NCBI GenBank assembly: GCA_017541305.1 | Contig: JAFXZJ010000025.1 | Coordinates: forward strand, 1 to 64,000 | Direction of reading: 5' to 3' | Length of the DNA: 64,000 nucleotides | Origin: Clostridia bacterium | GTDB taxonomy: Bacteria > Bacillota > Clostridia > Christensenellales > CAG-138 | Part shown: positions 1 to 64,000 of the stretch, one piece after another | Position numbering within the stretch: position 1 is the first letter of the stretch | Layout of the letters: each line of letters begins with the position of its first letter | The notes under the pieces: generated by a model | What the model saw: the letters and a program-made list of their open reading frames with translations, nothing else | Databases searched by the model: none | What the model was told of the DNA's origin: nothing | Position numbers and translations under genes: made by a program

Positions 1-156
1 TGAGTAAGGAGCATTCGTCTTCACTGTAACAGTGTATTCATCGTCGACAGTAACATCTTCAATAAAGTTGACGATATAGGAGACAGCTGCGGAGTTGCGA
101 GCACGATCCAGAGAGAACTTGACGTCTTCTGCCGTCAGATCCCGCCGCCCGATACA
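1..156 (-). pseudogene. Fragment of peptide/nickel ABC transporter substrate-binding protein (family 5)
   Basis: Read on the minus strand, this stretch is open from just after the tnpV stop to the window edge and encodes LTAEDVKFSLDRAR followed by a segment ending VTVKTNAPYS. The LTAEDVxFSLxRA motif is characteristic of extracellular solute-binding proteins of the peptide/nickel/oligopeptide type (SBP_bac_5). The roughly 90 or more residues that normally precede this motif (signal peptide, lipobox and first lobe) are absent. They are replaced directly by tnpV, whose stop codon lies in the same frame with no start codon in between. The gene runs off the left edge, so its 3' end is not visible. 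Family call is good; whether the break is a real rearrangement or an assembly join is unknown. Confidence 0.6.
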
Positions 157-534
157 TTATGCGTAAATCAAATCTTCGTTTACGATCTCAATTGCCCTGT
201 CCCGGATGTTGTTCATACGCTGCACCCATAGCATTTGATTCTGTGATTTGAGCTGTTCGGTAACGCCCTCACGGGCAGCCAGTTGCTTTACCAGCTCAAG
301 AAACATTCTCTCCGCCTGATCGTTCAGATCGACCAGATAACCGTTCAGCTTGCCGGTGATCTGCAGCTCCGTGTACAGCGCCTTGCGGTGCTGCTGGAGA
401 TAACGGAGATGCCGCTGGCCCCATACGCCGATGGGACGTTGTTCTTCATCGGGGAGCTTCAAGCAGGGAATGTAATAATCGCCTTGCAACTCGTACCAAA
501 GCCCGTTCTTCTCGTCGTAAATGTACTTTTCCAT
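157..534 (-). CDS. tnpV: TnpV-like transposon-encoded protein
   Basis: A 125-residue protein if started at the ATG at 532-534 (MEKYIYDEKNGLWYELQ); an upstream in-frame ATG at 573 is less likely. The pattern of a short beta-rich start, a P-x-x-E-E-x-x-P/x-IGxWGQRHLRYLQQHR block, a TGKLNGYLVDLNDQAE block and a C-terminal WVQRMNNIRDRAIEIV block matches the TnpV family found in clostridial transposons and conjugative elements. The biochemical role of TnpV is not established. It abuts a truncated transporter gene on one side and the tmRNA region on the other. No transposase, integrase or clear terminal inverted repeat is visible, so this is probably a remnant or the edge of an element. Confidence in the family is good, low for function. 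Confidence 0.75.
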   Translation of the reverse strand: MEKYIYDEKNGLWYELQGDYYIPCLKLPDEEQRPIGVWGQRHLRYLQQHRKALYTELQITGKLNGYLVDLNDQAERMFLELVKQLAAREGVTEQLKSQNQMLWVQRMNNIRDRAIEIVNEDLIYA

Positions 535-585
535 GATGTAATCCTCCAAATAAGATTGATTCCTGCAATTCAATCATTCTGGCTG

Positions 586-632
586 ATTACAAAAGCCCGA
601 AGGGAGGCAACTTCCTTACGAAGTGCCTCCCC
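586..632 (-). terminator. Possible terminator between ssrA and tnpV
   Basis: On the minus strand a GGGAGGC/GCCTCCC stem extended by CTTC/GAAG (arms about 602-614 and 620-631) is followed by TTCGGGCTTTTGT. It lies about 90 bases past the tmRNA 3' end. The U tract is short, so this could be a weak terminator or simply an inverted repeat. The rest of 535-720 shows no gene. Confidence 0.4.
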
Positions 633-720
633 AGGGGGTGGCAAAACTTTTGCATCCTCAGATCTTCACTCTTACCGCGAAGCCCGAAGGCCAGAAGTAA
701 AAGTTCGTCTGATTCTGCTT

Positions 721-1076
721 TGGTGGAGGCGAGGAGAGTCGAACTCCTGTCCGAAAACCTGTTTACTTGAACTTCTACGAGCGTAGTCGGCGCATTAAGT
801 CTTTCGTTGCCGCACGCCCACCGACGGGCTTACGGTTCCGGCAGCCTCAAGATCCCGCCGCAGGTGAGGCAAGCCTGCGGTTGGTTCCCCACATTGATGA
901 CGCCCGTATCCACAGTCGTGGGCAACTATGGGCGGACGGTAGGGCCGTTAGGCCGCTACGGGCATATAGCTGTTGTTGTCAGTTATATTTAAAGAATTTC
1001 CCGTTTTTTACGAAGCACGGGGCTTCGGCTCGCTTATCAGGCACCCATGATCCCCGTCGAAACCATTTACGCCCCC
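721..1076 (-). ncRNA. ssrA: Transfer-messenger RNA (tmRNA)
   Basis: One-piece tmRNA of about 356 nt. The 3' end has a T-arm (AGGAG-TTCGACT-CTCCT), then CGCCTCC and ACCA. The 5' end begins GGGGGCG, which pairs with CGCCTCC to form the seven-base-pair alanine-type acceptor stem with one G-U, followed by the conserved TAAATGGTTTCGACGGGG block. It rescues stalled ribosomes together with SmpB, whose gene lies 2.6 kb away at 3638-4108. The encoded tag frame is listed separately. The 3' CCA is encoded. The gene is transcribed from a promoter at 1110-1137, divergent from the MerR regulator. Confidence 0.95.
948..980 (-). other. tmRNA tag reading frame, predicted tag DNNSYMPVAA
   Basis: Within ssrA, after the AAATATAACT segment that usually precedes the resume codon, the frame GAC AAC AAC AGC TAT ATG CCC GTA GCG GCC TAA gives DNNSYMPVAA followed by a stop. 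The terminal hydrophobic-Ala-Ala is the expected protease signal. The position corresponding to the usual GCN resume codon is GAC (Asp). The frame has no stop just upstream, so the exact resume codon is inferred from the conserved spacing to the AACT motif. Confidence 0.7.
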
Positions 1077-1109
1077 GTATTTTCGGCTAAGCCGGATAAA
1101 GCATTGATT

Positions 1110-1137
1110 ATTATACACCAATTAAAGATAAAATCAA
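1110..1137 (-). promoter_or_regulatory. Likely ssrA promoter
   Basis: On the minus strand TTGATT and TATAAT are separated by 16 bases, with TATAAT ending about 34 bases upstream of the mature tmRNA 5' end, leaving room for a short processed leader. Confidence 0.6.
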
Positions 1138-1156
1138 CCTTTTTCAAAAAAAGTTC

Positions 1157-1187
1157 TTGACTCTGACGCAGCGTTAGGGTTTATAAT
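1157..1187 (+). promoter_or_regulatory. MerR-type promoter with 19-bp spacer and operator dyad
   Basis: TTGACT (1157-1162) and TATAAT (1182-1187) are separated by 19 bp. The spacer holds the dyad CTGACGCAGCGTTAG, the layout at which MerR-family proteins bind and untwist an overlong promoter. It precedes the MerR gene at 1211, implying autoregulation. Confidence 0.85.
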
Positions 1188-1210
1188 GACCGCATAAGGA
1201 GGTGAGCGGC

Positions 1211-1933
1211 ATGATGACCGTGCACGAGGTGAGCGCGCTGACGGGCGTGAGCATACGCGCGCTGCACCATTACGACGCGATAGGGCTTTTAAAGCCCACG
1301 GCCGTGACGGAGGCGGGCTATCGGCTGTATGACGATGAGGCGATTGCGCGGCTGCATGAGATAATGCTCTTTCGTGAGCTCGATATGCCGCTTAAGGATA
1401 TCGCGGCGATGATGGACAGCCCCGGATTCGACCGAAGGGCGGCGCTTTACGATCAGCTCGAGCTGCTTAAGTTACGCCGCGAGAGGCTGACAAGGCTGAT
1501 CGCGCTGACCGAGGACATGATAAAAGGAGGAAACGGAATGGATTTTTCGGCATTTGACGATTCGAAGGAAAGGGAATACGCGGCCGAGGCCAGGAAGCGC
1601 TGGGGCGATACCGCCGCGTGGAAGGAATATGAAGCGAAGGAAGGCGCCCGCACGAATGATGAAAGGCGATCGGCCGAGGATGGGCTGACGGATATCTTTA
1701 AAGGATTCGGCGGGTTAAGGGCGCTTGCTCCCGACGATCCCGCTGTGAAGGCGCAGGTCAAAAAGCTTCAGGCGCACATCACGGCCAACTGGTATGAGTG
1801 CACGGATGCGATCCTCTCCGGCCTTGGTAATATGTATTCGGGCGACCCGCGGTTTAAGGAGAATATCGACCGCGCAGGCGGCGAAGGCACGGCGGAGTTC
1901 GTTTCAAGGGCGATCGACGCATACCGCAGATGA
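1211..1933 (+). CDS. MerR-family regulator with TipAS effector domain
   Basis: A 240-residue protein when started at ATG 1211, five bases after the SD AAGGAGGTGA (1196-1205). The GTG at 1202 lies inside the SD. Residues 1-70 are a MerR winged helix (TVHEVSALTGVSIRALHHYD, then GLLKP and AGYRLY). A coiled-coil dimerisation helix follows (about 75-110), then a TipAS-like all-helical ligand domain (about 120-240, containing RWGDTAAWKEYEAK and the closing FVSRAIDAYRR). TipAS domains bind thiopeptide antibiotics and other cationic drugs and then activate transcription. No drug-efflux gene follows, so the only evident target here is its own promoter. A bidirectional terminator ends the unit. Confidence 0.9.
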   Translation: MMTVHEVSALTGVSIRALHHYDAIGLLKPTAVTEAGYRLYDDEAIARLHEIMLFRELDMPLKDIAAMMDSPGFDRRAALYDQLELLKLRRERLTRLIALTEDMIKGGNGMDFSAFDDSKEREYAAEARKRWGDTAAWKEYEAKEGARTNDERRSAEDGLTDIFKGFGGLRALAPDDPAVKAQVKKLQAHITANWYECTDAILSGLGNMYSGDPRFKENIDRAGGEGTAEFVSRAIDAYRR

Positions 1934-1941
1934 ATCAAAAC

Positions 1942-1978
1942 CGGCAGGCCGTGGACCTCGGCCTGCCGACATGTTTTT
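1942..1978. terminator. Bidirectional terminator between convergent genes
   Basis: CGGCAGGCCG (1942-1951) pairs perfectly with CGGCCTGCCG (1959-1968) around a seven-base loop. GACATGTTTTT follows on the plus strand and GTTTTGATT on the minus strand, so it serves both the MerR gene and the HTH gene at 1985. Confidence 0.85.
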
Positions 1979-1984
1979 ATGAGA

Positions 1985-3427
1985 TCACCTGAATTTGGCT
2001 GTATAGTGATATACGCCGTTCAGCTTACCGTTCACTGCAGCGTCTTCATTCAGATGGAAGAGCTCGAGATCGGGATCGGTCGAGACAAGATTCCCTTCCC
2101 CGTCGTACCAGCCGAGGAAGCCCGCATTGAAACTCTCGTCGCATTTGGCGGTGATATAGAGCTCGGGATAATGCGTCATATCGCCCATTCGCGTTCCGAT
2201 CGTGCCGCCGCCCTCGGCGTCGAGTATCAATTCAAAGTCCCAACCTTCTGCATTCACCGGGCCGTAGGGAACGGCGATCCAGTCGATATGCTTGAGCCAC
2301 GCTTCACAGGTCTGGAGCATCGAGGTCCTTATCGGATCGGGATAGAGCCATTCCGTGCCGGTGAGATATACCCCTCTTGTCAGCGGGCAGCCGGTGAGAT
2401 CGACAGTGCCGGCGTTATAGTCCTCTATCACTGCGTATTCCAGTCTTTCACAGCCTGAAAGATCGATGTTTCCGCCCAAATTCATGTTTGATACGAACGC
2501 TGTGAAATCAGTCAGATATCCATCCTCATCCCACTGTGCAATGGGATGCACCTCGCCAAAGTACTCATAGCACCACGTCCCCGGATCCTCGGGGTTGTAA
2601 TCGGGATTGAGCTTTACTCCGTTCGTTCTGCCGCTGTGATCCGCATTTTCCAGAAAACTCAGCACCGCACCGCAATCGTGCTCGTTTAGCTTTTCCTTTT
2701 CGGGACACACGACTCGTATCTTCGGCTCCTCCGTCACCGCGGGAGCTTCCGAAGCCCGGGGAGCGAAAAAGCTCACCGAGCCTGCGCCGTCGGCGTCCGT
2801 CTCAAAATACAGCTCCTGTGCAAGCAGCACGCTCTTTTCCCCGTCCTCTGCGTCAACGGTAAACACTATGCGGCTGTATTGACCGGGAAGAAGCCCTGTT
2901 TGTGCCGAATACACCCCACCGGAGCAGGTCGCTTCAGCGCAGTTGGGGCGCTGCGACGACGATTCAGGATAGAACCACAGCTTGCCCTCGCGCGAGGTGT
3001 TGGCAACAAAGCTGCACTTTACAATATTCTCTCCGTAGCTGTCGATCCTGAATCCGTTCGCTGAAAGGGGGATGGTCTCGGGAGCCTGCTGAGGCAGGAG
3101 ATACCTGCCCGCAAGGAAGCAGAGCACGCCGAAAACCAGGCAGGCCGCCGCCGTGATAAGCGCCCTTGCGGTCCGCGGCTTTTTTGTTTTGGGTATCTCG
3201 GGCGCATGCAGTACGATGGGTTCCACGCGCACCTCCCTGCCCGTGAGCTCGTCAAGGCTCATGCCGAGCACGTCCGAGAGCCTTATGAGCTTGTCGGAAT
3301 CGGGCATACACTCGCCGTTCTCCCATTTGCTTATCGACTGACGGCTGACTCCGAGCTTATCCGCAAGCTCGTCCTGTGTGATACCAAGCTCCTTTCGCCT
3401 CTTGATCAAAGATTCGTTGAATACCAT
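1985..3427 (-). CDS. Membrane-tethered XRE/HTH regulator with extracellular leucine-rich-like region
   Basis: 480 residues. Residues 6-61 form an XRE/Cro helix-turn-helix (RRKELGITQDELADKLGVSR, SISKWENG). Residues 89-111 are a single transmembrane helix, placing the HTH in the cytoplasm and residues 112-480 outside. The outer part has a beta-rich segment (115-235). It then has a leucine-rich-like segment containing NIDLSGCERLEYAVI and GTVDLTGCPL, and ends with an InlB/bacterial-repeat-like unit (GWYDGEGNLVSTDPDLEL, then ITAK and YTAKFR). The C-terminal half is clearly related to the secreted protein at 33151-34299 (shared HDxxxLxxF, TNG, DPxTW and DLSGC blocks). This looks like a one-piece sensor that reads an outside signal. 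Targets are unknown; direct repeats over its own promoter suggest autoregulation. Confidence 0.8.
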   Translation of the reverse strand: MVFNESLIKRRKELGITQDELADKLGVSRQSISKWENGECMPDSDKLIRLSDVLGMSLDELTGREVRVEPIVLHAPEIPKTKKPRTARALITAAACLVFGVLCFLAGRYLLPQQAPETIPLSANGFRIDSYGENIVKCSFVANTSREGKLWFYPESSSQRPNCAEATCSGGVYSAQTGLLPGQYSRIVFTVDAEDGEKSVLLAQELYFETDADGAGSVSFFAPRASEAPAVTEEPKIRVVCPEKEKLNEHDCGAVLSFLENADHSGRTNGVKLNPDYNPEDPGTWCYEYFGEVHPIAQWDEDGYLTDFTAFVSNMNLGGNIDLSGCERLEYAVIEDYNAGTVDLTGCPLTRGVYLTGTEWLYPDPIRTSMLQTCEAWLKHIDWIAVPYGPVNAEGWDFELILDAEGGGTIGTRMGDMTHYPELYITAKCDESFNAGFLGWYDGEGNLVSTDPDLELFHLNEDAAVNGKLNGVYHYTAKFR

Positions 3428-3476
3428 GTGAACACCTCTCTTCTTTCTTTGGAGGATCCCTGCCTCCGATGGGCAG

Positions 3477-3525
3477 ATAATAGCATCATTGCACGTTCGT
3501 TTTCAACCAATTACGCTTACCAATT
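3477..3525 (-). promoter_or_regulatory. Promoter and direct-repeat candidate operator of the tethered HTH gene
   Basis: On the minus strand TTGAAA (3501-3506) and TATTAT (3477-3482) are 18 bp apart. Immediately upstream, overlapping the -35 box, lie two direct repeats ACCAATT (plus-strand reading 3506-3512 and 3519-3525), 13 bp apart. The spacing is a little more than one helical turn, as expected for two HTH dimers or tandem half-sites. Confidence 0.55.
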
Positions 3526-3599
3526 GCGCCCGTGTGGGTTGCGTTTGCGTTTTTTGGGCAAATCAGCCCCTTTTAAGCCGCCCTAAGACGGCTGAGCGG

Positions 3600-3632
3600 A
3601 TAAGGCAAAGGGGAAGGCTCATGCCCTCCCCT
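3600..3632 (-). terminator. smpB terminator
   Basis: Minus-strand stem GGGGAGGGC/GCCTTCCCC with a four-base loop, followed by TTTGCC, directly after smpB. A second, shorter stem (AGCCGTC...GGCGGCT, 3573-3592) lies further on. Confidence 0.65.
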
Positions 3633-3637
3633 GTTCT

Positions 3638-4108
3638 TTACCTGTATTTATCTTCCTTTTGCCGCTGCTCGATCTGACGCTTGGCGTCGCGCTCGGCGAT
3701 ATCGTGCCGCTTATCATAGAGCTTCTTGCCCTTGGCGACGGCGAGCTCCATTTTGACCAGCCCGTCGCGGATGTAGAGCGAGAGCGGGATGAGGCTGTAG
3801 CCGTCCGCCTCGGAAAGCGCCTTGAGCTTTAATATCTCGCGCTTGTGGAGCAGGAGCTTGCGCTCGCGGAAGGGATCGCGGTTGAATATGTTTCCCTGTT
3901 CATAGGGGGAAACGTGCATGCCCACGACGTACGCCTCGGCGTTTTTCACCTTGACGTAGGAATCCTTGATATTCACCTTGCCGGCTCTGATGGATTTTAC
4001 CTCCGTACCGACCAAAGCAAGGCCTGCCTCATAGGTATCCTCTATGAAGTAATCATGTCTTGCTTTGCGGTTTTCGGAAATATTCCTTACGCCTTTCTTG
4101 ATTGGCAT
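3638..4108 (-). CDS. smpB: SsrA-binding protein SmpB
   Basis: 156 residues, the normal family size. SmpB binds the tRNA-like part of tmRNA and brings it to stalled ribosomes, where its C-terminal tail sits in the empty mRNA channel. Visible hallmarks are the N-terminal [17 protein letters not shown] strand, [19 protein letters not shown], the central [10 protein letters not shown] and [12 protein letters not shown] blocks, and a strongly basic tail ending RQKEDKYR. The SD TAGGAG (4118-4123) fixes the ATG start at 4108. It follows secG on the same strand, the usual clostridial order, and its RNA partner ssrA is 2.6 kb downstream with one unrelated gene and one convergent gene in between. Confidence 0.97.
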
Positions 4109-4124
4109 ATACCGTTTCTCCTAA

Positions 4125-4168
4125 AATAGAAACAGGCACAGAGCCGCGTTTATTCACGGCGCTGTGCC
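4125..4168 (-). terminator. Hairpin between secG and smpB
   Basis: On the minus strand GGCACAGCGCCG pairs with CGGCTCTGTGCC across a short A-rich loop and is followed by TGTTTCTATTTT. It lies between two genes that otherwise form a pair, so it may attenuate rather than fully stop transcription into smpB. Confidence 0.55.
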
Positions 4169-4186
4169 GATTATCTGCTTATCCTA

Positions 4187-4492
4187 TCAGAAGATATAGC
4201 GAACAGCCTCGATCATGGCGCTCGTCTGAGCGGGGGTGAACCACTTTTTGAAGGCGGGCATGAGCAGCATGAGCAGAGCGAGCACAGCAACGATGATGGC
4301 AAAGATCACGGTGAGCTTCTGAAGCTGCTTTTCACGGCTGGCCTTCTTGCCCCTGGTGGTCAGAGCGGTGGTTTCGCCGCCGAACGCTCCGCCAAGGCCG
4401 GAGCTCTTGGATTCCTGCGCCAGAACGACGATAACGAGTATCACGGCTGCGATGAGCAGGAGAAAATTGACGATGATTTCAAAGATTTCCAT
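4187..4492 (-). CDS. secG: Preprotein translocase subunit SecG
   Basis: 101 residues with two transmembrane helices (about 5-28 and 60-83), the arrangement of SecG, a small accessory subunit of the SecYEG channel that assists SecA-driven export. The loop contains QESKSSGLGGAFGG and a Gly/Thr-rich stretch, the most conserved part of the family. It is about 20 residues longer than many SecG proteins because of a C-terminal tail after the second helix (KKWFTPAQTSAMIEAVRYIF). It has its own promoter (4528-4556) and is followed by smpB. Confidence 0.93.
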   Translation of the reverse strand: MEIFEIIVNFLLLIAAVILVIVVLAQESKSSGLGGAFGGETTALTTRGKKASREKQLQKLTVIFAIIVAVLALLMLLMPAFKKWFTPAQTSAMIEAVRYIF

Positions 4493-4527
4493 GGTTGTTT
4501 CCTTTCAAAATATCAACTGCAACGGCA

Positions 4528-4556
4528 ATTATACCACCTTGAAAGCATAAATGCAA
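4528..4556 (-). promoter_or_regulatory. Promoter of secG-smpB
   Basis: Minus-strand TTGCAT (4551-4556) and TATAAT (4528-4533) separated by 17 bp, 36 bases before the secG start codon. A weak TATGC/GCATA hairpin with a T-rich flank just upstream may end gpmI transcription. Confidence 0.75.
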
Positions 4557-4594
4557 GCACAAATATGCTTTTTTTGGCATAAGCGGCGGTATAT

Positions 4595-6142
4595 TTATTC
4601 GGGAAGGCGCTCGATCAGACTGTCCTCCGTCATCTCGGCGGGCTTTTCAAGACCCATCATATCGAGCAGCGTGGGCGCGATATTGCCGAGCTTGCCGCCG
4701 TCCCTGAGCTTGACGTGCTCATAGTCGGGAGCGACATAAATAAGAGGCACGGGGTTGGTCGTGTGCGCCGTCATGGGTTTGCCGTTCTCCTTCATCGTCT
4801 CGCAGTTGCCGTGATCGGCGGTGATGAGGCAGGAGCCTCCCTCGCCTATCATCGCGTTGACGAGGCGGCCGACGCATTCGTCCACGGTGTGCACGGCCTT
4901 TATGACCGCGGGCGGGACGGCGGTGTGACCGACCATATCGGGGTTGGCGAAATTGAGCACGATAAGATCGTATTCATGCTTCCTGATGACGTCCACGGCC
5001 TTATCGGCGATGTCGTACGCGCGCATCTCGGGCGCAAGATCGTAGGTCTCGACCTTGGGCGAATCGAAAATGAAGTGATCCTCTCCCTCGCTCACCTCGT
5101 CGGTGCCGCCGTTGAAGAAGAACGTGACGTGGCGCTTCTTTTCGGATTCGGCGATGCGCAGCTGATTGAGGCCGTGCTTGGAAACGTATTCGCCAAGGAG
5201 ATTTTCGTGATGGATGGGGCGGAAGGCGATATCGGCCCTGCCGTCGAAATCGTCGCGGTAGAGCGTCATGCAGACGTAATAGGTCTTGATATAGCCGCGC
5301 TCGCGCACGAAGAAATCGTAATCCTCGAATATGAACGCCTCGGTGATCTCGGTGGGACGGTCGGTGCGGAAATTGAAGAATATCACGCTGTCGTTCTCGT
5401 TAACGACGGCGATGGGCGCGCCGTTTTCGGTGATAACCGCGGGAAGCATGAACTCGTCCGTTTTGCCGTTGGCATAGGAATTCTCGATCGCGGTGATGGG
5501 ATCGGGCTCGAAAACGCCCTTTCCGTCGACGATCGCGTCATAGCCGGTCTTGACGCGCTCATAGCGCTTGTCGCGGTCCATGCCCCAAAAGCGGCCCTGC
5601 ACGGTGGCGATGCGGCCGACGCCTATCTCGGCGCATTTATCCATGACCTCCTTAAGGAAGCCCGCGCCGGAGGTGGGCGGCGTGTCGCGCCCGTCCATGA
5701 AGCAGTGGATATAGACCTTTTTAAGGCCGTTTCGCCTGGCAAGCTCGAGCAGCGCGTAAAGGTGGCCCAGGCGGGAATGGATGCCGCCGTCGGAGCAGAG
5801 GCCCAGCAGATGCAGGGCGGAATCATGCTCGCGGCAGTTTTTCACAGCAGCCAGGAAAGCGGGATTTTCAAAGAAATCGCCGTCGTTTATGGACTTGTCG
5901 ATGCGGGGGAAATCCTGGAACACGACGCGTCCCGCGCCGATGTTCATGTGGCCCACCTCGGAATTGCCCATCTGCCCGTCGGGCAGGCCCACGTCAAGGC
6001 CGGATGCGCCGATAAGGGTGTGGGGATATTTCTTCCAGAGCGCTCTGATGTTGCGGATGCCGTCGATGAGCACCGCGTTGTCTTCGGGATCCTCGCGGTA
6101 GCCGAAGCCGTCTAATATGAAAACTGCAGTGGTTTTTTTCAT
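4595..6142 (-). CDS. gpmI: 2,3-bisphosphoglycerate-independent phosphoglycerate mutase
   Basis: 515 residues, the standard length of the manganese-dependent enzyme that interconverts 3- and 2-phosphoglycerate in glycolysis. The alkaline-phosphatase-like metal site is visible: Asp11 in ILDGFG, the phospho-serine Ser61 in GQMGNSEVGHMN, and near the C-terminus NPDMVGHT and ITADHGNCE. The inserted phosphotransferase domain carries FMDGRDTPP and the RFWGMDRDKRYER block. It lies 76 bases downstream of the fused pgk-tpi gene and continues that glycolytic unit. A stem-loop sits in the gap. Start is the ATG at 6142, with an AAAGGAAA-type SD somewhat far upstream. Confidence 0.97.
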   Translation of the reverse strand: MKKTTAVFILDGFGYREDPEDNAVLIDGIRNIRALWKKYPHTLIGASGLDVGLPDGQMGNSEVGHMNIGAGRVVFQDFPRIDKSINDGDFFENPAFLAAVKNCREHDSALHLLGLCSDGGIHSRLGHLYALLELARRNGLKKVYIHCFMDGRDTPPTSGAGFLKEVMDKCAEIGVGRIATVQGRFWGMDRDKRYERVKTGYDAIVDGKGVFEPDPITAIENSYANGKTDEFMLPAVITENGAPIAVVNENDSVIFFNFRTDRPTEITEAFIFEDYDFFVRERGYIKTYYVCMTLYRDDFDGRADIAFRPIHHENLLGEYVSKHGLNQLRIAESEKKRHVTFFFNGGTDEVSEGEDHFIFDSPKVETYDLAPEMRAYDIADKAVDVIRKHEYDLIVLNFANPDMVGHTAVPPAVIKAVHTVDECVGRLVNAMIGEGGSCLITADHGNCETMKENGKPMTAHTTNPVPLIYVAPDYEHVKLRDGGKLGNIAPTLLDMMGLEKPAEMTEDSLIERLPE

Positions 6143-6175
6143 TGGATCAAACGATTTTCCTTTCGGGGATATGCC

Positions 6176-6205
6176 GCGGCACGAGGCTTTTACGCCTCAT
6201 GCCGC
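6176..6205 (-). other. Intercistronic stem-loop between pgk-tpi and gpmI
   Basis: GCGGCACGAGGC and GCCTCATGCCGC form a 12-bp stem. The one mismatch becomes a G-U pair only in the minus-strand RNA, so the structure is suited to the glycolytic transcript. No U run follows, so it is more likely a processing or stability element than a terminator. Confidence 0.55.
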
Positions 6206-6218
6206 GTATTGATTCTGA

Positions 6219-8153
6219 TCAGTCGAGGACTACGTGCGAGAAGTCCACGGGCTTGAGGCTTGCGCCGCCGATAAGGCCGCCGTCGATATTCTCCATGGAC
6301 TTGAGGCCGTGGGCGTTCTTGGCGTTCATGGAGCCGCCGTAGAGTATGCGGACCTTCTTTGCGGCTTCGCAGCCGTAAAGCTCGCAGTAAACCTTGCGGA
6401 TGGCGCCGATGGTGCGGTCGGCCTCCTCGTCGGAGGCGGTCTTGCCGGTGCCGATAGCCCAGATGGGCTCGTAAGCGATCACGACGGGAGCGGCTTCCTC
6501 GGCGTTAAGGCCTTCGAAAGCGGCCTTGACCTGACCGGCAAGGAACTCGTCGGTAACGCCGGCTTCGCGCTGCTCGAGGGTCTCGCCCACGCAGACGATG
6601 GGAACGATGCCCGCGGCCAGCGCTGCCTTGATGCGGGCGTTGACGGAGCAATCCGTCTCGCCGAAGTACTGGCGGCGTTCGCTGTGGCCGATGATCGCAT
6701 ACTCAACGCCGAGCTCCTTGAGCATATCAGCGCTGATCTCGCCGGTGAAGGCGCCCTTTTCAGCCCAGTGGATGTTCTGAGAGCCGAGCTTTACGTTGCT
6801 GCCCTTGATTATGGGAGCGACGAAGGGGATATCGATGAAGGGCGGGCAGACGACCACGTCGGCCTCGGCGTCCTTAACGAGGGGCAGAAGCTCGGTGACG
6901 AGCTTTTCGGCCTGGGTGGGGGTCATGTTCATCTTCCAGTTGCCCGCGATGAGCTTTTTGCGGCAGGGCTTGTCGCAGAGCGCCGCGACGCCGGGAAGCA
7001 CCTTGCCCTCAAGGAACTCGAGGGAAGCGCCTCCGCCGGTGGAGATGTGATCCATCTTGGCGCCCAGACCGAACTTGTTGACCGCGGATGCGGAATCGCC
7101 GCCGCCGATGATGGTGATGCCGGCGCAGTCGGCGCAGGCCTGAGCCACGGCCTTGGTGCCCTCGGCAAAAGCGTCCATCTCGAACACGCCCATGGGGCCG
7201 TTCCAGACGACCGTCTTGGCTTCTTTGATGATATCGCCGTAAAGCTTGGCGGTCTCGGGCCCTATATCAAGGCCCTCAAAGCCGTCGGGCATGGCGTCGA
7301 AGGGGACGACCTTACGCTCGCAGTCCTCGGAGAATTCCTTGGCGACGACGCAGTCCACGGGAAGAACGAGCCTTACGCCCTTTTCCTTGGCGGTCTCCAT
7401 AAGGGACTTGGCAAGATCGATGCTGTTCTCATCCAGCAGGGAGTTGCCGATATTGAGACCCATCGCCTTATAGAAGGTGTAGCTCATGGCGCCGCCGATG
7501 AGCAGCGTGTCGCACTTGTTGAGCAGGTTGGTGATGACGCCGATCTTATCCGCGACCTTCTTGCCGCCGAGTATGGCGACGAAGGGCCTGTCGGGATTCT
7601 CGAGCGCCTTGCCCATGAAGCCCAGCTCCTTTTCGATAAGGAAGCCGCAGACGGCGGGCAGATAATCGGCAACGCCGGCGGTGGAGGCGTGAGCGCGGTG
7701 CACGGTGCCGAACGCGTCGGACACGTAGATATCGGCATAGGAGGCAAGCTTCTTGGCGAATTCGGGATCGTTCTTCTCCTCCTCGGCATGATAGCGGAGG
7801 TTCTCAAGCAGCACTATCTCGCCGTTCTTGAGCGCTTCGACCTTGGCCTTGGCGTCCTCGCCGATGATATCGTTGGCGAAGGTGACCTTGACGCCGGGAA
7901 GCAGCTCGGCAAGCCTCTTTGCCACGGGAGCAAGGCTCATCTCGGGCACGAACTTGCCCTTGGGACGGCCCAGATGGGAGCAGAGGATGACCTTAGCGCC
8001 CTGCTCAACAAGATACTTGATCGTGGGCAGCGCGCCCAGGATGCGGCTCTCGTCGTCGATGTGCAGCTCTTTGTTGAGGGGCACGTTGAAGTCCACGCGC
8101 ACGAGCACGCGCTTTCCGGCGACGTTGATGTCCTTAACAGTCATTTTGTTCAT
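6219..8153 (-). CDS. pgk-tpi: Fused phosphoglycerate kinase / triosephosphate isomerase
   Basis: A single 644-residue frame carries two glycolytic enzymes. Residues 1-396 are phosphoglycerate kinase: RVDFNVPL (19-26), SHLGRPKG (59-66), the WNGPMGVFE nucleotide loop (317-325) and GGGDSASA (350-357). Residues 400-644 are a complete triosephosphate isomerase: NWKMN with catalytic Lys407, IIGHSERR with His490, [12 protein letters not shown] with Glu562 and flap loop 6, and the LYGGS phosphate-binding loop (604-608). The linker is only a few residues, with no internal stop, frameshift or obvious start codon. All catalytic residues are present in both halves. Fusion of these enzymes is known from Thermotoga. 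Good SD (GGAGG) upstream. gpmI follows, while gapA and eno are not in the window. Confidence 0.96.
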
Positions 8154-8182
8154 GGTGTATTCCTCCGTAGTAATAATGATTC

Positions 8183-8214
8183 TAAGTTAAAAGTTCTGAG
8201 TTCAAAGCAGAACT
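8183..8214 (-). terminator. Weak terminator-like hairpin after the U32 gene
   Basis: Minus-strand AGTTCTG pairs with CAGAACT across a nine-base loop, followed by TTTTAACTTA, just after the stop codon at 8216. It may separate the upstream run from pgk-tpi. No confident promoter is seen in the 62-base gap. Confidence 0.4.
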
Positions 8215-8215
8215 G

Positions 8216-9487
8216 TCAATTAGCGTTCGTAAGCTTTCGCAGTATGTCCCCCGGCTTTACGGGCTCGGGGCAGGCAATTACAAGCCTTTCTTTGGGGTGC
8301 GGCGCGGAATCGCGGAGCTCGCCCTCCTCGTTTCGGATAGCGGTCACATTGAACGAGCGTGAAACGTCGCCCGGCGCGAGGATATTGAGGCTTTCGCCCG
8401 GCTTGAAGTTGTTGCGCTGCTCGATAAGGGCTTCGCGCTTGGCTTCGTCATAATCGAGCACGACGGCGGATATCTTCGCCTCCTGCGTGTAGCCCCCGGT
8501 GCGGTATTCCATGAGCTCGCCCGGATTCTCGCCATAGAGGATATTCAGGCTCCTCTCCTTCCCATACGTGCCGCCGCGGCATTTTTCGCTCTCGCGGAAG
8601 GCGAAGCCCGTGGTGTAGGGCCTGTGGGAAAGGCGCTGAAGCTCCGTCATCACGGTTTCGATGGGCGCTCCGTCAAGCGCCATGCGATAGGCGTTCGTGG
8701 CCGTTGCGACGTAGAGTATGGATTTCATCCTGCCCTCTATTTTGATGCAGGAAACGCCCGCGTCCTCTATCTCCTTAAGGTACGGCGCAAGGCACATATC
8801 GCGCGAATTCAATATGTAGCTGCCGGACTTATCCTCCTCGAGAGAGAACCATTCGCCATTCTTGCCCGCCTCGCGGAAATCATACTTCCAGCGGCAGGGC
8901 TGCACGCATTCGCCCCGGTTGGAATCGCGCCCGTCGATGTAATTGGAGAGCAGGCAGCGGCCGGAATAGCTGACGCACATTGCGCCGTGGACGAACATTT
9001 CAAGCTCGAGCTCATCCGGTATGCGGGAGCGCAGCCGGGATATCTCTGAAAGCGTGAGCTCGCGGGCGAGCACTATCCTTGAAACGCCCTGATCATACCA
9101 GAATTTTGCCGCTTCGGAATTGAGCGTGTTTGCCTGCGTTGACAGATGCAGGGGCAGCTTGGGCGCGATGCGGCGGCTGAGCGATATCACCGCCGGATCG
9201 TTCACTATAAGCGCGTCCGCACCCGATCGTTTAAGCCCCTCGAGGGTGGCTTCAAGCTCGGGGATATCGTCGTCGCGTATGAACGAATTCACGGTAACGT
9301 AGACCTTGACGCCGCGCTCATGCGCATAGGATACCGTGTCGGGCAGCGTTTCAAGGCTGAAATTGTCCGCAAGGTTCCTCAGTGAAAAGGCGTTCAGACC
9401 CAGATACACCGCGTCCGCGCCATAGCGCACGGCGGTGAGGAACCTTTCCGTATTGCCCGCGGGGGCCAAAAGCTCAAGCTTGGACAT
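8216..9487 (-). CDS. Peptidase U32-family protein (TrhP/RlhA-like)
   Basis: 423 residues from the ATG at 9487; longer readings run into mltG. U32 proteins were named as collagenases, but members such as TrhP and RlhA take part in hydroxylating tRNA or rRNA, using conserved cysteines likely to hold an iron-sulfur cluster. The hallmarks are here: ELLAPAGNTERFLTAVRYGA at the start, then a TIM-barrel region with HLSTQANTLNSEA. The signature FVHGAMCVSYSGRCLLSNY is followed by the Cys pair in GECVQPCRW. A C-terminal beta-barrel extension (about 330-423) is present, as in the longer tRNA-type members. It starts four bases after mltG ends, so it is translationally linked to it. tRNA wobble-uridine hydroxylation is the best guess. 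Confidence 0.85.
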   Translation of the reverse strand: MSKLELLAPAGNTERFLTAVRYGADAVYLGLNAFSLRNLADNFSLETLPDTVSYAHERGVKVYVTVNSFIRDDDIPELEATLEGLKRSGADALIVNDPAVISLSRRIAPKLPLHLSTQANTLNSEAAKFWYDQGVSRIVLARELTLSEISRLRSRIPDELELEMFVHGAMCVSYSGRCLLSNYIDGRDSNRGECVQPCRWKYDFREAGKNGEWFSLEEDKSGSYILNSRDMCLAPYLKEIEDAGVSCIKIEGRMKSILYVATATNAYRMALDGAPIETVMTELQRLSHRPYTTGFAFRESEKCRGGTYGKERSLNILYGENPGELMEYRTGGYTQEAKISAVVLDYDEAKREALIEQRNNFKPGESLNILAPGDVSRSFNVTAIRNEEGELRDSAPHPKERLVIACPEPVKPGDILRKLTNAN

Positions 9488-9491
9488 GGCG

Positions 9492-10796
9492 TTAATTGTT
9501 CCCCCACAGCGGCCTGTACTTTTCGACGTTGGCGGTGTGTTCCTCGATCGTCTTTGCAAATACCAGCGCGCCGGTGGCGGGATCGGTCAGGCAGAAGAAG
9601 TAGTAGCCCTCGTCCATGAACTCCTCGTCGGGATAGAGCGCGGCCTCGATCGCCGCCATACCGGGATTCGATATGGGACCGGCGGGCAGGCCCTTGTACC
9701 TGTAGGTGTTATAGGGCGTGTCGGTATCGAGCTCCTCCTGCGAGAATTCGATGCGGTTGCTCTTGAGCACGTAGCCCAAGGTCGCGTCGGAATGCAGCTC
9801 CATATCGTTGTTGAGCCTGTTGTGGAATACCGCGGAGACCTTTGAGAAGTCGAAGGGCTTGGCCTCCTTTTCGAGCATGGAGGCGAGTATGACTATCTCG
9901 TCGACATCTATCTCCAATTCCTCGGCGCGCTCGGCGTACTTCATGTTATAGATCTCGTTGAAGCGGGTGAGCATCTTGTCGATGACCTCCTCCTCCGTGG
10001 CGTCCTCGAACACCTCATAGGTATCGGGGAAGAGGTAGCCCTCGAGCATGTAAATGCGGCCGTCGCGGCCCTCGTCGACTATGTTCTTGACGAACCAGTA
10101 TTTTTCGGCGAAGGATTTCGCGTCGGTACACAGCTCGAGGAAGCGGTCGGTGGAGGGAAGAATGCCCTGATCGACCAGCTTTTTGGCTATGGCCTCGGCC
10201 GTCATGCCCTCGGAAACGGTGAATTTGACCGTGTTGCGCGGGGGATTGCCCGAGCAGATTATATCGACGATCTGGCCGATATCCATATTGCGGGAGAGTA
10301 TGTATTTGCCCGCCTTGAGGTTGGATGAACGGCCCAAAAAGTCAACGTACACCTTGAAAATCGCCTTGTTGGCAATGAGCCCCTTTTCGCCTTCGCCGCC
10401 CGCCTCGTAGAGTATCTTGGCTATGGCGGACGCGCCGCTGCCCTTGGGGATCTCGACTATTATGGGGGTCGCGTCATTGGGATCCACGGGACGGAAGAAT
10501 TTGTTAACGGCGAATTTGACCGCGAAAATCACGGCAAACACCGTAAGGGCGACCGCTATGATGCCCGCGAGGAACGGTGAAAGCCGCCTCCACCAGCGCT
10601 TGAGCGCGGGATGCTTCTCGCCCTGCTGCGCGCGCCTTACGGCCTTGGGCGCGGGCTCGTCGACGATCTTCACCTTGCCGGTGCTCTCGATCTCCGGCGG
10701 CTTGCGCACAACGGGGAATTTGGCCGTTTCATAGAATTTTTTTGCGTTGTTCCCGCCGTCGTCCGGCTTTTCGAACTGCTTGCTGAAAATGTTCAT
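9492..10796 (-). CDS. mltG: Endolytic murein transglycosylase MltG
   Basis: 434 residues. A 70-residue charged cytoplasmic tail precedes one transmembrane helix (about 74-100), then an extracellular YceG domain with a LysM-like part (about 110-185) and the catalytic core. The core contains SEGMTAEAIAKKL, EGYLFPDTY (252-260), the ASMLEKEA motif with probable catalytic Glu309, and the HNRLNNDMELHSDATLGY block. MltG cuts nascent glycan strands and is thought to set their length. The gene order rnj, ylbF-like, mltG, U32 is common in clostridia. SD GGAG precedes the ATG. Confidence 0.95.
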   Translation of the reverse strand: MNIFSKQFEKPDDGGNNAKKFYETAKFPVVRKPPEIESTGKVKIVDEPAPKAVRRAQQGEKHPALKRWWRRLSPFLAGIIAVALTVFAVIFAVKFAVNKFFRPVDPNDATPIIVEIPKGSGASAIAKILYEAGGEGEKGLIANKAIFKVYVDFLGRSSNLKAGKYILSRNMDIGQIVDIICSGNPPRNTVKFTVSEGMTAEAIAKKLVDQGILPSTDRFLELCTDAKSFAEKYWFVKNIVDEGRDGRIYMLEGYLFPDTYEVFEDATEEEVIDKMLTRFNEIYNMKYAERAEELEIDVDEIVILASMLEKEAKPFDFSKVSAVFHNRLNNDMELHSDATLGYVLKSNRIEFSQEELDTDTPYNTYRYKGLPAGPISNPGMAAIEAALYPDEEFMDEGYYFFCLTDPATGALVFAKTIEEHTANVEKYRPLWGNN

Positions 10797-10813
10797 TTCG
10801 GCTCCTATAAGCT

Positions 10814-11149
10814 TTATTCGGGTATGCCCAGGTCGAGCCCGACCGCGTCGGCAAGTATCTTATAGATATCGCCCACCATGCGTCCGAGCATGTATTCCGC
10901 TATCAGGTATTCCGAAGCGGCTCTGTCCATCTGCAGGAGCTCGCCCAGCTTCTGCAGCTTTTCCATGAGCTCGCCGTCCTCCGCGCCGCCCACTATCGCC
11001 GCCTGCGCCTTGAGCTGCAGGCTCTTGTATTCCTTAAGAAGGTTTTTGGTCATGTCGTCGCGGATGTTTTCCCTTGCGGCGCAGAACCTTTTGTATTCCG
11101 GGCTTTCCTTTATCTCGCGGGCAAGCTCGTTCGCCTTGTCGTAAACCAT
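10814..11149 (-). CDS. YlbF/YmcA family protein
   Basis: 111 residues from the ATG at 11149, which shares its A with the stop codon of rnj (TAATG). The protein is almost wholly helical (YDKANELAREIKESPEYKRF, then a long amphipathic helix and IAEYMLGRMVGDIYKILADA), matching the YlbF/YmcA (DUF964) family. In Bacillus, YlbF and YmcA form part of the Y-complex that tunes RNase Y-dependent mRNA maturation. Placing this gene directly behind RNase J, with RNase Y elsewhere in the window, fits a role in RNA turnover, but that is inferred. Confidence 0.85.
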   Translation of the reverse strand: MVYDKANELAREIKESPEYKRFCAARENIRDDMTKNLLKEYKSLQLKAQAAIVGGAEDGELMEKLQKLGELLQMDRAASEYLIAEYMLGRMVGDIYKILADAVGLDLGIPE

Positions 11150-12816
11150 TATTCCACCTCGATGACGGTAAGCATTATCAGCGGCACGCGCTTGGTCTTG
11201 GAATAAAGACTGCTCTTTATCGCCGACTTGACAAGCGTCTTCACCGTGCCCCATTCGGCTCTTGAGGATATCGCAAACGCCTGCGCTTGTTCCTTGGCGG
11301 CGGCCTTGGCCTCCTCGATGAGCTCCTCGGATTCCTTTGCGAACACGAATCCCTTTGATATGACCTCGGGTTCGGCCGCCAGAACGCCCGTTTCCTTATT
11401 GATCGCGATCATCACCGCGAATATGCCCTCCTGCGAGAGCAAGCGGCGCTCGCGCAGCACTGCGGAGCCTATCTCGCCCACGCCGCCCCCGTCCACGAGC
11501 ACGTTGCCCGATACCACCGAGCCCGCGATCCTGCCGGAACGCTTGGACAGCTCGAGCACGCTGCCCGTTTCCATTACGAATATGCTGTCCTCGCCGAAGC
11601 CCAGAGATTCGGCAAGCCTTGCGTGGTGATAAAGATGCCTTGCCTCGCCGTGCACGGGTATGAAAAACCTGGGCGATATGACGCGCATCATGAGCTTGAG
11701 CTCCTCGCACCTTGCGTGGCCGGAAACGTGCACGTCGGCAAGACGGTCGTAGACCACGTTGGCGCCCCTTGAAAAGAGCTGATTTATCACCTTGCCCACG
11801 GCCTTTTCATTGCCGGGGATGGCGGACGCGGATATGACCACGGTGTCGCCCTTGCCTATGTTCAGCTTGTGGCTGGCGTTGGCCATGCGGAACAGGCCGC
11901 TCATGGCCTCGCCCTGAGAGCCCGTGGTGAATACGCACACGCGCTCGTCGCTGTAATTTTCAAGCTGCTCGACCTCGACGATCGCTTCCTCGGGGATCTT
12001 GAGTATCCCCTGCTCCATGGCGATGCGCACTATCATGATCATAGAGCGGCCCTGGAAGCAGAGCACGCGCCCGTGCTCTATCGCAACGTCGGCGATCTGC
12101 TGGATGCGATAGACGTTGGATGCGAACGTGGCGACTATCACGCGGCCTTCGGCCTGATCGAATACCTTTTCGAACGTGCCGCCCAGCGCCATTTCGGAGG
12201 GCGTATAACCGGGGAACTCCGCGTTGGTGGAATCCATCATGAGCGCCAGCACGCCGCGGCTGCCGTAATAAGCGAACCGCTCGATGTCTATGGGCTCGTT
12301 ATCGACGGGGGTGTAGTCCACCTTGAAATCGCCCGTGTGTATCACAACGCCCACGGGGGTGGTCACCGCCACGGCCAGCGCGCCGGCGATCGAGTGGCCG
12401 ACCTTTATGAATTCGACCTTGAAGCAGCCTATCTCGACCGTGTCGCCCGCCTTGACGCAGCGAAGGTCATAGGTCTTGACCTTCTGCTCCTCGAGCTTGT
12501 GCTCGATGAGCGCCAGCGTGAATTCCGAACCGTAGAACGGGACGCTGAATTTCTGTGCCGCAAAGGGCACCGCGCCGATATGATCCTCGTGTCCGTGCGT
12601 GATCACGAATCCGCGCACGCGGTCGAAGTTCTCCTCAAGATAGGTCATATCGGGTATCACAAGATCGACCCCCAGCATGTCTTCATCGGGGAATGACAGA
12701 CCGCAGTCGATCACCATTATATCGTTTTCATATTCCAGGACGGTCATGTTCTTTCCTATTTCGCCGAGACCGCCCAGGGGGATTATTTTAAGCCTTGGGG
12801 CTTGCTTTTTTGCCAA
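11149..12816 (-). CDS. rnj: Ribonuclease J
   Basis: 555 residues, the usual size of RNase J, a metallo-beta-lactamase/beta-CASP enzyme with 5'-3' exonuclease and endonuclease activity on mRNA and rRNA precursors. The zinc site is seen at HGHEDH (74-79). Further motifs are the HTGDFKVDYTP loop, the beta-CASP region (ATFASNVYRIQQ, GSQGE) and VHVSGHA, followed by PVHGEARHLYHH and a C-terminal oligomerisation domain. One copy is present. It is overlapped by the ylbF-like gene and preceded by an ABC-F gene. Confidence 0.97.
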   Translation of the reverse strand: MAKKQAPRLKIIPLGGLGEIGKNMTVLEYENDIMVIDCGLSFPDEDMLGVDLVIPDMTYLEENFDRVRGFVITHGHEDHIGAVPFAAQKFSVPFYGSEFTLALIEHKLEEQKVKTYDLRCVKAGDTVEIGCFKVEFIKVGHSIAGALAVAVTTPVGVVIHTGDFKVDYTPVDNEPIDIERFAYYGSRGVLALMMDSTNAEFPGYTPSEMALGGTFEKVFDQAEGRVIVATFASNVYRIQQIADVAIEHGRVLCFQGRSMIMIVRIAMEQGILKIPEEAIVEVEQLENYSDERVCVFTTGSQGEAMSGLFRMANASHKLNIGKGDTVVISASAIPGNEKAVGKVINQLFSRGANVVYDRLADVHVSGHARCEELKLMMRVISPRFFIPVHGEARHLYHHARLAESLGFGEDSIFVMETGSVLELSKRSGRIAGSVVSGNVLVDGGGVGEIGSAVLRERRLLSQEGIFAVMIAINKETGVLAAEPEVISKGFVFAKESEELIEEAKAAAKEQAQAFAISSRAEWGTVKTLVKSAIKSSLYSKTKRVPLIMLTVIEVE

Positions 12817-12836
12817 TGTGTTTATACCTCAATCAT

Positions 12837-14768
12837 TCAATATTCATTATCCGCTTTTTCACTGCCGAGCGAGGCAAGCTTTGCTTCCGCTTCCTCCCAC
12901 TGAGCATAGAGCTCGTCTATGTTTTTCCGTATCTCGTCCGCCTTTTTGGAAAGCTCGCCCGCCTTGACGTAATCGGACGAGTACGCGGGCGAGGCAAGCC
13001 GGGCGTTGATCCCGTCGAGCTCCGCCTCGGCCTCCTGTATGCGCTTTTCCGCGCGGGAGACAGCCGTTTTCGCCTTGTTTATATCGCTTTGGAGCTGCTT
13101 GCGCTCCCTGTATTCCACGGCGTTTGCGGAGAGCTTTTTCTCCTCCGCCGCCGTCTCGTCGCCCGCCTTCATCGCCTCGAGGCAGTCGTCATAGCCGCCT
13201 ATGAATTCGCGCAGGCCAGAGGGCGTCATAAGGAATATCCTGTCCGCCAGGCGGTTGACCAGGTAACGGTCATGCGTGACGATCACCATGGTGCCGTTGT
13301 ATTCATCCAGCGCGTTTTCGAGCGCCTCGCGCGAGGCGATATCCAGATGGTTGGTCGGCTCGTCCAGAAGCAGCAGGTTCGCCCTTGTGAGCATAAGCTT
13401 CAAAAGCTGCACGCGGGCCTTTTCGCCTCCCGAAAGGAGGCCTATTTTCTTTTCCACCTCGTCCCCGCGGAACAGGAACGCGCCAAGGGCGTTTCGGATG
13501 TCCTTATAGGAGATGGTGTTGAAATACTTGTCCCAAACCTCATTGAGCACCGTCTTGTCGGGATCGAGTGAGGCCATGGTCTGCTCGTAATACGCGGCCT
13601 CGATATGCGCGCCGAGCATGCACGAGCCCGCGCTGGGACGGAGCCTGCCCGCGATTATGTTGAGCAGGGTGGTCTTGCCGCAGCCGTTATCGCCCAGTAT
13701 GAACACCTTTTCGCCGCGCTTGACGAGCATATCGGCATTGGCGAATACCTGCTTTGCGCCGAAGCTTTTGGCCAGGCCCTTTATTATTACCGCGTCGTTG
13801 CCGCCGCCCTCCTTGGCGGTGAACTTGAAGTGCATGGAGGCGGGATCGCGCTCGGGCTCGACCAGGGTCTCCTTTATGCGGTCGGCTGCCTTCTGCTTGT
13901 GGAAGGCCGTGACGAAGTTATGCTGCTGACCCCATCTGCGCTGCTGCTCCACCATGCCCTCTATGCGTCTGATCTCCTTCATTGCGCGAAGGTATCTGCG
14001 CATTTCAAGCTCGCGCGCGGTGGATCTGAGCTCCATATGCCGCGAATAATTGCCCTTGGACTTGTAAAGCCTCAGATCCTTCATCTCGATCATGCGGTTG
14101 GCGACCTTGTCGAGGAAGTATCGGTCATGCGAGATGACGATGAAAGCGCCCTTGTATGCGGATAGGAAATCCTCGAGCCATTCGATGGCCTTTATATCAA
14201 GGTGATTGGTGGGCTCGTCAAGCAGGAGCAGGTTCGCCCGTGACAGCAGGAGCCTTGCCAGCTGCGCCTTGTTGCGCTGACCGCCTGAGAAGAGCGCGAT
14301 ATCCTTTGAAAGCTCCTCCTCGGTGAAGCCGAGGCCCAGGAGGGTGGATCTTGTTCTTGCGCGGAACGTAAGGCCGCCCTCATCCTCGAAGCGCTCGCGG
14401 AGGCGGGATTGGCGCTCGATCAGCGCGTCGGTCGCTCCCTCGTGCTGAATGCGTTCGTTTATGGAATCGAGCTCGGATTCGATCGAGATGAGCTCCCCAA
14501 AGATACCCTCGACATAGGTATACAGCGAAACGCCCCGGGTATCGAGCGTCTGCTCCATCGAGCCGAGGCGCGTATCGCGCCCGATGGATATCATGCCCTC
14601 GTCATAGCTCTCGCGGCCCTCGAGTATCGCGAAAAGCGTGGACTTTCCGCAGCCGTTCACGCCGATGAAGCCTATGTGATCGCCCGGCTCCACCTCGAAG
14701 GAGATATCCTCGAAGAGCACGCGGGTGACGTAAGATTTTTTAAGTCCGTTAACGGATAATAAGGCCAT
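12837..14768 (-). CDS. ABC-F family ATPase
   Basis: 643 residues from the ATG at 14768 (MALLSVNGLKKSYV). Two tandem ATP-binding cassettes without membrane segments define the ABC-F class of ribosome-acting proteins. Cassette one has GVNGCGKST, SGGQRNKAQLARLLL and DEPTNHLD. Cassette two has GDNGCGKTT, SGGEKARVQLLKLML and DEPTNHLD. The linker between them (around residues 240-300, rich in Arg/Glu with RAMKEIRRIEGMVEQQ) is the P-site-tRNA interaction motif region. The C-terminus is a coiled coil (about 540-630). Closest in layout to YdiF/Uup-like housekeeping ABC-F proteins; antibiotic protection cannot be excluded. Confidence 0.9.
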   Translation of the reverse strand: MALLSVNGLKKSYVTRVLFEDISFEVEPGDHIGFIGVNGCGKSTLFAILEGRESYDEGMISIGRDTRLGSMEQTLDTRGVSLYTYVEGIFGELISIESELDSINERIQHEGATDALIERQSRLRERFEDEGGLTFRARTRSTLLGLGFTEEELSKDIALFSGGQRNKAQLARLLLSRANLLLLDEPTNHLDIKAIEWLEDFLSAYKGAFIVISHDRYFLDKVANRMIEMKDLRLYKSKGNYSRHMELRSTARELEMRRYLRAMKEIRRIEGMVEQQRRWGQQHNFVTAFHKQKAADRIKETLVEPERDPASMHFKFTAKEGGGNDAVIIKGLAKSFGAKQVFANADMLVKRGEKVFILGDNGCGKTTLLNIIAGRLRPSAGSCMLGAHIEAAYYEQTMASLDPDKTVLNEVWDKYFNTISYKDIRNALGAFLFRGDEVEKKIGLLSGGEKARVQLLKLMLTRANLLLLDEPTNHLDIASREALENALDEYNGTMVIVTHDRYLVNRLADRIFLMTPSGLREFIGGYDDCLEAMKAGDETAAEEKKLSANAVEYRERKQLQSDINKAKTAVSRAEKRIQEAEAELDGINARLASPAYSSDYVKAGELSKKADEIRKNIDELYAQWEEAEAKLASLGSEKADNEY

Positions 14769-14779
14769 TATAACCTCGA

Positions 14780-15289
14780 TCAGATATTGATTATTACCGC
14801 GTCGACGCCCTCGTTGAGGGCAAGGCGGATCGTCGCGCCCGTGCCGGACGCAAGATCGCCCGAAAAGCCGCATATGAGCTTGGCGGCGTGCCTGACGAGA
14901 AAGCCGTTCCTGCTCTGAAAACAGCCGGGCGTGTATTTATCGGCCAGGGACACCACGGTGTGCGCCTCCTGCGCGCAGCGCCTTATTCGGGCGCCCGCAC
15001 CGAAGCCAAACGGAAACACGCATACCAGCTCCATCCCCCTGCACCGCCTGCGCAGCTTGAGCACCGCCTCGGCCGCGTAAAGATCGACGCCGTCCGCCAT
15101 GCCCGAAAGGAAGTAATCCGTCCCCTCGGAATAGGCTCTGAGTATGGCGTTCTCCAGTCTTGCCTTGAAGGCGGCGCAGCGCGGATCGCGCTCGTTGCGG
15201 CCCCAGGGGAGCTTTGCCTCCCTGTGCCCGGTGAAGCTGACCGAAAGCTCCCGCGGGAGCGAGTAGTTTTCGGGGCTGACGATATTCAT
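14780..15289 (-). CDS. SLOG family protein (DUF1273/YpsA-like)
   Basis: 169 residues from the ATG at 15289, which shares a base with the stop of the preceding ATPase gene (TGATG). The sequence shows the SLOG Rossmann-like nucleotide-binding pattern. SFTGHRE is at the N-terminus, SGMADGVDLYAAEAV in the middle, CVFPFGFG-type and YTPGCFQSRNGFLV segments follow, and a final SGTGATIRLALNEG strand-helix closes it. This matches the DUF1273/YpsA group, linked in Bacillus to cell-division and stress phenotypes through an unknown ligand. It lies between the P-loop ATPase and the ABC-F gene. Confidence 0.8.
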   Translation of the reverse strand: MNIVSPENYSLPRELSVSFTGHREAKLPWGRNERDPRCAAFKARLENAILRAYSEGTDYFLSGMADGVDLYAAEAVLKLRRRCRGMELVCVFPFGFGAGARIRRCAQEAHTVVSLADKYTPGCFQSRNGFLVRHAAKLICGFSGDLASGTGATIRLALNEGVDAVIINI

Positions 15290-16002
15290 CACAGCCCGCT
15301 TTCCGTATATCTGCCCCAGTCCCTGTGCATATAGCGCACGATGGGATAAGCCCTTCCTGTGAGCTCGCGGGGTATGCCGCGCCTTTCGGCCTCGGCCATG
15401 AACTCCGACAGTATCTCGGGAGTGCCGACGGTGCCTATGATGGGAAGGCCCGTACGCTCGGAGACCTCTCTTGTGATATCGAGCCCGTCGAAGAGATCCT
15501 TCACGCTGGTTTCATGCGAAAGATTGGTGTTGTTGAGTATTCCCGTGACCTTTAACCGGCTTACGCCCGTGATCTTGCCGATCATCTCGACGTTCTCATC
15601 CGCGCCCGAGGACAGCGGACGGCGGCAGTTTATGACGTACCAGACCTCGAAATTCTCGAGCTCCTTGAAATAGCCGTAATACTGCCCCATTGCGATGGAG
15701 CCGACGGGATCGCCGCCCACGTCGAATATGACCAGGTCGGAATTGTCGGAAAACACCGAGAATATCTCGGCGGGAATGGAGGGCACCTCCACGCCCGAGC
15801 TTGTAAAGTTCGGGGAGATGAGGCGTATGCCCGCGGCATTGAGCTCTGCCTTTCTTTCGGTGGAGCGGAAATAGGGATTGATCACGTCGATATCGACCAG
15901 AGTCACCTTTTCGCCCTTTGCCGCGGCCTCAAAGGCCATGTTGAGCGCCAGCTCGGTCTTGCCCGAGCCGAAGTTGCCTATTATTACGTAATAGCGTTTC
16001 AT
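15289..16002 (-). CDS. ParA/MinD-like P-loop ATPase of unknown role
   Basis: 237 residues. The Walker A motif is GNFGSGKTE (9-17), not the deviant KGGxGK type of true ParA. DIDVINPYFRSTERK follows, with a Walker B-like LVIFDVGGDPVGS. The overall pattern is of the SIMIBI fold. Similar proteins occur as single genes in clostridia with no settled function. It is flanked by an FAD oxidoreductase and a SLOG protein, with one-base coupling to the latter, suggesting a shared but unknown process. No partition site or ParB is visible. Confidence 0.65.
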   Translation of the reverse strand: MKRYYVIIGNFGSGKTELALNMAFEAAAKGEKVTLVDIDVINPYFRSTERKAELNAAGIRLISPNFTSSGVEVPSIPAEIFSVFSDNSDLVIFDVGGDPVGSIAMGQYYGYFKELENFEVWYVINCRRPLSSGADENVEMIGKITGVSRLKVTGILNNTNLSHETSVKDLFDGLDITREVSERTGLPIIGTVGTPEILSEFMAEAERRGIPRELTGRAYPIVRYMHRDWGRYTESGL

Positions 16003-16021
16003 TTATGATCTCCATAGGCCG

Positions 16022-17614
16022 TCAGGCCTTATACTGCGCGATTATCCTCTCGGCCGCGCGCATACCGTCCACCGCCGCGGACACTATGCCGCCGGCGTAA
16101 CCCGCGCCCTCGCCCACGGGATAAAGCCCGCGAAGCCTTGTGGCCTCGCCGTTTTCATCGCGGTTGATGCGCACGGGGGCGCTTGTGCGGCTTTCTACCG
16201 CGGTAAGCACGGCTTCGGGCATATCAAAGCCGCGAAGCTGGCGCGAGAACGCGCGAATGCCGTCCGCAACGCCGCGGTAAACGGTGCCGGGCAGGCACTT
16301 GCGCAGATCGCAGGGCTTTGTGCCGGGACGGTAGGTGGGCGTGACCGAAGTGAAGCCCTGGGGCGCGTCGCCGTTAAGGAAATCCACAACGCGCTCGGCC
16401 GGAGCGGTGTAATCCCCGCCGCCGAGCCTGAACGCGGCGCGCTCTATCTTTTCCTGGAACTCGACTCCGCAGAAGGGCGCTCCGCCCAGATCGGAGGGAT
16501 TGATCTGCACGATTATGCCGGAATTGGCGTTTTCCGCGTCACGCGCGGCATAGCTCATGCCGTTGGTGACGACCTCACCCTCGTTCGAAGACGACGCCAC
16601 AACGAATCCGCCGGGGCACATGCAGAAGGTGTAGACCCCCCTGCTGCCCGTCTTGCCGGTGAGCCTGTATTCGGCGGCGCCAAGGCGCGGATGCCCGGCA
16701 TATCTGCCGAACTGCGCGCGGTCTATCACGCTTTGCGGATGCTCTATCCTGACGCCCACGGCAAAGGGCTTGGCGGTGATCTCCACGCCCATGTCGAACA
16801 GCATCCGGTAGGTGTCGCGCGCGGCCTGGCCGAGCGCCAGCACCACCGCGCAGCAGGGCAGCTTTTCATCGCCGTTGACGACGGCCGCGGTAACGCGCCC
16901 GTCCTCCGTCACAAGGCCGGTCAGCTTGGTATTGAAGCGGACGACGCCGCCCATATCCTCGATCGCCTTCCTTATATTATGGACGACCCTGCGCAAAACA
17001 TCCGTGCCGACGTGCGGCTTGGCGTCGACGGTTATCCTTTCGGGCGCGCCGTATTTGACGAGCGTTTCGGCAACGAGCTCCGCACGCGCGTCCTTTATGC
17101 GGGTGGTGAGCTTGCCGTCGGAGAAGGTGCCCGCGCCTCCCTCGCCGAACATGATGTTGCTTTCGGGATCGAGCCCGCCGCCCGTCCAGAAGGAGTCCAC
17201 CGACCGGCGGCGCTCCTCGATGGGCCTGCCCCGCTCGATGAGCGTGACGGCATACCCGCGTGAGGCAAGCGTGTGCGCGGCGAACAGCCCCGCAGGGCCC
17301 GCGCCTACGACTATCACGGGAGCGGGCTGGGGGATATCCCCCGTGACCTCTGCGATAACGGGCTTTTCGGGCGCCTTGACGACGGTCTTTGCAAAGCGCG
17401 CCGAGTGCTTGTTATAATCCTTATCGTCGATATCGAAGGTTGCCGAATAGATGAACCTGATATCGTTTTTATCCCTTGCGTCGAGCGAGCGCTTGACGGC
17501 GCGCACGTTCGTGATGCTCTCCGCCGGGAGGCGTGTGTCCGCCGATATGAGCAGCCTGAGCGTGGATTCATCCGCGTTGAAGGGCATGCTTAAGTTTCCT
17601 GCAAGAAGCTTCAT
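16022..17614 (-). CDS. NAD(P)/FAD-dependent oxidoreductase (COG2509-type)
   Basis: 530 residues. A roughly 95-residue N-terminal domain precedes the FAD-binding GAGPAGLFAAHTLASRGY (about 102-119) and ERGRPIEERR. Then come FGEGGAGTFSDGKLTTR, a second dinucleotide region ending VLALGQAARDT, and a C-terminal GEGAGYAGGI FAD contact. This is the COG2509 pattern of uncharacterised FAD-dependent dehydrogenases common in Firmicutes. The substrate is unknown. It follows cdaR by 12 bases and is probably co-transcribed with cdaA-cdaR. Confidence 0.85.
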   Translation of the reverse strand: MKLLAGNLSMPFNADESTLRLLISADTRLPAESITNVRAVKRSLDARDKNDIRFIYSATFDIDDKDYNKHSARFAKTVVKAPEKPVIAEVTGDIPQPAPVIVVGAGPAGLFAAHTLASRGYAVTLIERGRPIEERRRSVDSFWTGGGLDPESNIMFGEGGAGTFSDGKLTTRIKDARAELVAETLVKYGAPERITVDAKPHVGTDVLRRVVHNIRKAIEDMGGVVRFNTKLTGLVTEDGRVTAAVVNGDEKLPCCAVVLALGQAARDTYRMLFDMGVEITAKPFAVGVRIEHPQSVIDRAQFGRYAGHPRLGAAEYRLTGKTGSRGVYTFCMCPGGFVVASSSNEGEVVTNGMSYAARDAENANSGIIVQINPSDLGGAPFCGVEFQEKIERAAFRLGGGDYTAPAERVVDFLNGDAPQGFTSVTPTYRPGTKPCDLRKCLPGTVYRGVADGIRAFSRQLRGFDMPEAVLTAVESRTSAPVRINRDENGEATRLRGLYPVGEGAGYAGGIVSAAVDGMRAAERIIAQYKA

Positions 17615-17626
17615 AATGGTATTCCT

Positions 17627-19011
17627 TTATAGGTTCCCGTCCCCGTTCGTTTCGTTGAAATTGGGGAGTAATTCTATTATAACGCGCACCTTGTCGTGCA
17701 GCAGCGATACCTGCATATCGTCGAAGGTTGCGGGATCCTCGAACTTGTATTCAAGATCGAGATCGTATTCGCCGGGACCGCGCCCCGCAAGGTTGACGCT
17801 GATCTTGATATCCGAGCTGACAAAGCTGTTGATGAGCCTTGCCGGGCCGTAAAGCACCAGATCGGTATGAGTGAATTCGTAATCGCACGCAAGACCCGCT
17901 GCAAGACCCGTGAAGTTGATCGGGATATCGTAATAATGCTTGGTGACGTATCTGTCGCCCACGGTCACGACGAGCTGGATATTGTTCCTGTCGACGTCGT
18001 CGAGTATCACCGCGCCGCCGGGTATGCCGGTGAGCTTGAGCGTGTAGGTGTAATCGCCCGCGCTGTCGATGCCGCCGACCGAGATGGGCACGGAGCCTAT
18101 GGTCTCAAGCCCGGCGAGCACGTCGGCCTCGGCCGCTATATCGAGGGTCGAAACGCTTAACGTCTCGCTCTGTATCTCATAGATATCGGGTATCTGATCG
18201 GTATCGGTGAGCTCATACAGGATATTTACGTGCTTGTGCGGGAGCACCCTCATCTGCACGTTGACGGAGGGTATGACGTTGGTGAACAGCGAATTGTCCA
18301 TCTTGTTGCCGTTGTTGTCAAGCACGGTGAGCTCCATCGAGCGGGTGAACGTGGAGGTCAGCCCGTTGAGATCGATATAGCACACGGCGCCTTCGACGTT
18401 CTCAAGGTCGCTCCTGGCGCCCTCGAGCGGGATGCTTGTGGTGAAGAGCATGGGCTGATCGTGCCAGAAGCCCTCGGGCAGCCTGCCCACGAATTCGCAG
18501 GTGATGGGCACCGAGCGGCTTACGGTATCGTCCAGTGTGATGCTGATCCTGGACGGCTCTACCGAGATCACCTTGGCGTCGACGCCCACGGGATTGCACA
18601 CCGCCTTTACCTCGAGCTCATAGGTGCCGGCGGAATAGATATTGTTGAGGCTGACCGTGGCGGTGATATCGTCGGCGGTGATCCTGCTTATCTCGGTAAG
18701 GGGGGCGGCTATGGTGACGTCGACCTTTTTGAGCACGTCGGAAATATTGCCGTAAACCGTGAGCTTTCGCGAGGTGATGTCCGCCTCGGAGCCGGATTCG
18801 AACTTGGGCGTGATGCCCGTTATGGTCTTTTCCCTGTCGGGATTCTGATTCATGAGCACGTAGCCCCAAAGGAACATCGCAAGGAGCAGCGAGAAGAACG
18901 CAAAGAGTATCTTCCTGAAAAGCGGATGCTTATACCAGCGCGTGCGCTCTTCGCCCGTGCCCGACGCAGCGTCGCGCTCGGCCTTTCGGCCTTGGGCGCG
19001 AATATGTTCAC
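17627..19011 (-). CDS. cdaR: CdaA regulator CdaR (YbbR-repeat protein), frameshifted near the start
   Basis: CdaR anchors outside the membrane and modulates CdaA. The long open part (from ATG 18877, 416 residues) holds about four YbbR repeats. However, it begins inside the transmembrane helix and lacks a ribosome binding site. Upstream in the same frame there is coding sequence (KHPLFRKILFAFFSLLLA, completing the helix) but no ordinary start codon. A GTG at 19011, four bases after the cdaA stop, opens MNIFAPKAE in another frame. The two frames meet in a perfect 8-bp tandem repeat (18978-18993). Removing one copy gives a continuous 458-residue protein with an intact cytoplasmic tail and helix. 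So the gene is either switched off, phase-variable by slippage, or affected by a sequencing error. Confidence 0.8.
18978..18993. repeat. 8-bp tandem duplication inside cdaR
   Basis: TCGGCCTT occurs twice in direct succession (18978-18985, 18986-18993). The extra unit shifts the cdaR reading frame by +2 (equivalently -1). One unit would join the GTG start to the rest of the gene. Confidence 0.9.
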
Positions 19012-19015
19012 TATA

Positions 19016-19933
19016 TTATTTATCAGACTTTCGCTTGCCGTTCTTCTTTTTGTGCCTGCCGTTCTTAGCTGCATCGTCTTCCGCCTCCTTTCCTTCTTCG
19101 ATCGTGTTCTCGTCGTTCTTCTTGGTGTTGAACATAAGGAAGCCCTTGTTCTCGGAGGGGTTGAAGTGATCGTTGAGCAGCGCCTCGAGCGTGTCGTGAT
19201 CGACGTGCCTGGTCAGCTTGCCGTCCTGCGAGAAGGAAATGGTGCCCGTTTCCTCGGAAACGACGAGCGTGATCGAATCGCTTACCGTGGAAATGCCCAA
19301 CGCAGCTCTGTGGCGGGTGCCAAGCTCGCGCGCTATATTGGGATCGTCGAAGAGCGGCAGCACGCAGGCCGCGGCATAGATCCTCTCGTCACGGATTATC
19401 ATAGCGCCGTCATGCAGCGGGGTCTTGGGCTCGAATATGTTCTCGATGAGCGCGTCGGTTATTTCCGCGTCGATCACGGTGCCGGTCTGCACGTAATCGC
19501 CGAGCTTGGTGTTGCGCTCGAGCACTATCAGCGCGCCCACCTTGCGGCGGGACATGTTCTCTATCGCAAGGCAGAGCTGATTGACTATTTCAAACGAAGG
19601 GGTCGAGCGCTGGGTGATGTTCAGGCGGAAGCGCCCGATGCGCTCCAGAGCGCGCCTGATCTCGGGCTGGAACAGCACCACGACCACAACGATACCGGAT
19701 ACCAGGAAGGAATTGAGCAGATACTTGATCGTCATCAGGTTCAGCAGGTTGCTGACTATGAAAATGAGCAGCAGCACGCCCACGCCCTTCAAAACCTGCG
19801 AGGAACGCGTATTCGAAGTGAACTGCATAAGCTTGAAAAAGACGAATGCAAGTATCAGTATCTCGATGAGATCCTGTATTCGAAATTGTGTAAAGCCGAC
19901 GCTTATCGCGTCAAGCACATCGGTCAAGGACAT
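19016..19933 (-). CDS. cdaA: Diadenylate cyclase CdaA
   Basis: 305 residues. Makes cyclic di-AMP from two ATP. Three transmembrane helices (about 20-38, 48-66, 70-88) are followed by the DAC domain with RRALERIG, the catalytic PLHDGAMII (DGA) and GTRHRAALG (RHR) motifs, and a Lys-rich C-terminal tail of about 35 residues. CdaA with CdaR is the usual pair. glmM, the typical third gene, is not adjacent here, while glmS is far away at 61.7 kb. Start ATG at 19933 has GGAAGTGAG upstream. The AT-rich stretch 19980-20090 probably contains the promoter, but no clear boxes stand out. Confidence 0.95.
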   Translation of the reverse strand: MSLTDVLDAISVGFTQFRIQDLIEILILAFVFFKLMQFTSNTRSSQVLKGVGVLLLIFIVSNLLNLMTIKYLLNSFLVSGIVVVVVLFQPEIRRALERIGRFRLNITQRSTPSFEIVNQLCLAIENMSRRKVGALIVLERNTKLGDYVQTGTVIDAEITDALIENIFEPKTPLHDGAMIIRDERIYAAACVLPLFDDPNIARELGTRHRAALGISTVSDSITLVVSEETGTISFSQDGKLTRHVDHDTLEALLNDHFNPSENKGFLMFNTKKNDENTIEEGKEAEDDAAKNGRHKKKNGKRKSDK

Positions 19934-20109
19934 GCGCTCTCACTTCCCTTTTATCACCGTATTCGGGAAAGATATCCTGTTTAAATATGCATATTCAGCC
20001 GCACTGAAACAGGGCGGCAAGATATCCCCACATAATAATACCATATTTCATGATAAATTGATACCCCTTATTTGAAATTATTTTGCCCCTATATGCGCGC
20101 TGCGGATCG

Positions 20110-20148
20110 GAAAGAAAAAAGAGCGCCTCCCTTTTCGGAAGGCGGCGC
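20110..20148 (-). terminator. Terminator of the 20-26 kb operon
   Basis: Minus-strand stem GCGCCGCCTTCC/GGGAGGCGC with a GAAAA-type loop followed by TCTTTTTTCTTT. It closes the seven-gene unit that starts with the MFS gene. Confidence 0.85.
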
Positions 20149-20176
20149 AAAAAAGCGGCGGAGACAGCATGCGCGC

Positions 20177-20551
20177 TCATCCCACGCCGAGTATCCTTAG
20201 TATTCCCGTCAAAAACCTTATCGCTCCGCGCTTGTCCCCGGCAAATTCCAGGTCGGCGCTGCCTATCTCGCGGTGCCCAAGCAGGCGAAAGACCAGATTG
20301 TGCCCCACCCATTCCGCGGCAAAATCGGAGGCCGGTCTTTTCACGCCCTCTATGCCCGCAAGCACGCCGCAGACCTTTGCGCGAAGCGCTCTTTGTTTCA
20401 CCTTGTACGAGTTCTCTATGTGCACGCCCGAAGGGACGCCGCAGTCCAGATTCAGGCGGGCCGAAACGTCTGCAAGCCCGTTCGCTCGGAACAGCCCGTT
20501 GATCACGCCGAGCGCCTGCTCGTGGGTGTATCGTTTTTCGTTATCGCCCAT
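20177..20551 (-). CDS. Hypothetical protein, last gene of accessory operon
   Basis: 124 residues with no family I recognise. It has a hydrophilic N-terminus (GDNEKRYTHEQALGVINGLF), a Val/Ala-rich middle and a basic end (GDKRGAIRFLTGILRILGVG). There is no signal peptide or transmembrane segment. It starts inside the end of the compact kinase gene (11-base overlap), so the two are translationally coupled and might work together. Codon use matches its neighbours, supporting a real gene. Function unknown. Confidence 0.6.
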   Translation of the reverse strand: MGDNEKRYTHEQALGVINGLFRANGLADVSARLNLDCGVPSGVHIENSYKVKQRALRAKVCGVLAGIEGVKRPASDFAAEWVGHNLVFRLLGHREIGSADLEFAGDKRGAIRFLTGILRILGVG

Positions 20552-21056
20552 CGGTCCAGAACTTGAGCCCCCAATGCTCGAGGTCCCATTCCTCCATATA
20601 GCCGTTGCATTCGTAGTCGATATAGTAAAGCTCTTCCCCGCGCGGCACGAAATTGGTGGGGTAATAATCTATATTGAGCCCGTTTTGACGAAGCTTTGCG
20701 CTGATCTCTCTGAGCCGCGCGAGCCATTTGGGATCGAACTGACCCGCGCCGATGCGCTCGGCAACGGTCGCTCCCTCGACGTACTCCTTCAAAATACGCT
20801 CGTTGGACGGATCGAAGTCGATGAGCCGCGGCATGGGCACGCCCACGCGAAGCAGCGTTTCATGATCGCGCAGCTCGGCCTCGAGCTTGTTGCCGAAGCT
20901 GTAATAATCGCAGGGCTCATGATGGATCTGCTTGATCACGTATTTGCCCGTACCGTCCGAAACGAGGTAAGAATACCCGCCCTTGCCGCGGCCAAGCAGG
21001 CGCAGCACGGTGAATCCCCTGCCGTTTACGGTTAAGATCTCGCCCGGTGCTTTCAT
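20541..21056 (-). CDS. Compact protein-kinase-like protein
   Basis: 171 residues from the ATG at 21056, which overlaps the stop of the preceding reductase (ATGA). Despite its size it keeps the eukaryotic-like kinase landmarks. These are a glycine loop LGRGKGGYSY (21-30), the ATP lysine in YVIKQI (Lys42), a catalytic loop with Asp130 and Asn135 (NIDYYPTNF) and a metal-binding IDYE with Asp147 where DFG would be. The C-lobe beyond this is almost absent. Such small kinases resemble RIO/aminoglycoside-type or lipopolysaccharide-kinase-like folds. The substrate is unknown. It sits between an FMN reductase and an unknown protein in a putative sugar/redox operon. Confidence 0.7.
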   Translation of the reverse strand: MKAPGEILTVNGRGFTVLRLLGRGKGGYSYLVSDGTGKYVIKQIHHEPCDYYSFGNKLEAELRDHETLLRVGVPMPRLIDFDPSNERILKEYVEGATVAERIGAGQFDPKWLARLREISAKLRQNGLNIDYYPTNFVPRGEELYYIDYECNGYMEEWDLEHWGLKFWTDGR

Positions 21057-21739
21057 TGTTCGCTCGCGTTCACGATGGCCGCATAGGTCTCCTCGGGGAT
21101 CATGGGCGAGCAGATCGCCTCGAGAAGCCCGGCCTCGATGCCGCCGCTTTGGGCATACTGCATCCCCGCGCGTCGCACGAGCTCGAGCCTGGGCTCCGTG
21201 ACGACGGCCGCCCGGGGCACGTTGAACATGGGGCTTTCGGGCACTGTGATTATCGTGTGCGCGTTCGGGAACATTAGCTTGAATGCCGCCACTGCGGGCT
21301 CGAAATTGCGGCGGCTGTTTGGAAAGCCGCAGCCGCATATCATAAGATATTTAAGGCGGCTGAAATCAGCCTGCCCCACGTGCTCGTACCTGTCACCCAC
21401 CTTGCGCATCGCCATGGAGGAAAGCGGCATGGTGCGGTCGATCAGCGCCTTGAGGGGCGCCGGCATGCCATAGGTGTAGAGCGGGAAGCTGAACACCAGC
21501 AGGTCGCTTTCGAGCATCTCGTCGAGTATCGCGCGCATATCGTCGTCATGTATGCAGGAGCCGCCGTTGCGCTTGCACGCAAAGCATCCCGTGCAGTATT
21601 CGATATGCCTGTCTATCACGTCAATTATATGCGTTTCCTGTGGGGAAGCGTCGTTCATGCCCCGCAAAAAGGCGCGCGTGATATGCATGGTGTCGCTCCC
21701 GTCACGCTTGGGACTGCCGTTGAAAACCGTTATTTTCAT
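21053..21739 (-). CDS. NAD(P)H-dependent FMN reductase-like flavoprotein
   Basis: 228 residues from ATG 21739 (SD AAGGAATGAGG). The N-terminal FNGSPKRDGSDTMH phosphate-binding loop, the CTGCFACKRNGGSC cysteine cluster and the FPLYTYGMPAPLKALIDR flavin contact match the NADPH-dependent FMN reductase / flavodoxin-like family of iron-sulfur flavoproteins. A C-terminal extension of about 70 residues is present. It is the second such flavoprotein in this operon (see 22398-23090). The likely role is reduction of quinones, nitro compounds or other electrophiles, which is inferred. Confidence 0.85.
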   Translation of the reverse strand: MKITVFNGSPKRDGSDTMHITRAFLRGMNDASPQETHIIDVIDRHIEYCTGCFACKRNGGSCIHDDDMRAILDEMLESDLLVFSFPLYTYGMPAPLKALIDRTMPLSSMAMRKVGDRYEHVGQADFSRLKYLMICGCGFPNSRRNFEPAVAAFKLMFPNAHTIITVPESPMFNVPRAAVVTEPRLELVRRAGMQYAQSGGIEAGLLEAICSPMIPEETYAAIVNASEQ

Positions 21740-21747
21740 GGATGACC

Positions 21748-22395
21748 TCATTCCTTTGTGAATTCGTTTATATTTTCCTCAAGCAGTCCGAACACCCGCG
21801 ACAGCAGATATCCGTCGGCCACGGCATGATTCATGCGCACCGTGACGGGCATCATGAGCCGCCCGTTCTCCTCGCGGTAACGCCCCCAGTTCACTATGGG
21901 CGCGAAATACAGATACCCGTCCGGCAGCTCGATATTGAGCGAATCATAGGAGAACCACGGCAGATACGACGCGTCGAACCAGTTGGGATGGTTTTCGGGA
22001 TCGAGCCTGTATCCGCCCTCCCTGCCGCGCTCGATATCGCGGAGCGCTTCCTTATAAAACCTTCCGTAATCCTCGTAATATTCCGTGTAGACGGGCGTGC
22101 AGGTCTCCGTATCCTCGCGGAACACGTACTGGATTGGATTGATCCTGTCCCACAGTATCAGCTCGTCGGTCTGCCGGATATGGCCCATCCTGTAATCGTC
22201 CCGCGAGTTGAGCGTTTTGCAGAGCAGATAGAGGAAGTTGAGATAGAATTTTGTGCCCGTGCGCTTTGAATACGCGGCGAGCCCGGTGACGTCGAGCCTG
22301 CCCGTCATCGATACGGAGCATTTGCAGTCCCGCGTGAAATGCGCGTACACGCCGCTGCGGTAGTATTCATCCCTGTTTATCACCCTGTAACCCAT
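21748..22395 (-). CDS. Chloramphenicol acetyltransferase-like protein
   Basis: 215 residues, the normal CatA monomer size, starting at ATG 22395 behind an AAGGA SD. The fold signature is clear: FYLNFLYLLCKTLN near the front, SYDSLNIELPDGYLYFAPIVNWG in the middle, and VRMNHAVADGYLLSR near the end. In classical CAT the last motif is HHxxxDG with the second His catalytic. Here the first His is Asn (NHAVADG) while the catalytic His and Asp remain. Many genomic homologues do not act on chloramphenicol, so the substrate may be a sugar or other alcohol, which would fit the neighbouring glycosidase and sugar-type transporter. Confidence 0.85.
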   Translation of the reverse strand: MGYRVINRDEYYRSGVYAHFTRDCKCSVSMTGRLDVTGLAAYSKRTGTKFYLNFLYLLCKTLNSRDDYRMGHIRQTDELILWDRINPIQYVFREDTETCTPVYTEYYEDYGRFYKEALRDIERGREGGYRLDPENHPNWFDASYLPWFSYDSLNIELPDGYLYFAPIVNWGRYREENGRLMMPVTVRMNHAVADGYLLSRVFGLLEENINEFTKE

Positions 22396-22397
22396 AT

Positions 22398-23090
22398 TCA
22401 GTCCTTCCACGGGCGCTTTTTGCCCGTCCAGCCGTGTGATCTCCAATGCACGGCGTCCCTTGGATTGAAGCCGTTTCGCTGCATGAGGTGCATGCCGAAG
22501 AACACCGCTCTTGTCTTTATTCCCGGCTTTACCTTTCCGCATCCGCGGACGAGCTTTTCCGCGATCTTCGAAGTCTTTTTCCCGATCAGCTTCATCTTTT
22601 TTCCGCTCACGCCCTTCCAGTCGACCGCGGCGACGCCCAAGCCAAGGGTATGGATCCTTGCCGTGCCCCAGAAGAAGAGCGAATGGCGCATATCCTTTAT
22701 CGCGGAGCGCATGCCGGCGCCTGCGGCGGTGCACACGCACACGCCCTGCTTTTTGAACATCGCCTCCTCGGGCGAGTGCACCATCCAGCGGTAACCGTAA
22801 TGATCGAGGAAGGCCTTCATGGGCCCCGATGCGTGGAACACGTAAACCGGGCTTGCGAGTATTATCACGTCCGCGGAATCGATCGCCCCCGTGATGGGAG
22901 CGAGCTTATCATAATGCGGGCATTTTTTCTCCGTATCGTTAAAGCAGGTGCAGCAGCCGGTGCAGAACTCGCCGAAATCCCTCGGAAGGAAGAATTCCTC
23001 TATCTCGCCGCCCGCCTTATCGGCGATCATGCGGGCGATATGATATGTGGAGCCCCTGTGATTCTGCCCGTATATGATCAAGGTCTTCAT
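22398..23090 (-). CDS. Flavodoxin-fold FMN reductase with cysteine cluster
   Basis: 230 residues. The N-terminus IIYGQNHRGSTYHIARM is a flavodoxin-like phosphate loop. CTGCCTCFNDTEKKCPH supplies a cysteine cluster for an iron-sulfur centre, and ILASPVYVFHASGPMKAFLDH is the FMN ring contact. The last about 90 residues are basic and lack a clear assignment. The stop is three bases from the CAT-like start codon, so the two are tightly linked. It is a paralogue of the flavoprotein at 21053-21739. Confidence 0.85.
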   Translation of the reverse strand: MKTLIIYGQNHRGSTYHIARMIADKAGGEIEEFFLPRDFGEFCTGCCTCFNDTEKKCPHYDKLAPITGAIDSADVIILASPVYVFHASGPMKAFLDHYGYRWMVHSPEEAMFKKQGVCVCTAAGAGMRSAIKDMRHSLFFWGTARIHTLGLGVAAVDWKGVSGKKMKLIGKKTSKIAEKLVRGCGKVKPGIKTRAVFFGMHLMQRNGFNPRDAVHWRSHGWTGKKRPWKD

Positions 23091-23102
23091 AACGTTTCTC
23101 CT

Positions 23103-24803
23103 TTATTCGCATGCTTTTTTAAGCGCCTCGCTTATTCTTGCTGCTTCCTCCGCGCTCAGCTTCATCACCCGGCGGTCGTAAGTCATAAGGCCGTTGGTCT
23201 CGTCCTCCACGTCGGAGACCTGCGTATAGACGGCGGCGGAAAGGCCCTGCTTTACAAGGGGAAGGAGCTCCTCAAGGTAAAGCTTTTTGAAGCCGGAAAC
23301 GAACTCTTCGCGCGTTTTGAATATCTTATAGCCATAGGTCTTGTTGGGATTGAAGCTGTGCGCTTCGTCTTTCCAGACGTAGCCGCCGAATTCGGATATC
23401 ACCTGCGGCAGCTCCCGCCTTTTGCCGAGGCGGAGCTTCTTAAAATAAATATGCAGACTGTCGACGTCGGTCTTTTTTTGATGGAACCAGCCGCTCGCGG
23501 AATCGATGGGGCGTGTGGGATCGAGCTTTTTGAGCCTTTCGTACATCTCATCCGCGCAGAACTGCCCCCAGCCCTCGTTGAATATCGTCCAATAGACTAT
23601 GGACGGATGGGAGCCGAGCAGCCTTGCCGTCGAGAGCATCTCCCTTGCAAAATTGCCGCGGGCGGCCGCATCCTTGTTGAGGCGCTTATCGCTCAGCTTC
23701 GTCACGCCTATCGTCGGCAGCAGGGTGTCGCGCAAGAAGCGGTATTTGCCGTTATTCACCATATCCTGGAACACCGCCATGCCAAGCTTATCGCAGTAAT
23801 AATAGAAGAGCTCGGGTTCGATCTTTATGTGCTTCCTCAGCATATTGAAGCCCAGCGACTTCATTTTCATTATATCGCGCTCGTATTCCTCCGGCTCGGC
23901 GGGCGTCCAGAGGCCGTCGGAAAAGTATCCCTGATCGAGGAGGCCGTTGAAGAAATACGGCTTCCCGTTGAGGCAGAGGCGCGGCGCTCCGTCAACTGTT
24001 TTCGTTTCGATCGTGCGGAAGGCGAAATAGCCCTCGGCCTCGTCCTCCCCCGCCTTGACGGTGAACTCATAGAGGTTCGGCTCCTCCGGCGACCAGAGGC
24101 GGGGCTTCGAAAAGCTCATGCGGCAGACGCCCTTTTTGAACCCGAACCGCCTGCCCTCGCAGTACACCACGCCTTCCTTCGGGCCGGTGACGTAAACGAC
24201 TTGCTCCATCCCCTCCTGCTTTACGACGAGCTCGCGGATATGCTCCTCCGGCACCGGCTCGAGCCATACCGTCTGCCAGATCCCGGAGCAGGGCGTGTAC
24301 CACATTCCGCCGCGGTCGATCCTCTGCTTGCCGTAGGGGTATACCGGATCGAGGTCGTTCACGCATTCGATCCTGAGCTCGTTTTCGCCTTCCCTGAGGC
24401 AGTCGGTTACGTCGCAGGCGAAGCGGGGGATATAGGCGGAATACCCCCATCCCTCCATGCTGCCGTTGACATAGATCCGGCATTCGCGGCTCACGGCGCC
24501 GACGTTGAGCAGTATCCTTTTGCCGCGCCACTCGTTCGGAACGGTGAAGCTTCGTCTGTACGTCAGCTTTTCGCCGTACTTTATTTCGCCCCCGAATCCG
24601 GAAAGCAGGCTCTCGGCCGGGAACGGCACGCGAATACTCCCCTTATACCCGGCTTCGGTTTCAAATCCCCAGAAGCCGTTGAGGTTAAGCCATTCCTTGC
24701 GGCGCAGATGCGGGCGCGGGTAAACGTCCCACGGGATGATCGAGGGATCGTTCTTTAAGCGTTCGCCCGCCAAGGTATAGAGCTTGTTAAACGGCTTTTT
24801 CAT
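23103..24803 (-). CDS. Glycoside hydrolase family 2 enzyme
   Basis: 566 residues. The order is typical for GH2: a sugar-binding jelly roll (about 20-185, with RRSFTVP and YVNGSMEGWG), an immunoglobulin-like domain (186-270) and a TIM barrel (275-566). The acid/base Glu410 lies in FNEGWG and the nucleophile Glu471 in SEFGG, both intact. There is no signal peptide, so it acts inside the cell, most likely on an oligosaccharide or glycoside brought in by the MFS protein whose gene overlaps its start by 17 bases. Whether the bond is a galactoside, glucuronide or other sugar cannot be told. Confidence 0.9.
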   Translation of the reverse strand: MKKPFNKLYTLAGERLKNDPSIIPWDVYPRPHLRRKEWLNLNGFWGFETEAGYKGSIRVPFPAESLLSGFGGEIKYGEKLTYRRSFTVPNEWRGKRILLNVGAVSRECRIYVNGSMEGWGYSAYIPRFACDVTDCLREGENELRIECVNDLDPVYPYGKQRIDRGGMWYTPCSGIWQTVWLEPVPEEHIRELVVKQEGMEQVVYVTGPKEGVVYCEGRRFGFKKGVCRMSFSKPRLWSPEEPNLYEFTVKAGEDEAEGYFAFRTIETKTVDGAPRLCLNGKPYFFNGLLDQGYFSDGLWTPAEPEEYERDIMKMKSLGFNMLRKHIKIEPELFYYYCDKLGMAVFQDMVNNGKYRFLRDTLLPTIGVTKLSDKRLNKDAAARGNFAREMLSTARLLGSHPSIVYWTIFNEGWGQFCADEMYERLKKLDPTRPIDSASGWFHQKKTDVDSLHIYFKKLRLGKRRELPQVISEFGGYVWKDEAHSFNPNKTYGYKIFKTREEFVSGFKKLYLEELLPLVKQGLSAAVYTQVSDVEDETNGLMTYDRRVMKLSAEEAARISEALKKACE

Positions 24804-26133
24804 GCTTTTTCGAGACCGCTTTGGCGATTATAAGGCCCACCGCGAGCACGGCGGCGGCTATCAGCGCCGCTATGAATATGGCGTTTGACGGCAGGAAGGA
24901 TTCGGTGCCGTCGGAATTGACTATCGTTTCGGCGTCGCGCAGCACCCACGCGCCTATGGCGGGGCCGACCACGCCGGGTATGAGCACCTGCGCTATTATG
25001 CGAAGGCCCTGGAATCTGCCCGCCATCGCCTCGGGGGTTTCGTTCCTTATCTTGGCGCCGAACACCGCCATGCCGGAGAGGAAGCCCGAGAGCATCAGAA
25101 GCGAGCCTATGAATATCGGTATGAGGAACCATATCTCATCCGCCTTGAGCGCCGCCGGGTAGAGCATGATAAGATACGGGCTCGTGAAGAACCACAGTAT
25201 AACGTAGCCGAGCATGAGCAGTATCAGCGGGTGGGCGACGCTGACGAAGAAGCCGTGCCTGTCGATGTATTTGCCGTAGAGCGCGGTGAATAAGGCGGCC
25301 AGGACTATCGCCGGGGCGAATATCAGCACGTAATTCGAAATGCCGAGCGTCTTTTCATAGAATATGATCAAATAGGGCATGAATATCTGGATCGAGATAT
25401 TGAATACGACGAAGGCGGCCAGCGTGAAGTAAAGCGCGGCGTGACGGCGCATCACGCCTGGGCGGAAGCCATAGAATATCGTTGCGAAATAGCCGAGCGT
25501 GTCGGGGTATTTCACCTTGGGCTCATCCACAATGAAGAAGCCGAGTATGCCTATTGCCAGCACCACCGCGCCGATCACCAGATAGATCGCCGTCCAGCTT
25601 TCGGCCTTGTCGAGATCGAAGCCCATGAAGCCGCCGAACACGGCGAGTATCGCCACGAGCGGCATCATGGAATTTATGCCCTCGGCTCTGCCGCGGTTGG
25701 TGGTATCGGTCATGTCGGTGAGCCATGCATTGTAGGCGGCGTCGTTTGCCGAGGAGCCGAAAAAGGTCATAACGCAGTCGAGCACTATCACCGCCGATAC
25801 TGCGGCCGAAGCGGCCGAGGCGGCTGAACCGAAGAGCGCCGATATCACGTCGAGCCGCACGAGCGCGAACGCCATTATCGACACGCCCCAGAGCACGTAA
25901 CCCAGGCACATGAATATCCTGCGCCTGCCGAGCCTGTCGGAAAGCGCGCCTATGAATATCGTGGTGAGCGTGGCGGCCGCCGCGCTTGCCGCGACCATGA
26001 GCGAGATATCGCCGGCGGAGGCGTTGAACATCTTGTAGATGAACACGTTGAAATACATGTTTTCAACGACCCAGGCGATCTGCCCCACGAGCGAGAATAT
26101 GATAAGAGCCAAATAGAATTTTCTTTTGTTCAT
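24787..26133 (-). CDS. MFS transporter, first gene of accessory operon
   Basis: 448 residues with about 12 hydrophobic helices. The loop 2-3 motif GALSDRLGRRR (61-71) is the major facilitator signature. WLTDMTDTTNRGRAEG in the first half and AVFGAKIRNETPEAMAGRFQGLR in the second resemble the nucleotide-sugar or glycoside-cation symporter-like group. Substrate unknown, but its gene overlaps a GH2 glycosidase, which suggests uptake of a glycoside. The promoter is at 26187-26215. Confidence 0.85.
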   Translation of the reverse strand: MNKRKFYLALIIFSLVGQIAWVVENMYFNVFIYKMFNASAGDISLMVAASAAAATLTTIFIGALSDRLGRRRIFMCLGYVLWGVSIMAFALVRLDVISALFGSAASAASAAVSAVIVLDCVMTFFGSSANDAAYNAWLTDMTDTTNRGRAEGINSMMPLVAILAVFGGFMGFDLDKAESWTAIYLVIGAVVLAIGILGFFIVDEPKVKYPDTLGYFATIFYGFRPGVMRRHAALYFTLAAFVVFNISIQIFMPYLIIFYEKTLGISNYVLIFAPAIVLAALFTALYGKYIDRHGFFVSVAHPLILLMLGYVILWFFTSPYLIMLYPAALKADEIWFLIPIFIGSLLMLSGFLSGMAVFGAKIRNETPEAMAGRFQGLRIIAQVLIPGVVGPAIGAWVLRDAETIVNSDGTESFLPSNAIFIAALIAAAVLAVGLIIAKAVSKKHEKAV

Positions 26134-26186
26134 ACTGCCTCCGATCCGTCTTACGGGATGCGCGCAGCTCCCGCTTTACTTTTACG

Positions 26187-26215
26187 ATTCTATCACTTTT
26201 TATATAATAAATCAA
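26187..26215 (-). promoter_or_regulatory. Promoter of the MFS-GH2 operon
   Basis: Minus-strand TTGATT (26210-26215) and TAGAAT (26187-26192) with a 17-bp spacer, divergent from the promoter at 26224-26252. The -35 boxes of the two are only nine bases apart, so a shared regulator could act on both. Confidence 0.7.
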
Positions 26216-26223
26216 TGAATGTA

Positions 26224-26252
26224 TTGTTATCCGGCGCAAAAAGTGATATAAT
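26224..26252 (+). promoter_or_regulatory. Promoter of the RCC1/dockerin gene
   Basis: TTGTTA (26224-26229) and TATAAT (26247-26252) with a 17-bp spacer, 31 bases before the ATG. TATAAT is within a short GTGATATAATCAC inverted repeat that could be an operator. Confidence 0.7.
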
Positions 26253-26283
26253 CACCTGTGACAAACTTTTCGGAGGCATATTG

Positions 26284-27642
26284 ATGAAAAAGATTGCTGC
26301 TCTCTTGCTTGCACTGATAATGTGCGTAATGCCGTTTGCCGTCAACGCCGACGGCGAAGCGCTGCCGCTTTCTCACGAATGGGCGGAGGTCAGCATGGGC
26401 GAGACCCATGCGGCCGCGATACAGCCCGTGGGCCTGGGCTATGCCTGGGGCTATAACTATAACGGAGCCATAGGCAACGGCGTGACCTCCAGCACGAACA
26501 CGACCGTTCCCTATAATTTCGCCGAAAACCTGAGGGCTGTCACGGTCAACCGCAAGACGACCCTTTCCATTGACAATAACGACGTGCTGCGCATCTGCGG
26601 CGAGATATGGTTCGGCAGCGGCGGCGAGACCGGCATGCCCATCCCCTACGTCTATTCCACGCCCATCGAATTCGCGCAGGACGTGCGCCACGCCGCAATG
26701 GGCTATAACCACATCATCTACGTCAAGAACGACGGCACCGTGTGGGTCTACGGCGAGAACGATTACGGTCAGCTGGGCGACGGCACCACCAACAACAGCT
26801 ACACCCCCAAACAGGTGACCTCCCTTTCCAACGTGGTTTACGTTGCCGCGGGCAACAACCTTTCCGCCGCGGTAAAGAGCGACGGCACGCTGTGGATGTG
26901 GGGCTTGAACACCTACGGTCAGGTCGGCAACAACTCCACCACCGATCGCAAGACCCCCGTGCAGGTATTGACCAACGTATTCTCCGTGAGCGTGATGGGC
27001 GATCACGTGCTTGCCCTCAAGAACGACGGCAGCGTGTGGGCATGGGGCCGCAACGATTACGGTCAGCTTGGCAAGGGCAGCACCTCTGTGCAGAGGACTC
27101 CCGTGCAGGTCATGACGGGCGCTGCGCAGGTCAGCGCGGGCTATTATCACAGCGCCGTGCTCAAGACCGACGGCACGCTGTGGTTTGCGGGGCGCAGCTA
27201 TCGCGGCTGCTTCGGCAACGGCACGCCCGGAAGCTATTCCGCCGCCAATTCCACTTTCACCCAGACCGCGGGCAGCTATGCTGCTGTAAAATGCGGCCTT
27301 GACGCCACCATTGCCGTCGCGGCAACGGGTCAGCTCTACACCGCGGGCTATAACGGCTACGGTCAGCTGGGCACCGGCTCCACCGCCCAGTCCGTTCCCG
27401 CGTTCACTCCCATCGACGTGTGGGTGTTCGGCGGCGAAGATCCTCAGGAGCCCCTCATCGGCGACGTTGACGTCAACGGCAAGGTCGAATTCGCCGACGT
27501 GTCGCTCTACGCCTCATATCTTCTCAATCTTGTCACTCTCACCGAGCAGGGCTTGATCAACGCCGACGCCAACCAGGACGGCACGCTCAACAGCCTTGAT
27601 ACCGCCGCCATCTACAGGATCGCGCTGAGCAACGTGAAATAA
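26284..27642 (+). CDS. Secreted RCC1-repeat protein with C-terminal dockerin
   Basis: 452 residues from ATG 26284 behind GGAGG. Residues 1-21 are a signal peptide ending VNA. Residues 30-380 hold about six to seven RCC1-type repeats of around 50 residues (LKNDGSVWAWGRNDYGQLGK is typical), predicted to form a beta-propeller for binding. Residues 392-452 form a type I dockerin: two calcium-loop segments, DVDVNGKVEFADVSLYASYL and DANQDGTLNSLDTAAIYRIA. The dockerin implies attachment to a cohesin protein on the cell surface or in a multiprotein complex. No catalytic domain is visible. A terminator follows. Confidence 0.9.
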   Translation: MKKIAALLLALIMCVMPFAVNADGEALPLSHEWAEVSMGETHAAAIQPVGLGYAWGYNYNGAIGNGVTSSTNTTVPYNFAENLRAVTVNRKTTLSIDNNDVLRICGEIWFGSGGETGMPIPYVYSTPIEFAQDVRHAAMGYNHIIYVKNDGTVWVYGENDYGQLGDGTTNNSYTPKQVTSLSNVVYVAAGNNLSAAVKSDGTLWMWGLNTYGQVGNNSTTDRKTPVQVLTNVFSVSVMGDHVLALKNDGSVWAWGRNDYGQLGKGSTSVQRTPVQVMTGAAQVSAGYYHSAVLKTDGTLWFAGRSYRGCFGNGTPGSYSAANSTFTQTAGSYAAVKCGLDATIAVAATGQLYTAGYNGYGQLGTGSTAQSVPAFTPIDVWVFGGEDPQEPLIGDVDVNGKVEFADVSLYASYLLNLVTLTEQGLINADANQDGTLNSLDTAAIYRIALSNVK

Positions 27643-27655
27643 CGAATACGGCCTT

Positions 27656-27689
27656 GAAGCCGGGCGGACCGCTCGGCTTCATTCATTTT
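27656..27689 (+). terminator. Terminator of the RCC1/dockerin gene
   Basis: GAAGCCGGGCGG pairs with CCGCTCGGCTTC (27656-27680, one G-U) and is followed by ATTCATTTT. It lies immediately before the next start codon at 27693. Confidence 0.8.
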
Positions 27690-27692
27690 GCC

Positions 27693-28247
27693 ATGGAAAG
27701 AACGCGCCTTACGCATCCCTTCCCGCCGGTCTGCGACGGGAACTCGAAAATACTCATACTCGGCTCATTCCCCTCCGCCGCCTCACGCGGGGTGAATTTC
27801 TTTTACGGGCACCCGCGCAACCGGTTCTGGAAGGTGATGGAGCGGCTTTTTTCAGAGCCCGTGCCCGACGATATTGAGGGCAGGAGGGCTTTTCTTCTGC
27901 GTCACCGCGTTGCGCTGTGGGATTCAATCGCGTCGTGCACCATAGTGGGCTCGTCGGATTCGAGCATAAGGGACGTTTCGCCCAATAAAATATCGGAGCT
28001 CCTTGAAAAAGCTCCGATAGAGAAGATATTCTGCAACGGGAAGACCTCGCACGCATGCTATGAAAAATACGTGTTCCCGGAAACGGGCGTGCATGCCGCC
28101 GCGCTTCCTTCCACCAGCCCTGCGAACGCCGCTTACTCGCTCGACAGGCTTGCCGCCGAGTGGCGGGAACTAATCTTCGGCAAAGCCCAGGGTCTCGCCC
28201 ATGGTGAAGGGCAGGCCGAACGAGGGCCAGCGCTCACCGAGCTTTGA
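27693..28247 (+). CDS. Hypoxanthine-DNA (deoxyinosine) glycosylase, UDG family 6-like
   Basis: 184 residues from the ATG at 27693. ILILGSFPS, SRGVNFFYGHPRNRFWKVM and a final ALPSTSPANA segment match the uracil-DNA-glycosylase superfamily. More specifically they match the hypoxanthine-DNA glycosylases that remove deaminated adenine from DNA. There is no clear SD, and the start directly follows a terminator hairpin, so the gene may rely on read-through. Its last 78 bases overlap the convergent zinc-ribbon gene. The usual family end (RLAAEWREL) lies near the start of the overlap, making the final 25 residues an extension. Confidence 0.85.
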   Translation: MERTRLTHPFPPVCDGNSKILILGSFPSAASRGVNFFYGHPRNRFWKVMERLFSEPVPDDIEGRRAFLLRHRVALWDSIASCTIVGSSDSSIRDVSPNKISELLEKAPIEKIFCNGKTSHACYEKYVFPETGVHAAALPSTSPANAAYSLDRLAAEWRELIFGKAQGLAHGEGQAERGPALTEL

Positions 28248-29468
28248 CACCGAATAGCCCGTCATTGACCGCATGATGGCCTCCGCGCTCTCACGGAAAT
28301 CCGTGCTGCCCTCATATATCTGCAGCTTGATCGGATCGCCCGGCCTGTATTCGCCGAGCGATATCCTGCCCTCGCCGTAGATCCCGAAGGACGAGCTGCT
28401 CAAGGGCACCGTGTGCGAGCCGCTTGCGGCCTCGAGCGAGCACTGGAAGGTGACCGAGGCGAGCTGCGTGTTGCCCTCGGTGAATATCACGTTGGTCTCG
28501 TAATAAAGCTTGAGCCCCGAATCGTAGATATCGCAGCAGAGCGTCGTTATGCCCGAATCGGGGAAATAGATGAGCTCGACGTATTTGGTGATGCTCAGCC
28601 CGTCCTCCACCGTGCGGCTGTTATCCACAACGTAATAGAAGCACTGCGATTCAAGATCACGCTCGCCCTCTCTCATGATGAGATCGGCGAGCATTTCCGA
28701 TTTATGCCTGTAAACGAACACCTCGAGCGCGGCGCTCAATTCGCCCGTGCGGGCGGTTATGCGCGTCCTGCCGCTGCGGCGCGCGCGGAAGGTTCCTTCG
28801 CCGCGCAGCTCGAGCATATCCTCGTCGAATTCGAAAACCAGATCGTCACGCCCGGCTTCCTTGGGCTGCACGGTAAGCTCCGGGGTGAATTCCCCGCCCA
28901 CGGGCACTGCGGTCTCACGCTCGGAGAAGGAGAGCGATTCGGGACGGATATATGCCCTGACGGTGAAGCTGCCCGTGACCCCATTGCCCGTAACGGCGGA
29001 AACGACCGCCTCGCCCCGGCCGACCACGCGGACGAGCCCGGCGCCGGCGATCATGGCAACGCTTTCATCCGAGCTGACCCAGGAGAGCTTTTCCGGAGAG
29101 GATTCCTCGGGATAGTATTCGGGTGTGAGCCTTATCTCGTCGCCCGTGCTGTAATATTGCTTGAGCGGTTCCGCCCCGAGCGTGACGGCGGTGGGCTCGG
29201 CTTTGACGCTTAGGTAAGCCGTGCTTACGTATTTTCCCGATACCGCCAGCAGCGCGAGCACGACGCCGCCGGCAAGCAGCAAACATAAAAGCCCCGCCAG
29301 CGCGGCCTTTACGCGGCTTGACGCAAGCCTTCGCCTGCTTAAGGGGCTTCCGCAGCGGGGGCAGAACTCATCCCCGCGCATATGAGCAAGGGTATGCCCG
29401 CAGCTTGGGCATACCCTTGCGTTTTCGTTAATTAAAGCTTCGCCGCTTCGATTATCATTTCTATGCAT
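28170..29468 (-). CDS. Zinc-ribbon membrane protein with bacterial Ig-like domain
   Basis: 432 residues from ATG 29468, which overlaps the end of the kinase-like gene by 37 bases. A zinc ribbon (CPSC at 20-23, CPRC further on) is followed by one transmembrane helix (about 55-78) and an outer region. That region has a Big2-like domain (LSWVSSDESVAMIAGAGLV), a second beta domain and a mixed C-terminal domain starting YRHKSEMLADLI. Zinc ribbon plus helix plus outer domain is a frequent clostridial layout with unknown function. There is no better start downstream that keeps the ribbon. A perfect 14-bp inverted repeat covers the codons of the first Cys pair. Confidence 0.75.
   Translation of the reverse strand: MHRNDNRSGEALINENARVCPSCGHTLAHMRGDEFCPRCGSPLSRRRLASSRVKAALAGLLCLLLAGGVVLALLAVSGKYVSTAYLSVKAEPTAVTLGAEPLKQYYSTGDEIRLTPEYYPEESSPEKLSWVSSDESVAMIAGAGLVRVVGRGEAVVSAVTGNGVTGSFTVRAYIRPESLSFSERETAVPVGGEFTPELTVQPKEAGRDDLVFEFDEDMLELRGEGTFRARRSGRTRITARTGELSAALEVFVYRHKSEMLADLIMREGERDLESQCFYYVVDNSRTVEDGLSITKYVELIYFPDSGITTLCCDIYDSGLKLYYETNVIFTEGNTQLASVTFQCSLEAASGSHTVPLSSSSFGIYGEGRISLGEYRPGDPIKLQIYEGSTDFRESAEAIMRSMTGYSVSKLGERWPSFGLPFTMGETLGFAED
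29386..29420. repeat. Perfect 14-bp inverted repeat at the kinase/zinc-ribbon junction
   Basis: GCAAGGGTATGCCC and its exact complement are separated by seven bases. On the minus strand it lies 12 bases after the kinase-like stop, and inside the zinc-ribbon coding region. On the plus strand it is followed by GTTTTCGTTAATT, a terminator shape that would stop antisense transcription. Confidence 0.85.
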
Positions 29469-30031
29469 CGTTCGATACCGAATGTTTCGCTGTTGAGGCA
29501 GAGATCGTAATTCCTGCTGTCGCCCCAGGTGCCGCCGGTGAAGTGCTTGTAATTGATGGCGCGCTTGGTGTCCTTATCCTTCAGGCGCTCCTCGGGCTTC
29601 TTTTCGCTCTCGCCGTAAAGGCGCACGATGCGCTCGGCCCTGGCCTCCATGGGCGCGTGGATGAACACGTTGAGGCAATCCTGCCTGTCCTTTAAGATAT
29701 AGTCCGCGCAGCGGCCGACTATCACGCAGGGCTCCTTTTCGACGATCTCGAGTATCGCGTTCCTCTGGACGACCCAAAGGTAATCATAGGCGCTCATGCC
29801 GCCCATGACCCTGGGCGCTCCTATGAAGCTGGAGGCCAGCGAGAAGAAGCTCTTGGAGGGAGCGTATTCGCCGTTTTTCTCTATGTATTCATCGGAAAAG
29901 CCCGTCTTTTCGGCAACCTTCTTGATGAGCTCCTTATCGTAATACGCCATGCCGAGCCTTTCGGCAACGCCCTTTGCGATGGTCCTTCCGCCGGAGCCGA
30001 ACTGACGGCTGACTGTGATTATGCGTTTCAT
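29432..30031 (-). CDS. Cytidylate kinase-like family protein
   Basis: 199 residues. The P-loop variant SRQFGSGGRTIAKGVAERL at the N-terminus, YDKELI, a NGEYAPSKSF segment, IVGRCADYILKD and FIHAPMEARAERI match the cytidylate-kinase-like family (Cytidylate_kin2). These are small nucleotide-kinase-fold proteins widespread in gut clostridia whose substrate is not known. Canonical Cmk features for CMP binding are not complete, so I do not call it Cmk. Confidence 0.85.
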   Translation of the reverse strand: MKRIITVSRQFGSGGRTIAKGVAERLGMAYYDKELIKKVAEKTGFSDEYIEKNGEYAPSKSFFSLASSFIGAPRVMGGMSAYDYLWVVQRNAILEIVEKEPCVIVGRCADYILKDRQDCLNVFIHAPMEARAERIVRLYGESEKKPEERLKDKDTKRAINYKHFTGGTWGDSRNYDLCLNSETFGIERCIEMIIEAAKL

Positions 30032-30088
30032 GTCGGTACCTCCGTTCCGATTATCTCGCGCTAATTATATACTCTTCGTTTCGCTTTG

Positions 30089-30643
30089 TCAAGCGCATTC
30101 ATCGGGGAATATCTCAAACAGCACCACCGTCCCGTCGGTGCGGTATTCGCCGGGATCGACCGAGGCAAAGTCGTATTTCGAGAGCAGCGCGCTGGTGCAG
30201 CGGGAGCAACCATTGCAGAAGGCGACCGCGCAGGTATCCGGCGCGAATATGAACGCAAGCGCGTTTTCGGGCACGGTGAATACGCCGGCGGCGATGCGCA
30301 TATCCCCTTTTGCCCCCTTGAGCATGAGGTTAAGATCGCGTCCCCTGCCGCGGCAGGTCACGGCGTCCTCTCCCGAAAACTCGAGCACGCGGCCATAGGG
30401 AAGCTCGATATCCCGCCCGTTAACGGTGAGCCCGAAGCCCGCGCAGAGCGGCGTGAGGAAGCGCTTTACGCCGGGAAGAGAGGTGAAGGTCGATTCGTCT
30501 ATATCGACCGTGGCGGTGGATATGCGCGCTTCGAAGCGGCGCTCCGGATACGACGCGCCCTTGGGCCAAATGAAAAGCTCGGTCGTTTTGCCTCCCGACC
30601 ACTCCGTGGTTTTGAATTCGCTTTCGGGTATGATCCGTATCAT
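30089..30643 (-). CDS. HutD/Ves family cupin protein
   Basis: 184 residues. The opening FKTTEWSGGKTTELFIWPKG, then RFEARISTATVDIDESTFTSLPGVKR and ALCAG/GFGLTVNG-type strands match the HutD/Ves bicupin family, linked to histidine utilisation or cold stress in other bacteria. A cluster of cysteines near residues 140-150 (FCNGCSRCTSA) is unusual for the family and could bind a metal. No histidine-degradation genes are nearby, so the pathway is unclear. Confidence 0.85.
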   Translation of the reverse strand: MIRIIPESEFKTTEWSGGKTTELFIWPKGASYPERRFEARISTATVDIDESTFTSLPGVKRFLTPLCAGFGLTVNGRDIELPYGRVLEFSGEDAVTCRGRGRDLNLMLKGAKGDMRIAAGVFTVPENALAFIFAPDTCAVAFCNGCSRCTSALLSKYDFASVDPGEYRTDGTVVLFEIFPDECA

Positions 30644-30770
30644 GCACAGCCTCCATAAAAACAGTTTGCTTAAATTATTGTAACGCAGTAAGGGCTGTTT
30701 TTCAACACAAAAAGCGTCGGCCGCACTTTGGATATTTAAAAATATACTGCAAATTCGGCCTTTTTGGGTA

Positions 30771-30799
30771 TTGCCCGATGATGGCTGCCGTGGTATAAT
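30771..30799 (+). promoter_or_regulatory. Promoter of rpsF-ssb-rpsR
   Basis: TTGCCC (30771-30776) and TATAAT (30794-30799) with a 17-bp spacer. The predicted transcript has a leader of about 60 bases. Confidence 0.75.
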
Positions 30800-30805
30800 G
30801 AAATG

Positions 30806-30866
30806 TCAGCACCATACTTACCCCGTGAGATACCGGGGTCAACAGACCACAAGGAGGTGAAAAGTA
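30806..30866 (+). promoter_or_regulatory. rpsF leader with possible S6:S18-binding hairpin
   Basis: A stem ACCCCG/CGGGGT (30820-30839) with an eight-base loop lies between the promoter and the AAGGAGGTG SD. Leaders bound by the S6:S18 complex are known before rpsF in many bacteria and carry a GC-rich hairpin with a CCG. Assignment rests on position and the simple stem only. Confidence 0.35.
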
Positions 30867-31154
30867 ATGAATAAGTATGAAACTCTGTACGTCATCAATG
30901 CTGAGCTTACCGATGAGGAAACCAAGTCCGTGATCGAGAAGTTCACCAAGGTCATCACCGATAACGGCGGTGAGATCGAAAAGGTCGATGAGTGGGGCAA
31001 GCGCCGTCTTGCATACCCCATCAACTACAAGACCGAGGGTTACTACGTGCTCGTTCTCTTCGAGGCGGAAGGTCCCGTCCCCGCGGAGCTGCAGCGTAAC
31101 CTGAAGAATGACGAGCGTATCATGCGTTATGTCGTCGAGCGCAGGGAAGCCTGA
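30867..31154 (+). CDS. rpsF: 30S ribosomal protein S6
   Basis: 95 residues, normal length. It binds S18 on the platform of the small subunit. MNKYETLYVINAELTDEETK, the central WGKRRLAYPINYKTEGYYVL and the end DERIMRYVVERRE are typical S6 blocks. Strong SD (AAGGAGGTG) and first gene of the classical rpsF-ssb-rpsR operon. Confidence 0.97.
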   Translation: MNKYETLYVINAELTDEETKSVIEKFTKVITDNGGEIEKVDEWGKRRLAYPINYKTEGYYVLVLFEAEGPVPAELQRNLKNDERIMRYVVERREA

Positions 31155-31186
31155 GCTTGAATGCCCGTCTTTAAGAAAGGAACCTT

Positions 31187-31696
31187 ATGAATAAACTGAC
31201 CATAATCGGAAATTTAACGGCTGATCCCGAGCTTCGCACGATCCCCTCGGGCGTAAGCGTATGCACGTTCACCGTCGCCGTCAACCGCCGCTATTCCGGC
31301 AATAAGGACGACCGTCAGACCGATTTCTTCCGCGTTTCCGCGTGGAGGCAGCTGGGCGAGAACTGCTCGCGCTTCCTCTCCAAGGGCAGGAAGGTCTGCG
31401 TCGTGGGCGAAGTCTCCGCCAGGGCCTTCGAGGGCAAGGACGGCACGCTTCGCGCCTCGCTCGAGGTCACTGCGGACGAGGTCGAATTCCTCAGCCCCCG
31501 CGAATCCGCCGGCTATCCCCAGCAGGGCGGCTATCAGCAGCCTCAGCAGAGCACTCCCTATGGCGACAACAAGCGCCAGGGTCAGGGCTGGAACAACGAG
31601 CCCGTTTCCGCTCCCGCCGATAACATGACCGGCACCGCGTTCGGCGATATCGCCGGCGGCTTTACCGAGATCACCGATTCCGATTTGCCATTCTGA
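31187..31696 (+). CDS. ssb: Single-stranded DNA-binding protein
   Basis: 169 residues. OB-fold region 1-105 ([41 protein letters not shown]), then a Gln/Gly/Pro-rich flexible linker and the acidic tip DSDLPF, which recruits repair and replication proteins. Second gene of the rpsF operon. SD AAGGAA. Confidence 0.97.
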
Positions 31697-31718
31697 TTTT
31701 GTGAAAGGAGAAAATATC

Positions 31719-31961
31719 ATGGAAGATCGCAAGATGAAGCCCCGTCCCAAGAAGAGCAGGCGCAAGGTTTGCCAGTTCTGCGTGGATCACGTTGAGCATA
31801 TCGACTACAAGGATACCGCCCGTCTTCGCAAGTTCATCACCGAGCGCGGCAAGATCATGCCCCGCCGTATGAGCGGCGTATGCGCCGAGCATCAGAGGAC
31901 TCTTGCAAAGGCCATCAAGACCGCCCGCCAGGTAGCGCTTCTGCCCTACGTTGCCGAGTGA
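31719..31961 (+). CDS. rpsR: 30S ribosomal protein S18, zinc-binding form
   Basis: 80 residues from ATG 31719 (SD AAGGAG). CQFCVDH near the N-terminus and CAEHQ in the middle give the three or four ligands of the zinc-ribbon (C+) form of S18. ArgLys-rich segments ([17 protein letters not shown]) contact 16S rRNA. A strong terminator follows; rplI (L9), often the next gene, is absent. Confidence 0.96.
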
Positions 31962-31989
31962 TCGAACTTCCCCAATATGATGTTGACGC

Positions 31990-32019
31990 CCCCATGTGAA
32001 AGCATGGGGTTTTTATTTT
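31990..32019 (+). terminator. Terminator of rpsF-ssb-rpsR
   Basis: CCCCATG and CATGGGG around a six-base loop, followed by TTTTTATTTT. Confidence 0.93.
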
Positions 32020-32050
32020 CCCCGGCGCGCTTCTGCCCGTTTTTCCCATC

Positions 32051-32079
32051 TTGACCTTACGGCGCATTTTTAATATAAT
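32051..32079 (+). promoter_or_regulatory. Promoter of the acyltransferase gene
   Basis: TTGACC (32051-32056) and TATAAT (32074-32079) with a 17-bp spacer, 29 bases before the start codon. Confidence 0.8.
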
Positions 32080-32108
32080 TATCGAAGCAAACGGGGAAAG
32101 CTTCCGAA

Positions 32109-33095
32109 ATGATCGCATTCATCGTCTTTTTAAGGGCCCTTGCCGCCTGCATAATCACCAATGCCCACTACGTAGGCGTATATCCGAACGATATCATCGC
32201 CAGCGGCGGGCTTATAGGCGACGTCCTTTTCTTTGCCGTTTCGGGCTACTGCCTTTACAATATCAAATATCCCCTTGGCTTCAAGGGCTTCATACGCTGG
32301 TACGGCAGGCGCGTTTGGCGCATATTCCCGCCGGTCGTGATCATAACCGCGGTCTATATGCTGGTCGGCTTCTACAAGCTCGGGCATTACGACCTTGTAT
32401 GGTGGTATCTCTATCCCACCGCATATCATTTTGTGGTTTCGATATTGCTGCTTTACATACCCTATTTCTTCATTATCAAGATCGAGGCGCTCAAAAGCCG
32501 CCTGCCGCTTGTCATGCTTGCCGTTTTCGCGGCGTATCTGGTACTCTATTTCACCGTGTATGACAAAAGCGCGTATCATATCGACAACGTGCGCGAGCCC
32601 ATGATACGCTTTATCTATTTCGAGAGCATGCTGCTGGGAGCGTGGTTCAGAAGGAACGACGAAAAATACCGAGGCCGCTTCTCGCCTATTCACCCCATTG
32701 CCGCGCTGCTGTTTGCGGGAGCGTATTTTGCGCTTAAGATGCTCTTTACAAAGCGTCCGGAAGCGGGCTCGTTTCAATTTGCCGGGCAGCTCGCCGTATT
32801 CGCGGTGCTCTTCTTCACGTTCCGCACCTTCATGGGGCTTGACGGCAGGCTTTCACGAGCTCCGAAATGGGTCATGAAGCCCGTTTCGTTCATTGCAGGA
32901 GCCGCGCTGGAGATATACGTCGTGCAGTCACAGCTGATAATATGGATCAACCGTTTCGGCATTCCCTTTCCGCTCAACTGGCTCGTTATCACCGCGGCGA
33001 TACTGCTTGCGGGCTTCCTGCTGCACGCCGTGTGCGGGCTTCTTTACAGGCTGACCGACAGGCTTTTGAAGCGTGACGGGAAAACCTCCGCTTGA
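32109..33095 (+). CDS. Membrane acyltransferase, family 3
   Basis: 328 residues with about ten hydrophobic helices. FLRALAACIITNAHY with its His, then FFAVSGYCLY and a RWYGRRVWRIFPP motif are typical of acyltransferase 3 proteins. These move acetyl or succinyl groups onto exported sugars, lipids or peptidoglycan. Sequence cannot tell the acceptor. It stands alone with its own promoter, and the promoter of the next gene overlaps its stop codon. Confidence 0.85.
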   Translation: MIAFIVFLRALAACIITNAHYVGVYPNDIIASGGLIGDVLFFAVSGYCLYNIKYPLGFKGFIRWYGRRVWRIFPPVVIITAVYMLVGFYKLGHYDLVWWYLYPTAYHFVVSILLLYIPYFFIIKIEALKSRLPLVMLAVFAAYLVLYFTVYDKSAYHIDNVREPMIRFIYFESMLLGAWFRRNDEKYRGRFSPIHPIAALLFAGAYFALKMLFTKRPEAGSFQFAGQLAVFAVLFFTFRTFMGLDGRLSRAPKWVMKPVSFIAGAALEIYVVQSQLIIWINRFGIPFPLNWLVITAAILLAGFLLHAVCGLLYRLTDRLLKRDGKTSA

Positions 33096-33120
33096 CCGCG
33101 GCCGCGTTTGCGTATATAAT
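33092..33120 (+). promoter_or_regulatory. Promoter of the leucine-rich dockerin gene
   Basis: TTGACC (33092-33097, overlapping the acyltransferase stop) and TATAAT (33115-33120) with a 17-bp spacer. Confidence 0.8.
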
Positions 33121-33150
33121 ATGATCATTCTTTCCCGGAGGCTTGAATTT

Positions 33151-34299
33151 ATGAATCTCACTCGGCGTTTTTTGGTCGCTCTGCTTGCCGCGGCCGTGCT
33201 GCTTTCGGCTCTTCCCGCGCTGTCGATGAGCGTTTCGGATTACAACGCTCACGACGTTGAAAAGCTTCGCGCGTTCTTCAGTCAGGAGGGCGGCTCGGGC
33301 TACACCAACGGGCGCGTTATCAACGGCAGCACGTTCGATATCGACGATCCCTCCACGTGGAAGAAATGCACATGGAATGCCGAAGGCAGGCTTGAATCCC
33401 TCGCCTTTGACAACCTCGGCTGGAACGTTGCCGGCGCGCTCGATCTGTCGGGCTGCACCGGGCTGGTGTCGCTCACCGGGCGCGACTGCGAGCTTTCATC
33501 GGTCGACGTTTCGGACTGCACGCAGCTAAGGAGCCTATACGTCACGGGCAATCTTATAGCCGGGCTGAGCATCGAAAACACCCCGTCGCTGAACGTGCTC
33601 TGGGTCGATCACAATCTTTTGACCGAGCTTGACGTCAGCGCGAATCCCCTGCTTTCAAGCCTTGACTGCTCATATAATTCCATCGCACTGCTCGACGTCA
33701 CCTCCTGCCCCGCGCTGACCGTGCTGCGCTGCTCCAATAACCCCATCGCGGCGCTCGACGTTTCAAACTGTCCGCTCATCACCGAGTTCAGCTGCAAGTC
33801 CACCGAAATAAGCGAGCTGGACATTTCGAATCTCACCTCGCTGCGGGCGTTCTACTGCTTCAACACCAAGCTCACCCGCCTTGAGGCCTCGGTATTCAAC
33901 GGCGGCGAAAGCTTTGTGATAGAGGCCGTCGGCCCCGGCTACATTGGCTTCCGCACGTATCTGGGCTCGAGCGTGACCTATAAGGCTTCGAGCCTTGCTC
34001 AGGAGGGCTTCTCATTCGCGGGCTGGTATCTGGACGGGATGCGCGTTTCCGACGCGGCCGATATCACGCTTGCCTTCGGCGAGGGAGAAAAGCTGCTGCG
34101 CGCGTATTTTTACGAGCTCGGCGACGTGGATCATTCCCTCAGCGTCGACTCCACCGACGCCCTGCTTGCGCTGAGATGCGCGTTGGGCATTATCACGCAG
34201 GACGAGCTTGATCCCGTGCTTGCCGATTTCGATCAGAACGGCGTGCTTGACAGCGCGGACTCGCTGCTCATACTCCGCCGCGCGCTTGGTATAAGCTGA
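33151..34299 (+). CDS. Secreted leucine-rich-like protein with InlB-type repeat and dockerin
   Basis: 382 residues from ATG 33151 (SD CGGAGG). Residues 1-25 are a signal peptide. Residues 30-250 form leucine-rich-like repeats of about 20-21 residues of the form LxxLDVSxCPxLTxLxCSxN. An InlB/bacterial-repeat unit follows (GFSFAGWYLDGMRVSD, then LRAYFYE). The last 60 residues are a type I dockerin (GDVDHSLSVDSTDALLALRC, then DFDQNGVLDSADSLLILRRA). The part before the dockerin is related to the outer region of the membrane HTH regulator at 1985-3427. It is likely a surface-complex binding protein with no enzymatic domain. Its stop overlaps the next start by one base. Confidence 0.88.
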   Translation: MNLTRRFLVALLAAAVLLSALPALSMSVSDYNAHDVEKLRAFFSQEGGSGYTNGRVINGSTFDIDDPSTWKKCTWNAEGRLESLAFDNLGWNVAGALDLSGCTGLVSLTGRDCELSSVDVSDCTQLRSLYVTGNLIAGLSIENTPSLNVLWVDHNLLTELDVSANPLLSSLDCSYNSIALLDVTSCPALTVLRCSNNPIAALDVSNCPLITEFSCKSTEISELDISNLTSLRAFYCFNTKLTRLEASVFNGGESFVIEAVGPGYIGFRTYLGSSVTYKASSLAQEGFSFAGWYLDGMRVSDAADITLAFGEGEKLLRAYFYELGDVDHSLSVDSTDALLALRCALGIITQDELDPVLADFDQNGVLDSADSLLILRRALGIS

Positions 34300-35621
34300 T
34301 GAAGGCGCTTCCCGAGGCCTTCATGGAGCGTATGCATAATACGCTCGGCGCCGAATACGGCGATTTCATACGAAGCTACGAGGAGCCTCCCAAGCGGGGG
34401 CTCCGTGTGAATATTCTGAAAACAGATCCCGGCGAATTTGCCGCTATATGCCCGTGGAGGCTTGAAAAAACGGGCATACTGCCCGAGGGCTTCACCGTGC
34501 TCGGCGCGGAGAACGTGGGCAGGCACCCCTATCACGTCGCGGGCCTTTTCTATATGCAGGAGCCAAGCGCAATGAGCGCGGTGGCGGCCTGTCCCGCGGA
34601 TGAAAGCGGCCTGAAACTGCTCGATATGTGCGCGGCCCCCGGCGGCAAGACCGGCGGCGCGGCGGCCCGGATGAAGGGCAGGGGCGTGATCGTGGCCAAC
34701 GAGATAGTGCCCAAGCGCGCCAGGCTGCTCGCGCAGAACGTCGAGCGCCTCGGCATACCCAACGCCGCCGTGATCTGCGAGCGGCCAGATAATATCGCCC
34801 GCGCTCTGCCGGAGTTTTTCGACGTAGTGACGGTGGACGCGCCATGCTCCGGCGAGGGGATGTTCCGCAAGGATGATACGGCAATACTCGAATGGTCGCC
34901 CGAGCACGTGGCCTCCTGCGCCGAAAGGCAGAAGCTGATACTTGAAAGCGCCGCCGCGTGCGTGAAAAAGGGCGGCTGCATCGTTTATTCCACCTGCACC
35001 TTCTCTCACGAGGAGAACGAGGGCGTGATGGAGGATTTCATAAGCAAACACGGGGATTATTCGATCGAGCTCACGGAGCGTCTGTATCCGCACACCTCCC
35101 CGGGCGAGGGGCATTTCGTATGCCGGCTGAGACGCTCGGACTCCGCTTCGGCGCCTGCCGCGTATCCCTCCGTAAAGCCCTGCGCCGACAGGAAGCAGCT
35201 TGCTCTGACAGACGATTTTGCCGCGTCGGCGCTTAAAGGCGGCCTGCCCGACGGCGTGCTGTTCGTAAAGAACGATACCGTGCGCCTGATCCCGCACGAT
35301 ATGCCCGAGGCAGTGCTGAGCCTGCATCCCGTCTCCGTCGGGGTGGAGCTCGGCGTTCTCAAAAAGGGCCGTCTCGAGCCCTCGCACAGCTTTTTCATGG
35401 CCGAAACGGGCGCCGCGTTCCTGCGCTCGCTCGAGTTTGCGCCGGACGATCCCCTGCTTGCCGCGTTCCTTGCCGGCAATACCGTGCCCTGCCCCGAGGC
35501 TTTCCGGGGCTGGTCCGCCGTATGCGTCAGGGCCGGGGACCGCGCTTACCCCATCGGCTTCGGCAAGGCCGTCGACGGGGTGATGAAGAACCATCTGCCG
35601 AAGGGCCTGTACGTGAATTGA
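34299..35621 (+). CDS. RsmF-like rRNA m5C methyltransferase (NOL1/NOP2/sun family)
   Basis: 440 residues. The SAM motif LLDMCAAPGGKTGGAAAR, the VTVDAPCSGEGMFRKD motif (with one conserved Cys) and VYSTCTFSHEENEGV (the nucleophile Cys) define an RNA 5-methylcytosine methyltransferase. The GMFRKD variant and the C-terminal PUA-like part (about 300-440, ending KNHLPKGLYVN) match the RsmF/YebU subgroup, which modifies 16S rRNA. The start codon overlaps the stop of the dockerin gene (TGATG), an odd pairing of a secreted protein with an rRNA enzyme. Confidence 0.9.
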   Translation: MKALPEAFMERMHNTLGAEYGDFIRSYEEPPKRGLRVNILKTDPGEFAAICPWRLEKTGILPEGFTVLGAENVGRHPYHVAGLFYMQEPSAMSAVAACPADESGLKLLDMCAAPGGKTGGAAARMKGRGVIVANEIVPKRARLLAQNVERLGIPNAAVICERPDNIARALPEFFDVVTVDAPCSGEGMFRKDDTAILEWSPEHVASCAERQKLILESAAACVKKGGCIVYSTCTFSHEENEGVMEDFISKHGDYSIELTERLYPHTSPGEGHFVCRLRRSDSASAPAAYPSVKPCADRKQLALTDDFAASALKGGLPDGVLFVKNDTVRLIPHDMPEAVLSLHPVSVGVELGVLKKGRLEPSHSFFMAETGAAFLRSLEFAPDDPLLAAFLAGNTVPCPEAFRGWSAVCVRAGDRAYPIGFGKAVDGVMKNHLPKGLYVN

Positions 35622-35701
35622 CGCGCTTTCTTCCGGCCCTTCCCCGTCCGCATTGCGCTTTCGGCCTGTCAGACGAGATCATATCGTAAAAGGAGCTTTC
35701 C

Positions 35702-36502
35702 ATGTCAACCTCCCGCGAAATCATAACAGCGCATCCCCTGACTCCGAACAAGGCGCTTGGGCAGAATTTCCTCGTGGACGAGGCGGCGATCGCCCGCATC
35801 GTATACGCAGCCCTCGAGCCGCGCGTGCCCATGATCGAGATCGGCCCGGGGCTCGGCGCGCTCACGCGGCCCCTTGCCGAAAGCGGGCTGCGGATCGCCG
35901 CGGTGGAGCTTGACAGCGCGCTGTGCAGGATACTCGAAGCCGAGCTGCCGGAGAACGTTTCGGTGATAAACGCCGATTTTCTCAAAGCCGACCTTGAAAA
36001 AATACATGCCTCTCTGGGAGGGGATGATCTTACCTTTGTCGGCAATCTGCCCTATTACGTCACAAGCCCCATCGTTTCGCGCCTGGTTTCCTGCGGTCTT
36101 CCCATCCGACGCATGGTGCTTATGATGCAGAAGGAAGCCGCCGACCGCTTCTTTGCAAAGCCCAAGGACAAGAATTATGTGCCACTATCGGTGCTCGCGC
36201 AGCTCAAATACTCCGTCGGCACGCTGCTCGAGCTCTCGCCCGCATCGTATTGGCCTCAGCCGGAGGTCGCCTCCGCCGTGCTCGTGTTCGATCCCAAGGA
36301 AGTCTCACTTCCCGCAAAGCTCCCGGGCCTTTTGAAATGCGCGTTCTCGATGCGCCGAAAGACCCTTGTGAACAACCTGTCGGGCTTTGGCCTGAACAAG
36401 AAAGAAGCCGCCGCCCTGCTTGAGCGCGCGGGCTTAAGTGCGGGCGTGCGCGCGGAGGAGCTGACGCCCGGGGATTTCCTGAGGCTTGCCGAGCTGTGCT
36501 GA
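35702..36502 (+). CDS. rsmA: 16S rRNA dimethyladenosine transferase RsmA (KsgA)
   Basis: 266 residues. Dimethylates two adjacent adenines near the 3' end of 16S rRNA. NKALGQNFLVDE, MIEIGPGLGALTRPLAE (SAM loop), NLPYYVTSPIV (catalytic NLPY) and PQPEVASAV are all present, followed by the C-terminal helical domain. SD AAAAGGAG precedes the ATG at 35702. It lies behind another 16S rRNA methyltransferase gene, separated by 80 bases. Confidence 0.96.
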   Translation: MSTSREIITAHPLTPNKALGQNFLVDEAAIARIVYAALEPRVPMIEIGPGLGALTRPLAESGLRIAAVELDSALCRILEAELPENVSVINADFLKADLEKIHASLGGDDLTFVGNLPYYVTSPIVSRLVSCGLPIRRMVLMMQKEAADRFFAKPKDKNYVPLSVLAQLKYSVGTLLELSPASYWPQPEVASAVLVFDPKEVSLPAKLPGLLKCAFSMRRKTLVNNLSGFGLNKKEAAALLERAGLSAGVRAEELTPGDFLRLAELC

Positions 36503-36579
36503 GCGGCCGCTTTGGTTTTGAGCGCCTGCCCTCTCGTTTTTCCTTTTGTAATCTGAAAAAATATATGTCTCGTTACCTC

Positions 36580-36608
36580 TTTACAATCGGCGCGGAATCT
36601 GTTATCAT
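36580..36608 (+). promoter_or_regulatory. Promoter of the GntR-guaB unit
   Basis: TTTACA (36580-36585) and TATCAT (36603-36608) with a 17-bp spacer. No strong inverted repeat is evident over it. Confidence 0.65.
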
Positions 36609-36651
36609 TCCAAAAAGGTATTACCATTGACCGACTAAAAGGAGGTGTCCC

Positions 36652-37392
36652 ATGCAGATCGACAGGACGATCCCCCCTGCTCCCGACGCTGTGAACGTTC
36701 AGGAGCGTCTTTTGTATGAGATGCGCTCCGGGTGCTTCAAGGACTGCGACAGGCTCCCGCGCGAATCCCTGCTTGCCGAAGCCTTGAGCATCAGCCGCAC
36801 TCAGCTGCGCGATTCCCTTGCCGAGCTCGAGCGCGAGGGCTTTATAAGCCGCCGCCAGGGCGTGGGCACCCTTATAAACCGCCACGTTCTGAGGCTGCCC
36901 GTGCGCATGGATCTTGAGATCGAGTTCATGGACATGGTCAAAAAATCCGGCAAAAAGGCCGCCGAGAAGCTGATCAAGGTCGGCGGAGTGCTCTCCGTGG
37001 CCGCCGCCGAAAAGCTGGGCATAGGCCGCACGGACGAAATGCTGTTCGTCTCAAGGATCGTAACAGCCGACGGAAAGCCCGTGATCTATTGCGAGGATTA
37101 CATCCCCCGCGCCCTGATAAAAAAGCCCGATTATCCCAGGGAAGCGCTTGAAAAGCCCATTTTCGCGTTCCTTTCGGATTACTGCGGCAAGGACGCCTAT
37201 CTAGACGTGACACAGATACGCCCCTTTGCCTCCGCCGGCGCCATATCCCAACGGCTAAACGTGCCCGACGGCACACCCCTGCTGTTCATGGACGAGGTCG
37301 ATTACGATTTCGACGGCGTCCCCGTCATGTACTCCCGTCAGTTCTACGTCGACGGTATAATCACCCACAACGTCGTAAGACGCAAAATATAA
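36652..37392 (+). CDS. GntR-family regulator with UTRA ligand domain
   Basis: 246 residues. Residues 15-80 are a GntR winged helix ([51 protein letters not shown]). Residues 95-240 are a UTRA (HutC-type) ligand-binding domain ([45 protein letters not shown]). guaB starts 20 bases later behind the same promoter, so the regulator very likely controls purine synthesis or a related uptake gene. The ligand (a sugar phosphate or nucleotide) cannot be read from sequence. Confidence 0.9.
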
Positions 37393-37412
37393 TTCGAAAG
37401 GAGCCATTCAAG

Positions 37413-38924
37413 ATGCCGTTCATCTACGACGAGCCCTCCCACACCTTCGGAGAATATCTGCTCATCCCCAATTACACAAGCGAGGAATGCACCCCTCAGA
37501 ACACCAACCTTGAGACTCCCCTCGTAAAATTCAAGGCAGGCGAAAAGTCCCCCATCACCCTCAACATCCCCCTCGTTTCCGCCATAATGCAGTCCGTCTC
37601 GAACGACACCCTGGCGGTGGCACTCGCGCGCGAGGGCGGCGTCTCCTTCATCTACGGCTCGCAGCCGGTCGAAAAGCAGGCCGAGATGGTGCGCAAGGTA
37701 AAGGCCTATAAGGCGGGCTTCTCCGTTTCCGATTCCTGCGTCACCCCCGATCAGACCGTGGCGGATCTTGTCGCTCTAAAGGAAAAGACCGGGCATTCCA
37801 CAGTTGCCGTCACGCATGACGGCTCCTCCACCGGCAAGCTGCTGGGCGTTGTGACCAGCCGCGATTACCGCATCTCGCGCATTGCGCCCGACGAGAAGGT
37901 CAGGAATTTCATGACCCCCATCGAAAGGCTCGTCACTGCTCCCGAGGGCGTTTCGCTCAAGGAGGCCAACGATATAATCTGGGATCACAAGCTCAATTCG
38001 CTGCCCGTTGTGGATAAGGACGGCAATATGGTCGCCTTTGTATTCCGCAAGGATTACGACGTGCATAAGGAGAACCCCATGGAGCTCCTCGATCACAACA
38101 AGCGCTACGTGGTCGGCGCGGGCATCAATTCACGCGATTACGAGACCCGCGTTCCCGCTCTTGTCGACGCGGGCGCGGACGTGCTGTGCATCGATTCAAG
38201 CGAGGGCTACACCGCATGGCAGGCCAAGACGCTTGCCTGGATACGCGATAAGTACGGCGATTCCGTCAAGTGCGGCGCGGGGAACGTGGTCGACCGCGAA
38301 GGCTTCCTCTTCCTGGCCGAGGCAGGAGCGGATTTCGTCAAGGTAGGCATTGGCGGCGGCTCCATCTGCATCACGCGTGAGACCAAGGGCATAGGCCGCG
38401 GTCAGGCCACCGCCGTTATGGAGGTTGCCAAGGCGCGCGACGAGTATTTCGAGAAGACCGGGGTTTACGTTCCCATCTGCGCCGACGGCGGAATAGTGAT
38501 GGATTATCACGTGACTCTTGCCCTTGCAATGGGCGCGGATTTCTGCATGCTGGGCAGGTATTTCGCCCGCTTTGACGAATCCCCCACCAACAAGGTCATG
38601 GTCAACGGCTCCTATATGAAGGAGTATTGGGGCGAGGGCTCCGCAAGGGCCCGCAACTGGCAGCGCTATGACATGGGCGGCGCCGGTAAGCTCAGCTTTG
38701 AGGAGGGCGTCGATTCCTACGTGCCCTATGCCGGTTCGCTCCACGATAACGTGATAGTCACCCTTGCAAAGGTGCGCTCCACCATGTGCAACTGCGGCTC
38801 GCTCACGATAGAGCAGCTCAGAAAGACCGCCCGCCTCACCCTCGTCTCCCCCACCTCGATCGTCGAGGGCGGCGCGCACGACGTGGTGCTCAAGGAGCAG
38901 AAGGCTTTCGGCATAAAGAAATGA
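37413..38924 (+). CDS. guaB: IMP dehydrogenase, Tritrichomonas-like type
   Basis: 503 residues. Oxidises IMP to XMP, the first committed step to GMP. The catalytic cysteine is Cys319 in [20 protein letters not shown]. The mobile flap Arg418-Tyr419 lies in ARNWQRYD, the CBS pair is inserted at about 105-225 ([22 protein letters not shown]), and a monovalent-ion loop is present. Typical bacterial enzymes read GPGSICTTR at the active site. The version here, its total length of 503 and the residue numbers are the same as those I recall for the parasite Tritrichomonas foetus enzyme. All catalytic residues are intact. It is co-transcribed with a GntR regulator and ends at a strong terminator. Confidence 0.95.
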
Positions 38925-38941
38925 TGATTTGATCGAACGAG

Positions 38942-38970
38942 GAGACCGCCGTGCGCGGTCTCTTTTTTAT
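38942..38970 (+). terminator. Terminator of guaB
   Basis: GAGACCGC pairs with GCGGTCTC around a short loop and is followed by TTTTTTATT. Confidence 0.93.
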
Positions 38971-39047
38971 TGAAAAACCGGCGGGGACGGGAACGATCCG
39001 CTCCTGCAGCAACGGCAGGTCAAAGCACAACTTGCGCCCCGGGGCTA

Positions 39048-39076
39048 TTTACATTTCCCACCAATCATGTTATAAT
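39048..39076 (+). promoter_or_regulatory. Promoter of the PBP-ftsK-rimO-pgsA-pncC run
   Basis: TTTACA (39048-39053) and TATAAT (39071-39076) with a 17-bp spacer, 44 bases before the PBP start. Confidence 0.8.
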
Positions 39077-39120
39077 ATAATTGGTATAAAATACCGATAT
39101 CTGTGCAACTGAGGTGCTGA

Positions 39121-41406
39121 ATGCGTTTACATAAGAGGATCGTTACAATACTGCTGCTGGGCTCGATGCTGCTCTCGCTGATATGCTGCGGGAAGAGCGC
39201 CGAGTATTTGAACGCGGACTGTTTTGACAAATTCATGGAAGCGATAGCGGAGCTCGATTACGCCAAGGCGTTCGAGCAGCTTTCGAGGAAGAGCACGACC
39301 GTGCCGCCGCTTGAGATCACCGACGGCATCGCGCAGGTCGGCGGCGGAGCTTCCGCGCCGCAGCCCTGGTCGACTCCCGCGCCCACGGCAAAGCCCGACG
39401 AATTCATATCCAGGAGCGCTTTTATTGAGAAGTATCAGAACATTTTCGGCGCGCTGGGCGTAAAATCGGTGCGGTATGAGAAGACCGGCGAGGAGCCCGT
39501 TAATTCCGAAAAGCGAACCGTGCGCTATCACGCGGTCTATGAAACGGAGCTTTACGGCAATATCGAGAACGACTACGTTATGACCCTTACAGTCGAGGAT
39601 CTGACCTGGAAGGTGGATTGGACGCCCGCGCTGATATTCCCCGATATGACCTGGGGCTCGACCGTGCGCATAAACACGGTTTCAGCAAGGCGCGGCGACA
39701 TACTTGCCTCGGGCGAGCTTTTGGCCGAGACCGTGATGCTTGACGCCGTTACCGCCAAGCTTGACGAGATACCCGATAAGGCCGCCTTTGCATCGGCGCT
39801 TGCGGAGATAATCTCAGCCGATCCCATCGAAATAATCGACGCGCTTGACAAGGCCAAGAGCAACACCGTGCTGATAAAGACGATGAACGAGCTGGAGCTG
39901 ACCCCCGACATGCACGAGGCGATCGACAAGCTTGACGGCGCTCAGCTGATAGAGAATTACGGCATGGACCGCGTTTATCCCAAGGGGAGCCTTCTTGCGC
40001 ACACCGTGGGCTACGTGGGCTACGTTTCGGAGGACGAGCTCGAGGGGCTCAACGAGGGCAGGACGGAGGCCGACGGCCTTTACACCGTGCATTCGATAGT
40101 GGGCCGAAGCGGCATAGAGCGCGCATTTGAGACCACGCTGCGCGGAAAGGACGGGCTTTCGGTCACCGTGCGCGATCCCGCCGGGGAATACGTTTCCACC
40201 GTTTACAGAAAGCCGGTTGAAAACGGCGCGGACGTGCATCTGACGATCGATCTCGATCTTCAGGAAAGGGCCGAGAAGGTAATGGACCTTGTGCTGTGGG
40301 GCGATAACACCTCGGGCGCGGTGGTCGTCATGCAGCCCAAGACCGGCGAGGTGAAGGCGCTGCTATCCTACCCCGCCTATGACCTGAACAAGCTTGCGAT
40401 ATCCGCCGACAAGGATTATTACGACGTAATTTCCAAGCAGAAGAACACCCCGCTGCAGAACCGCACCACCCTGGGCCTGTATCCTCCCGGATCGGCCTTC
40501 AAGGTGTTCACCGCCTCGGCCGCGATGGAAATGGGTTACGTGGGGCCTGACTACATATTCGAGGGCGAGATAGTGGACGATTACTGGACGCCCAAGGAAT
40601 ACGGCACGTGGGTGTGGCCGCCCATTAAGCGTACCAAGATAAAGCGCCGCGAGGAGCCGCTGAACATGACCAACGCGTTCCTGCATTCGGACAATATCTA
40701 TTTTGCCAATCTGGCGCTTATGATGGGCGAGGAAAAGTTCTTCGATTATCTGCGCCGCGTGGGAATGGAGCAGAAATTCCCGTTTGAGCTGAGCGTGGCC
40801 AGGTCTACCTTAAAGATTCGCTATGACGACCCCACCTATTGGAACCTGCGCTCCATTGCCGAAACCGGCTACGGTCAGGGTCAGGTGACGGTATCGCCCA
40901 TACAGCTTGCCTCGATGTACTGCGCGTTCCGCAATAACGGCGATATGCCCGAGCCGCACGTGGCAAAGGCGCTTTATGAGACCGACGGGATAAAATATGC
41001 GCCAGTAAAGGAATTCGAAAGCAAGACCTGGATCGAGGACGCGATAGAGCCCGAAACGATCGAAGCGCTTCTTCCCATGATGAAGAACATTATGGACCGC
41101 AATATGAACGGCACCGGCAAGCGCCTGCGCGCGCGCGGCTGCACCGTTGCGGGCAAAACGGGCACAGCGGAGATAGGCTCGGACAAGAGCCGCGAGATAT
41201 CGTGGTTCGTGGGCTTCCGCGTGGACGTGCCCGAGGAGGACGAGCTGCTGGTGCTGGTGGTGCTTGAGATACCCACCGACGAGGAATACAAGTACATCAA
41301 ATTCGATATAGCAAGGGAGCTTATAAGCATGGACGGCGGCGCGGACGGCACCCCCATCCCCACCGAGACCGACGCTCCCGAGACCACGGAGGACGTGAAT
41401 GACTGA
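39121..41406 (+). CDS. MecA-like class B penicillin-binding protein (transpeptidase)
   Basis: 761 residues. A hydrophobic start (about 6-23) ends in ICC, a possible lipobox. It is followed by an NTF2-like MecA_N domain (about 30-180), a dimerisation/pedestal region with SARRGDILAS and GRSGIERAFE, and the transpeptidase domain. The transpeptidase carries the three active motifs: Ser458-x-x-Lys461 (PPGSAFK), SDN (523-525) and KTG (679-681). The layout is that of Staphylococcus MecA/Bacillus PBP3-type enzymes that cross-link peptidoglycan, some with low beta-lactam affinity; sequence alone cannot show resistance. The C-terminus is a Thr/Glu-rich tail. ftsK starts eight bases before its stop. Confidence 0.93.
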   Translation: MRLHKRIVTILLLGSMLLSLICCGKSAEYLNADCFDKFMEAIAELDYAKAFEQLSRKSTTVPPLEITDGIAQVGGGASAPQPWSTPAPTAKPDEFISRSAFIEKYQNIFGALGVKSVRYEKTGEEPVNSEKRTVRYHAVYETELYGNIENDYVMTLTVEDLTWKVDWTPALIFPDMTWGSTVRINTVSARRGDILASGELLAETVMLDAVTAKLDEIPDKAAFASALAEIISADPIEIIDALDKAKSNTVLIKTMNELELTPDMHEAIDKLDGAQLIENYGMDRVYPKGSLLAHTVGYVGYVSEDELEGLNEGRTEADGLYTVHSIVGRSGIERAFETTLRGKDGLSVTVRDPAGEYVSTVYRKPVENGADVHLTIDLDLQERAEKVMDLVLWGDNTSGAVVVMQPKTGEVKALLSYPAYDLNKLAISADKDYYDVISKQKNTPLQNRTTLGLYPPGSAFKVFTASAAMEMGYVGPDYIFEGEIVDDYWTPKEYGTWVWPPIKRTKIKRREEPLNMTNAFLHSDNIYFANLALMMGEEKFFDYLRRVGMEQKFPFELSVARSTLKIRYDDPTYWNLRSIAETGYGQGQVTVSPIQLASMYCAFRNNGDMPEPHVAKALYETDGIKYAPVKEFESKTWIEDAIEPETIEALLPMMKNIMDRNMNGTGKRLRARGCTVAGKTGTAEIGSDKSREISWFVGFRVDVPEEDELLVLVVLEIPTDEEYKYIKFDIARELISMDGGADGTPIPTETDAPETTEDVND

Positions 41407-44002
41407 TAAAAAGAAATCGTCCGGGGCAAAAAAGAGCCCCGCAAGGAAGCCTGTGAAGGAGCTTGAGGCTTACGTGCCCAAGCGCGCCTCACGCACGACC
41501 GCGGCCGCGCAGAGGAGCAAGGCGCCCGCCAAAAAGGAAACCCGGCGTCCCAAATACGAGCATGCCGACGAGATCGCTGGCGTTATACTGATCGCCCTGG
41601 GCCTTGTGGCCGGGATACTGACCTATTTCAACACCGCCGCGATATTCGAGAGCGTGGTGCGGTTCCTGTTCGGCCTGATGGGCATAGTGCAGTATGCCGT
41701 GCCCGTGCTGCTTGTTGTGATGGGCGTGATGCTGATATTCATGCCCAAGCGCCAGTTCGGCACGGGGCTGATCGTGATGCTGCTGTTTGCGGTATTCTTC
41801 GTGAGCTGCGTGATACACACTCTTGCAAAGCCCATAGGCGAGCTGAGCTTTGGCGAATACCTGAGCAGAAGCTTTGAAATGGGCAGGGCGGGCTCCGGCT
41901 GCGGCTGGCTTGCCGCGATACCCGTTTTCGGGCTCGTAAAGCTCATATCGAGCGCCGGCGCGATAGTCGTTTTCATAGCGTTGGCCCTTGTTTTGATACT
42001 GCTTGCCACTCACGTTTCGATACGCTCCGCGGGGCAGAAGATAGTCGCCAAGGTCGACGCGATGGAGGACCGCCGCAAGGCGCGCCTGATCGACGAGCGC
42101 GTGGGCGACGACACGCCCGTTTTTGCGCGGAGGCCCAAAAAGCCGGATCTCGACGAGGAAGAGCCCCCGATAAGCCGCCGCAAAAAGCACGAGCGCAGGG
42201 AGGAAAAGAAGGCCGAAACGGGGCTTGAGTTCATTCCCAACGAGGGCAAGCTTCCCAAAAAGAAGAAAAAGGACGAGCAGGCGGGGCCGCTTGACGACGA
42301 CAGGCCGCCCTTTGATGGGGAAATAACCGAATACGATCCCTTTGAGACGATCGAGATAGTGCCCGAGGACAATATAACCGGCGAGACCGTTGTGCCCAAG
42401 GTGCCCGCGATAAAGGCCGCCAAGCAGGAGCGTGAAAAGGCCGAGGCCGCAGCCGCGCCCTCAAACGAGGAGGAGCGCGTGAGCGGCGGCGCCGAGGATA
42501 TCGGCGAGCCCGCCGCCGTGGCAGTATATCAGAAGCCGCCCATCACCCTGCTGCGCCAGGCGGACATTTCCGAGACCATTGCCAACGATTCGCCCAAGGA
42601 AAAGGCCAAGCTGCTGCTTGACACGCTGAAGAGCTTCAACATCAACGCCACGCTTTTGAATATCTCCGTCGGCCCCGTCATAACGAGGTTCGAGATACAG
42701 CCCGCTCCCGGCACGAGGGTAAACCGCATCACCGCGCTTTCCAACGACATTGCGCTTGCTCTTGCCGCGCCGAGGGTGCGCATCGAAGCGCCCATACCCG
42801 GCAAGGCGGCCGTGGGCATCGAGATACCCAATAAGGACACCGCGATGGTCAGGCTTCGCGAGGTCATCGACACGAGGGAATTCTATAACGCATCCTCGCC
42901 CCTTACGTTCGCGCTGGGCAAGGACATCGCGGGCAAGCCCGTGTATGCCAACCTTGAGAAGATGCCGCATATGCTCATTGCCGGCGCTACCGGATCGGGC
43001 AAATCGGTCTGCATAAACAGCATTATATTGAGCACGCTCTACAAAGCCTCGCCCGACGAGGTCAGGATGATACTCATCGACCCGAAGGTGGTCGAGCTGT
43101 CGATATTCGCGCCGGTGCCGCACCTTTACTGCCCCGTCGTGACCGATCCCAAGAAGGCCGCCGGCGTGCTGAAATGGGCCTGCAACGAGATGGATCAGCG
43201 CTATTCCAAGATGAGCAAGATCAACGCGCGCGATCTGGCCCGCTATAACGCCCTGCAGGAGAACGAGGCCGACCGCATGCCGCGCCTTATGATAATCATA
43301 GACGAGCTGGCCGACCTTATGATAGTTTCCGCGAAGGACGTTGAGGAATCCATCGCCCGACTCGCTCAGCTTGGCCGCGCCTGCGGCATACACCTGATCG
43401 TGGCCACACAGCGCCCCTCGGTGGACGTCATCACCGGCCTTATCAAGACCAATATCCCCTCGAGGATCGCTTTTGCGGTATCCTCGGCGATAGATTCCCG
43501 CGTTATACTCGACGGCGGCGGAGCCGAAAAGCTCCTTGGCCACGGCGATATGCTGTTCCATCCCAACGGCGCCGCCAAGCCCACAAGGGCGCAGGGCGCT
43601 TACGTGAGCGACGAGGAGGTGGAAAGCATTATGCAGTTCTTCATCGACAATCAGGTGGAGGTGCCCAAGAACAACAGCGTGCTCGAATCGATACCCGATC
43701 TTACCGCCCCCACCGGGCAGGGCAACGGCAAGCAGGAGGACGATCTGCTGCCCGACGCCGTGAGGATCGTGATGGATTCCGGCTCGGCCTCCATATCCAT
43801 GATACAGAGGCGCTTAAGGGTCGGCTACGCAAGGGCCGCAAGGCTTGTCGACATAATGGAACAGCACAAGATAGTGTCCGGCTTTGACGGAAGCAAGCCC
43901 CGCAAGGTGCTGATCGACGAAGCGGGCTATGCCGAGATGTTCGGCGGAGGGTATGCGCCCGCGGGCGCGCCCGACGAGATCGACGGCGGAGACGAAGACT
44001 GA
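41399..44002 (+). CDS. ftsK: DNA translocase FtsK/SpoIIIE
   Basis: 867 residues. The N-terminus is basic, then about four membrane helices (residues 55-205), a charged linker (210-385), and the FtsK alpha/beta motor. The motor has Walker A GATGSGKSVCIN and Walker B MIIIDELADLM, with LATQRPSVDVITG. A C-terminal gamma winged helix follows (about 795-865, ISMIQRRLRVGYARAARLVD), which reads DNA orientation sequences. It pumps chromosome DNA through the division or spore septum. The start overlaps the PBP stop by eight bases. Confidence 0.96.
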   Translation: MTDKKKSSGAKKSPARKPVKELEAYVPKRASRTTAAAQRSKAPAKKETRRPKYEHADEIAGVILIALGLVAGILTYFNTAAIFESVVRFLFGLMGIVQYAVPVLLVVMGVMLIFMPKRQFGTGLIVMLLFAVFFVSCVIHTLAKPIGELSFGEYLSRSFEMGRAGSGCGWLAAIPVFGLVKLISSAGAIVVFIALALVLILLATHVSIRSAGQKIVAKVDAMEDRRKARLIDERVGDDTPVFARRPKKPDLDEEEPPISRRKKHERREEKKAETGLEFIPNEGKLPKKKKKDEQAGPLDDDRPPFDGEITEYDPFETIEIVPEDNITGETVVPKVPAIKAAKQEREKAEAAAAPSNEEERVSGGAEDIGEPAAVAVYQKPPITLLRQADISETIANDSPKEKAKLLLDTLKSFNINATLLNISVGPVITRFEIQPAPGTRVNRITALSNDIALALAAPRVRIEAPIPGKAAVGIEIPNKDTAMVRLREVIDTREFYNASSPLTFALGKDIAGKPVYANLEKMPHMLIAGATGSGKSVCINSIILSTLYKASPDEVRMILIDPKVVELSIFAPVPHLYCPVVTDPKKAAGVLKWACNEMDQRYSKMSKINARDLARYNALQENEADRMPRLMIIIDELADLMIVSAKDVEESIARLAQLGRACGIHLIVATQRPSVDVITGLIKTNIPSRIAFAVSSAIDSRVILDGGGAEKLLGHGDMLFHPNGAAKPTRAQGAYVSDEEVESIMQFFIDNQVEVPKNNSVLESIPDLTAPTGQGNGKQEDDLLPDAVRIVMDSGSASISMIQRRLRVGYARAARLVDIMEQHKIVSGFDGSKPRKVLIDEAGYAEMFGGGYAPAGAPDEIDGGDED

Positions 44003-44059
44003 CCGGATTTGCCCCGCTGCCGCGGCGGCAATATCTTCATTCCGGAATAAGGAGCAAAC

Positions 44060-45370
44060 ATGAATTACAGAGTTGGCATGGTTTCACTTGGGTGCTCGAA
44101 AAACCGTGTGGATTCCGAAGAAATACTGGGCGAGCTCGTTTCTTTCGGGGCGACGCCCGTATCCGATCCGGCGCTTGCCGAGGTAATAATCGTGAACACC
44201 TGCGGCTTTATAGAGAGCGCGAAGACGGATTCGCTCGACGCCGTTTTCGAAATGGCAAAATACAAGGACGAGGGCGACTGCAGGCTCCTTGTCGTGTGCG
44301 GATGCCTTTCCGAGCGGTATTACGACGAGCTTCAGGCGGAGCTGCCCGAGGCGGATCTTTTGTGGGGCGTGAAGGATCACCACGGCCTTGCCGAGGCCAT
44401 TGAGCAGCGCCTGACGGGCGAGATCTCCGCGCCGGTGTGCGGCGCCAAAAGGGTGCTTACCACTCCTCCCTACCGTGCGTATCTGCGTATTGCCGACGGC
44501 TGTGACAACCGCTGCACCTACTGCGCGATACCGCTGATCCGCGGAGGACGCGTGAGCTATCCCATGGAACAGCTGATCGCGGAAGCGCGCGAGCTTGCCG
44601 AGGGCGGCGTGACGGAGCTTACCGTGATCGCGCAGGACACATCGGCCTATGGCGTCGACCTTTACGGGGAGCCGAAGCTTGCCGAGCTTTTGAAGGAGCT
44701 TGCGAAGATAGAGAAGCTGCATTGGGTGCGCCTGCTTTACACCTATCCCAATACGGTCGATGAAAAGCTCATAGACACGATCAGGGACGATCCCAAGCTT
44801 TGCAATTATATCGATATGCCCATACAGCATATCAATGCGGAGCTTTTGACCGCCATGAACCGTCACGGCTCGGCGGAGCATATCAGATACATCACTGACT
44901 ACGTGCGCAGGTCCTCGCCCGATTTCATACTGCGCACCACCGCGATCGTGGGCTTTCCCGGCGAGACCGAGGAGCAGTTCTCGGAGCTGATGGAGTTCTT
45001 CGATTCGCACCCCTATGACCGTCTGGGGGCGTTCACCTATTCGCCCGAGGACGGCACGCCCGCCGCGAAAATGGACGGGCAGATACCCGAAAAGACCAAG
45101 CAGCGCAGGCTTGACCGCCTGATGCGCGCGCAGATGGGCGCTTCGCTCGCCGCCAACAAACGCAGGATCGGCACCGTATGCGAGGTTCTCGTGGACGGGA
45201 TCGAGGGCGGCACCGCCTACTGCCGCTCCTATGCCGAGGCCGCGGAGGTGGACGGCTTCATTAAGGTGAGGCTGCCCGAAGGATGTGCGCCTGCCTGCGG
45301 GGATTATATCTTCGTGCGCATAACGGGCGCCGGAGTTTATGACCTTGAGGCGGAGATCGCGGAAGCATAA
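44060..45370 (+). CDS. rimO: Ribosomal protein S12 methylthiotransferase RimO
   Basis: 436 residues. Adds a methylthio group to an aspartate of S12. The N-terminal MTTase domain has three cysteines for one iron-sulfur cluster (VSLGCSKNRVDSE, VNTCGFIESAK, VVCGCLSERY). The radical SAM core has CDNRCTYCAIPLIRG. A C-terminal TRAM domain (about 370-436) ends the protein. The SLGCSKN and DSE motifs distinguish RimO from MiaB. Fourth in the order PBP, ftsK, rimO, pgsA, pncC, recA, which is common in Firmicutes from ftsK on. Confidence 0.95.
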   Translation: MNYRVGMVSLGCSKNRVDSEEILGELVSFGATPVSDPALAEVIIVNTCGFIESAKTDSLDAVFEMAKYKDEGDCRLLVVCGCLSERYYDELQAELPEADLLWGVKDHHGLAEAIEQRLTGEISAPVCGAKRVLTTPPYRAYLRIADGCDNRCTYCAIPLIRGGRVSYPMEQLIAEARELAEGGVTELTVIAQDTSAYGVDLYGEPKLAELLKELAKIEKLHWVRLLYTYPNTVDEKLIDTIRDDPKLCNYIDMPIQHINAELLTAMNRHGSAEHIRYITDYVRRSSPDFILRTTAIVGFPGETEEQFSELMEFFDSHPYDRLGAFTYSPEDGTPAAKMDGQIPEKTKQRRLDRLMRAQMGASLAANKRRIGTVCEVLVDGIEGGTAYCRSYAEAAEVDGFIKVRLPEGCAPACGDYIFVRITGAGVYDLEAEIAEA

Positions 45371-45431
45371 GCTTTATGACCGACCGTTTAAGAACGGTCA
45401 AAAAATAGTTTTATTGAAAGGAAGTTACGGC

Positions 45432-46022
45432 ATGAATCTTCCCAATAAGCTCACTTTGATAAGGATCGCGGCGATACCCTTCTTTATCGCCTGCTTCTTC
45501 CTGCCGGAGACGGTGCTTTTCAGCGTGTTCGGCGCGGACGTGCTGCTCAAGTACATCATCGCGGCGGTCGTATTCATACTCGCCTACATAACCGACATAA
45601 TGGACGGGCGGATCGCGCGCAAGCGCGGCATCGTGACCGATTTCGGCAAGCTGATGGATCCCATCGCCGATAAGCTTTTGACCGCCTCGTGCATGATAAT
45701 GCTGATCGGGCGCGGGCTGATGAGCTTTTGCGATGAGCTGATGCCCCTTTTCACGATAATCGTGCTTGCAAGGGAATTCCTGGTCAGCGGCATACGTCTT
45801 GTTGCGGCAAGCAAGGGCAGGGTGATCGCCGCGGGCAAGCTGGGCAAGCTGAAGACGCTTTTGCAGAGCATATCGCTGCCCGTGATATTGATCGCGGGGC
45901 CGGTATTCAAGGCGATAGGCGTGCCGATCGATTTCATACTGCTTGCGGCCGCCGTCGTTATGACGATATGGTCGGGGCTTGATTACGCCCTGCGCAACAA
46001 GGAAGTTTTCAAGGCGGAGTGA
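45432..46022 (+). CDS. pgsA: CDP-diacylglycerol-glycerol-3-phosphate 3-phosphatidyltransferase
   Basis: 196 residues from ATG 45432. The CDP-alcohol phosphotransferase motif is complete in DIMDGRIARKRG and DFGKLMDPIADK, supplying the metal aspartates, and about five to six transmembrane helices surround it. It makes phosphatidylglycerophosphate, the first step to phosphatidylglycerol. A small inverted repeat GACCG/CGGTC lies in the 60-base gap after rimO, with an A run instead of T, so it is not a plus-strand terminator. Four bases separate it from pncC. Confidence 0.94.
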   Translation: MNLPNKLTLIRIAAIPFFIACFFLPETVLFSVFGADVLLKYIIAAVVFILAYITDIMDGRIARKRGIVTDFGKLMDPIADKLLTASCMIMLIGRGLMSFCDELMPLFTIIVLAREFLVSGIRLVAASKGRVIAAGKLGKLKTLLQSISLPVILIAGPVFKAIGVPIDFILLAAAVVMTIWSGLDYALRNKEVFKAE

Positions 46023-46025
46023 ACG

Positions 46026-46538
46026 ATGGTATTTTCAAGCGAAGCGGATTTTGCCGCATATGCTTCGGCTTTGGTCGAAAGGATAGGCGAAGCCCTTATT
46101 GAAAAGGGAGCCTCCGCCGCATGCGCGGAGAGCCTTACGGGAGGGCTTTTGGCCTCTGAAATAGTGCGCGTTCCCGGCGTTTCCAAATGGTTCCGCGAGG
46201 GCTGCGTGACCTATTCCGACGCGGCGAAGGAAAACAGGCTGCGGGTCGATCCCGCAGTGATCGAAGCGCACACCGCCGTTTCAAGGCAGACTGCAAAGCT
46301 GATGGCCGAGGGCGAGCTTGAAGCCTCCGGCGCGGATCTGGCCGTGTCAACAACCGGGCTTGCGGGCCCCGGCCGGGATGAGCTGGGACGCCCCGCGGGG
46401 CTTGTATTCATTGGCGGCGCAACCGAAAAAGGCTCCGTCACAAAGGAACTGCGCCTTGCGGGCTCACGGCTTGATATAAGGCGATCGGCCGTGTGCGCGG
46501 CGCTTGAGCTGATGCTGGGTCTGACAAAAAATATTTAA
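46026..46538 (+). CDS. pncC: NMN amidohydrolase PncC (CinA C-terminal domain only)
   Basis: 170 residues. Corresponds to the CinA C-terminal domain that deamidates nicotinamide mononucleotide. CAESLTGGLLASEIVRVPGVS, the GCVTYSDAAKENRL segment, STTGLAGPG and GLVFIGG are typical. The N-terminal MoCF-like domain of full CinA is missing, as in stand-alone PncC proteins. Ordinary gene order before recA. Confidence 0.92.
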   Translation: MVFSSEADFAAYASALVERIGEALIEKGASAACAESLTGGLLASEIVRVPGVSKWFREGCVTYSDAAKENRLRVDPAVIEAHTAVSRQTAKLMAEGELEASGADLAVSTTGLAGPGRDELGRPAGLVFIGGATEKGSVTKELRLAGSRLDIRRSAVCAALELMLGLTKNI

Positions 46539-46544
46539 GAACAC

Positions 46545-46573
46545 TTGTGCGAAATAACGCTTTGTGGTATAAT
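46545..46573 (+). promoter_or_regulatory. recA promoter
   Basis: TTGTGC (46545-46550) and TATAAT (46568-46573) with a 17-bp spacer, seven bases after the pncC stop. No clear clostridial/Bacillus LexA box (GAACnnnnGTTC) is seen around it; only ACACTTGTG and AACGCTTTG are nearby. Confidence 0.75.
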
Positions 46574-46598
46574 AAAGAAAACCTGTTTGGAGGAACAT

Positions 46599-47636
46599 AT
46601 GGATAAGGAAAAAGCATTGGATCTTGCTTTGACGCAGATCGAGAAGGAATTCGGCAAGGGCGCGATAATGCTCATGGGCGACGCGGCGCAGAAGATCCAG
46701 GTCTCCGTCATACCCACCGGCTGCATCGAGCTGGACAACGCGCTGGGCGTGGGAGGCATCCCCCGCGGCAGGATAATCGAGGTGTACGGCCCCGAATCCT
46801 CCGGTAAGACCACTCTTGCGCTCCACATGATCGCCGAGGCGCAGAAGATGGGCGGCATGGCCGTGTTCATAGACGCGGAGCACGCGCTGGATCCCGTTTA
46901 TGCCGCAAAGCTGGGCGTACAGATGAACTCGCTGTACGTCGCACAGCCCGATAACGGCGAGCAGGCGCTGGATATCGCCGATACGCTCGTGCGAAGCGGC
47001 GCGATAGACATAATCGTTATCGATTCGGTAGCCGCGCTGGTTCCCAAGGCGGAGCTTGAGGGCGACATGGGCGATTCGCACGTGGGTCTGCAGGCAAGGC
47101 TTATGAGCCAGGCGCTGCGCAAGCTTGCGGGCATCGTGGGCAAGACCAACTGCTGCGTGGTGTTCATCAACCAGCTGCGTGAAAAGGTGGGCGTTATGTT
47201 CGGCAATCCCGAAACCACCACCGGCGGCAGGGCGCTGAAATTCTTTGCCACCATACGCCTTGACGTGCGCAAGGTGGACGTGCTGAAGCAGGGCGGCGAG
47301 GCCGTGGGCAACCGCGTGCGCATCAAGGTCGTCAAGAACAAGGTCGCTCCGCCCTTCCGCGTGGCCGAGGCCGACCTGATGTATGGCGAAGGCTTCTCAA
47401 GGGAGGGCTCGCTGCTTGATATGGGCGTGGCGAACAAGATAGTTTCAAAGACGGGCGCCTGGTTCTCCTACGGCGATATGCGCATAGGCCAGGGCCGCGA
47501 GAACGCAAGGCAGTTCCTGAAGGATAATCCCGAGGTCGCGGCCGAGCTTGAAGCCAAGCTGCGCGCCATAATGGGCACCGAGGACTGCGTGGTGGAGATG
47601 ATCGACGGTTCCAAGGAGGGCGTCGACGAGGATTGA
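46599..47636 (+). CDS. recA: Recombinase RecA
   Basis: 345 residues from ATG 46599 with SD GGAGG. Walker A is [10 protein letters not shown], Walker [11 protein letters not shown]. The L1 and L2 regions ([34 protein letters not shown]) and the C-terminal domain are complete. No terminator is visible in the 50 bases before the peptide genes at 47687, so read-through into them is possible. Confidence 0.98.
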
Positions 47637-47686
47637 CGCAACCTTTTCCCCCTCCCATTCGTTATATAGATAAAGGAGGCGATCAT

Positions 47687-48004
47687 ATGAAGGTCACAAA
47701 GCTCAATGAATATGCGCCGGGATATCCCGCAAAAAAGAAGGCCGCGCTTAAAATAGGCACGATCGCCGCGGCGGCCCTGCTTGCGGCTTCCGTCTCGGCG
47801 GGCTGCACCGTGAGCGCTTCGGGATTCCTGCAGGATCCCCCCGCGATTTCGGAGGAGCCCGTTACCCCCGAGCCCACCGAGGAGCTCTGCACCCCCGGCG
47901 AACCCGCCGTGGACGAGAACGGGAATATCATACCCGATGAAACCGAAGCTCCCGTGCTGATGGGCGACGTGCAGATCGCTCCCGACGCCGGGAACGGCGG
48001 CTGA
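47687..48004 (+). CDS. Small leader-bearing peptide A, candidate radical SAM substrate
   Basis: 105 residues, SD AAAGGAGG. The N-terminus MKVTKLNEYAPGYPAK is almost identical to that of the next gene. It is followed by a hydrophobic Ala-rich segment (about 22-37) ending SVSAGC at Cys40. The remainder is Pro/Glu/Thr-rich and acidic, with one further Cys (ELCTPGE) and the segments TEAPVLMGD and DAGNGG at the end. This can be read as a peptide with a conserved leader and a variable core, or as a small lipoprotein with a weak lipobox. I do not recognise the family. Directly upstream of a second copy and a radical SAM/SPASM gene. Confidence 0.7.
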   Translation: MKVTKLNEYAPGYPAKKKAALKIGTIAAAALLAASVSAGCTVSASGFLQDPPAISEEPVTPEPTEELCTPGEPAVDENGNIIPDETEAPVLMGDVQIAPDAGNGG

Positions 48005-48020
48005 TTATTCGGAGGCATTT

Positions 48021-48335
48021 ATGAAGGTCACAAAGCTTGAGGGTTACGCACCCAAATACCCCGCAAAGGGCATAAAGCTCGGCGCGCTTGCCGCCGCTGC
48101 GGCGCTTGCCGTGGGCGCTTCGCTTGGCTGTGTGAACGCAAAGCCCGAGATAATGGGCGATTTCCCCGCGGACACCGAGCTGCCCGAGAACACGCCCGCG
48201 ATCACGCAGGCGCCCGAGACTACGGGACTGATGAATTTTGAGGAGACCCCCGAATGCACCGAGCCGCTCTCCGATGACGGCCCGATAATCGGCGGCGTTC
48301 CCGCCATCTCAGCCGAAGCCACGGAAGCTCCATAA
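48021..48335 (+). CDS. Small leader-bearing peptide B, paralogue of A
   Basis: 104 residues, SD GGAGG. MKVTKLEGYAPKYPAK matches peptide A in 14 of 16 positions. A hydrophobic Ala-rich segment follows, ending ASLGC at Cys37. The tail is acidic and Pro/Thr-rich with IMGDFPADTEL, ETPECTEPLSDD (second Cys) and a final ATEAP. Leader similarity is much higher than tail similarity, as in paired precursor peptides. The stop is seven bases before the radical SAM start, which lacks its own SD, so the enzyme is probably translated by coupling to this gene. Confidence 0.7.
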   Translation: MKVTKLEGYAPKYPAKGIKLGALAAAAALAVGASLGCVNAKPEIMGDFPADTELPENTPAITQAPETTGLMNFEETPECTEPLSDDGPIIGGVPAISAEATEAP

Positions 48336-48342
48336 AAGCACT

Positions 48343-49428
48343 ATGAATTTCACGCTTCATCTTACGGCGGACTGCAATTTTGCCTGCCGCTACTGTTACG
48401 AAACGCACAGGCCCGCCCGCATGGACGAGCGGGTGGCTTTGGCCGCCTGCGATCTTGCGTTTTCGTTCGGACATATCAAAAACGGTTTCTCGCTCTTCGG
48501 CGGGGAACCTTTATTATGCCGCGATCTGATCGAAAAGGTATTCCGCCGCTGTGCGGAGCTCAACGCGCAGCGTAAGGGCGAGCTTGCCTACAAGCTTACG
48601 ACCAACGGCTCGCTGCTCGACGAGGATTTTATAAAGCTCGCAAACGAAAACAACTGCGAGATCGCGCTTTCGCACGACGGGCTTTTGCAGGATGAGCAAA
48701 GGCTCACCCGAGGCGGCGCGGGCACGGCGGAGCTGCTTGAGCCCAAGATCGACCTTCTTTTGAAGCATCAGCCCAACGCGCTGGCCATGATGACCCTTCT
48801 GCCGCGGAACGCGGGGAAACTCTTTGATTCGGTAAAATGGCTGCACCAACGGGGCTTTGCGCGGGTGAACCTGGCCATCGACTACCGCCCGGACGCCGAG
48901 TGGGACGACGATTCCATGGCGGAGCTTGACCGGCAGTATGAGCGCATCGCCCTTTACTGCGCGGAGCATTACGACGAGATCAAGCCCCTGCGCTTCCTGA
49001 ATTTCGAATCGAAGGTTGCGGCGTACATGAACGACCGTCCCTGCATAGAGTGCCGGCTTGGGGTGAAACAGCCCTCGATCGCGCCGGACGGGACCATCTA
49101 CCCCTGCAACCAGTTCCTGAATCTGCCGGAATACGCGATGGGCAGCGTGTTCACCGGCATCGACGCCAAGGCGCAGAAGCGCATCTACCGCGCTTCGCTC
49201 GCGCCCGAAAAAAGCTGCGAGGGCTGTGCGATAGAGAAGCGCTGCCGCCATCACTGCGCCTGCCTGAATTTCAGCATGACGGGCGATATGCACACCGTGC
49301 CCGCCGTGCAGTGCGTGCACGAGCGGTCGGTAATAAAAAACGCCGATCTCATGGCGGGACTGCTGTATGAAAGGAAGAGCGAAAGGTTCATGCGGGCGTA
49401 CGGGGAAACGGCAGTGAACAGTAAATAG
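48343..49428 (+). CDS. Radical SAM/SPASM peptide-modifying enzyme (putative)
   Basis: 361 residues. The radical SAM cluster motif CNFACRYC (12-19, CxxxCxxC) follows HLTADC. SLFGGEPLL is the usual GGE SAM contact, and TTNGSLLDEDFI follows. The C-terminal third is a cysteine-rich SPASM region: CIECRLG, GTIYPCNQ, SCEGCAIEKRCRHHCACLN and AVQCVHERS. It would bind one or two auxiliary iron-sulfur clusters. This architecture is that of ribosomal-peptide maturases and anaerobic sulfatase activators. With no sulfatase here and two peptide genes directly in front, peptide modification (thioether or other crosslink) is the better guess. No clear RRE domain is visible at the N-terminus. A terminator follows. 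Confidence 0.85.
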   Translation: MNFTLHLTADCNFACRYCYETHRPARMDERVALAACDLAFSFGHIKNGFSLFGGEPLLCRDLIEKVFRRCAELNAQRKGELAYKLTTNGSLLDEDFIKLANENNCEIALSHDGLLQDEQRLTRGGAGTAELLEPKIDLLLKHQPNALAMMTLLPRNAGKLFDSVKWLHQRGFARVNLAIDYRPDAEWDDDSMAELDRQYERIALYCAEHYDEIKPLRFLNFESKVAAYMNDRPCIECRLGVKQPSIAPDGTIYPCNQFLNLPEYAMGSVFTGIDAKAQKRIYRASLAPEKSCEGCAIEKRCRHHCACLNFSMTGDMHTVPAVQCVHERSVIKNADLMAGLLYERKSERFMRAYGETAVNSK

Positions 49429-49456
49429 TGAATGATGAATAACAAGCAATAAAGGC

Positions 49457-49484
49457 AAATCTTCCGGAAGGAAGATTTTTTTAT
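49457..49484 (+). terminator. Terminator of the peptide/radical SAM unit
   Basis: AAATCTTCC and GGAAGATTT around a GGAA loop (49457-49478), followed by TTTTATA. Confidence 0.9.
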
Positions 49485-49502
49485 ATAGCGTAACAATGTA
49501 TA

Positions 49503-49531
49503 TTGACAGGCGAGGTATATAATGTTATAAT
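49503..49531 (+). promoter_or_regulatory. Promoter of the PadR gene
   Basis: TTGACA (49503-49508) and TATAAT (49526-49531) with a 17-bp spacer. TATAATGT is repeated in tandem (about 49518-49533), which may be part of a PadR operator. Confidence 0.8.
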
Positions 49532-49552
49532 GTTTGTGACGGAGGTGGTCAA

Positions 49553-49897
49553 ATGCAGATATCGCCTGATGTGATCCGCGGACATACGGATTCGATCATA
49601 TTATCCCGCCTTATTACAGGCGACAGCTACGGTTATGATATTGGTAAATCCATTCGCAGGCTGTCCGATGGTTATATAGACCTCAAGGAGGCGACTCTCT
49701 ATACAGCGTTCAGACGCATGGAGGCAGACGGGCTCATAATATCATATTGGGGTGAGCAGGAAGGCGGCGCGCGCCGAAGGTACTACCGTATTACGGAAAA
49801 AGGCCGCAAGGCATATTGTGCCTACATCGAAGAATGGAAATCGACAAAAACGATACTCGATAGGATCTTTATGATCGGAGGTGATCAAAATGCGTGA
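49553..49897 (+). CDS. PadR-family transcriptional regulator
   Basis: 114 residues, typical for the short PadR group. The winged helix includes SRLITGDSYGYDIGKSIRRL, KEATLYTAFRRMEADGLI and EGGARRRYYRITEKG. PadR proteins of this type usually repress their own operon, with a membrane protein as partner. The next gene starts eight bases before its stop. Confidence 0.93.
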   Translation: MQISPDVIRGHTDSIILSRLITGDSYGYDIGKSIRRLSDGYIDLKEATLYTAFRRMEADGLIISYWGEQEGGARRRYYRITEKGRKAYCAYIEEWKSTKTILDRIFMIGGDQNA

Positions 49898-50783
49898 AGC
49901 GCTTGAAAAAGAGATTAACCGAAAGGTCGGCAGAACATATGGATCCGCTGAGATAAAACAGCTAAGAAATGAGCTTGTTTCCGGAGCACTTGAGCGGTAT
50001 GACGATGAGCTTGCTTCGGGAGCTTTACCCGAAGCGGCTTACAGCACCGCTCTCGATTCGTTGGGCGACATAAGCGAGTTGCTCAAGTCCTGCGGCGTGG
50101 ATGAAAAGCGGAAGCGCCGCCGCCTTGCCTTGGCCATACCCCTGCTTCTGCTTTTGCTTGTGCCCGTGATCGCATGCGCGGCGCTTATCGAAAACAGCAC
50201 AGCCATGATCTTTTTTCTGATCATCGGACTGATAGCCGTCGGACTGACAGCATACGGAGTATTATCCCTCATCACCCGCTCCGGGAAAAAACCTTTAAGC
50301 ATAGTGAGCATCGCGATAGGCAGCACTATCTGTTCAACGCTTGCATACTTTGCGCTTATGATCATCTTCGGCACGATCGTCGAACAGGACGACAAGCGTT
50401 TTGACTACACCGGAGATATCGACACGATCAGCTCTATCTCGATAATACGGGTTTCTGGCGATTACTATTCAAGCACGATGGAGGACGATTTCAAATACAC
50501 CGTAGTAAAGGATATCGATCGCGAGGAATGGGCCAAACTGCTTTCAGAGATCGCAGAACTCAAATTCTATCTTCCTTTCGGCGATCCGCCATCTGTCAAT
50601 GCTGACGAACTGATGGTTATGATACGCTTCTCTCCATCAAAGGACGGCATGACCTGTGCACTGATCGGACAGAAATGTCCCGGATATGGTGAAAGGGTGG
50701 ATTCGAGGGTCCGGCTATATTTCCATTCCTATTTGTGTAAAGCAACCGATTGGGATTCCGTGATAAAAAAGTATTTGGATTGA
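49890..50783 (+). CDS. PadR-associated membrane protein
   Basis: 297 residues from ATG 49890, whose SD (GGAGGTG) lies inside padR. An N-terminal helical domain of about 75 residues (EINRKVGRTYGSAEIKQLRN, DELASGALPEAAYSTALDSL) resembles the permease-prefix/DUF1700-like domains common behind PadR. Three transmembrane helices follow (about 82-102, 105-125, 135-160), then an outer beta domain of about 130 residues. Such proteins may sense envelope state and titrate or signal to PadR, which is inferred. Confidence 0.75.
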   Translation: MREALEKEINRKVGRTYGSAEIKQLRNELVSGALERYDDELASGALPEAAYSTALDSLGDISELLKSCGVDEKRKRRRLALAIPLLLLLLVPVIACAALIENSTAMIFFLIIGLIAVGLTAYGVLSLITRSGKKPLSIVSIAIGSTICSTLAYFALMIIFGTIVEQDDKRFDYTGDIDTISSISIIRVSGDYYSSTMEDDFKYTVVKDIDREEWAKLLSEIAELKFYLPFGDPPSVNADELMVMIRFSPSKDGMTCALIGQKCPGYGERVDSRVRLYFHSYLCKATDWDSVIKKYLD

Positions 50784-50796
50784 CCGAGTAAAGCGC

Positions 50797-50845
50797 TTAT
50801 ATGAAACAAGCCGGGAGTATCGCTTCCCGGCTTGAAATTTATTAT
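50797..50845. terminator. Bidirectional terminator
   Basis: CAAGCCGGGA (50807-50816) pairs with TCCCGGCTTG (50825-50834) between two convergent genes. AAATTTATT follows on the plus strand and TTTCATATAA on the minus strand. The U tracts are moderate. Confidence 0.7.
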
Positions 50846-50850
50846 GCGGT

Positions 50851-51543
50851 TTACAGTTCGGGCTTGGAGGTGTCGACCTTGCCGCAGACGATCTCGAGAT
50901 TGCCGTTGCGGACGCGGATCTTGTCGATCATTTCCTTTTCGCGCTTGGTGCTGCGCAGGTTTATCCTGTAATAGAGCTTGTAAAGGCTGCCCATATTGGT
51001 GGTCTTGACCTTTTCGAGCTCCCAGGAGGTGGTGTATTTCTTGAAGATATCGTCGAATTCGCCGGAATAATCGAGGCTTTCGGGCACGGTTATGCGCAGC
51101 TCGCGGTATTTGGCGGGCTTTTCGCCGAAGCCGAGCATGAGCAGCACGAAGCCTATCGCGCAGATCACGATTATCACCGCGGCGGCAAGCAGCACGTAGC
51201 CGGAGCCGCATATGACGCCCGCGGCCATTGAAAGGAATATTACCAGAATATCGCGCGCGGTGCCGGGAGCGGAACGGAAGCGGACGAGGCCGAATGCGCC
51301 GCCCATCACTATGCCCATGCCGAGATTGCCGTTGACGACGGCGACGACCGCCGCCACCGCCACGGGCAGGAGCACCAGAGTCATTGCCATGCCCCTGTTA
51401 AAGCTGTTGCGGTACATATAAAGGAACGCCACGAGCAGGCCAAGCAAGAGCGCTGCGCCGCAGCAGACGAGTATCATTGCGACGTCGGGAACGATGGTGC
51501 CGTTCTTGAGAAGCAGACTGGTGAAAATGCCGTCCGAGATCAT
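50851..51543 (-). CDS. DUF4956 membrane protein
   Basis: 230 residues. About four transmembrane helices (20-42, 52-72, 75-95, 110-140) precede a cytoplasmic domain. GIVMGGAFGLVRFRSAPGTARDILVIF is the signature of DUF4956. The gene overlaps the end of the VTC-domain gene by four bases (ATGA), a pairing seen widely in Firmicutes, so the two probably form a membrane complex. Function unknown. Confidence 0.88.
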   Translation of the reverse strand: MISDGIFTSLLLKNGTIVPDVAMILVCCGAALLLGLLVAFLYMYRNSFNRGMAMTLVLLPVAVAAVVAVVNGNLGMGIVMGGAFGLVRFRSAPGTARDILVIFLSMAAGVICGSGYVLLAAAVIIVICAIGFVLLMLGFGEKPAKYRELRITVPESLDYSGEFDDIFKKYTTSWELEKVKTTNMGSLYKLYYRINLRSTKREKEMIDKIRVRNGNLEIVCGKVDTSKPEL

Positions 51544-52268
51544 AAATTGTCCCCCTGGTTTGTTGTTGTTTTTTGTGCTAAGAGCATTTTGTATGCGTTG
51601 CCGTACTTGGTGTAGGAGCCCGGGTAGATCCTGAGCTCGTCAAGCATGCCGGAGAGCCAAAGCGGCATCGCGTTGTTGATCTTTATCTCCAATATGTAGG
51701 AGCCCTGATCCATGAGCGTTTGCCCGTGCGGGCCGTGACGCAGATCGAGATCGTCCGTGCGGAAGGTGATGTTGGTATCGAACGTCATGCGCAGCTCGGG
51801 ATCCTCGCACCCGAAGAACGCCTGACGGTCATAGAACAGCGCCATGGCGGGCGCAAGCCCCTCGTAAAAATCGAGCACCCAATCGATCTCGGCCATTATC
51901 TGCGTGTAAGGTTCGGGAGCTTCGCGGCCGACAAGGAAGCGTATCGCTTCATCATAGGGCATTATCTCGCGCCTTTTATACACGATGCCCATGAGCTTTT
52001 TCTTGAGCTCGACAAAGGCGGGGCTGTCGCCGACCGGCACTCCGTAGGTGCGCAGACGAAGCTTTTCCTTATAGCGGGGCTTTTCGATGGATTCGCGGAT
52101 GAGGCGCGAATTCGGCGTATCGAAATAGATATTGCAGATCTTCGTCACGCCGTATTCATCGGCCTGCATGAAGCCGCGTATCCTTTCTCTCAGCGCCTCG
52201 TATTGCTCTTTTGTGATGATGTATTTGATCTCTTTGCGCTCAAATACAGCCTGGTTCCTGTTGATCAT
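51540..52268 (-). CDS. VTC-domain protein (polyphosphate polymerase-like)
   Basis: 242 residues from ATG 52268 (or 52265). The tunnel-shaped VTC fold pattern is seen. There is FERKEIKYIITKEQYEAL at the start, then ICNIYFDTPNSRLIRES, KEKLRLRTYG, FVELKKKLMGIVYKRRE and a late ILEIKINNAMPLWL. The Lys/Arg and Glu residues in these strands bind nucleotide, phosphate and metal in yeast Vtc4. With DUF4956 as partner it may make or export polyphosphate or another polymer, but bacterial members are little studied. Confidence 0.88.
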   Translation of the reverse strand: MINRNQAVFERKEIKYIITKEQYEALRERIRGFMQADEYGVTKICNIYFDTPNSRLIRESIEKPRYKEKLRLRTYGVPVGDSPAFVELKKKLMGIVYKRREIMPYDEAIRFLVGREAPEPYTQIMAEIDWVLDFYEGLAPAMALFYDRQAFFGCEDPELRMTFDTNITFRTDDLDLRHGPHGQTLMDQGSYILEIKINNAMPLWLSGMLDELRIYPGSYTKYGNAYKMLLAQKTTTNQGDNL

Positions 52269-52375
52269 CATCCACCGACCGCACGGGGACAAGCTTCCCC
52301 TTTTTTCGACATGTATTATAACACTTTTACGCCAAAAACGCTACATATATATTGCGGCAAACCGCAGACAGATTT

Positions 52376-53293
52376 TTACAGAAGCGACTTGGCAAAGCGC
52401 ATTAGATTACGCCAGCAGGCGTCCTCGAGAGCGGCGCCCTTTATGCCGGCCTTCTGCATCGCTTCCGCCAGCGCGGGGAGCTGCGAGGGATCGGAAAGCC
52501 CCTCGGGGTACTGCCCCATGCCGTCGAAATCGGAGCCTATGGCAAGGCAGCTCTGCCCTCCCACCTCAAGTATATGCTCCGCGTGGCGCACTATGTCGGA
52601 TATGTGCGCCATGCGCTCGTTGGTAAGCTGCTTATAATAGAAATTGACGCCCACTGTGCCGCCGCGCCGCGCTATCTCCCTTATGTGCTCGTCACGGTGA
52701 GAGCGCGGGGAATCGAAAACCGCGCGGGCATTGGAATGCGAGGCGAAAACCTTAACGTCCTCGGCAAGCACGTCGTCTATACCGGCGTCGTTAAGATGCG
52801 AAACGTCTACCGCCATGCCTATGCGCGCCATCTCGCGCACGATCCTCTTGCCGAGGAAGGTAAGACCGCGCTTGCTGCGCCCCAATGCGGGATAAGCAAG
52901 CTCGTTGGGAGTGTTCCAGGTGAGCGTCATTGCCCTGACGCCCATGCGGTGCGCGCACCGAAGCACGTCCTCATACCCCTCTATCGCCTCGCCGCCCTCG
53001 ATGGTGAGCACGGTGGCGATGCCGTCCCCCGCCGGGTCGAAATCGGGCGTGAGCGGAACGAGCTCCGGATTATCGGCGAGCATGCGCTCATAGGCGTCCG
53101 CCATGCTCAAAAACTGCTGAAGATAGGGGCGCTTGTGCTTAACATCGATCCAGGCCGCAAAGAACTGGAGCTTGACTCCGCCCTTTTTGAGCCCTTGAAG
53201 CGAGACGGACTGACGGCCGACGGGGCGCTTCAGATCATAGCCCTCGTTGACCATGCCGTATAAAAAATCACAGTGCCCGTCGGCAAAATACAT
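52376..53293 (-). CDS. Membrane dipeptidase (peptidase M19)
   Basis: 305 residues. A zinc-dependent TIM-barrel dipeptidase related to renal dipeptidase. Metal ligands are visible in DGHCD (His7, Asp9), the bridging Glu in TIEGGEA, and His residues in VDVSHLND and SHSNARAV, with SDFDG near the end. There is no signal peptide or membrane anchor despite the family name. It cleaves dipeptides, possibly D-amino-acid-containing ones. Gap of 67 bases after RNase Y, likely read as rny then this gene. Confidence 0.92.
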   Translation of the reverse strand: MYFADGHCDFLYGMVNEGYDLKRPVGRQSVSLQGLKKGGVKLQFFAAWIDVKHKRPYLQQFLSMADAYERMLADNPELVPLTPDFDPAGDGIATVLTIEGGEAIEGYEDVLRCAHRMGVRAMTLTWNTPNELAYPALGRSKRGLTFLGKRIVREMARIGMAVDVSHLNDAGIDDVLAEDVKVFASHSNARAVFDSPRSHRDEHIREIARRGGTVGVNFYYKQLTNERMAHISDIVRHAEHILEVGGQSCLAIGSDFDGMGQYPEGLSDPSQLPALAEAMQKAGIKGAALEDACWRNLMRFAKSLL

Positions 53294-53360
53294 GGATTAC
53301 CTCTCAATCAATAAAGCGGCCCCATGCGGTCATGCACGGAGCCGCTTTGCCATAAACGGT

Positions 53361-54911
53361 TTACTTGGCGAATTCGACAGCCCTGGTCTCCCTTATCACG
53401 TTCACCTTGATGGTGCCGGGGTACTCGAGCTCGGATTCGATGCGCTTTACGATATCCTTGGCAAGGATCAGCGTGTCGGCGTCGTTCACGTTCTCGGGCT
53501 TGACCATTATGCGCACCTCGCGGCCGGCCTGGATCGCGAAGACCTTGTCGACGCCCTCGAAGGAATTGGCGATATCCTCGAGCTTTTCAAGGCGCTTGAT
53601 GTAGTTTTCAAGCGTTTCGCGCCTTGCGCCGGGACGCGCCGCGCTGATGGCGTCGGCGGCCTGCACGAGAACGGCTTCGACCGTGTTGGGCTCAACGTCA
53701 CCGTGATGGGCGAGTATCGCGTGGACGATCTGGTTGTTCTCGCGGTATTTCTTGGCAAGATCCGCGCCGATCTGCGCGTGGCTGCCCTCGACCTCGTGAT
53801 CGACGGCCTTGCCGATATCATGGAGCAGGCCCGCGCGCTTGGCAAGCTGCACGTTGACGCCGAGCTCCACCGCCATGAGGCCCGCCAGATGCGCGACCTC
53901 GATGCTGTGCTTCAATACGTTCTGACCGTAGCTGGTGCGGTACTTGAGGCGGCCGAGCAGCCTTACGAGCTCGTGATGCAGCCCGTGCACGCCCACTTCG
54001 AATATCGCGGATTCGCCGGCCTCGCGGATCTGGTTGTCGACCTCCTTGCGGGCCTTTTCGACCATTTCTTCGATCCTGGCGGGATGGATGCGCCCGTCGA
54101 GAATGAGCTTTTCAAGGGCGATCCTTGCGACCTCGCGCCTGACGGGATCGAAGCCGGAGAGTATGACCGCCTCGGGAGTGTCGTCGATTATGAGATCGAC
54201 GCCGGTTGCAGTTTCAAGGGTCCTTATATTGCGGCCCTCGCGGCCGATTATGCGGCCCTTCATTTCGTCATTGGGAAGGGGAACGACGGAGATCGTGGTC
54301 TCGGCAACGTGATCGGCGGCGCAGCGCTGTATCGCGGAAGCGATTATGTTGACGGCGCGGCGGTCGGCCTCGGCCTTGGCCTTGGACTCGATATCGCGGA
54401 TCATAAGGGTCGCATCGTGACGCGCTTCCTTCTCGGCGTTGTTGAGGATTATCGCCTTTGCTTCGTCGGCGGTCATGGAGCCTATGCGCTCCAGCTCGCC
54501 CTTCTGCTTGTCATAAAGCTCCTGCGCGGCGGCTTCGAGCTTGTCGACTTCCTTGGTCCTCTGGTTAAGCTGCTCCTCGCGCTTTTCAAGGCCCTCGAGC
54601 TTTTTATCGAAGCTCTCCTCCCTCTGCTGAAGACGGCGCTCGGCGCGCTGGACTTCGTTCCTGCGTTCCTTGTTTTCCCTTTCCTGTTCGGTCTTGATGC
54701 GGTATACTTCTTCCTTGGCTTCAAGTATGGTCTCCTTCTTCAAGGTCTCAGCGCGCTTCTGCGCGTCGTCGATCATCTTCCTTACCGCATCCTCCGCCTT
54801 AGCCGTCTTGGCTTCGGCGATGTTCTTCCTGTAGCTGTAACCTATTGCTACGCCGATGCCCGCGCCCACCAAGAGGCCCGCGACTATCAGCAGGATGTGC
54901 CACCATTCCAA
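53361..54911 (-). CDS. rny: Ribonuclease Y
   Basis: 516 residues when started at the TTG at 54909-54911, which has a perfect GGAGG eight bases upstream; the longer ATG readings lack an SD. One transmembrane helix at residues 4-26 ([20 protein letters not shown]), a long coiled coil (about 30-185), a KH domain ([17 protein letters not shown]) and an HD domain ([17 protein letters not shown]) are in the right order. It starts mRNA decay at the membrane. The YlbF/YmcA-like protein and RNase J in this window are likely partners. Confidence 0.96.
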
Positions 54912-54982
54912 ATCTATATCCTCCAATATATGTAATATGCCCCGCATGGCCCTTTTAGCCCATGGTATAGACATTCTAAAAT

Positions 54983-55023
54983 ATTATAAAGTAAAAATCC
55001 CGTTTCGTCAAGTGCGAAACGGG
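54983..55023 (-). promoter_or_regulatory. rny promoter overlapping a hairpin
   Basis: Minus-strand TTGACG (55006-55011) and TATAAT (54983-54988) have a 17-bp spacer. The -35 box sits inside a nine-base inverted repeat CCCGTTTCG/CGAAACGGG (54999-55023) that is followed by ATTTTTAC, so a terminator-like hairpin and the promoter share bases. Confidence 0.75.
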
Positions 55024-55134
55024 TCCGCAGAGGGCTTCCGGCAAAATATATCTTCATGTTAATGCTGTTACCATGTTTATTATTTTTAAAAACCGGGAAA
55101 GCTGTATTTATCACAGGGCACAGGAGCGTTTGAA

Positions 55135-55614
55135 GTGAAAAAACCCAAAAGAAAACTCACTCCCGAGGAGAGGAGAGAGCACGCGGAATACAGAAGAATG
55201 GTGAAGGAGCGCGCCCCAAGGAGCAGAACGGGGCTTCGCGCGCTGCTCGCGTTCGTGACGGGCGGCGCGATATGCTGCCTGGGGCAGTTAATAGGCGATA
55301 TCGGCGAGCTTTTGTGGGGGCTCGATACCGCGCAGCGCGGCAGCTTTACTTCGGTAACGCTGATATTCATCGCGTCGCTGCTGACCGGGCTGGGCGTTTA
55401 CGATAAGATAGGCCGCGTTGCGGGCGCGGGATCGGTGGTGCCGATAACGGGCTTTTCCAATTCCATCACAGCGCCCGCTATGGAGCACCGCTCGGAGGGG
55501 ATAGTCACGGGCGTGTGCGCACAGCTGTTTTCGATAGCGGGACCGGTGCTCGTATTCGGAATAACGGCCTCGGTCATAGTCGGGCTGATCGCGTGGATCG
55601 TATCGCTCCTATGA
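55135..55614 (+). CDS. Stage V sporulation protein AC-like membrane protein
   Basis: 159 residues from a GTG start with AGGAG upstream. A basic N-terminus (KKPKRKLTPEERREHAEYRR) precedes about four helices with GGAICCLGQLIGD, LTGLGVYDKIGRVAGAGSVVPITGFSNSITAPAME and a final VGLIAWIVSLL. This is the SpoVAC/SpoVAEb pattern, a channel for dipicolinic acid during spore formation and germination. SpoVAD and SpoVAE, the usual neighbours, are not next to it. The C-terminus overlaps the convergent small gene by six bases. Confidence 0.85.
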   Translation: MKKPKRKLTPEERREHAEYRRMVKERAPRSRTGLRALLAFVTGGAICCLGQLIGDIGELLWGLDTAQRGSFTSVTLIFIASLLTGLGVYDKIGRVAGAGSVVPITGFSNSITAPAMEHRSEGIVTGVCAQLFSIAGPVLVFGITASVIVGLIAWIVSLL

Positions 55615-55794
55615 GAACCTGACCGCAAGATAGATCCCCAGCGCGAGCAGAGCGGCGCAGAGCGCGCCCATAACGATCATCCTCCACTGCCTGTGCAGGC
55701 GCGAGGCGCCGCGCGAGTCGGCGAAGCTTTCCATAATGGCCTCGTTTTCGATATCGGTGAGGCTCTCGAATATCCTTTCGCCCTTGCCGTTCAT
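55609..55794 (-). CDS. Small membrane protein, likely minimal anti-sigma partner
   Basis: 61 residues starting at ATG 55794, four bases inside the end of the sigma factor gene (ATGA). The first 35 residues (ERIFESLTDIENEAIMESFA) resemble the cytoplasmic tip of clostridial ECF anti-sigma factors. One transmembrane helix (about 39-58) is then followed by only a few residues. Full-size anti-sigma factors carry a large outer domain, which is missing here. The stop codon appears natural, with no remnant coding sequence after it. Confidence 0.65.
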   Translation of the reverse strand: MNGKGERIFESLTDIENEAIMESFADSRGASRLHRQWRMIVMGALCAALLALGIYLAVRFS

Positions 55795-56348
55795 ACGGGA
55801 ATACCCTCTTTCTCAAGCATTTTTCTCAGTTTTTTCCTTGCCCTTGCCAGCCTTGCCTTGACCCTGCTCTCGCTGACGCCGAAGGCCTGCGCAACCTCGG
55901 CCAGGGAATAAGAGTACCAATACCTTTTTACGAACATGCCGCGCATCTCACCGGGAAGAGAGCTGACGAAGCGAGAGAGCACGCCTCGCAGCACCATATC
56001 GTCGCAGGGATCGCGTCCTGAGGCGGGATCGGGTATGCATTCGGAGAGCTCGTCGATTATGGCGGGCACCTGTCCCCCGCCCCTTTTTTGGGCGTTCTTT
56101 ATACGATAGGCTGATATCGCCGCGTTTCGGGCAAGCTTGGACAGGTATGCGGGCAAGCTTTCGGGCAGAGGCGGGATCGAATCCCAAGCGGAGAGCAGCA
56201 CGTCGTTCACGCATTCCTCGGCGTCCTCGCGGCTGCGGAGTATGCCGAAGGCCACGCTGAATATGAGCCCGCGGTAGGCGTCGGATACGGCCTTGAGCGC
56301 GTCCTCGGATCTTGACTCAAACAGCTTAAGGATCGCTTCGTCTGTCAT
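55791..56348 (-). CDS. ECF-type RNA polymerase sigma factor
   Basis: 185 residues. Region 2 includes YRGLIFSVAFGILRSREDAEECVNDVLLSAWDSI and LPAYLSKLARNAAISAYR. Region 4 has LPGEMRGMFVKRYWYSYSLAEVAQAFGVSESRVKARLARARKKL-type helices (read as several short motifs). The regulon is unknown; no matching promoter could be recognised next to it. It forms a two-gene unit with the 61-residue membrane protein. Confidence 0.92.
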   Translation of the reverse strand: MTDEAILKLFESRSEDALKAVSDAYRGLIFSVAFGILRSREDAEECVNDVLLSAWDSIPPLPESLPAYLSKLARNAAISAYRIKNAQKRGGGQVPAIIDELSECIPDPASGRDPCDDMVLRGVLSRFVSSLPGEMRGMFVKRYWYSYSLAEVAQAFGVSESRVKARLARARKKLRKMLEKEGIPV

Positions 56349-56419
56349 GCTTCTCTCCCCTCCCTTCGACCCATATGACGCAAAACGGCTTCAACGGGTA
56401 ACGCACGAAGAAAAATATA

Positions 56420-56456
56420 TTTTAACGAAACGGGCCCGCCCATAGCGGGCGGGCCC
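56420..56456 (-). terminator. Terminator of the subtilase gene
   Basis: Minus-strand GGGCCCGCCC and GGGCGGGCCC around a five-base loop, followed by GTTTCGTTAAAATATATTTTT. Confidence 0.85.
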
Positions 56457-56471
56457 TGAGAGCCGTTTAGA

Positions 56472-59114
56472 TCAAACGCCTATGCCGAGGCTCCAGCGGA
56501 GTATGATGAGCGCGTCGGCGGAATCGTATGCGCCGTCGCCGTTGACGTCGGCCACGGAGAGATCGAGCGCGTCAGCGCCGAGGATGCCGAGCGAGTAGCG
56601 GAGCATGAGCAGCGCGTCCTCGGAATCGACCACGCCGTCGCTGTTGACGTCGCCGAGGATGCCGGGATTATAGTCGCCGGAATAGTCGATATCGTCAACG
56701 TAGGCCGCGTCGTCCACGCCGTACCAGGAGCTGAGATCCCAGCTGCCCTTCTCGAACGCCCACTTGAAGGTGTAGATCTTGTCGCTCGTTGCGGTGAAGG
56801 TGTAGCTGGCCCAGTTCCTTTCGCCGGAGGCTTCGGTCTTCTTGGTGCCGTCAACGTAGAAGCGGAAGTAGTCGTAGCTGCTGACGGAGCTTACGCTGTA
56901 ACGGAACGAGAGCGTCTCGCCCGCGTGCATATCGAGGGTGAGCGTGAAGTAGCTGCTGGTGCTTGCCTGGCCCCAGTTGGACGAGGTCACGTAATCGTTC
57001 ATGGCGAACCAGGGGAAATCCTCGAGGCTGTTGTCAAAGGGCAGATCTCCGCCGTCGACGTTTGCCGCGGACTCGAAGGTGTGATAATAGAAGAAGCCCT
57101 TTACGAAAGCGGCGTCCGCGCCGGAAGCGCCGGAGGCGTTCTTCTTGAATATGAACTCAAAGCTGTGATCGCCGGAGGTGGGCAGTATGTATTCGAAGTC
57201 AACGTAGCCGTCGGTCGCGCCCGAGGTGAGCACCGCGCTGCCGTCGCACTTGAATATGAAGTTGTCGCCCGAGGCGGAATCGACCTTGTATTTGAAGGTG
57301 AGCTGCATGCCCTTGGCGATCACGCAATGGGCGGTCATAACGGATTCGGAGTTGTTCACGCCCGCGTTGCCGCTCATTGCGGCGTTATCCTCGTTATTGA
57401 CGATCCAGGGATACTGGCCTTCGGAAACGAAGGGGACGGTGCCGCCGGTGATATTCGCCGCGGAGGAAAGGGAGCTTTCGACCTTGAAATTGCGCACCCA
57501 GGCCTTATCGGAGCCGGAAGCGCCGGAGGCGTTCTTTGTGAACTCGAAAGTGACCTGCACGCTGCCGTGACCGGGGATCTGAACGGTCTCGGTCGTCCAG
57601 TCCTTTTCGCCGCTGTCCTCGAAAACGGTGGTGCCGTTGGCCTTTACGCGGAAGAAGTCACCGGATTCGGAGCTTACCTTATAGTCAAACGTGATGGTCT
57701 GCTCGACGCCCACGGTCAGCTCGGTCTTCATGGTGGAGGTGGAATTGTTCACGCCCGCATTGCCGCTGACTGCGGAATTGCCGTCGACCGTCCAGGCGTA
57801 ATTGCCGGAGGAAACGAAATGGCTGCAGAAGCCTTCGGCATTGACGGCGGGATCGAGACCGTACATGTCGGCCTCAAGATAAGCCATGCCCGCGCCGGCA
57901 TTGGTGGCGCTGATCGTCTTGGCGTTGGCCTTGATCACGGATATGACCTCGTCGGCGTTCATATCGGGATTGGCGGTCTTTATCTGAGCCGCGACGGCCG
58001 CAACGTGGGGAGAAGCCATGGAGGTGCCGTCCTTGGAGCCGAAATCGCCGCCGGGAACGGAGCTTGTGATGCTCTCGCCGGGAGCCGCGATATCGACCAG
58101 GGGACCGTAGTTGGAGAAATAGCTGAGGGAATGGCTCTGGCCGATGGAGGCAACGGTGCAGAGACGCTCGATGTTGGCGGGGCAGCAGTTTGCGGCGTCC
58201 TGGCTTTCGTTGCCCGCGGCAACGACGACGGTGGTGCCCCTGTCAAAGGCCTCGTCGACTATCTCGGCCATGAAGTGATGCTCTTCGCCGCCGTCACAGC
58301 CGCCGCCGAGGGACATGTTCTCGACGTCGGCGCCGTGCAGGGAGCCGTATTCCATACCAAGACCGACGTTGAGAGTGCTGCCGGAGCCCTGATCGGAGAG
58401 GACCTTGATGGGCATTATCTTGACGTTGGAGAAGGTGCCGTCGACTACGGTGCCGCAGACGTGGGTGCCGTGGGAATGGCCGTCCTCGGGATTATCGGTG
58501 TTGTTGACGAAGTTCCAGCCGGGGATGAGCCTGTCCACAAGGAAGGGATGATCGGAATCGGCGCCGGTATCGATAACGGCAACGATCACCTGGGGCAGAT
58601 TGGAAAGGTTGCTGCCGTATTCGGCATAGAGCCACTGGTTATAGGCATACATGTTGATGTGGGAAGCGCCGAAGCCCCAGGACTTGAAGGAGCTGCTGCC
58701 GGGAGTGGCATAGGCCTCCATGATCTCGTCGGGCTCGGCCCATTCGACCTCGTCCATAAGCCTGAACTGCTTGAGGGCAGCCTCGGCCTCTTCGGGAGTC
58801 GCATACTGGAATACGTGCCAATCATTGTAGCCGGATGCGGAGGCTATCGCCTTGTCATCGTGAAGCTCGTGACCGGACTTGACGATGATGCGTGCAAGCG
58901 CGAATTCGCCCAGATCCTTCTTCGCCTCAAGATCCTTATCGTAAACGGTGGTGATCTTTGCGACGCTGTCGGTGAAGCTTGCAAGCTCCGCGATCTTCGC
59001 TTCGCGCTCGGCGTTAGTCTCGGGGCGTTCGGTCTCGGCGCCAACCGCGGGGACGAGAGCCAGCGCCATAATGAGGGCCACTATGAACGCCAGAAGTCTT
59101 TTGCTGTTTTTCAT
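56472..59114 (-). CDS. Secreted subtilisin-like serine protease with repeat domains and dockerin
   Basis: 880 residues. A signal peptide (1-26) is followed by an inhibitor-like propeptide (about 40-135) and a peptidase S8 domain. The catalytic residues are Asp182 (VIDTGAD), His215 (HSHGTHVCGTV), oxyanion Asn302 (AAGNES) and Ser365 (DGTSMASPH). Three tandem beta domains of roughly 110-125 residues follow, sharing GNAGVNNS, FDYKV/FKYKV-type strands and FTKNASGASGSDKAWV. The last about 60 residues are a type I dockerin (GDVNSDGVVDSEDALLMLRY, DVNGDGAYDSADALIILRWS). It is probably displayed on the surface through a cohesin. It is the only enzyme among the three dockerin proteins here. Confidence 0.93.
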   Translation of the reverse strand: MKNSKRLLAFIVALIMALALVPAVGAETERPETNAEREAKIAELASFTDSVAKITTVYDKDLEAKKDLGEFALARIIVKSGHELHDDKAIASASGYNDWHVFQYATPEEAEAALKQFRLMDEVEWAEPDEIMEAYATPGSSSFKSWGFGASHINMYAYNQWLYAEYGSNLSNLPQVIVAVIDTGADSDHPFLVDRLIPGWNFVNNTDNPEDGHSHGTHVCGTVVDGTFSNVKIMPIKVLSDQGSGSTLNVGLGMEYGSLHGADVENMSLGGGCDGGEEHHFMAEIVDEAFDRGTTVVVAAGNESQDAANCCPANIERLCTVASIGQSHSLSYFSNYGPLVDIAAPGESITSSVPGGDFGSKDGTSMASPHVAAVAAQIKTANPDMNADEVISVIKANAKTISATNAGAGMAYLEADMYGLDPAVNAEGFCSHFVSSGNYAWTVDGNSAVSGNAGVNNSTSTMKTELTVGVEQTITFDYKVSSESGDFFRVKANGTTVFEDSGEKDWTTETVQIPGHGSVQVTFEFTKNASGASGSDKAWVRNFKVESSLSSAANITGGTVPFVSEGQYPWIVNNEDNAAMSGNAGVNNSESVMTAHCVIAKGMQLTFKYKVDSASGDNFIFKCDGSAVLTSGATDGYVDFEYILPTSGDHSFEFIFKKNASGASGADAAFVKGFFYYHTFESAANVDGGDLPFDNSLEDFPWFAMNDYVTSSNWGQASTSSYFTLTLDMHAGETLSFRYSVSSVSSYDYFRFYVDGTKKTEASGERNWASYTFTATSDKIYTFKWAFEKGSWDLSSWYGVDDAAYVDDIDYSGDYNPGILGDVNSDGVVDSEDALLMLRYSLGILGADALDLSVADVNGDGAYDSADALIILRWSLGIGV

Positions 59115-59141
59115 GGGGTTTATCTCCTTTAAATTATTAAC

Positions 59142-60062
59142 TTATTTATTGACCGCCGAACGCAGGAACGCGGCCACGCCGCGGTAGACCTCGTCACGGT
59201 TGAGCTCGTTGTGCATCTCGTGCCTGCCGTTTTCATATAGCTGCAGCACGACCTTGGTGTGCCCGGTCTTCTTAAGGTTTTCGCAGACCTCGACGACGCC
59301 CTTGCCGTAGGAGCCCACGGGATCCTCCTTGCCGGCGACCAGATAAATGGGCACGTTTTTGACCTTTTCGGCCCATGCCTTGCCCGAGATCTCGCCCAGG
59401 CCGTCGAACAGATCGCGGAAAGCGGCGGAGGTGAACGTGAATCCGCAGAATTCGTCCTTGACGTATTCGTCGACTATCGTTTCGTCATGGGTCAGCCAGT
59501 CGAACGGCGTGCGGGGAGACGCGACCTTCTTCGCGTAAGCGCCGAAGGCAAGGCCGTTGAGCTTCTCGTCAGGCTCGGCCCCGCCGGTCTTCTTTATATG
59601 GGACTTGGCTATGGCCTTGGCGATGGCAAGCACGGGATTCTTTCCCGCGGTGCCGGAGAAAATGAACGCGTCGAACTCATCGGGGAACCTGGAGGCGCAG
59701 GTGCGGGCCAGGAAGCTGCCCATCGAGTGCCCGTAAAGCACCATCGGCACGCCGGGGCATTCGCGCTTTATCGTTTCATGCAGCTTCATGATATCCGTGA
59801 TAACGAGCGTCCAGCCGTTTTCGGGCGCAAAGAAGCCCTTTTTGCCCTTGCCGTTGACCGAGCCGCCGTGCCCGGCGTGATCCTCGGCATACACGGCGTA
59901 ACCCAGTGAAGTGAGGTAATTCGCAAGATCATCATAGCGCAGGGCGTGCTCCGCCATGCCGTGAACGATCTGTATCGCCGCCTTGGGCGCGCCTTCGGGC
60001 AGCCACTTATACGCGGCGATATCGCAAAGCTTTGTTGCGGATGGGTAGCTGAATCTTTCCAT
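59142..60062 (-). CDS. Alpha/beta hydrolase, monoacylglycerol lipase-like
   Basis: 306 residues from ATG 60062 behind GGAAAGGAAA. IQIVHGMAEHALRYD, DHAGHGGS, the nucleophile elbow YGHSMGS (Ser113), the late acid in VAGKEDPVG and the His in NGRHEMHNEL fit the Serine aminopeptidase S33/monoacylglycerol lipase group (lysophospholipase-like). It has a cap domain of about 100 residues and no signal peptide. Substrate uncertain. Confidence 0.9.
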   Translation of the reverse strand: MERFSYPSATKLCDIAAYKWLPEGAPKAAIQIVHGMAEHALRYDDLANYLTSLGYAVYAEDHAGHGGSVNGKGKKGFFAPENGWTLVITDIMKLHETIKRECPGVPMVLYGHSMGSFLARTCASRFPDEFDAFIFSGTAGKNPVLAIAKAIAKSHIKKTGGAEPDEKLNGLAFGAYAKKVASPRTPFDWLTHDETIVDEYVKDEFCGFTFTSAAFRDLFDGLGEISGKAWAEKVKNVPIYLVAGKEDPVGSYGKGVVEVCENLKKTGHTKVVLQLYENGRHEMHNELNRDEVYRGVAAFLRSAVNK

Positions 60063-60076
60063 AGCGTTTCCTTTCC

Positions 60077-60169
60077 TTACTGAACGATTATTGCTATCAC
60101 GGCGACCGCCGCGGAGAGTACGAACAGCGCTGCCATTATCAGCGCGATGAGCCTTGCGGACTTTTTCAT
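60077..60169 (-). CDS. 30-residue membrane peptide
   Basis: A short frame upstream of the lipase gene: MKKSARLIALIMAALFVLSA then an Ala/Val/Ile run ending IIVQ and a stop. It has an AAAGGTG SD seven bases before the ATG, a basic start and one helix filling the rest. The lipase SD follows 10 bases after its stop, so it may be a leader cistron. No family recognised; small size limits confidence. Confidence 0.5.
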   Translation of the reverse strand: MKKSARLIALIMAALFVLSAAVAVIAIIVQ

Positions 60170-60194
60170 GGGAACACACCTTTCATATTTATCG

Positions 60195-60407
60195 TCAGCG
60201 CCCGGTGAACGGGGATAAAAGCTTTGCGAAGAAATCCTCGTCGCTTTCAAGCCCGAACCACACGATTACCGCATACGCCACGACGGCGGCAAGTATCAAA
60301 GCGAGCACCAAAAGCGCGATGCTCCCCCAATGGATCTCCCTGTGCTTGACCCGGCGCAGGGGCTTGGTATGATCCGTATAGTGAATGCGGTAATGACGGC
60401 GTTTCAT
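60195..60407 (-). CDS. Small single-helix membrane protein
   Basis: 70 residues. A very basic N-terminus (MKRRHYRIHYTDHTKPLRRVK) precedes one transmembrane helix (about 28-50) and a short acidic tail (ESDEDFFAKLLSPF). There is no SD. The TATAAT box of its promoter is only eight bases from the ATG, so the mRNA would be nearly leaderless. No family recognised. The 30-residue peptide and the lipase follow. Confidence 0.55.
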   Translation of the reverse strand: MKRRHYRIHYTDHTKPLRRVKHREIHWGSIALLVLALILAAVVAYAVIVWFGLESDEDFFAKLLSPFTGR

Positions 60408-60414
60408 ATCATCT

Positions 60415-60443
60415 ATTATATCACAAACGGAGCGGGATTGAAA
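60415..60443 (-). promoter_or_regulatory. Promoter of the small membrane protein gene
   Basis: Minus-strand TTTCAA (60438-60443) and TATAAT (60415-60420) with a 17-bp spacer. The predicted start site falls within a few bases of the ATG at 60407. Confidence 0.6.
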
Positions 60444-60465
60444 AGACTGAAATGGATATTATTTG

Positions 60466-60499
60466 AAAAATAGTGAAAAAGGGACCTTGCGCGGTCCCT
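60466..60499 (-). terminator. Terminator after the 73-residue gene
   Basis: Minus-strand AGGGACC and GGTCCCT with a six-base loop, followed by TTTTTCACTATTTTT. Confidence 0.88.
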
Positions 60500-60506
60500 C
60501 TGCGCC

Positions 60507-60728
60507 TTACCCTTCCCGTGCCGGATCGGTCACGATGGGCTCTATCTCGTTATACGAGCGGCGCTCGAAAAAATCACCCGGAGGGGCGTACATGAGCCCG
60601 GTGTATTCCGAGGCCGAAGCCGTGCGCATGCCCTCGGTGCCTATGAAATCCGGCCCGATCATGTCGGGCGCCTCGACGGTCTCGCCGCCCGTGGGGATAT
60701 GCGGCCTTTTTCTGTGCTTTTTCGACAT
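60507..60728 (-). CDS. Small hypothetical protein
   Basis: 73 residues from ATG 60728. A basic start (MSKKHRKRPHIPTGG) is followed by a Pro/Gly/Glu-rich, probably disordered body with no membrane helix and no known family. A perfect SD (GGAGGTGA) is present but buried in an inverted repeat (60734-60764), which supports a real, regulated gene. Confidence 0.5.
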   Translation of the reverse strand: MSKKHRKRPHIPTGGETVEAPDMIGPDFIGTEGMRTASASEYTGLMYAPPGDFFERRSYNEIEPIVTDPAREG

Positions 60729-60733
60729 AAAGA

Positions 60734-60764
60734 TCACCTCCGCTTAGAGTATGAGCGGAGGTGA
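60734..60764 (-). promoter_or_regulatory. Hairpin masking the ribosome binding site of the 73-residue gene
   Basis: TCACCTCCGCT and AGCGGAGGTGA form a perfect 11-bp stem with a nine-base loop. In the minus-strand RNA the 3' arm contains the SD GGAGGTGA six bases before the ATG at 60728. It also lies between the hydrolase and the small gene and could act as a terminator or attenuator, though the following U tract is short (ATCTTTATG). Confidence 0.65.
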
Positions 60765-60784
60765 ACGGAATTATTCATTATGGC

Positions 60785-61495
60785 TTACAGCAGCGATCTG
60801 ACCAGCTCGGCGAGCTCGTTCGGATGCGTGACGGGTATCTCGTGCCCCGCGCCGCGTATCTCCACAAAGCTGCCGCGCGGTATCGCATCGGCAATGGCGG
60901 AGGCGTGCTCGCGCCTGATCGCCTCGTCCTTCTGCCCGTAGACGACCGTCGTTTCGCAAATGACGTTGGCAAGCTCGGAATTGGTTATATGGGGCTCGGT
61001 GAGCATAAGCCTCAAAAGCATCGCGGGCACGGGATTCTTTTTTCTTTCCGCGAAGGAAAGCTCTTTTTTTATAGTGCGGATCATCTTGGGCTTTAAGCCG
61101 GAAGGATCGGAATTGACGCCGATCAATATGAGCTTGCGCACCCTGATCGAGCGCAGCGCCATGAGGATCGCGGTTATCGCGCCGTCGGAAAAGCCGATTA
61201 TATCATATTCGCCTATGCCGAGCTTATCCTCCATGAGCTTTATCGCGTCGTCGGCCATCAGCTCATAGCTTATATCAAGGGGCGTGTCGTCCTCGGCGGG
61301 CTCGGATCCGCCCTGCAGACGGCTGTCCATCAGCACGAACCCGCGCGAGGCGGAAAGCAGGGGCACGAATTTTTCGAAGATCTTCATGCTCTCCCCGTTG
61401 CCGTGGAGCAGCAAAGCCGGCGTCCTGAGCTTGAAATCCCTGACGCCCGCGAGCTCATAATTTATCAGCTGATCGTTTATTATGGCCTTTGGCAT
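60785..61495 (-). CDS. Alpha/beta hydrolase
   Basis: 236 residues. LLLHGNGESMKIFE, the nucleophile elbow IIGFSDGAITA and a terminal His in GAGHEIPVTHP match small alpha/beta hydrolases of the haloperoxidase/esterase type. VVYGQKDEAI supplies the acid region. The GFSDG nucleophile motif is typical of the group near MhpC/BioH-like enzymes. Substrate unknown. Its own promoter lies at 61536-61564, divergent from glmS. Confidence 0.85.
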   Translation of the reverse strand: MPKAIINDQLINYELAGVRDFKLRTPALLLHGNGESMKIFEKFVPLLSASRGFVLMDSRLQGGSEPAEDDTPLDISYELMADDAIKLMEDKLGIGEYDIIGFSDGAITAILMALRSIRVRKLILIGVNSDPSGLKPKMIRTIKKELSFAERKKNPVPAMLLRLMLTEPHITNSELANVICETTVVYGQKDEAIRREHASAIADAIPRGSFVEIRGAGHEIPVTHPNELAELVRSLL

Positions 61496-61535
61496 AGCGT
61501 TTTATTCTCCGTAATGATCTTTTCACCCTTTGGGC

Positions 61536-61564
61536 ATTATAGCACAAAAGAATATAAAATGCAA
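61536..61564 (-). promoter_or_regulatory. Promoter of the alpha/beta hydrolase gene
   Basis: Minus-strand TTGCAT (61559-61564) and TATAAT (61536-61541) with a 17-bp spacer. Confidence 0.8.
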
Positions 61565-61642
61565 ATAATCTTTGAATTTTCATCAAAAAAAGACCGGAAT
61601 CGGGTAAAATCGGCCCTAGGGCTTCCCTATTGGCATTTTTAC

Positions 61643-61671
61643 TTGACAACTCGAATATTTTCTTATAAAAT
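61643..61671 (+). promoter_or_regulatory. glmS promoter
   Basis: TTGACA (61643-61648) and TAAAAT (61666-61671) with a 17-bp spacer, 37 bases before the start codon. The leader left between promoter and gene is about 30 bases, too short for a glmS ribozyme. Confidence 0.75.
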
Positions 61672-61708
61672 TTTAAGGATATAAAGCTCTTGAAAAGGAG
61701 AACTGTTT

Positions 61709-63538
61709 ATGTGCGGTATAGTTGGTTTTACGGGAGTGGGCAACGCGACTCCCATCTTGATAGAAGGTCTTGAAACGCTCGCGTACCGCGGGTATGATTC
61801 GGCGGGCATAGCCGTTTGGGATGGCGAGAACATCGTCATGCGCAAGGAAAAGGGCCAGCTGCAGAACCTGAAGGACATACTTGCTTCGGAGCCCATAGGC
61901 GGCAGCTGCGGCATTGGCCACACCCGCTGGGCGACTCACGGCGAGCCCTCTTACATAAATTCGCATCCCCACGGGGACGACAAAAAGCAGCTGGTGCTGG
62001 TGCATAACGGCATTATAGAAAACTACGTCAAGCTGAAATCCATGCTGATCGACAAGGGCTGCAATTTCGTGTCGGATACCGATACCGAGGTGGTCGCGCA
62101 GCTGATAGGCGATCTGTATAAGGGCGATCCCCTTGCCGCGATAACCGCGGGCATACGCCTGCTTGAAGGCTCGTTCGCGCTGGCGATACTCTTCCGCGAC
62201 GATCCCGACCGCATATACTGCGTCTGCAAGGACAGCCCCATGGTGGTGGGTTACGGCAGGGACGGCGCGCACATCGCATCGGACATCCCCGCGATGCTAT
62301 CCTACACCCGCGACGTGACGTTCATGGGCGATAAGCAGATCGCCGTGCTCTCGCCCGAGGGAATAGCCTTCTATGACGAATTCGGCACGCCCATCGACAA
62401 GGGCAGCACGCATATCGACTGGGATCTCGACGCCGCCAAGAAGGGCAGCTATGAGCACTATATGATGAAGGAGATCTGCGAGGAGCCGGTCGCGTTCCGC
62501 AAGACCGCCGAGCAGTACGTCTCGTTCAAATACAGGAAGCTCAAGACCGACTGCTTCCCCTGGTCCGAAGAGGATGCGCAGAGCATAAAGCGCATACGTA
62601 TAATCGGCTGCGGCACCGCCTATCACGCGGGGCTTCTGGGCAAGAAATATTTCAGCACCCTGGCAAAGATACCCGTTGAGGCCGAGATCGCATCCGAATT
62701 CAGATATTCCGATTACACGTTCGAGCCGGGCGAGATGCTGTTCGTCATCTCACAATCCGGCGAGACCGCCGATACGATAGCCGCTATGCGAATGGCGAAG
62801 CAGGCGGGAGTCAAGACCGTTGCCGTGTGCAACGTGATAGGCTCCACCATCGCCCGCGAGGCCGACGATGTGCTGTTCACGTATGCCGGGCCCGAGATCG
62901 CCGTTGCCGCCACCAAATCATACCTGACGCAGGTAACGGTGCTCTTCCTTGCCGCGCTCTCGCTTGCCGAGGTGCGCGGGACCGTGACCGAGGAGCGCAT
63001 CGCCTCGCTCATAACCGAGCTGGCCTCGATCCCCGCGGGCATGGAAAAGCTTATAGACAGCCGTGAGGAGATACAGTATTTCGCCAGCCGCGAATTCGTC
63101 GCGCAGCACGTGTTCTTCATAGGCCGCGGCATCGACTGCGCGCTGGCCATGGAGGCCGCGCTGAAGCTCAAGGAGATCAGCTACATACATTCCGAGGCCT
63201 ATGCGGCAGGCGAGCTGAAGCACGGCACCATCGCCCTTATCGAGGACGGCACGCTTGTGATCGCGCTTGCCACCCAGGGCAGCCTTGCCGCAAAGACGGC
63301 AAGCAATATCGAGGAGGTGCGCGTAAGGGGCGCCAAGGTGCTGGGCCTGACCAACGGCGAGATGCCCGACGTGGACGCCCACTGCGCGAACGTGTGGCGC
63401 ATCGACAAGACCAACGAGCTGCTTGCGCCCTTCCTTGCGATAATCCCCCTGCAGCTGTTCGCCTATTATATGGCGGTGCAGAAGGGCTGCTCGGTCGACA
63501 AGCCCAGGAACCTTGCCAAGAGCGTGACCGTTGAGTGA
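61709..63538 (+). CDS. glmS: Glutamine-fructose-6-phosphate aminotransferase
   Basis: 609 residues, the standard length. Makes glucosamine-6-phosphate for cell-wall synthesis. The N-terminal glutaminase begins MCGIVGFTG with the catalytic Cys after Met removal, then GYDSAGIA and TRWATHGEPS. Two SIS isomerase domains follow (GCGTAYHAGLLGKKYF, SQSGETADT, GRGIDCALAMEAALKLKE) and the C-terminal KPRNLAKSVTVE is intact. SD AAGGAG. Confidence 0.97.
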   Translation: MCGIVGFTGVGNATPILIEGLETLAYRGYDSAGIAVWDGENIVMRKEKGQLQNLKDILASEPIGGSCGIGHTRWATHGEPSYINSHPHGDDKKQLVLVHNGIIENYVKLKSMLIDKGCNFVSDTDTEVVAQLIGDLYKGDPLAAITAGIRLLEGSFALAILFRDDPDRIYCVCKDSPMVVGYGRDGAHIASDIPAMLSYTRDVTFMGDKQIAVLSPEGIAFYDEFGTPIDKGSTHIDWDLDAAKKGSYEHYMMKEICEEPVAFRKTAEQYVSFKYRKLKTDCFPWSEEDAQSIKRIRIIGCGTAYHAGLLGKKYFSTLAKIPVEAEIASEFRYSDYTFEPGEMLFVISQSGETADTIAAMRMAKQAGVKTVAVCNVIGSTIAREADDVLFTYAGPEIAVAATKSYLTQVTVLFLAALSLAEVRGTVTEERIASLITELASIPAGMEKLIDSREEIQYFASREFVAQHVFFIGRGIDCALAMEAALKLKEISYIHSEAYAAGELKHGTIALIEDGTLVIALATQGSLAAKTASNIEEVRVRGAKVLGLTNGEMPDVDAHCANVWRIDKTNELLAPFLAIIPLQLFAYYMAVQKGCSVDKPRNLAKSVTVE

Positions 63539-63539
63539 T

Positions 63540-63953
63540 ATGGAAAAGAAAGTGTATTTCGCGGGCTCGATCCGCGGCGGGCGCGTTGACGCGGCCCTTT
63601 ACCGCCGCATGATAGAGCATATAAAAAAGACCGCCGACGTGCTGACCGAGCACGTGGGCGACCTTGCCCTGAGCGCCCTTGAGGGGGAGCTTGACCGCGA
63701 CAGGCTCATTTACGAGCAGGACACGGCGTGGATACGCGAATGCGATCTGCTGATAGCCGAGTGCACCTGCCCGTCGCTCGGTGTGGGATATGAGCTGGCC
63801 TATGCCGAAAAGCTGAACAAGCCCTGCTTCGTGTTCTATAACAGGGAGCGCGGAAACCTTTCGGCAATGATAAAGGGCGATCCGTATTATGAGCTTTTCC
63901 CGTATTCAACGGAGGATGAGATCGTAAAAGGGCTGGATTCGATATTGAAGTAA
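63540..63953 (+). CDS. 2'-deoxynucleoside 5'-phosphate N-hydrolase / nucleoside deoxyribosyltransferase-like protein
   Basis: 137 residues from ATG 63540, one base after the glmS stop. KVYFAGSIRGGRVD at the start, YEQDTAWIRECDLLIAECTCPSLGVGYELAYAEKL in the middle (read as the D-x-x-W, E-C-D and G-x-G-x-E-L motifs) match the Rcl/DNPH1 and deoxyribosyltransferase superfamily, with the catalytic Glu in GYELAYAE. It would split the sugar-base bond of deoxynucleotides for salvage or pool cleaning. It is translationally close to glmS, although no pathway link is obvious. Confidence 0.88.
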   Translation: MEKKVYFAGSIRGGRVDAALYRRMIEHIKKTADVLTEHVGDLALSALEGELDRDRLIYEQDTAWIRECDLLIAECTCPSLGVGYELAYAEKLNKPCFVFYNRERGNLSAMIKGDPYYELFPYSTEDEIVKGLDSILK

Positions 63954-63958
63954 ACGAA

Positions 63959-64000
63959 AGCCGCGGAAGTGCGCAAGTGCGCAGCCGCGGCTTTTTATTA
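63959..64000 (+). terminator. Terminator after glmS and the N-hydrolase gene
   Basis: AGCCGCGG (63959-63966) pairs with CCGCGGCT (63985-63992), with an inner TGCGC/GCGCA stem, followed by TTTTATTA to the window end. Confidence 0.9.

Follow-up and report, generated by a model that had tools for sequence, protein, structure and literature searches.

A putative radical SAM system pairing a SPASM enzyme with leader-bearing, lipoprotein-like proteins in Clostridia and their relatives

Among described systems, the freyrasin-type ranthipeptides (PapA/PapB) combine a SPASM radical SAM maturase with a small precursor composed of a leader and a repeated core, and the SCIFF/ScfB-type systems employ related SPASM enzymes. 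Radical SAM maturases have been studied mostly on peptides that use dedicated exporters; the anaerobic sulfatase-maturating enzyme, also a SPASM protein, modifies secreted sulfatases prior to export. According to the available part of PMC9062424, TvgB is a radical SAM enzyme that acts on a Cys-free repeated TVGG motif, forming cyclopropylglycine from Val. Bufferins, as described in the accessible part of PMC12452194, are RiPP precursors with Sec signal peptides that are modified before export; approximately 16% of Buf2 carry lipoprotein signals, and some MNIO precursors are very long.

The locus compared with these systems here lies in a window of 64,000 nucleotides (the whole stretch of DNA analysed) from a Clostridia bacterium. 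The original prediction described two tandem small genes followed by a SPASM radical SAM enzyme, and its coordinates, the shared 16-residue start and the hydrophobic segment ending in Cys were all confirmed. The features are as follows:

47687..48004, + strand: putative substrate 1, 105 aa, with leader, hydrophobic segment, Cys40 and acidic tail (leader profile E 2.0e-14)
47687..47734, + strand: leader of substrate 1, MKVTKLNEYAPGYPAK; Y9, Y13 and P14 invariant and P11 at least 90% conserved in 45 aligned substrates
47750..47806, + strand: hydrophobic segment of substrate 1 up to lipobox-like Cys40 (hydropathy; invariant Cys; G or A at -1 in 53 of 53 peptides)
47957..47983, + strand: tail motif LMGDVQIAP of substrate 1, candidate modification site (motif counts)
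48021..48335, + strand: putative substrate 2, paralogue of substrate 1, 104 aa (leader profile E 2.3e-16)
48021..48068, + strand: leader of substrate 2, MKVTKLEGYAPKYPAK (alignment and leader profile)
48084..48131, + strand: hydrophobic segment of substrate 2 up to lipobox-like Cys37 (hydropathy, Cys context)
48150..48170, + strand: tail motif IMGDFPA of substrate 2, candidate site (motif counts)
48285..48308, + strand: tail motif IIGGVPAI of substrate 2, candidate site (motif counts)
48343..49428, + strand: SPASM radical SAM enzyme, 361 aa, without an N-terminal RRE-type domain
48373..48396, + strand: CX3CX2C radical SAM cluster motif, enzyme residues 11-18 (sequence pattern)
49051..49314, + strand: SPASM region, C237 to C324, with two auxiliary clusters expected (TIGR04085, Cys pattern)

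The two leaders are identical at 13 of 16 residues, and in both peptides an Ala-rich hydrophobic segment closing in Cys (C40 and C37) precedes an acidic, Pro/Thr-rich tail with one additional Cys, itself followed by acidic residues. Shine-Dalgarno-like sequences lie upstream of both small genes (AAAGGAGG and CGGAGG). The enzyme gene begins after a gap of seven bases, and on reading the sequence no Shine-Dalgarno sequence was seen near it, just as had been noted before. Further downstream, window positions 49553-50783 encode a PadR-type regulator (PF03551, 74 bits) and then a membrane protein that weakly matches a permease prefix, and positions 50851-52292 on the minus strand encode a DUF4956 membrane protein adjoining a VTC-domain protein, a pair that we take to suggest polyphosphate synthesis.

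The pairing was followed through 103 genomes of the family, using an enzyme threshold of E<=1e-60 and a leader profile built from 27 leaders. The enzyme was detected in 43 genomes at 45 places, including 12 of the 13 genomes of the window's genus, and the leader profile yielded 59 matches at E<=8.6e-13 in 41 genomes, with the next best match at 4.9e-4; chance open reading frames were ruled out by this gap. In 56 of these 59 strong matches the leader begins no more than 1.5 kb ahead of an enzyme encoded on the same strand; the remaining three are at contig ends, one (G076) 131 bases before the end of its contig and two (G043, G049), both on the minus strand, at a distance of 90-95 bases from where a contig begins. 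Homologues of the peptide are thus not mostly enzyme-free. Conversely, 40 of the 45 enzymes have a detected leader. The other five comprise G059, where the locus is cut by a contig end and the remainder of the substrate is still readable upstream, the cut enzyme locus of G049, and G015 and both G101 loci, which have substrate-like proteins of ~300 aa, one G101 copy lying downstream with one gene intervening. Counted per genome, 40 carry both enzyme and leader, three the enzyme only, one the leader only and 59 neither (Fisher p 7.9e-24), a value that overstates independence because the genomes are related, and that uses a profile derived from enzyme neighbourhoods, though the search was genome-wide.

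Enzyme and leader are also absent together. In L003 the gene order is recA, substrate, enzyme, DUF4956 (the recA and DUF4956 assignments being partly our own reading); in G083, a genome of the same genus that is 90% complete, the DUF4956 match follows the recA match by 67 bases, and profile searches found neither enzyme nor leader anywhere in the genome. The PadR regulator and membrane protein separate the enzyme from DUF4956 in the window, an arrangement seen in neither L003 nor G083. Both components are likewise missing from G012 (genus g10, 94% complete), two relatives of which carry both.

Beyond the family, all enzyme matches at E<=1e-70 in an order-level sample of 396 genomes fell inside the family (10 genomes). 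A class-level sample of 391 genomes had the enzyme at E<=1e-60 in 21, the window's own included, and the loci of the 15 strongest matches outside the family were compared. A leader-bearing substrate or fragment is present at 14 of these 15 loci; in L099, where the contig begins, only the C-terminal part of the substrate is found, and in L095 the substrate lies downstream past one gene. A stop occurs inside the enzyme frame of L102 (G692). L109:4852-6460 is degenerate, with a broken enzyme frame and leader-like and motif-like stretches downstream in differing frames. Four of the five class matches at 2e-63 to 4e-61 were inspected: three have a SCIFF-like peptide upstream, and L092 shows no small peptide; the fifth, G650 (4.1e-61), was left out of the locus comparison. 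In a phylum-level sample of 398 genomes, matches at E<=1e-70 came from four genomes, of which two were new and did not belong to the class; at both new loci (2/2) a leader-bearing protein of 266-267 aa lies directly upstream of the enzyme, so the pairing held out of sample. Nine of the 391 class genomes were matched at E<=1e-5 by a profile of the large substrates, and all nine also carry the enzyme; since seven of the nine supplied rows of the profile, the informative part is the absence of matches in the other 382 genomes. Two large-substrate matches are not beside an enzyme: G559:C5 stands where a contig begins, and for G633:C8 the 6 kb read contains no enzyme.

From this linkage, spread beyond the family and joint absence, it is very likely that the small proteins are substrates of the adjoining enzyme, as the original prediction proposed, and on genomic grounds we regard the pairing as real and conserved in Clostridia and relatives and not as a product of chance. 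The enzyme is not mostly found beside sulfatases or other substrates, and no sulfatase was seen among the neighbours read. The view that no protease or exporter accompanies the pair was also borne out. ORFs of at least 90 aa were clustered across 22 loci, an approach that misses genes that are shorter or too diverged, and families common to at least three loci were the enzyme (18, displaced by longer overlapping ORFs at the other four), large substrates (7), small f74 substrates (3), a group of ORFs at four loci that we take for antisense ORFs, and pgsA, recA and a 156 aa gene (3 each; the names pgsA, recA and, for the 156 aa gene, CarD-like are our own reading). No exporter, protease or immunity gene was conserved in this clustering, which ruled out a linked one among ORFs of that size.

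The enzyme carries the CX3CX2C motif together with a seven-Cys SPASM pattern (C237-X12-G-X4-C255; C292-X2-C295-X5-C301-X3-C305; C324), both invariant among 10 compared enzymes, as is characteristic of a SPASM radical SAM maturase. TIGR04085 matches it with 43.2 bits, above the cut-off of 27, and the Pfam SPASM model with 17.1 bits, under the cut-off of 21.5. Its top NCBIfam match is PapB (NF047865) at 175 bits, not reaching the cut-off of 340 (enzymes of four relatives score 167-223 bits), followed by the SCIFF maturase model TIGR03974 at 122 bits, not reaching 425. The nearest solved structure in a comparison of the enzyme profile with the PDB is the SCIFF/ScfB-type 5wgg/5why (E 1.4e-56), with 4k36-4k39, structures of the anaerobic sulfatase-maturating enzyme, listed next. 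Enzymes from 32 paired loci form one clade (support 99/99) apart from an outgroup of 10 further radical SAM proteins, of which position or peptide identifies four as SCIFF-type, in a tree in which some outgroup branches are long and their placement unsure. The CX3CX2C motif begins at residue 11 in 28 of the 32 clade enzymes, the remaining four having longer called starts, and at residues 86-117 in four SCIFF-type maturases. Judged by this position, no RRE-type N-terminal extension is present, in agreement with the earlier remark that no RRE was visible. The window genome has two PqqD-like matches, both on other contigs, so that the leader would be read by the enzyme directly or through a distant partner. 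At E<=0.001 this genome contains one further match to the enzyme (1.1e-31), a genuine SCIFF maturase that scores 602 bits against a cut-off of 425 and is situated behind its own Cys-rich peptide (L002:1094-2586); two SPASM peptide systems therefore coexist. A SCIFF identity for the window system was ruled out by this separate locus, by the score of 122 bits against 425 and by the lack of a Cys-rich peptide.

Three kinds of substrate were distinguished: (i) the window type, of 76-150 aa as trimmed, with an acidic repeat tail, (ii) a small f74-family type of 66-117 aa, whose leader contains YKKPLYA, and (iii) a large type of ~190-320 aa, most members of which have P-x-RW ahead of the hydrophobic segment. 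Seven of 15 aligned large substrates contain H-G-x-G-R-x-x-[F/Y]-G-C followed by a [F/Y]-L-S-E-E stretch. Profile comparison gave 97.2% for window against large leaders and 95.2% for window against full-length f74 substrates; f74 against the window leader alone aligned only 10 columns (81%). M1 and C40 join the leader residues listed above as invariant in the 45 aligned window-type substrates. L112:2573-3262 encodes a substrate of the large type and lacks an enzyme in the 6 kb read; the enzyme is present elsewhere in its genome, and the substrate may act in trans. L057:4475-4690 encodes a 71 aa peptide, placed ahead of the usual substrate, that begins like a leader and contains an MGSIMIPE stretch; reading of the sequence revealed no hydrophobic segment in it. 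L060:4115-4906, between the enzyme and a substrate-like neighbour, is a lipoprotein-like protein of 263 aa with a PVIYLYPEKP stretch for which no family was found. In L100:1920-3689, a substrate-type N-terminus and domain are fused to a copper amine oxidase N-terminal domain (E 1.4e-37), with a weak PqqD-like match near the C-terminus (E 0.012, below cut-off). Apart from one domain of L100, no substrate gave a match above cut-off in Pfam, NCBIfam, PHROGs or PDB sequences; the two window peptides had none above the NCBIfam/Pfam cut-offs and none in PHROGs at E<=0.1. The suggestion of an undescribed peptide family held up in that none of these libraries has a substrate family, and no recognised description of the peptide-enzyme pair was found in open-licence PMC papers.

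The tails were compared in 53 distinct peptides gathered by the text pattern Y-x-[P/V]-x-Y-P, identical ones being counted once; a G080 peptide found by profile is not among the 53, and a more strictly selected set of 50 agrees with the results below. Forty of the 53 tails contain no Cys, and eight of the 13 that do belong to the window's genus. The pattern Cys-X3-Asp/Glu, of PapB type, occurs in three of the 53. Thirteen tails are without Cys and without Trp, Tyr, Phe or His, so that neither thioethers nor aromatic crosslinks can form within them. The relaxed motif G-x-[aliphatic/P/F]-x-[aliphatic/P/F] was counted 180 times in the tails (53/53) against 48.7 +/- 6.4 in shuffles, and the strict motif [LIVM]-x-G-[DEG]-x-x-[VIL] 71 times (49/53 tails) against 6.1 +/- 2.6; in f74 tails the strict motif was counted 18 times (7/10 tails) against 0.8 +/- 0.9. 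It is important to note that these counts run over related peptides and hence are not independent. In large substrates the Asp or Glu that follows Gly in small ones is often replaced by Cys, which would allow a PapB-like reaction in part of the clade. No TVGG repeats are present in the window tails. In ten close relatives the strings ELVLDGE and PALxGK are constant (absent in one short member), with I, V or Y at +4, and given this constancy and the varying +4 position the L-x-G motif may be structural rather than a reaction site.

On balance we lean towards a compact system in which a leader-reading radical SAM enzyme alters the tails of lipoprotein-like substrates before export. The conservation pattern suggests that the SPASM enzyme would recognise an N-terminal leader of approximately Y-x(1,2)-P-x-[Y/I]-P ahead of a lipoprotein-type signal peptide. 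The tail would then be modified in the cytosol, prior to export, at the repeats of L-x-G-[D/E]-x-x-[V/I], or, in large substrates, possibly at the corresponding stretch with which the globular domain opens (G-C-x-S-V, G-D-x-Y-V and similar). The substrate would subsequently pass through general Sec, Lgt and LspA and be anchored by its lipobox Cys, a route that calls for neither a dedicated protease nor a dedicated exporter. By analogy, the Cys-free tails would be better explained by a motif change that does not depend on Cys, either a C-C bond or a single-residue change like that of TvgB on Val. More tentatively, and short of an even chance, the locus could represent a class of surface lipoproteins, as yet without a name, that radical SAM enzymes modify in Clostridia and relatives, with the leader placed before a lipoprotein signal, one enzyme clade, and a Cys- and aromatic-independent change at L-x-G-[D/E]-x-x-[V/I], ranging from repeat peptides of ~70 aa to globular proteins of ~300 aa.

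The features of the invariant Cys agree in part with this route. By its sequence context it looks like a lipobox in that the G or A at -1 is general and a PROSITE-like lipoprotein pattern matches 50 of the 53 peptides, but the A, T or S found at -3 in 37 of 53 peptides is atypical, whereas several large substrates have L, I or V there. The window genome encodes the lipoprotein signal peptidase LspA (PF01252, E 1.0e-31). The copper amine oxidase-fused L100 protein keeps the hydrophobic segment with no Cys following it, which argues for an export role of the segment and against the Cys as a general reaction site. A small gene with a conserved leader is genetically tied to a modifying enzyme, as in RiPPs, and both readings, as lipoprotein and as RiPP, probably hold. 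As radical SAM enzymes operate in the reducing cytosol, modification should precede export, and it is probable from the sequences that the enzyme alters surface proteins before they leave the cell.

An unlikely alternative, and the one that survives best, is ranthipeptide-like chemistry, in which a Cys of the tail or of the FGC motif is joined to a nearby Asp/Glu side chain as by PapB, Cys-free substrates being modified otherwise or not at all. The two best NCBIfam matches, PapB and the SCIFF maturase, both form thioethers, both window tails have a Cys followed by acidic residues, seven of ten f74 tails contain Cys, some large substrates carry the FGC motif, and PapB accepts Cys-Xn-Asp with n of 0-6 in vitro (available part of PMC9413430). 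However, 175 bits is far under the PapB cut-off, Cys-free tails predominate with Cys-X3-Asp/Glu in so few, and the sole invariant Cys stands in a lipobox-like context and is missing from one L100 paralogue. Cys-based tail crosslinks, which had been expected from the window pair, are therefore not supported as a general rule and that prediction is weakened; since tail Cys is unconserved, Cys thioethers probably do not account for the product in general, and a Cys-dependent product is possible for the Cys-bearing members (the window pair, seven of ten small f74 and the large FGC substrates).

It is less likely still that the enzyme targets the leader or the invariant Cys, leaving the tail repeats as an unmodified cell-surface spacer. 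The leader Tyr/Pro residues and the Cys are the most constant positions and the tails are acidic, Pro-rich and linker-like, but the tail motif is far commoner than in shuffled sequences and is found again in the f74 type, the first leader Tyr is replaced in L059, L060, L101 and L108, the second is Ile in L100, and the invariant Cys is missing in one L100 paralogue. The rival noted from the outset, that these are ordinary small lipoproteins next to a functionally unrelated enzyme, is half borne out, in that the proteins look like lipoproteins (lipobox-like Cys, signal-like segment), but is very improbable in its second part, given that the enzyme is linked to the peptides across families and at differing sites and that the two are jointly absent in G083.

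The preferred reading, tail modification by a leader-reading enzyme before export, describes a pair found in none of the libraries or open-licence PMC literature searched, a variation on the secreted peptides and proteins that radical SAM enzymes modify. A single enzyme clade seems to act on short repeat peptides as well as on full-size secreted domains with a lipoprotein-type signal, which, if true, joins peptide natural-product chemistry to ordinary cell-surface proteins. Surveys may miss the system, as TIGR03973 is the ranthipeptide rule in the available part of the Hungate1000 rumen study (PMC13289728) and the NCBIfam release has no model for the tested substrates; with only two genes and Cys-free substrates, the chemistry is directly testable. 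Compared with PapA/PapB, the window system scores 175 against 340, has Cys-X3-Asp/Glu in 3 of 53 tails, bears a lipoprotein-type signal and has no RRE-type extension. The SCIFF enzymes form a separate clade, and their peptides are Cys-rich whereas those of the window type are not. The anaerobic sulfatase-maturating model scores only 66 bits on the window enzyme against a cut-off of 349. TvgA/TvgB, as far as the available part of PMC9062424 describes it, shares a Cys-free repeated Gly-containing motif but differs in the motif itself and in its five-gene cluster. Bufferin precursors, in the accessible part of PMC12452194, are likewise signal-bearing and modified before export, but by an MNIO enzyme with Cys chemistry and a partner protein, whereas here the enzyme is a radical SAM protein, the leader precedes the signal and most window-type tails are Cys-free.
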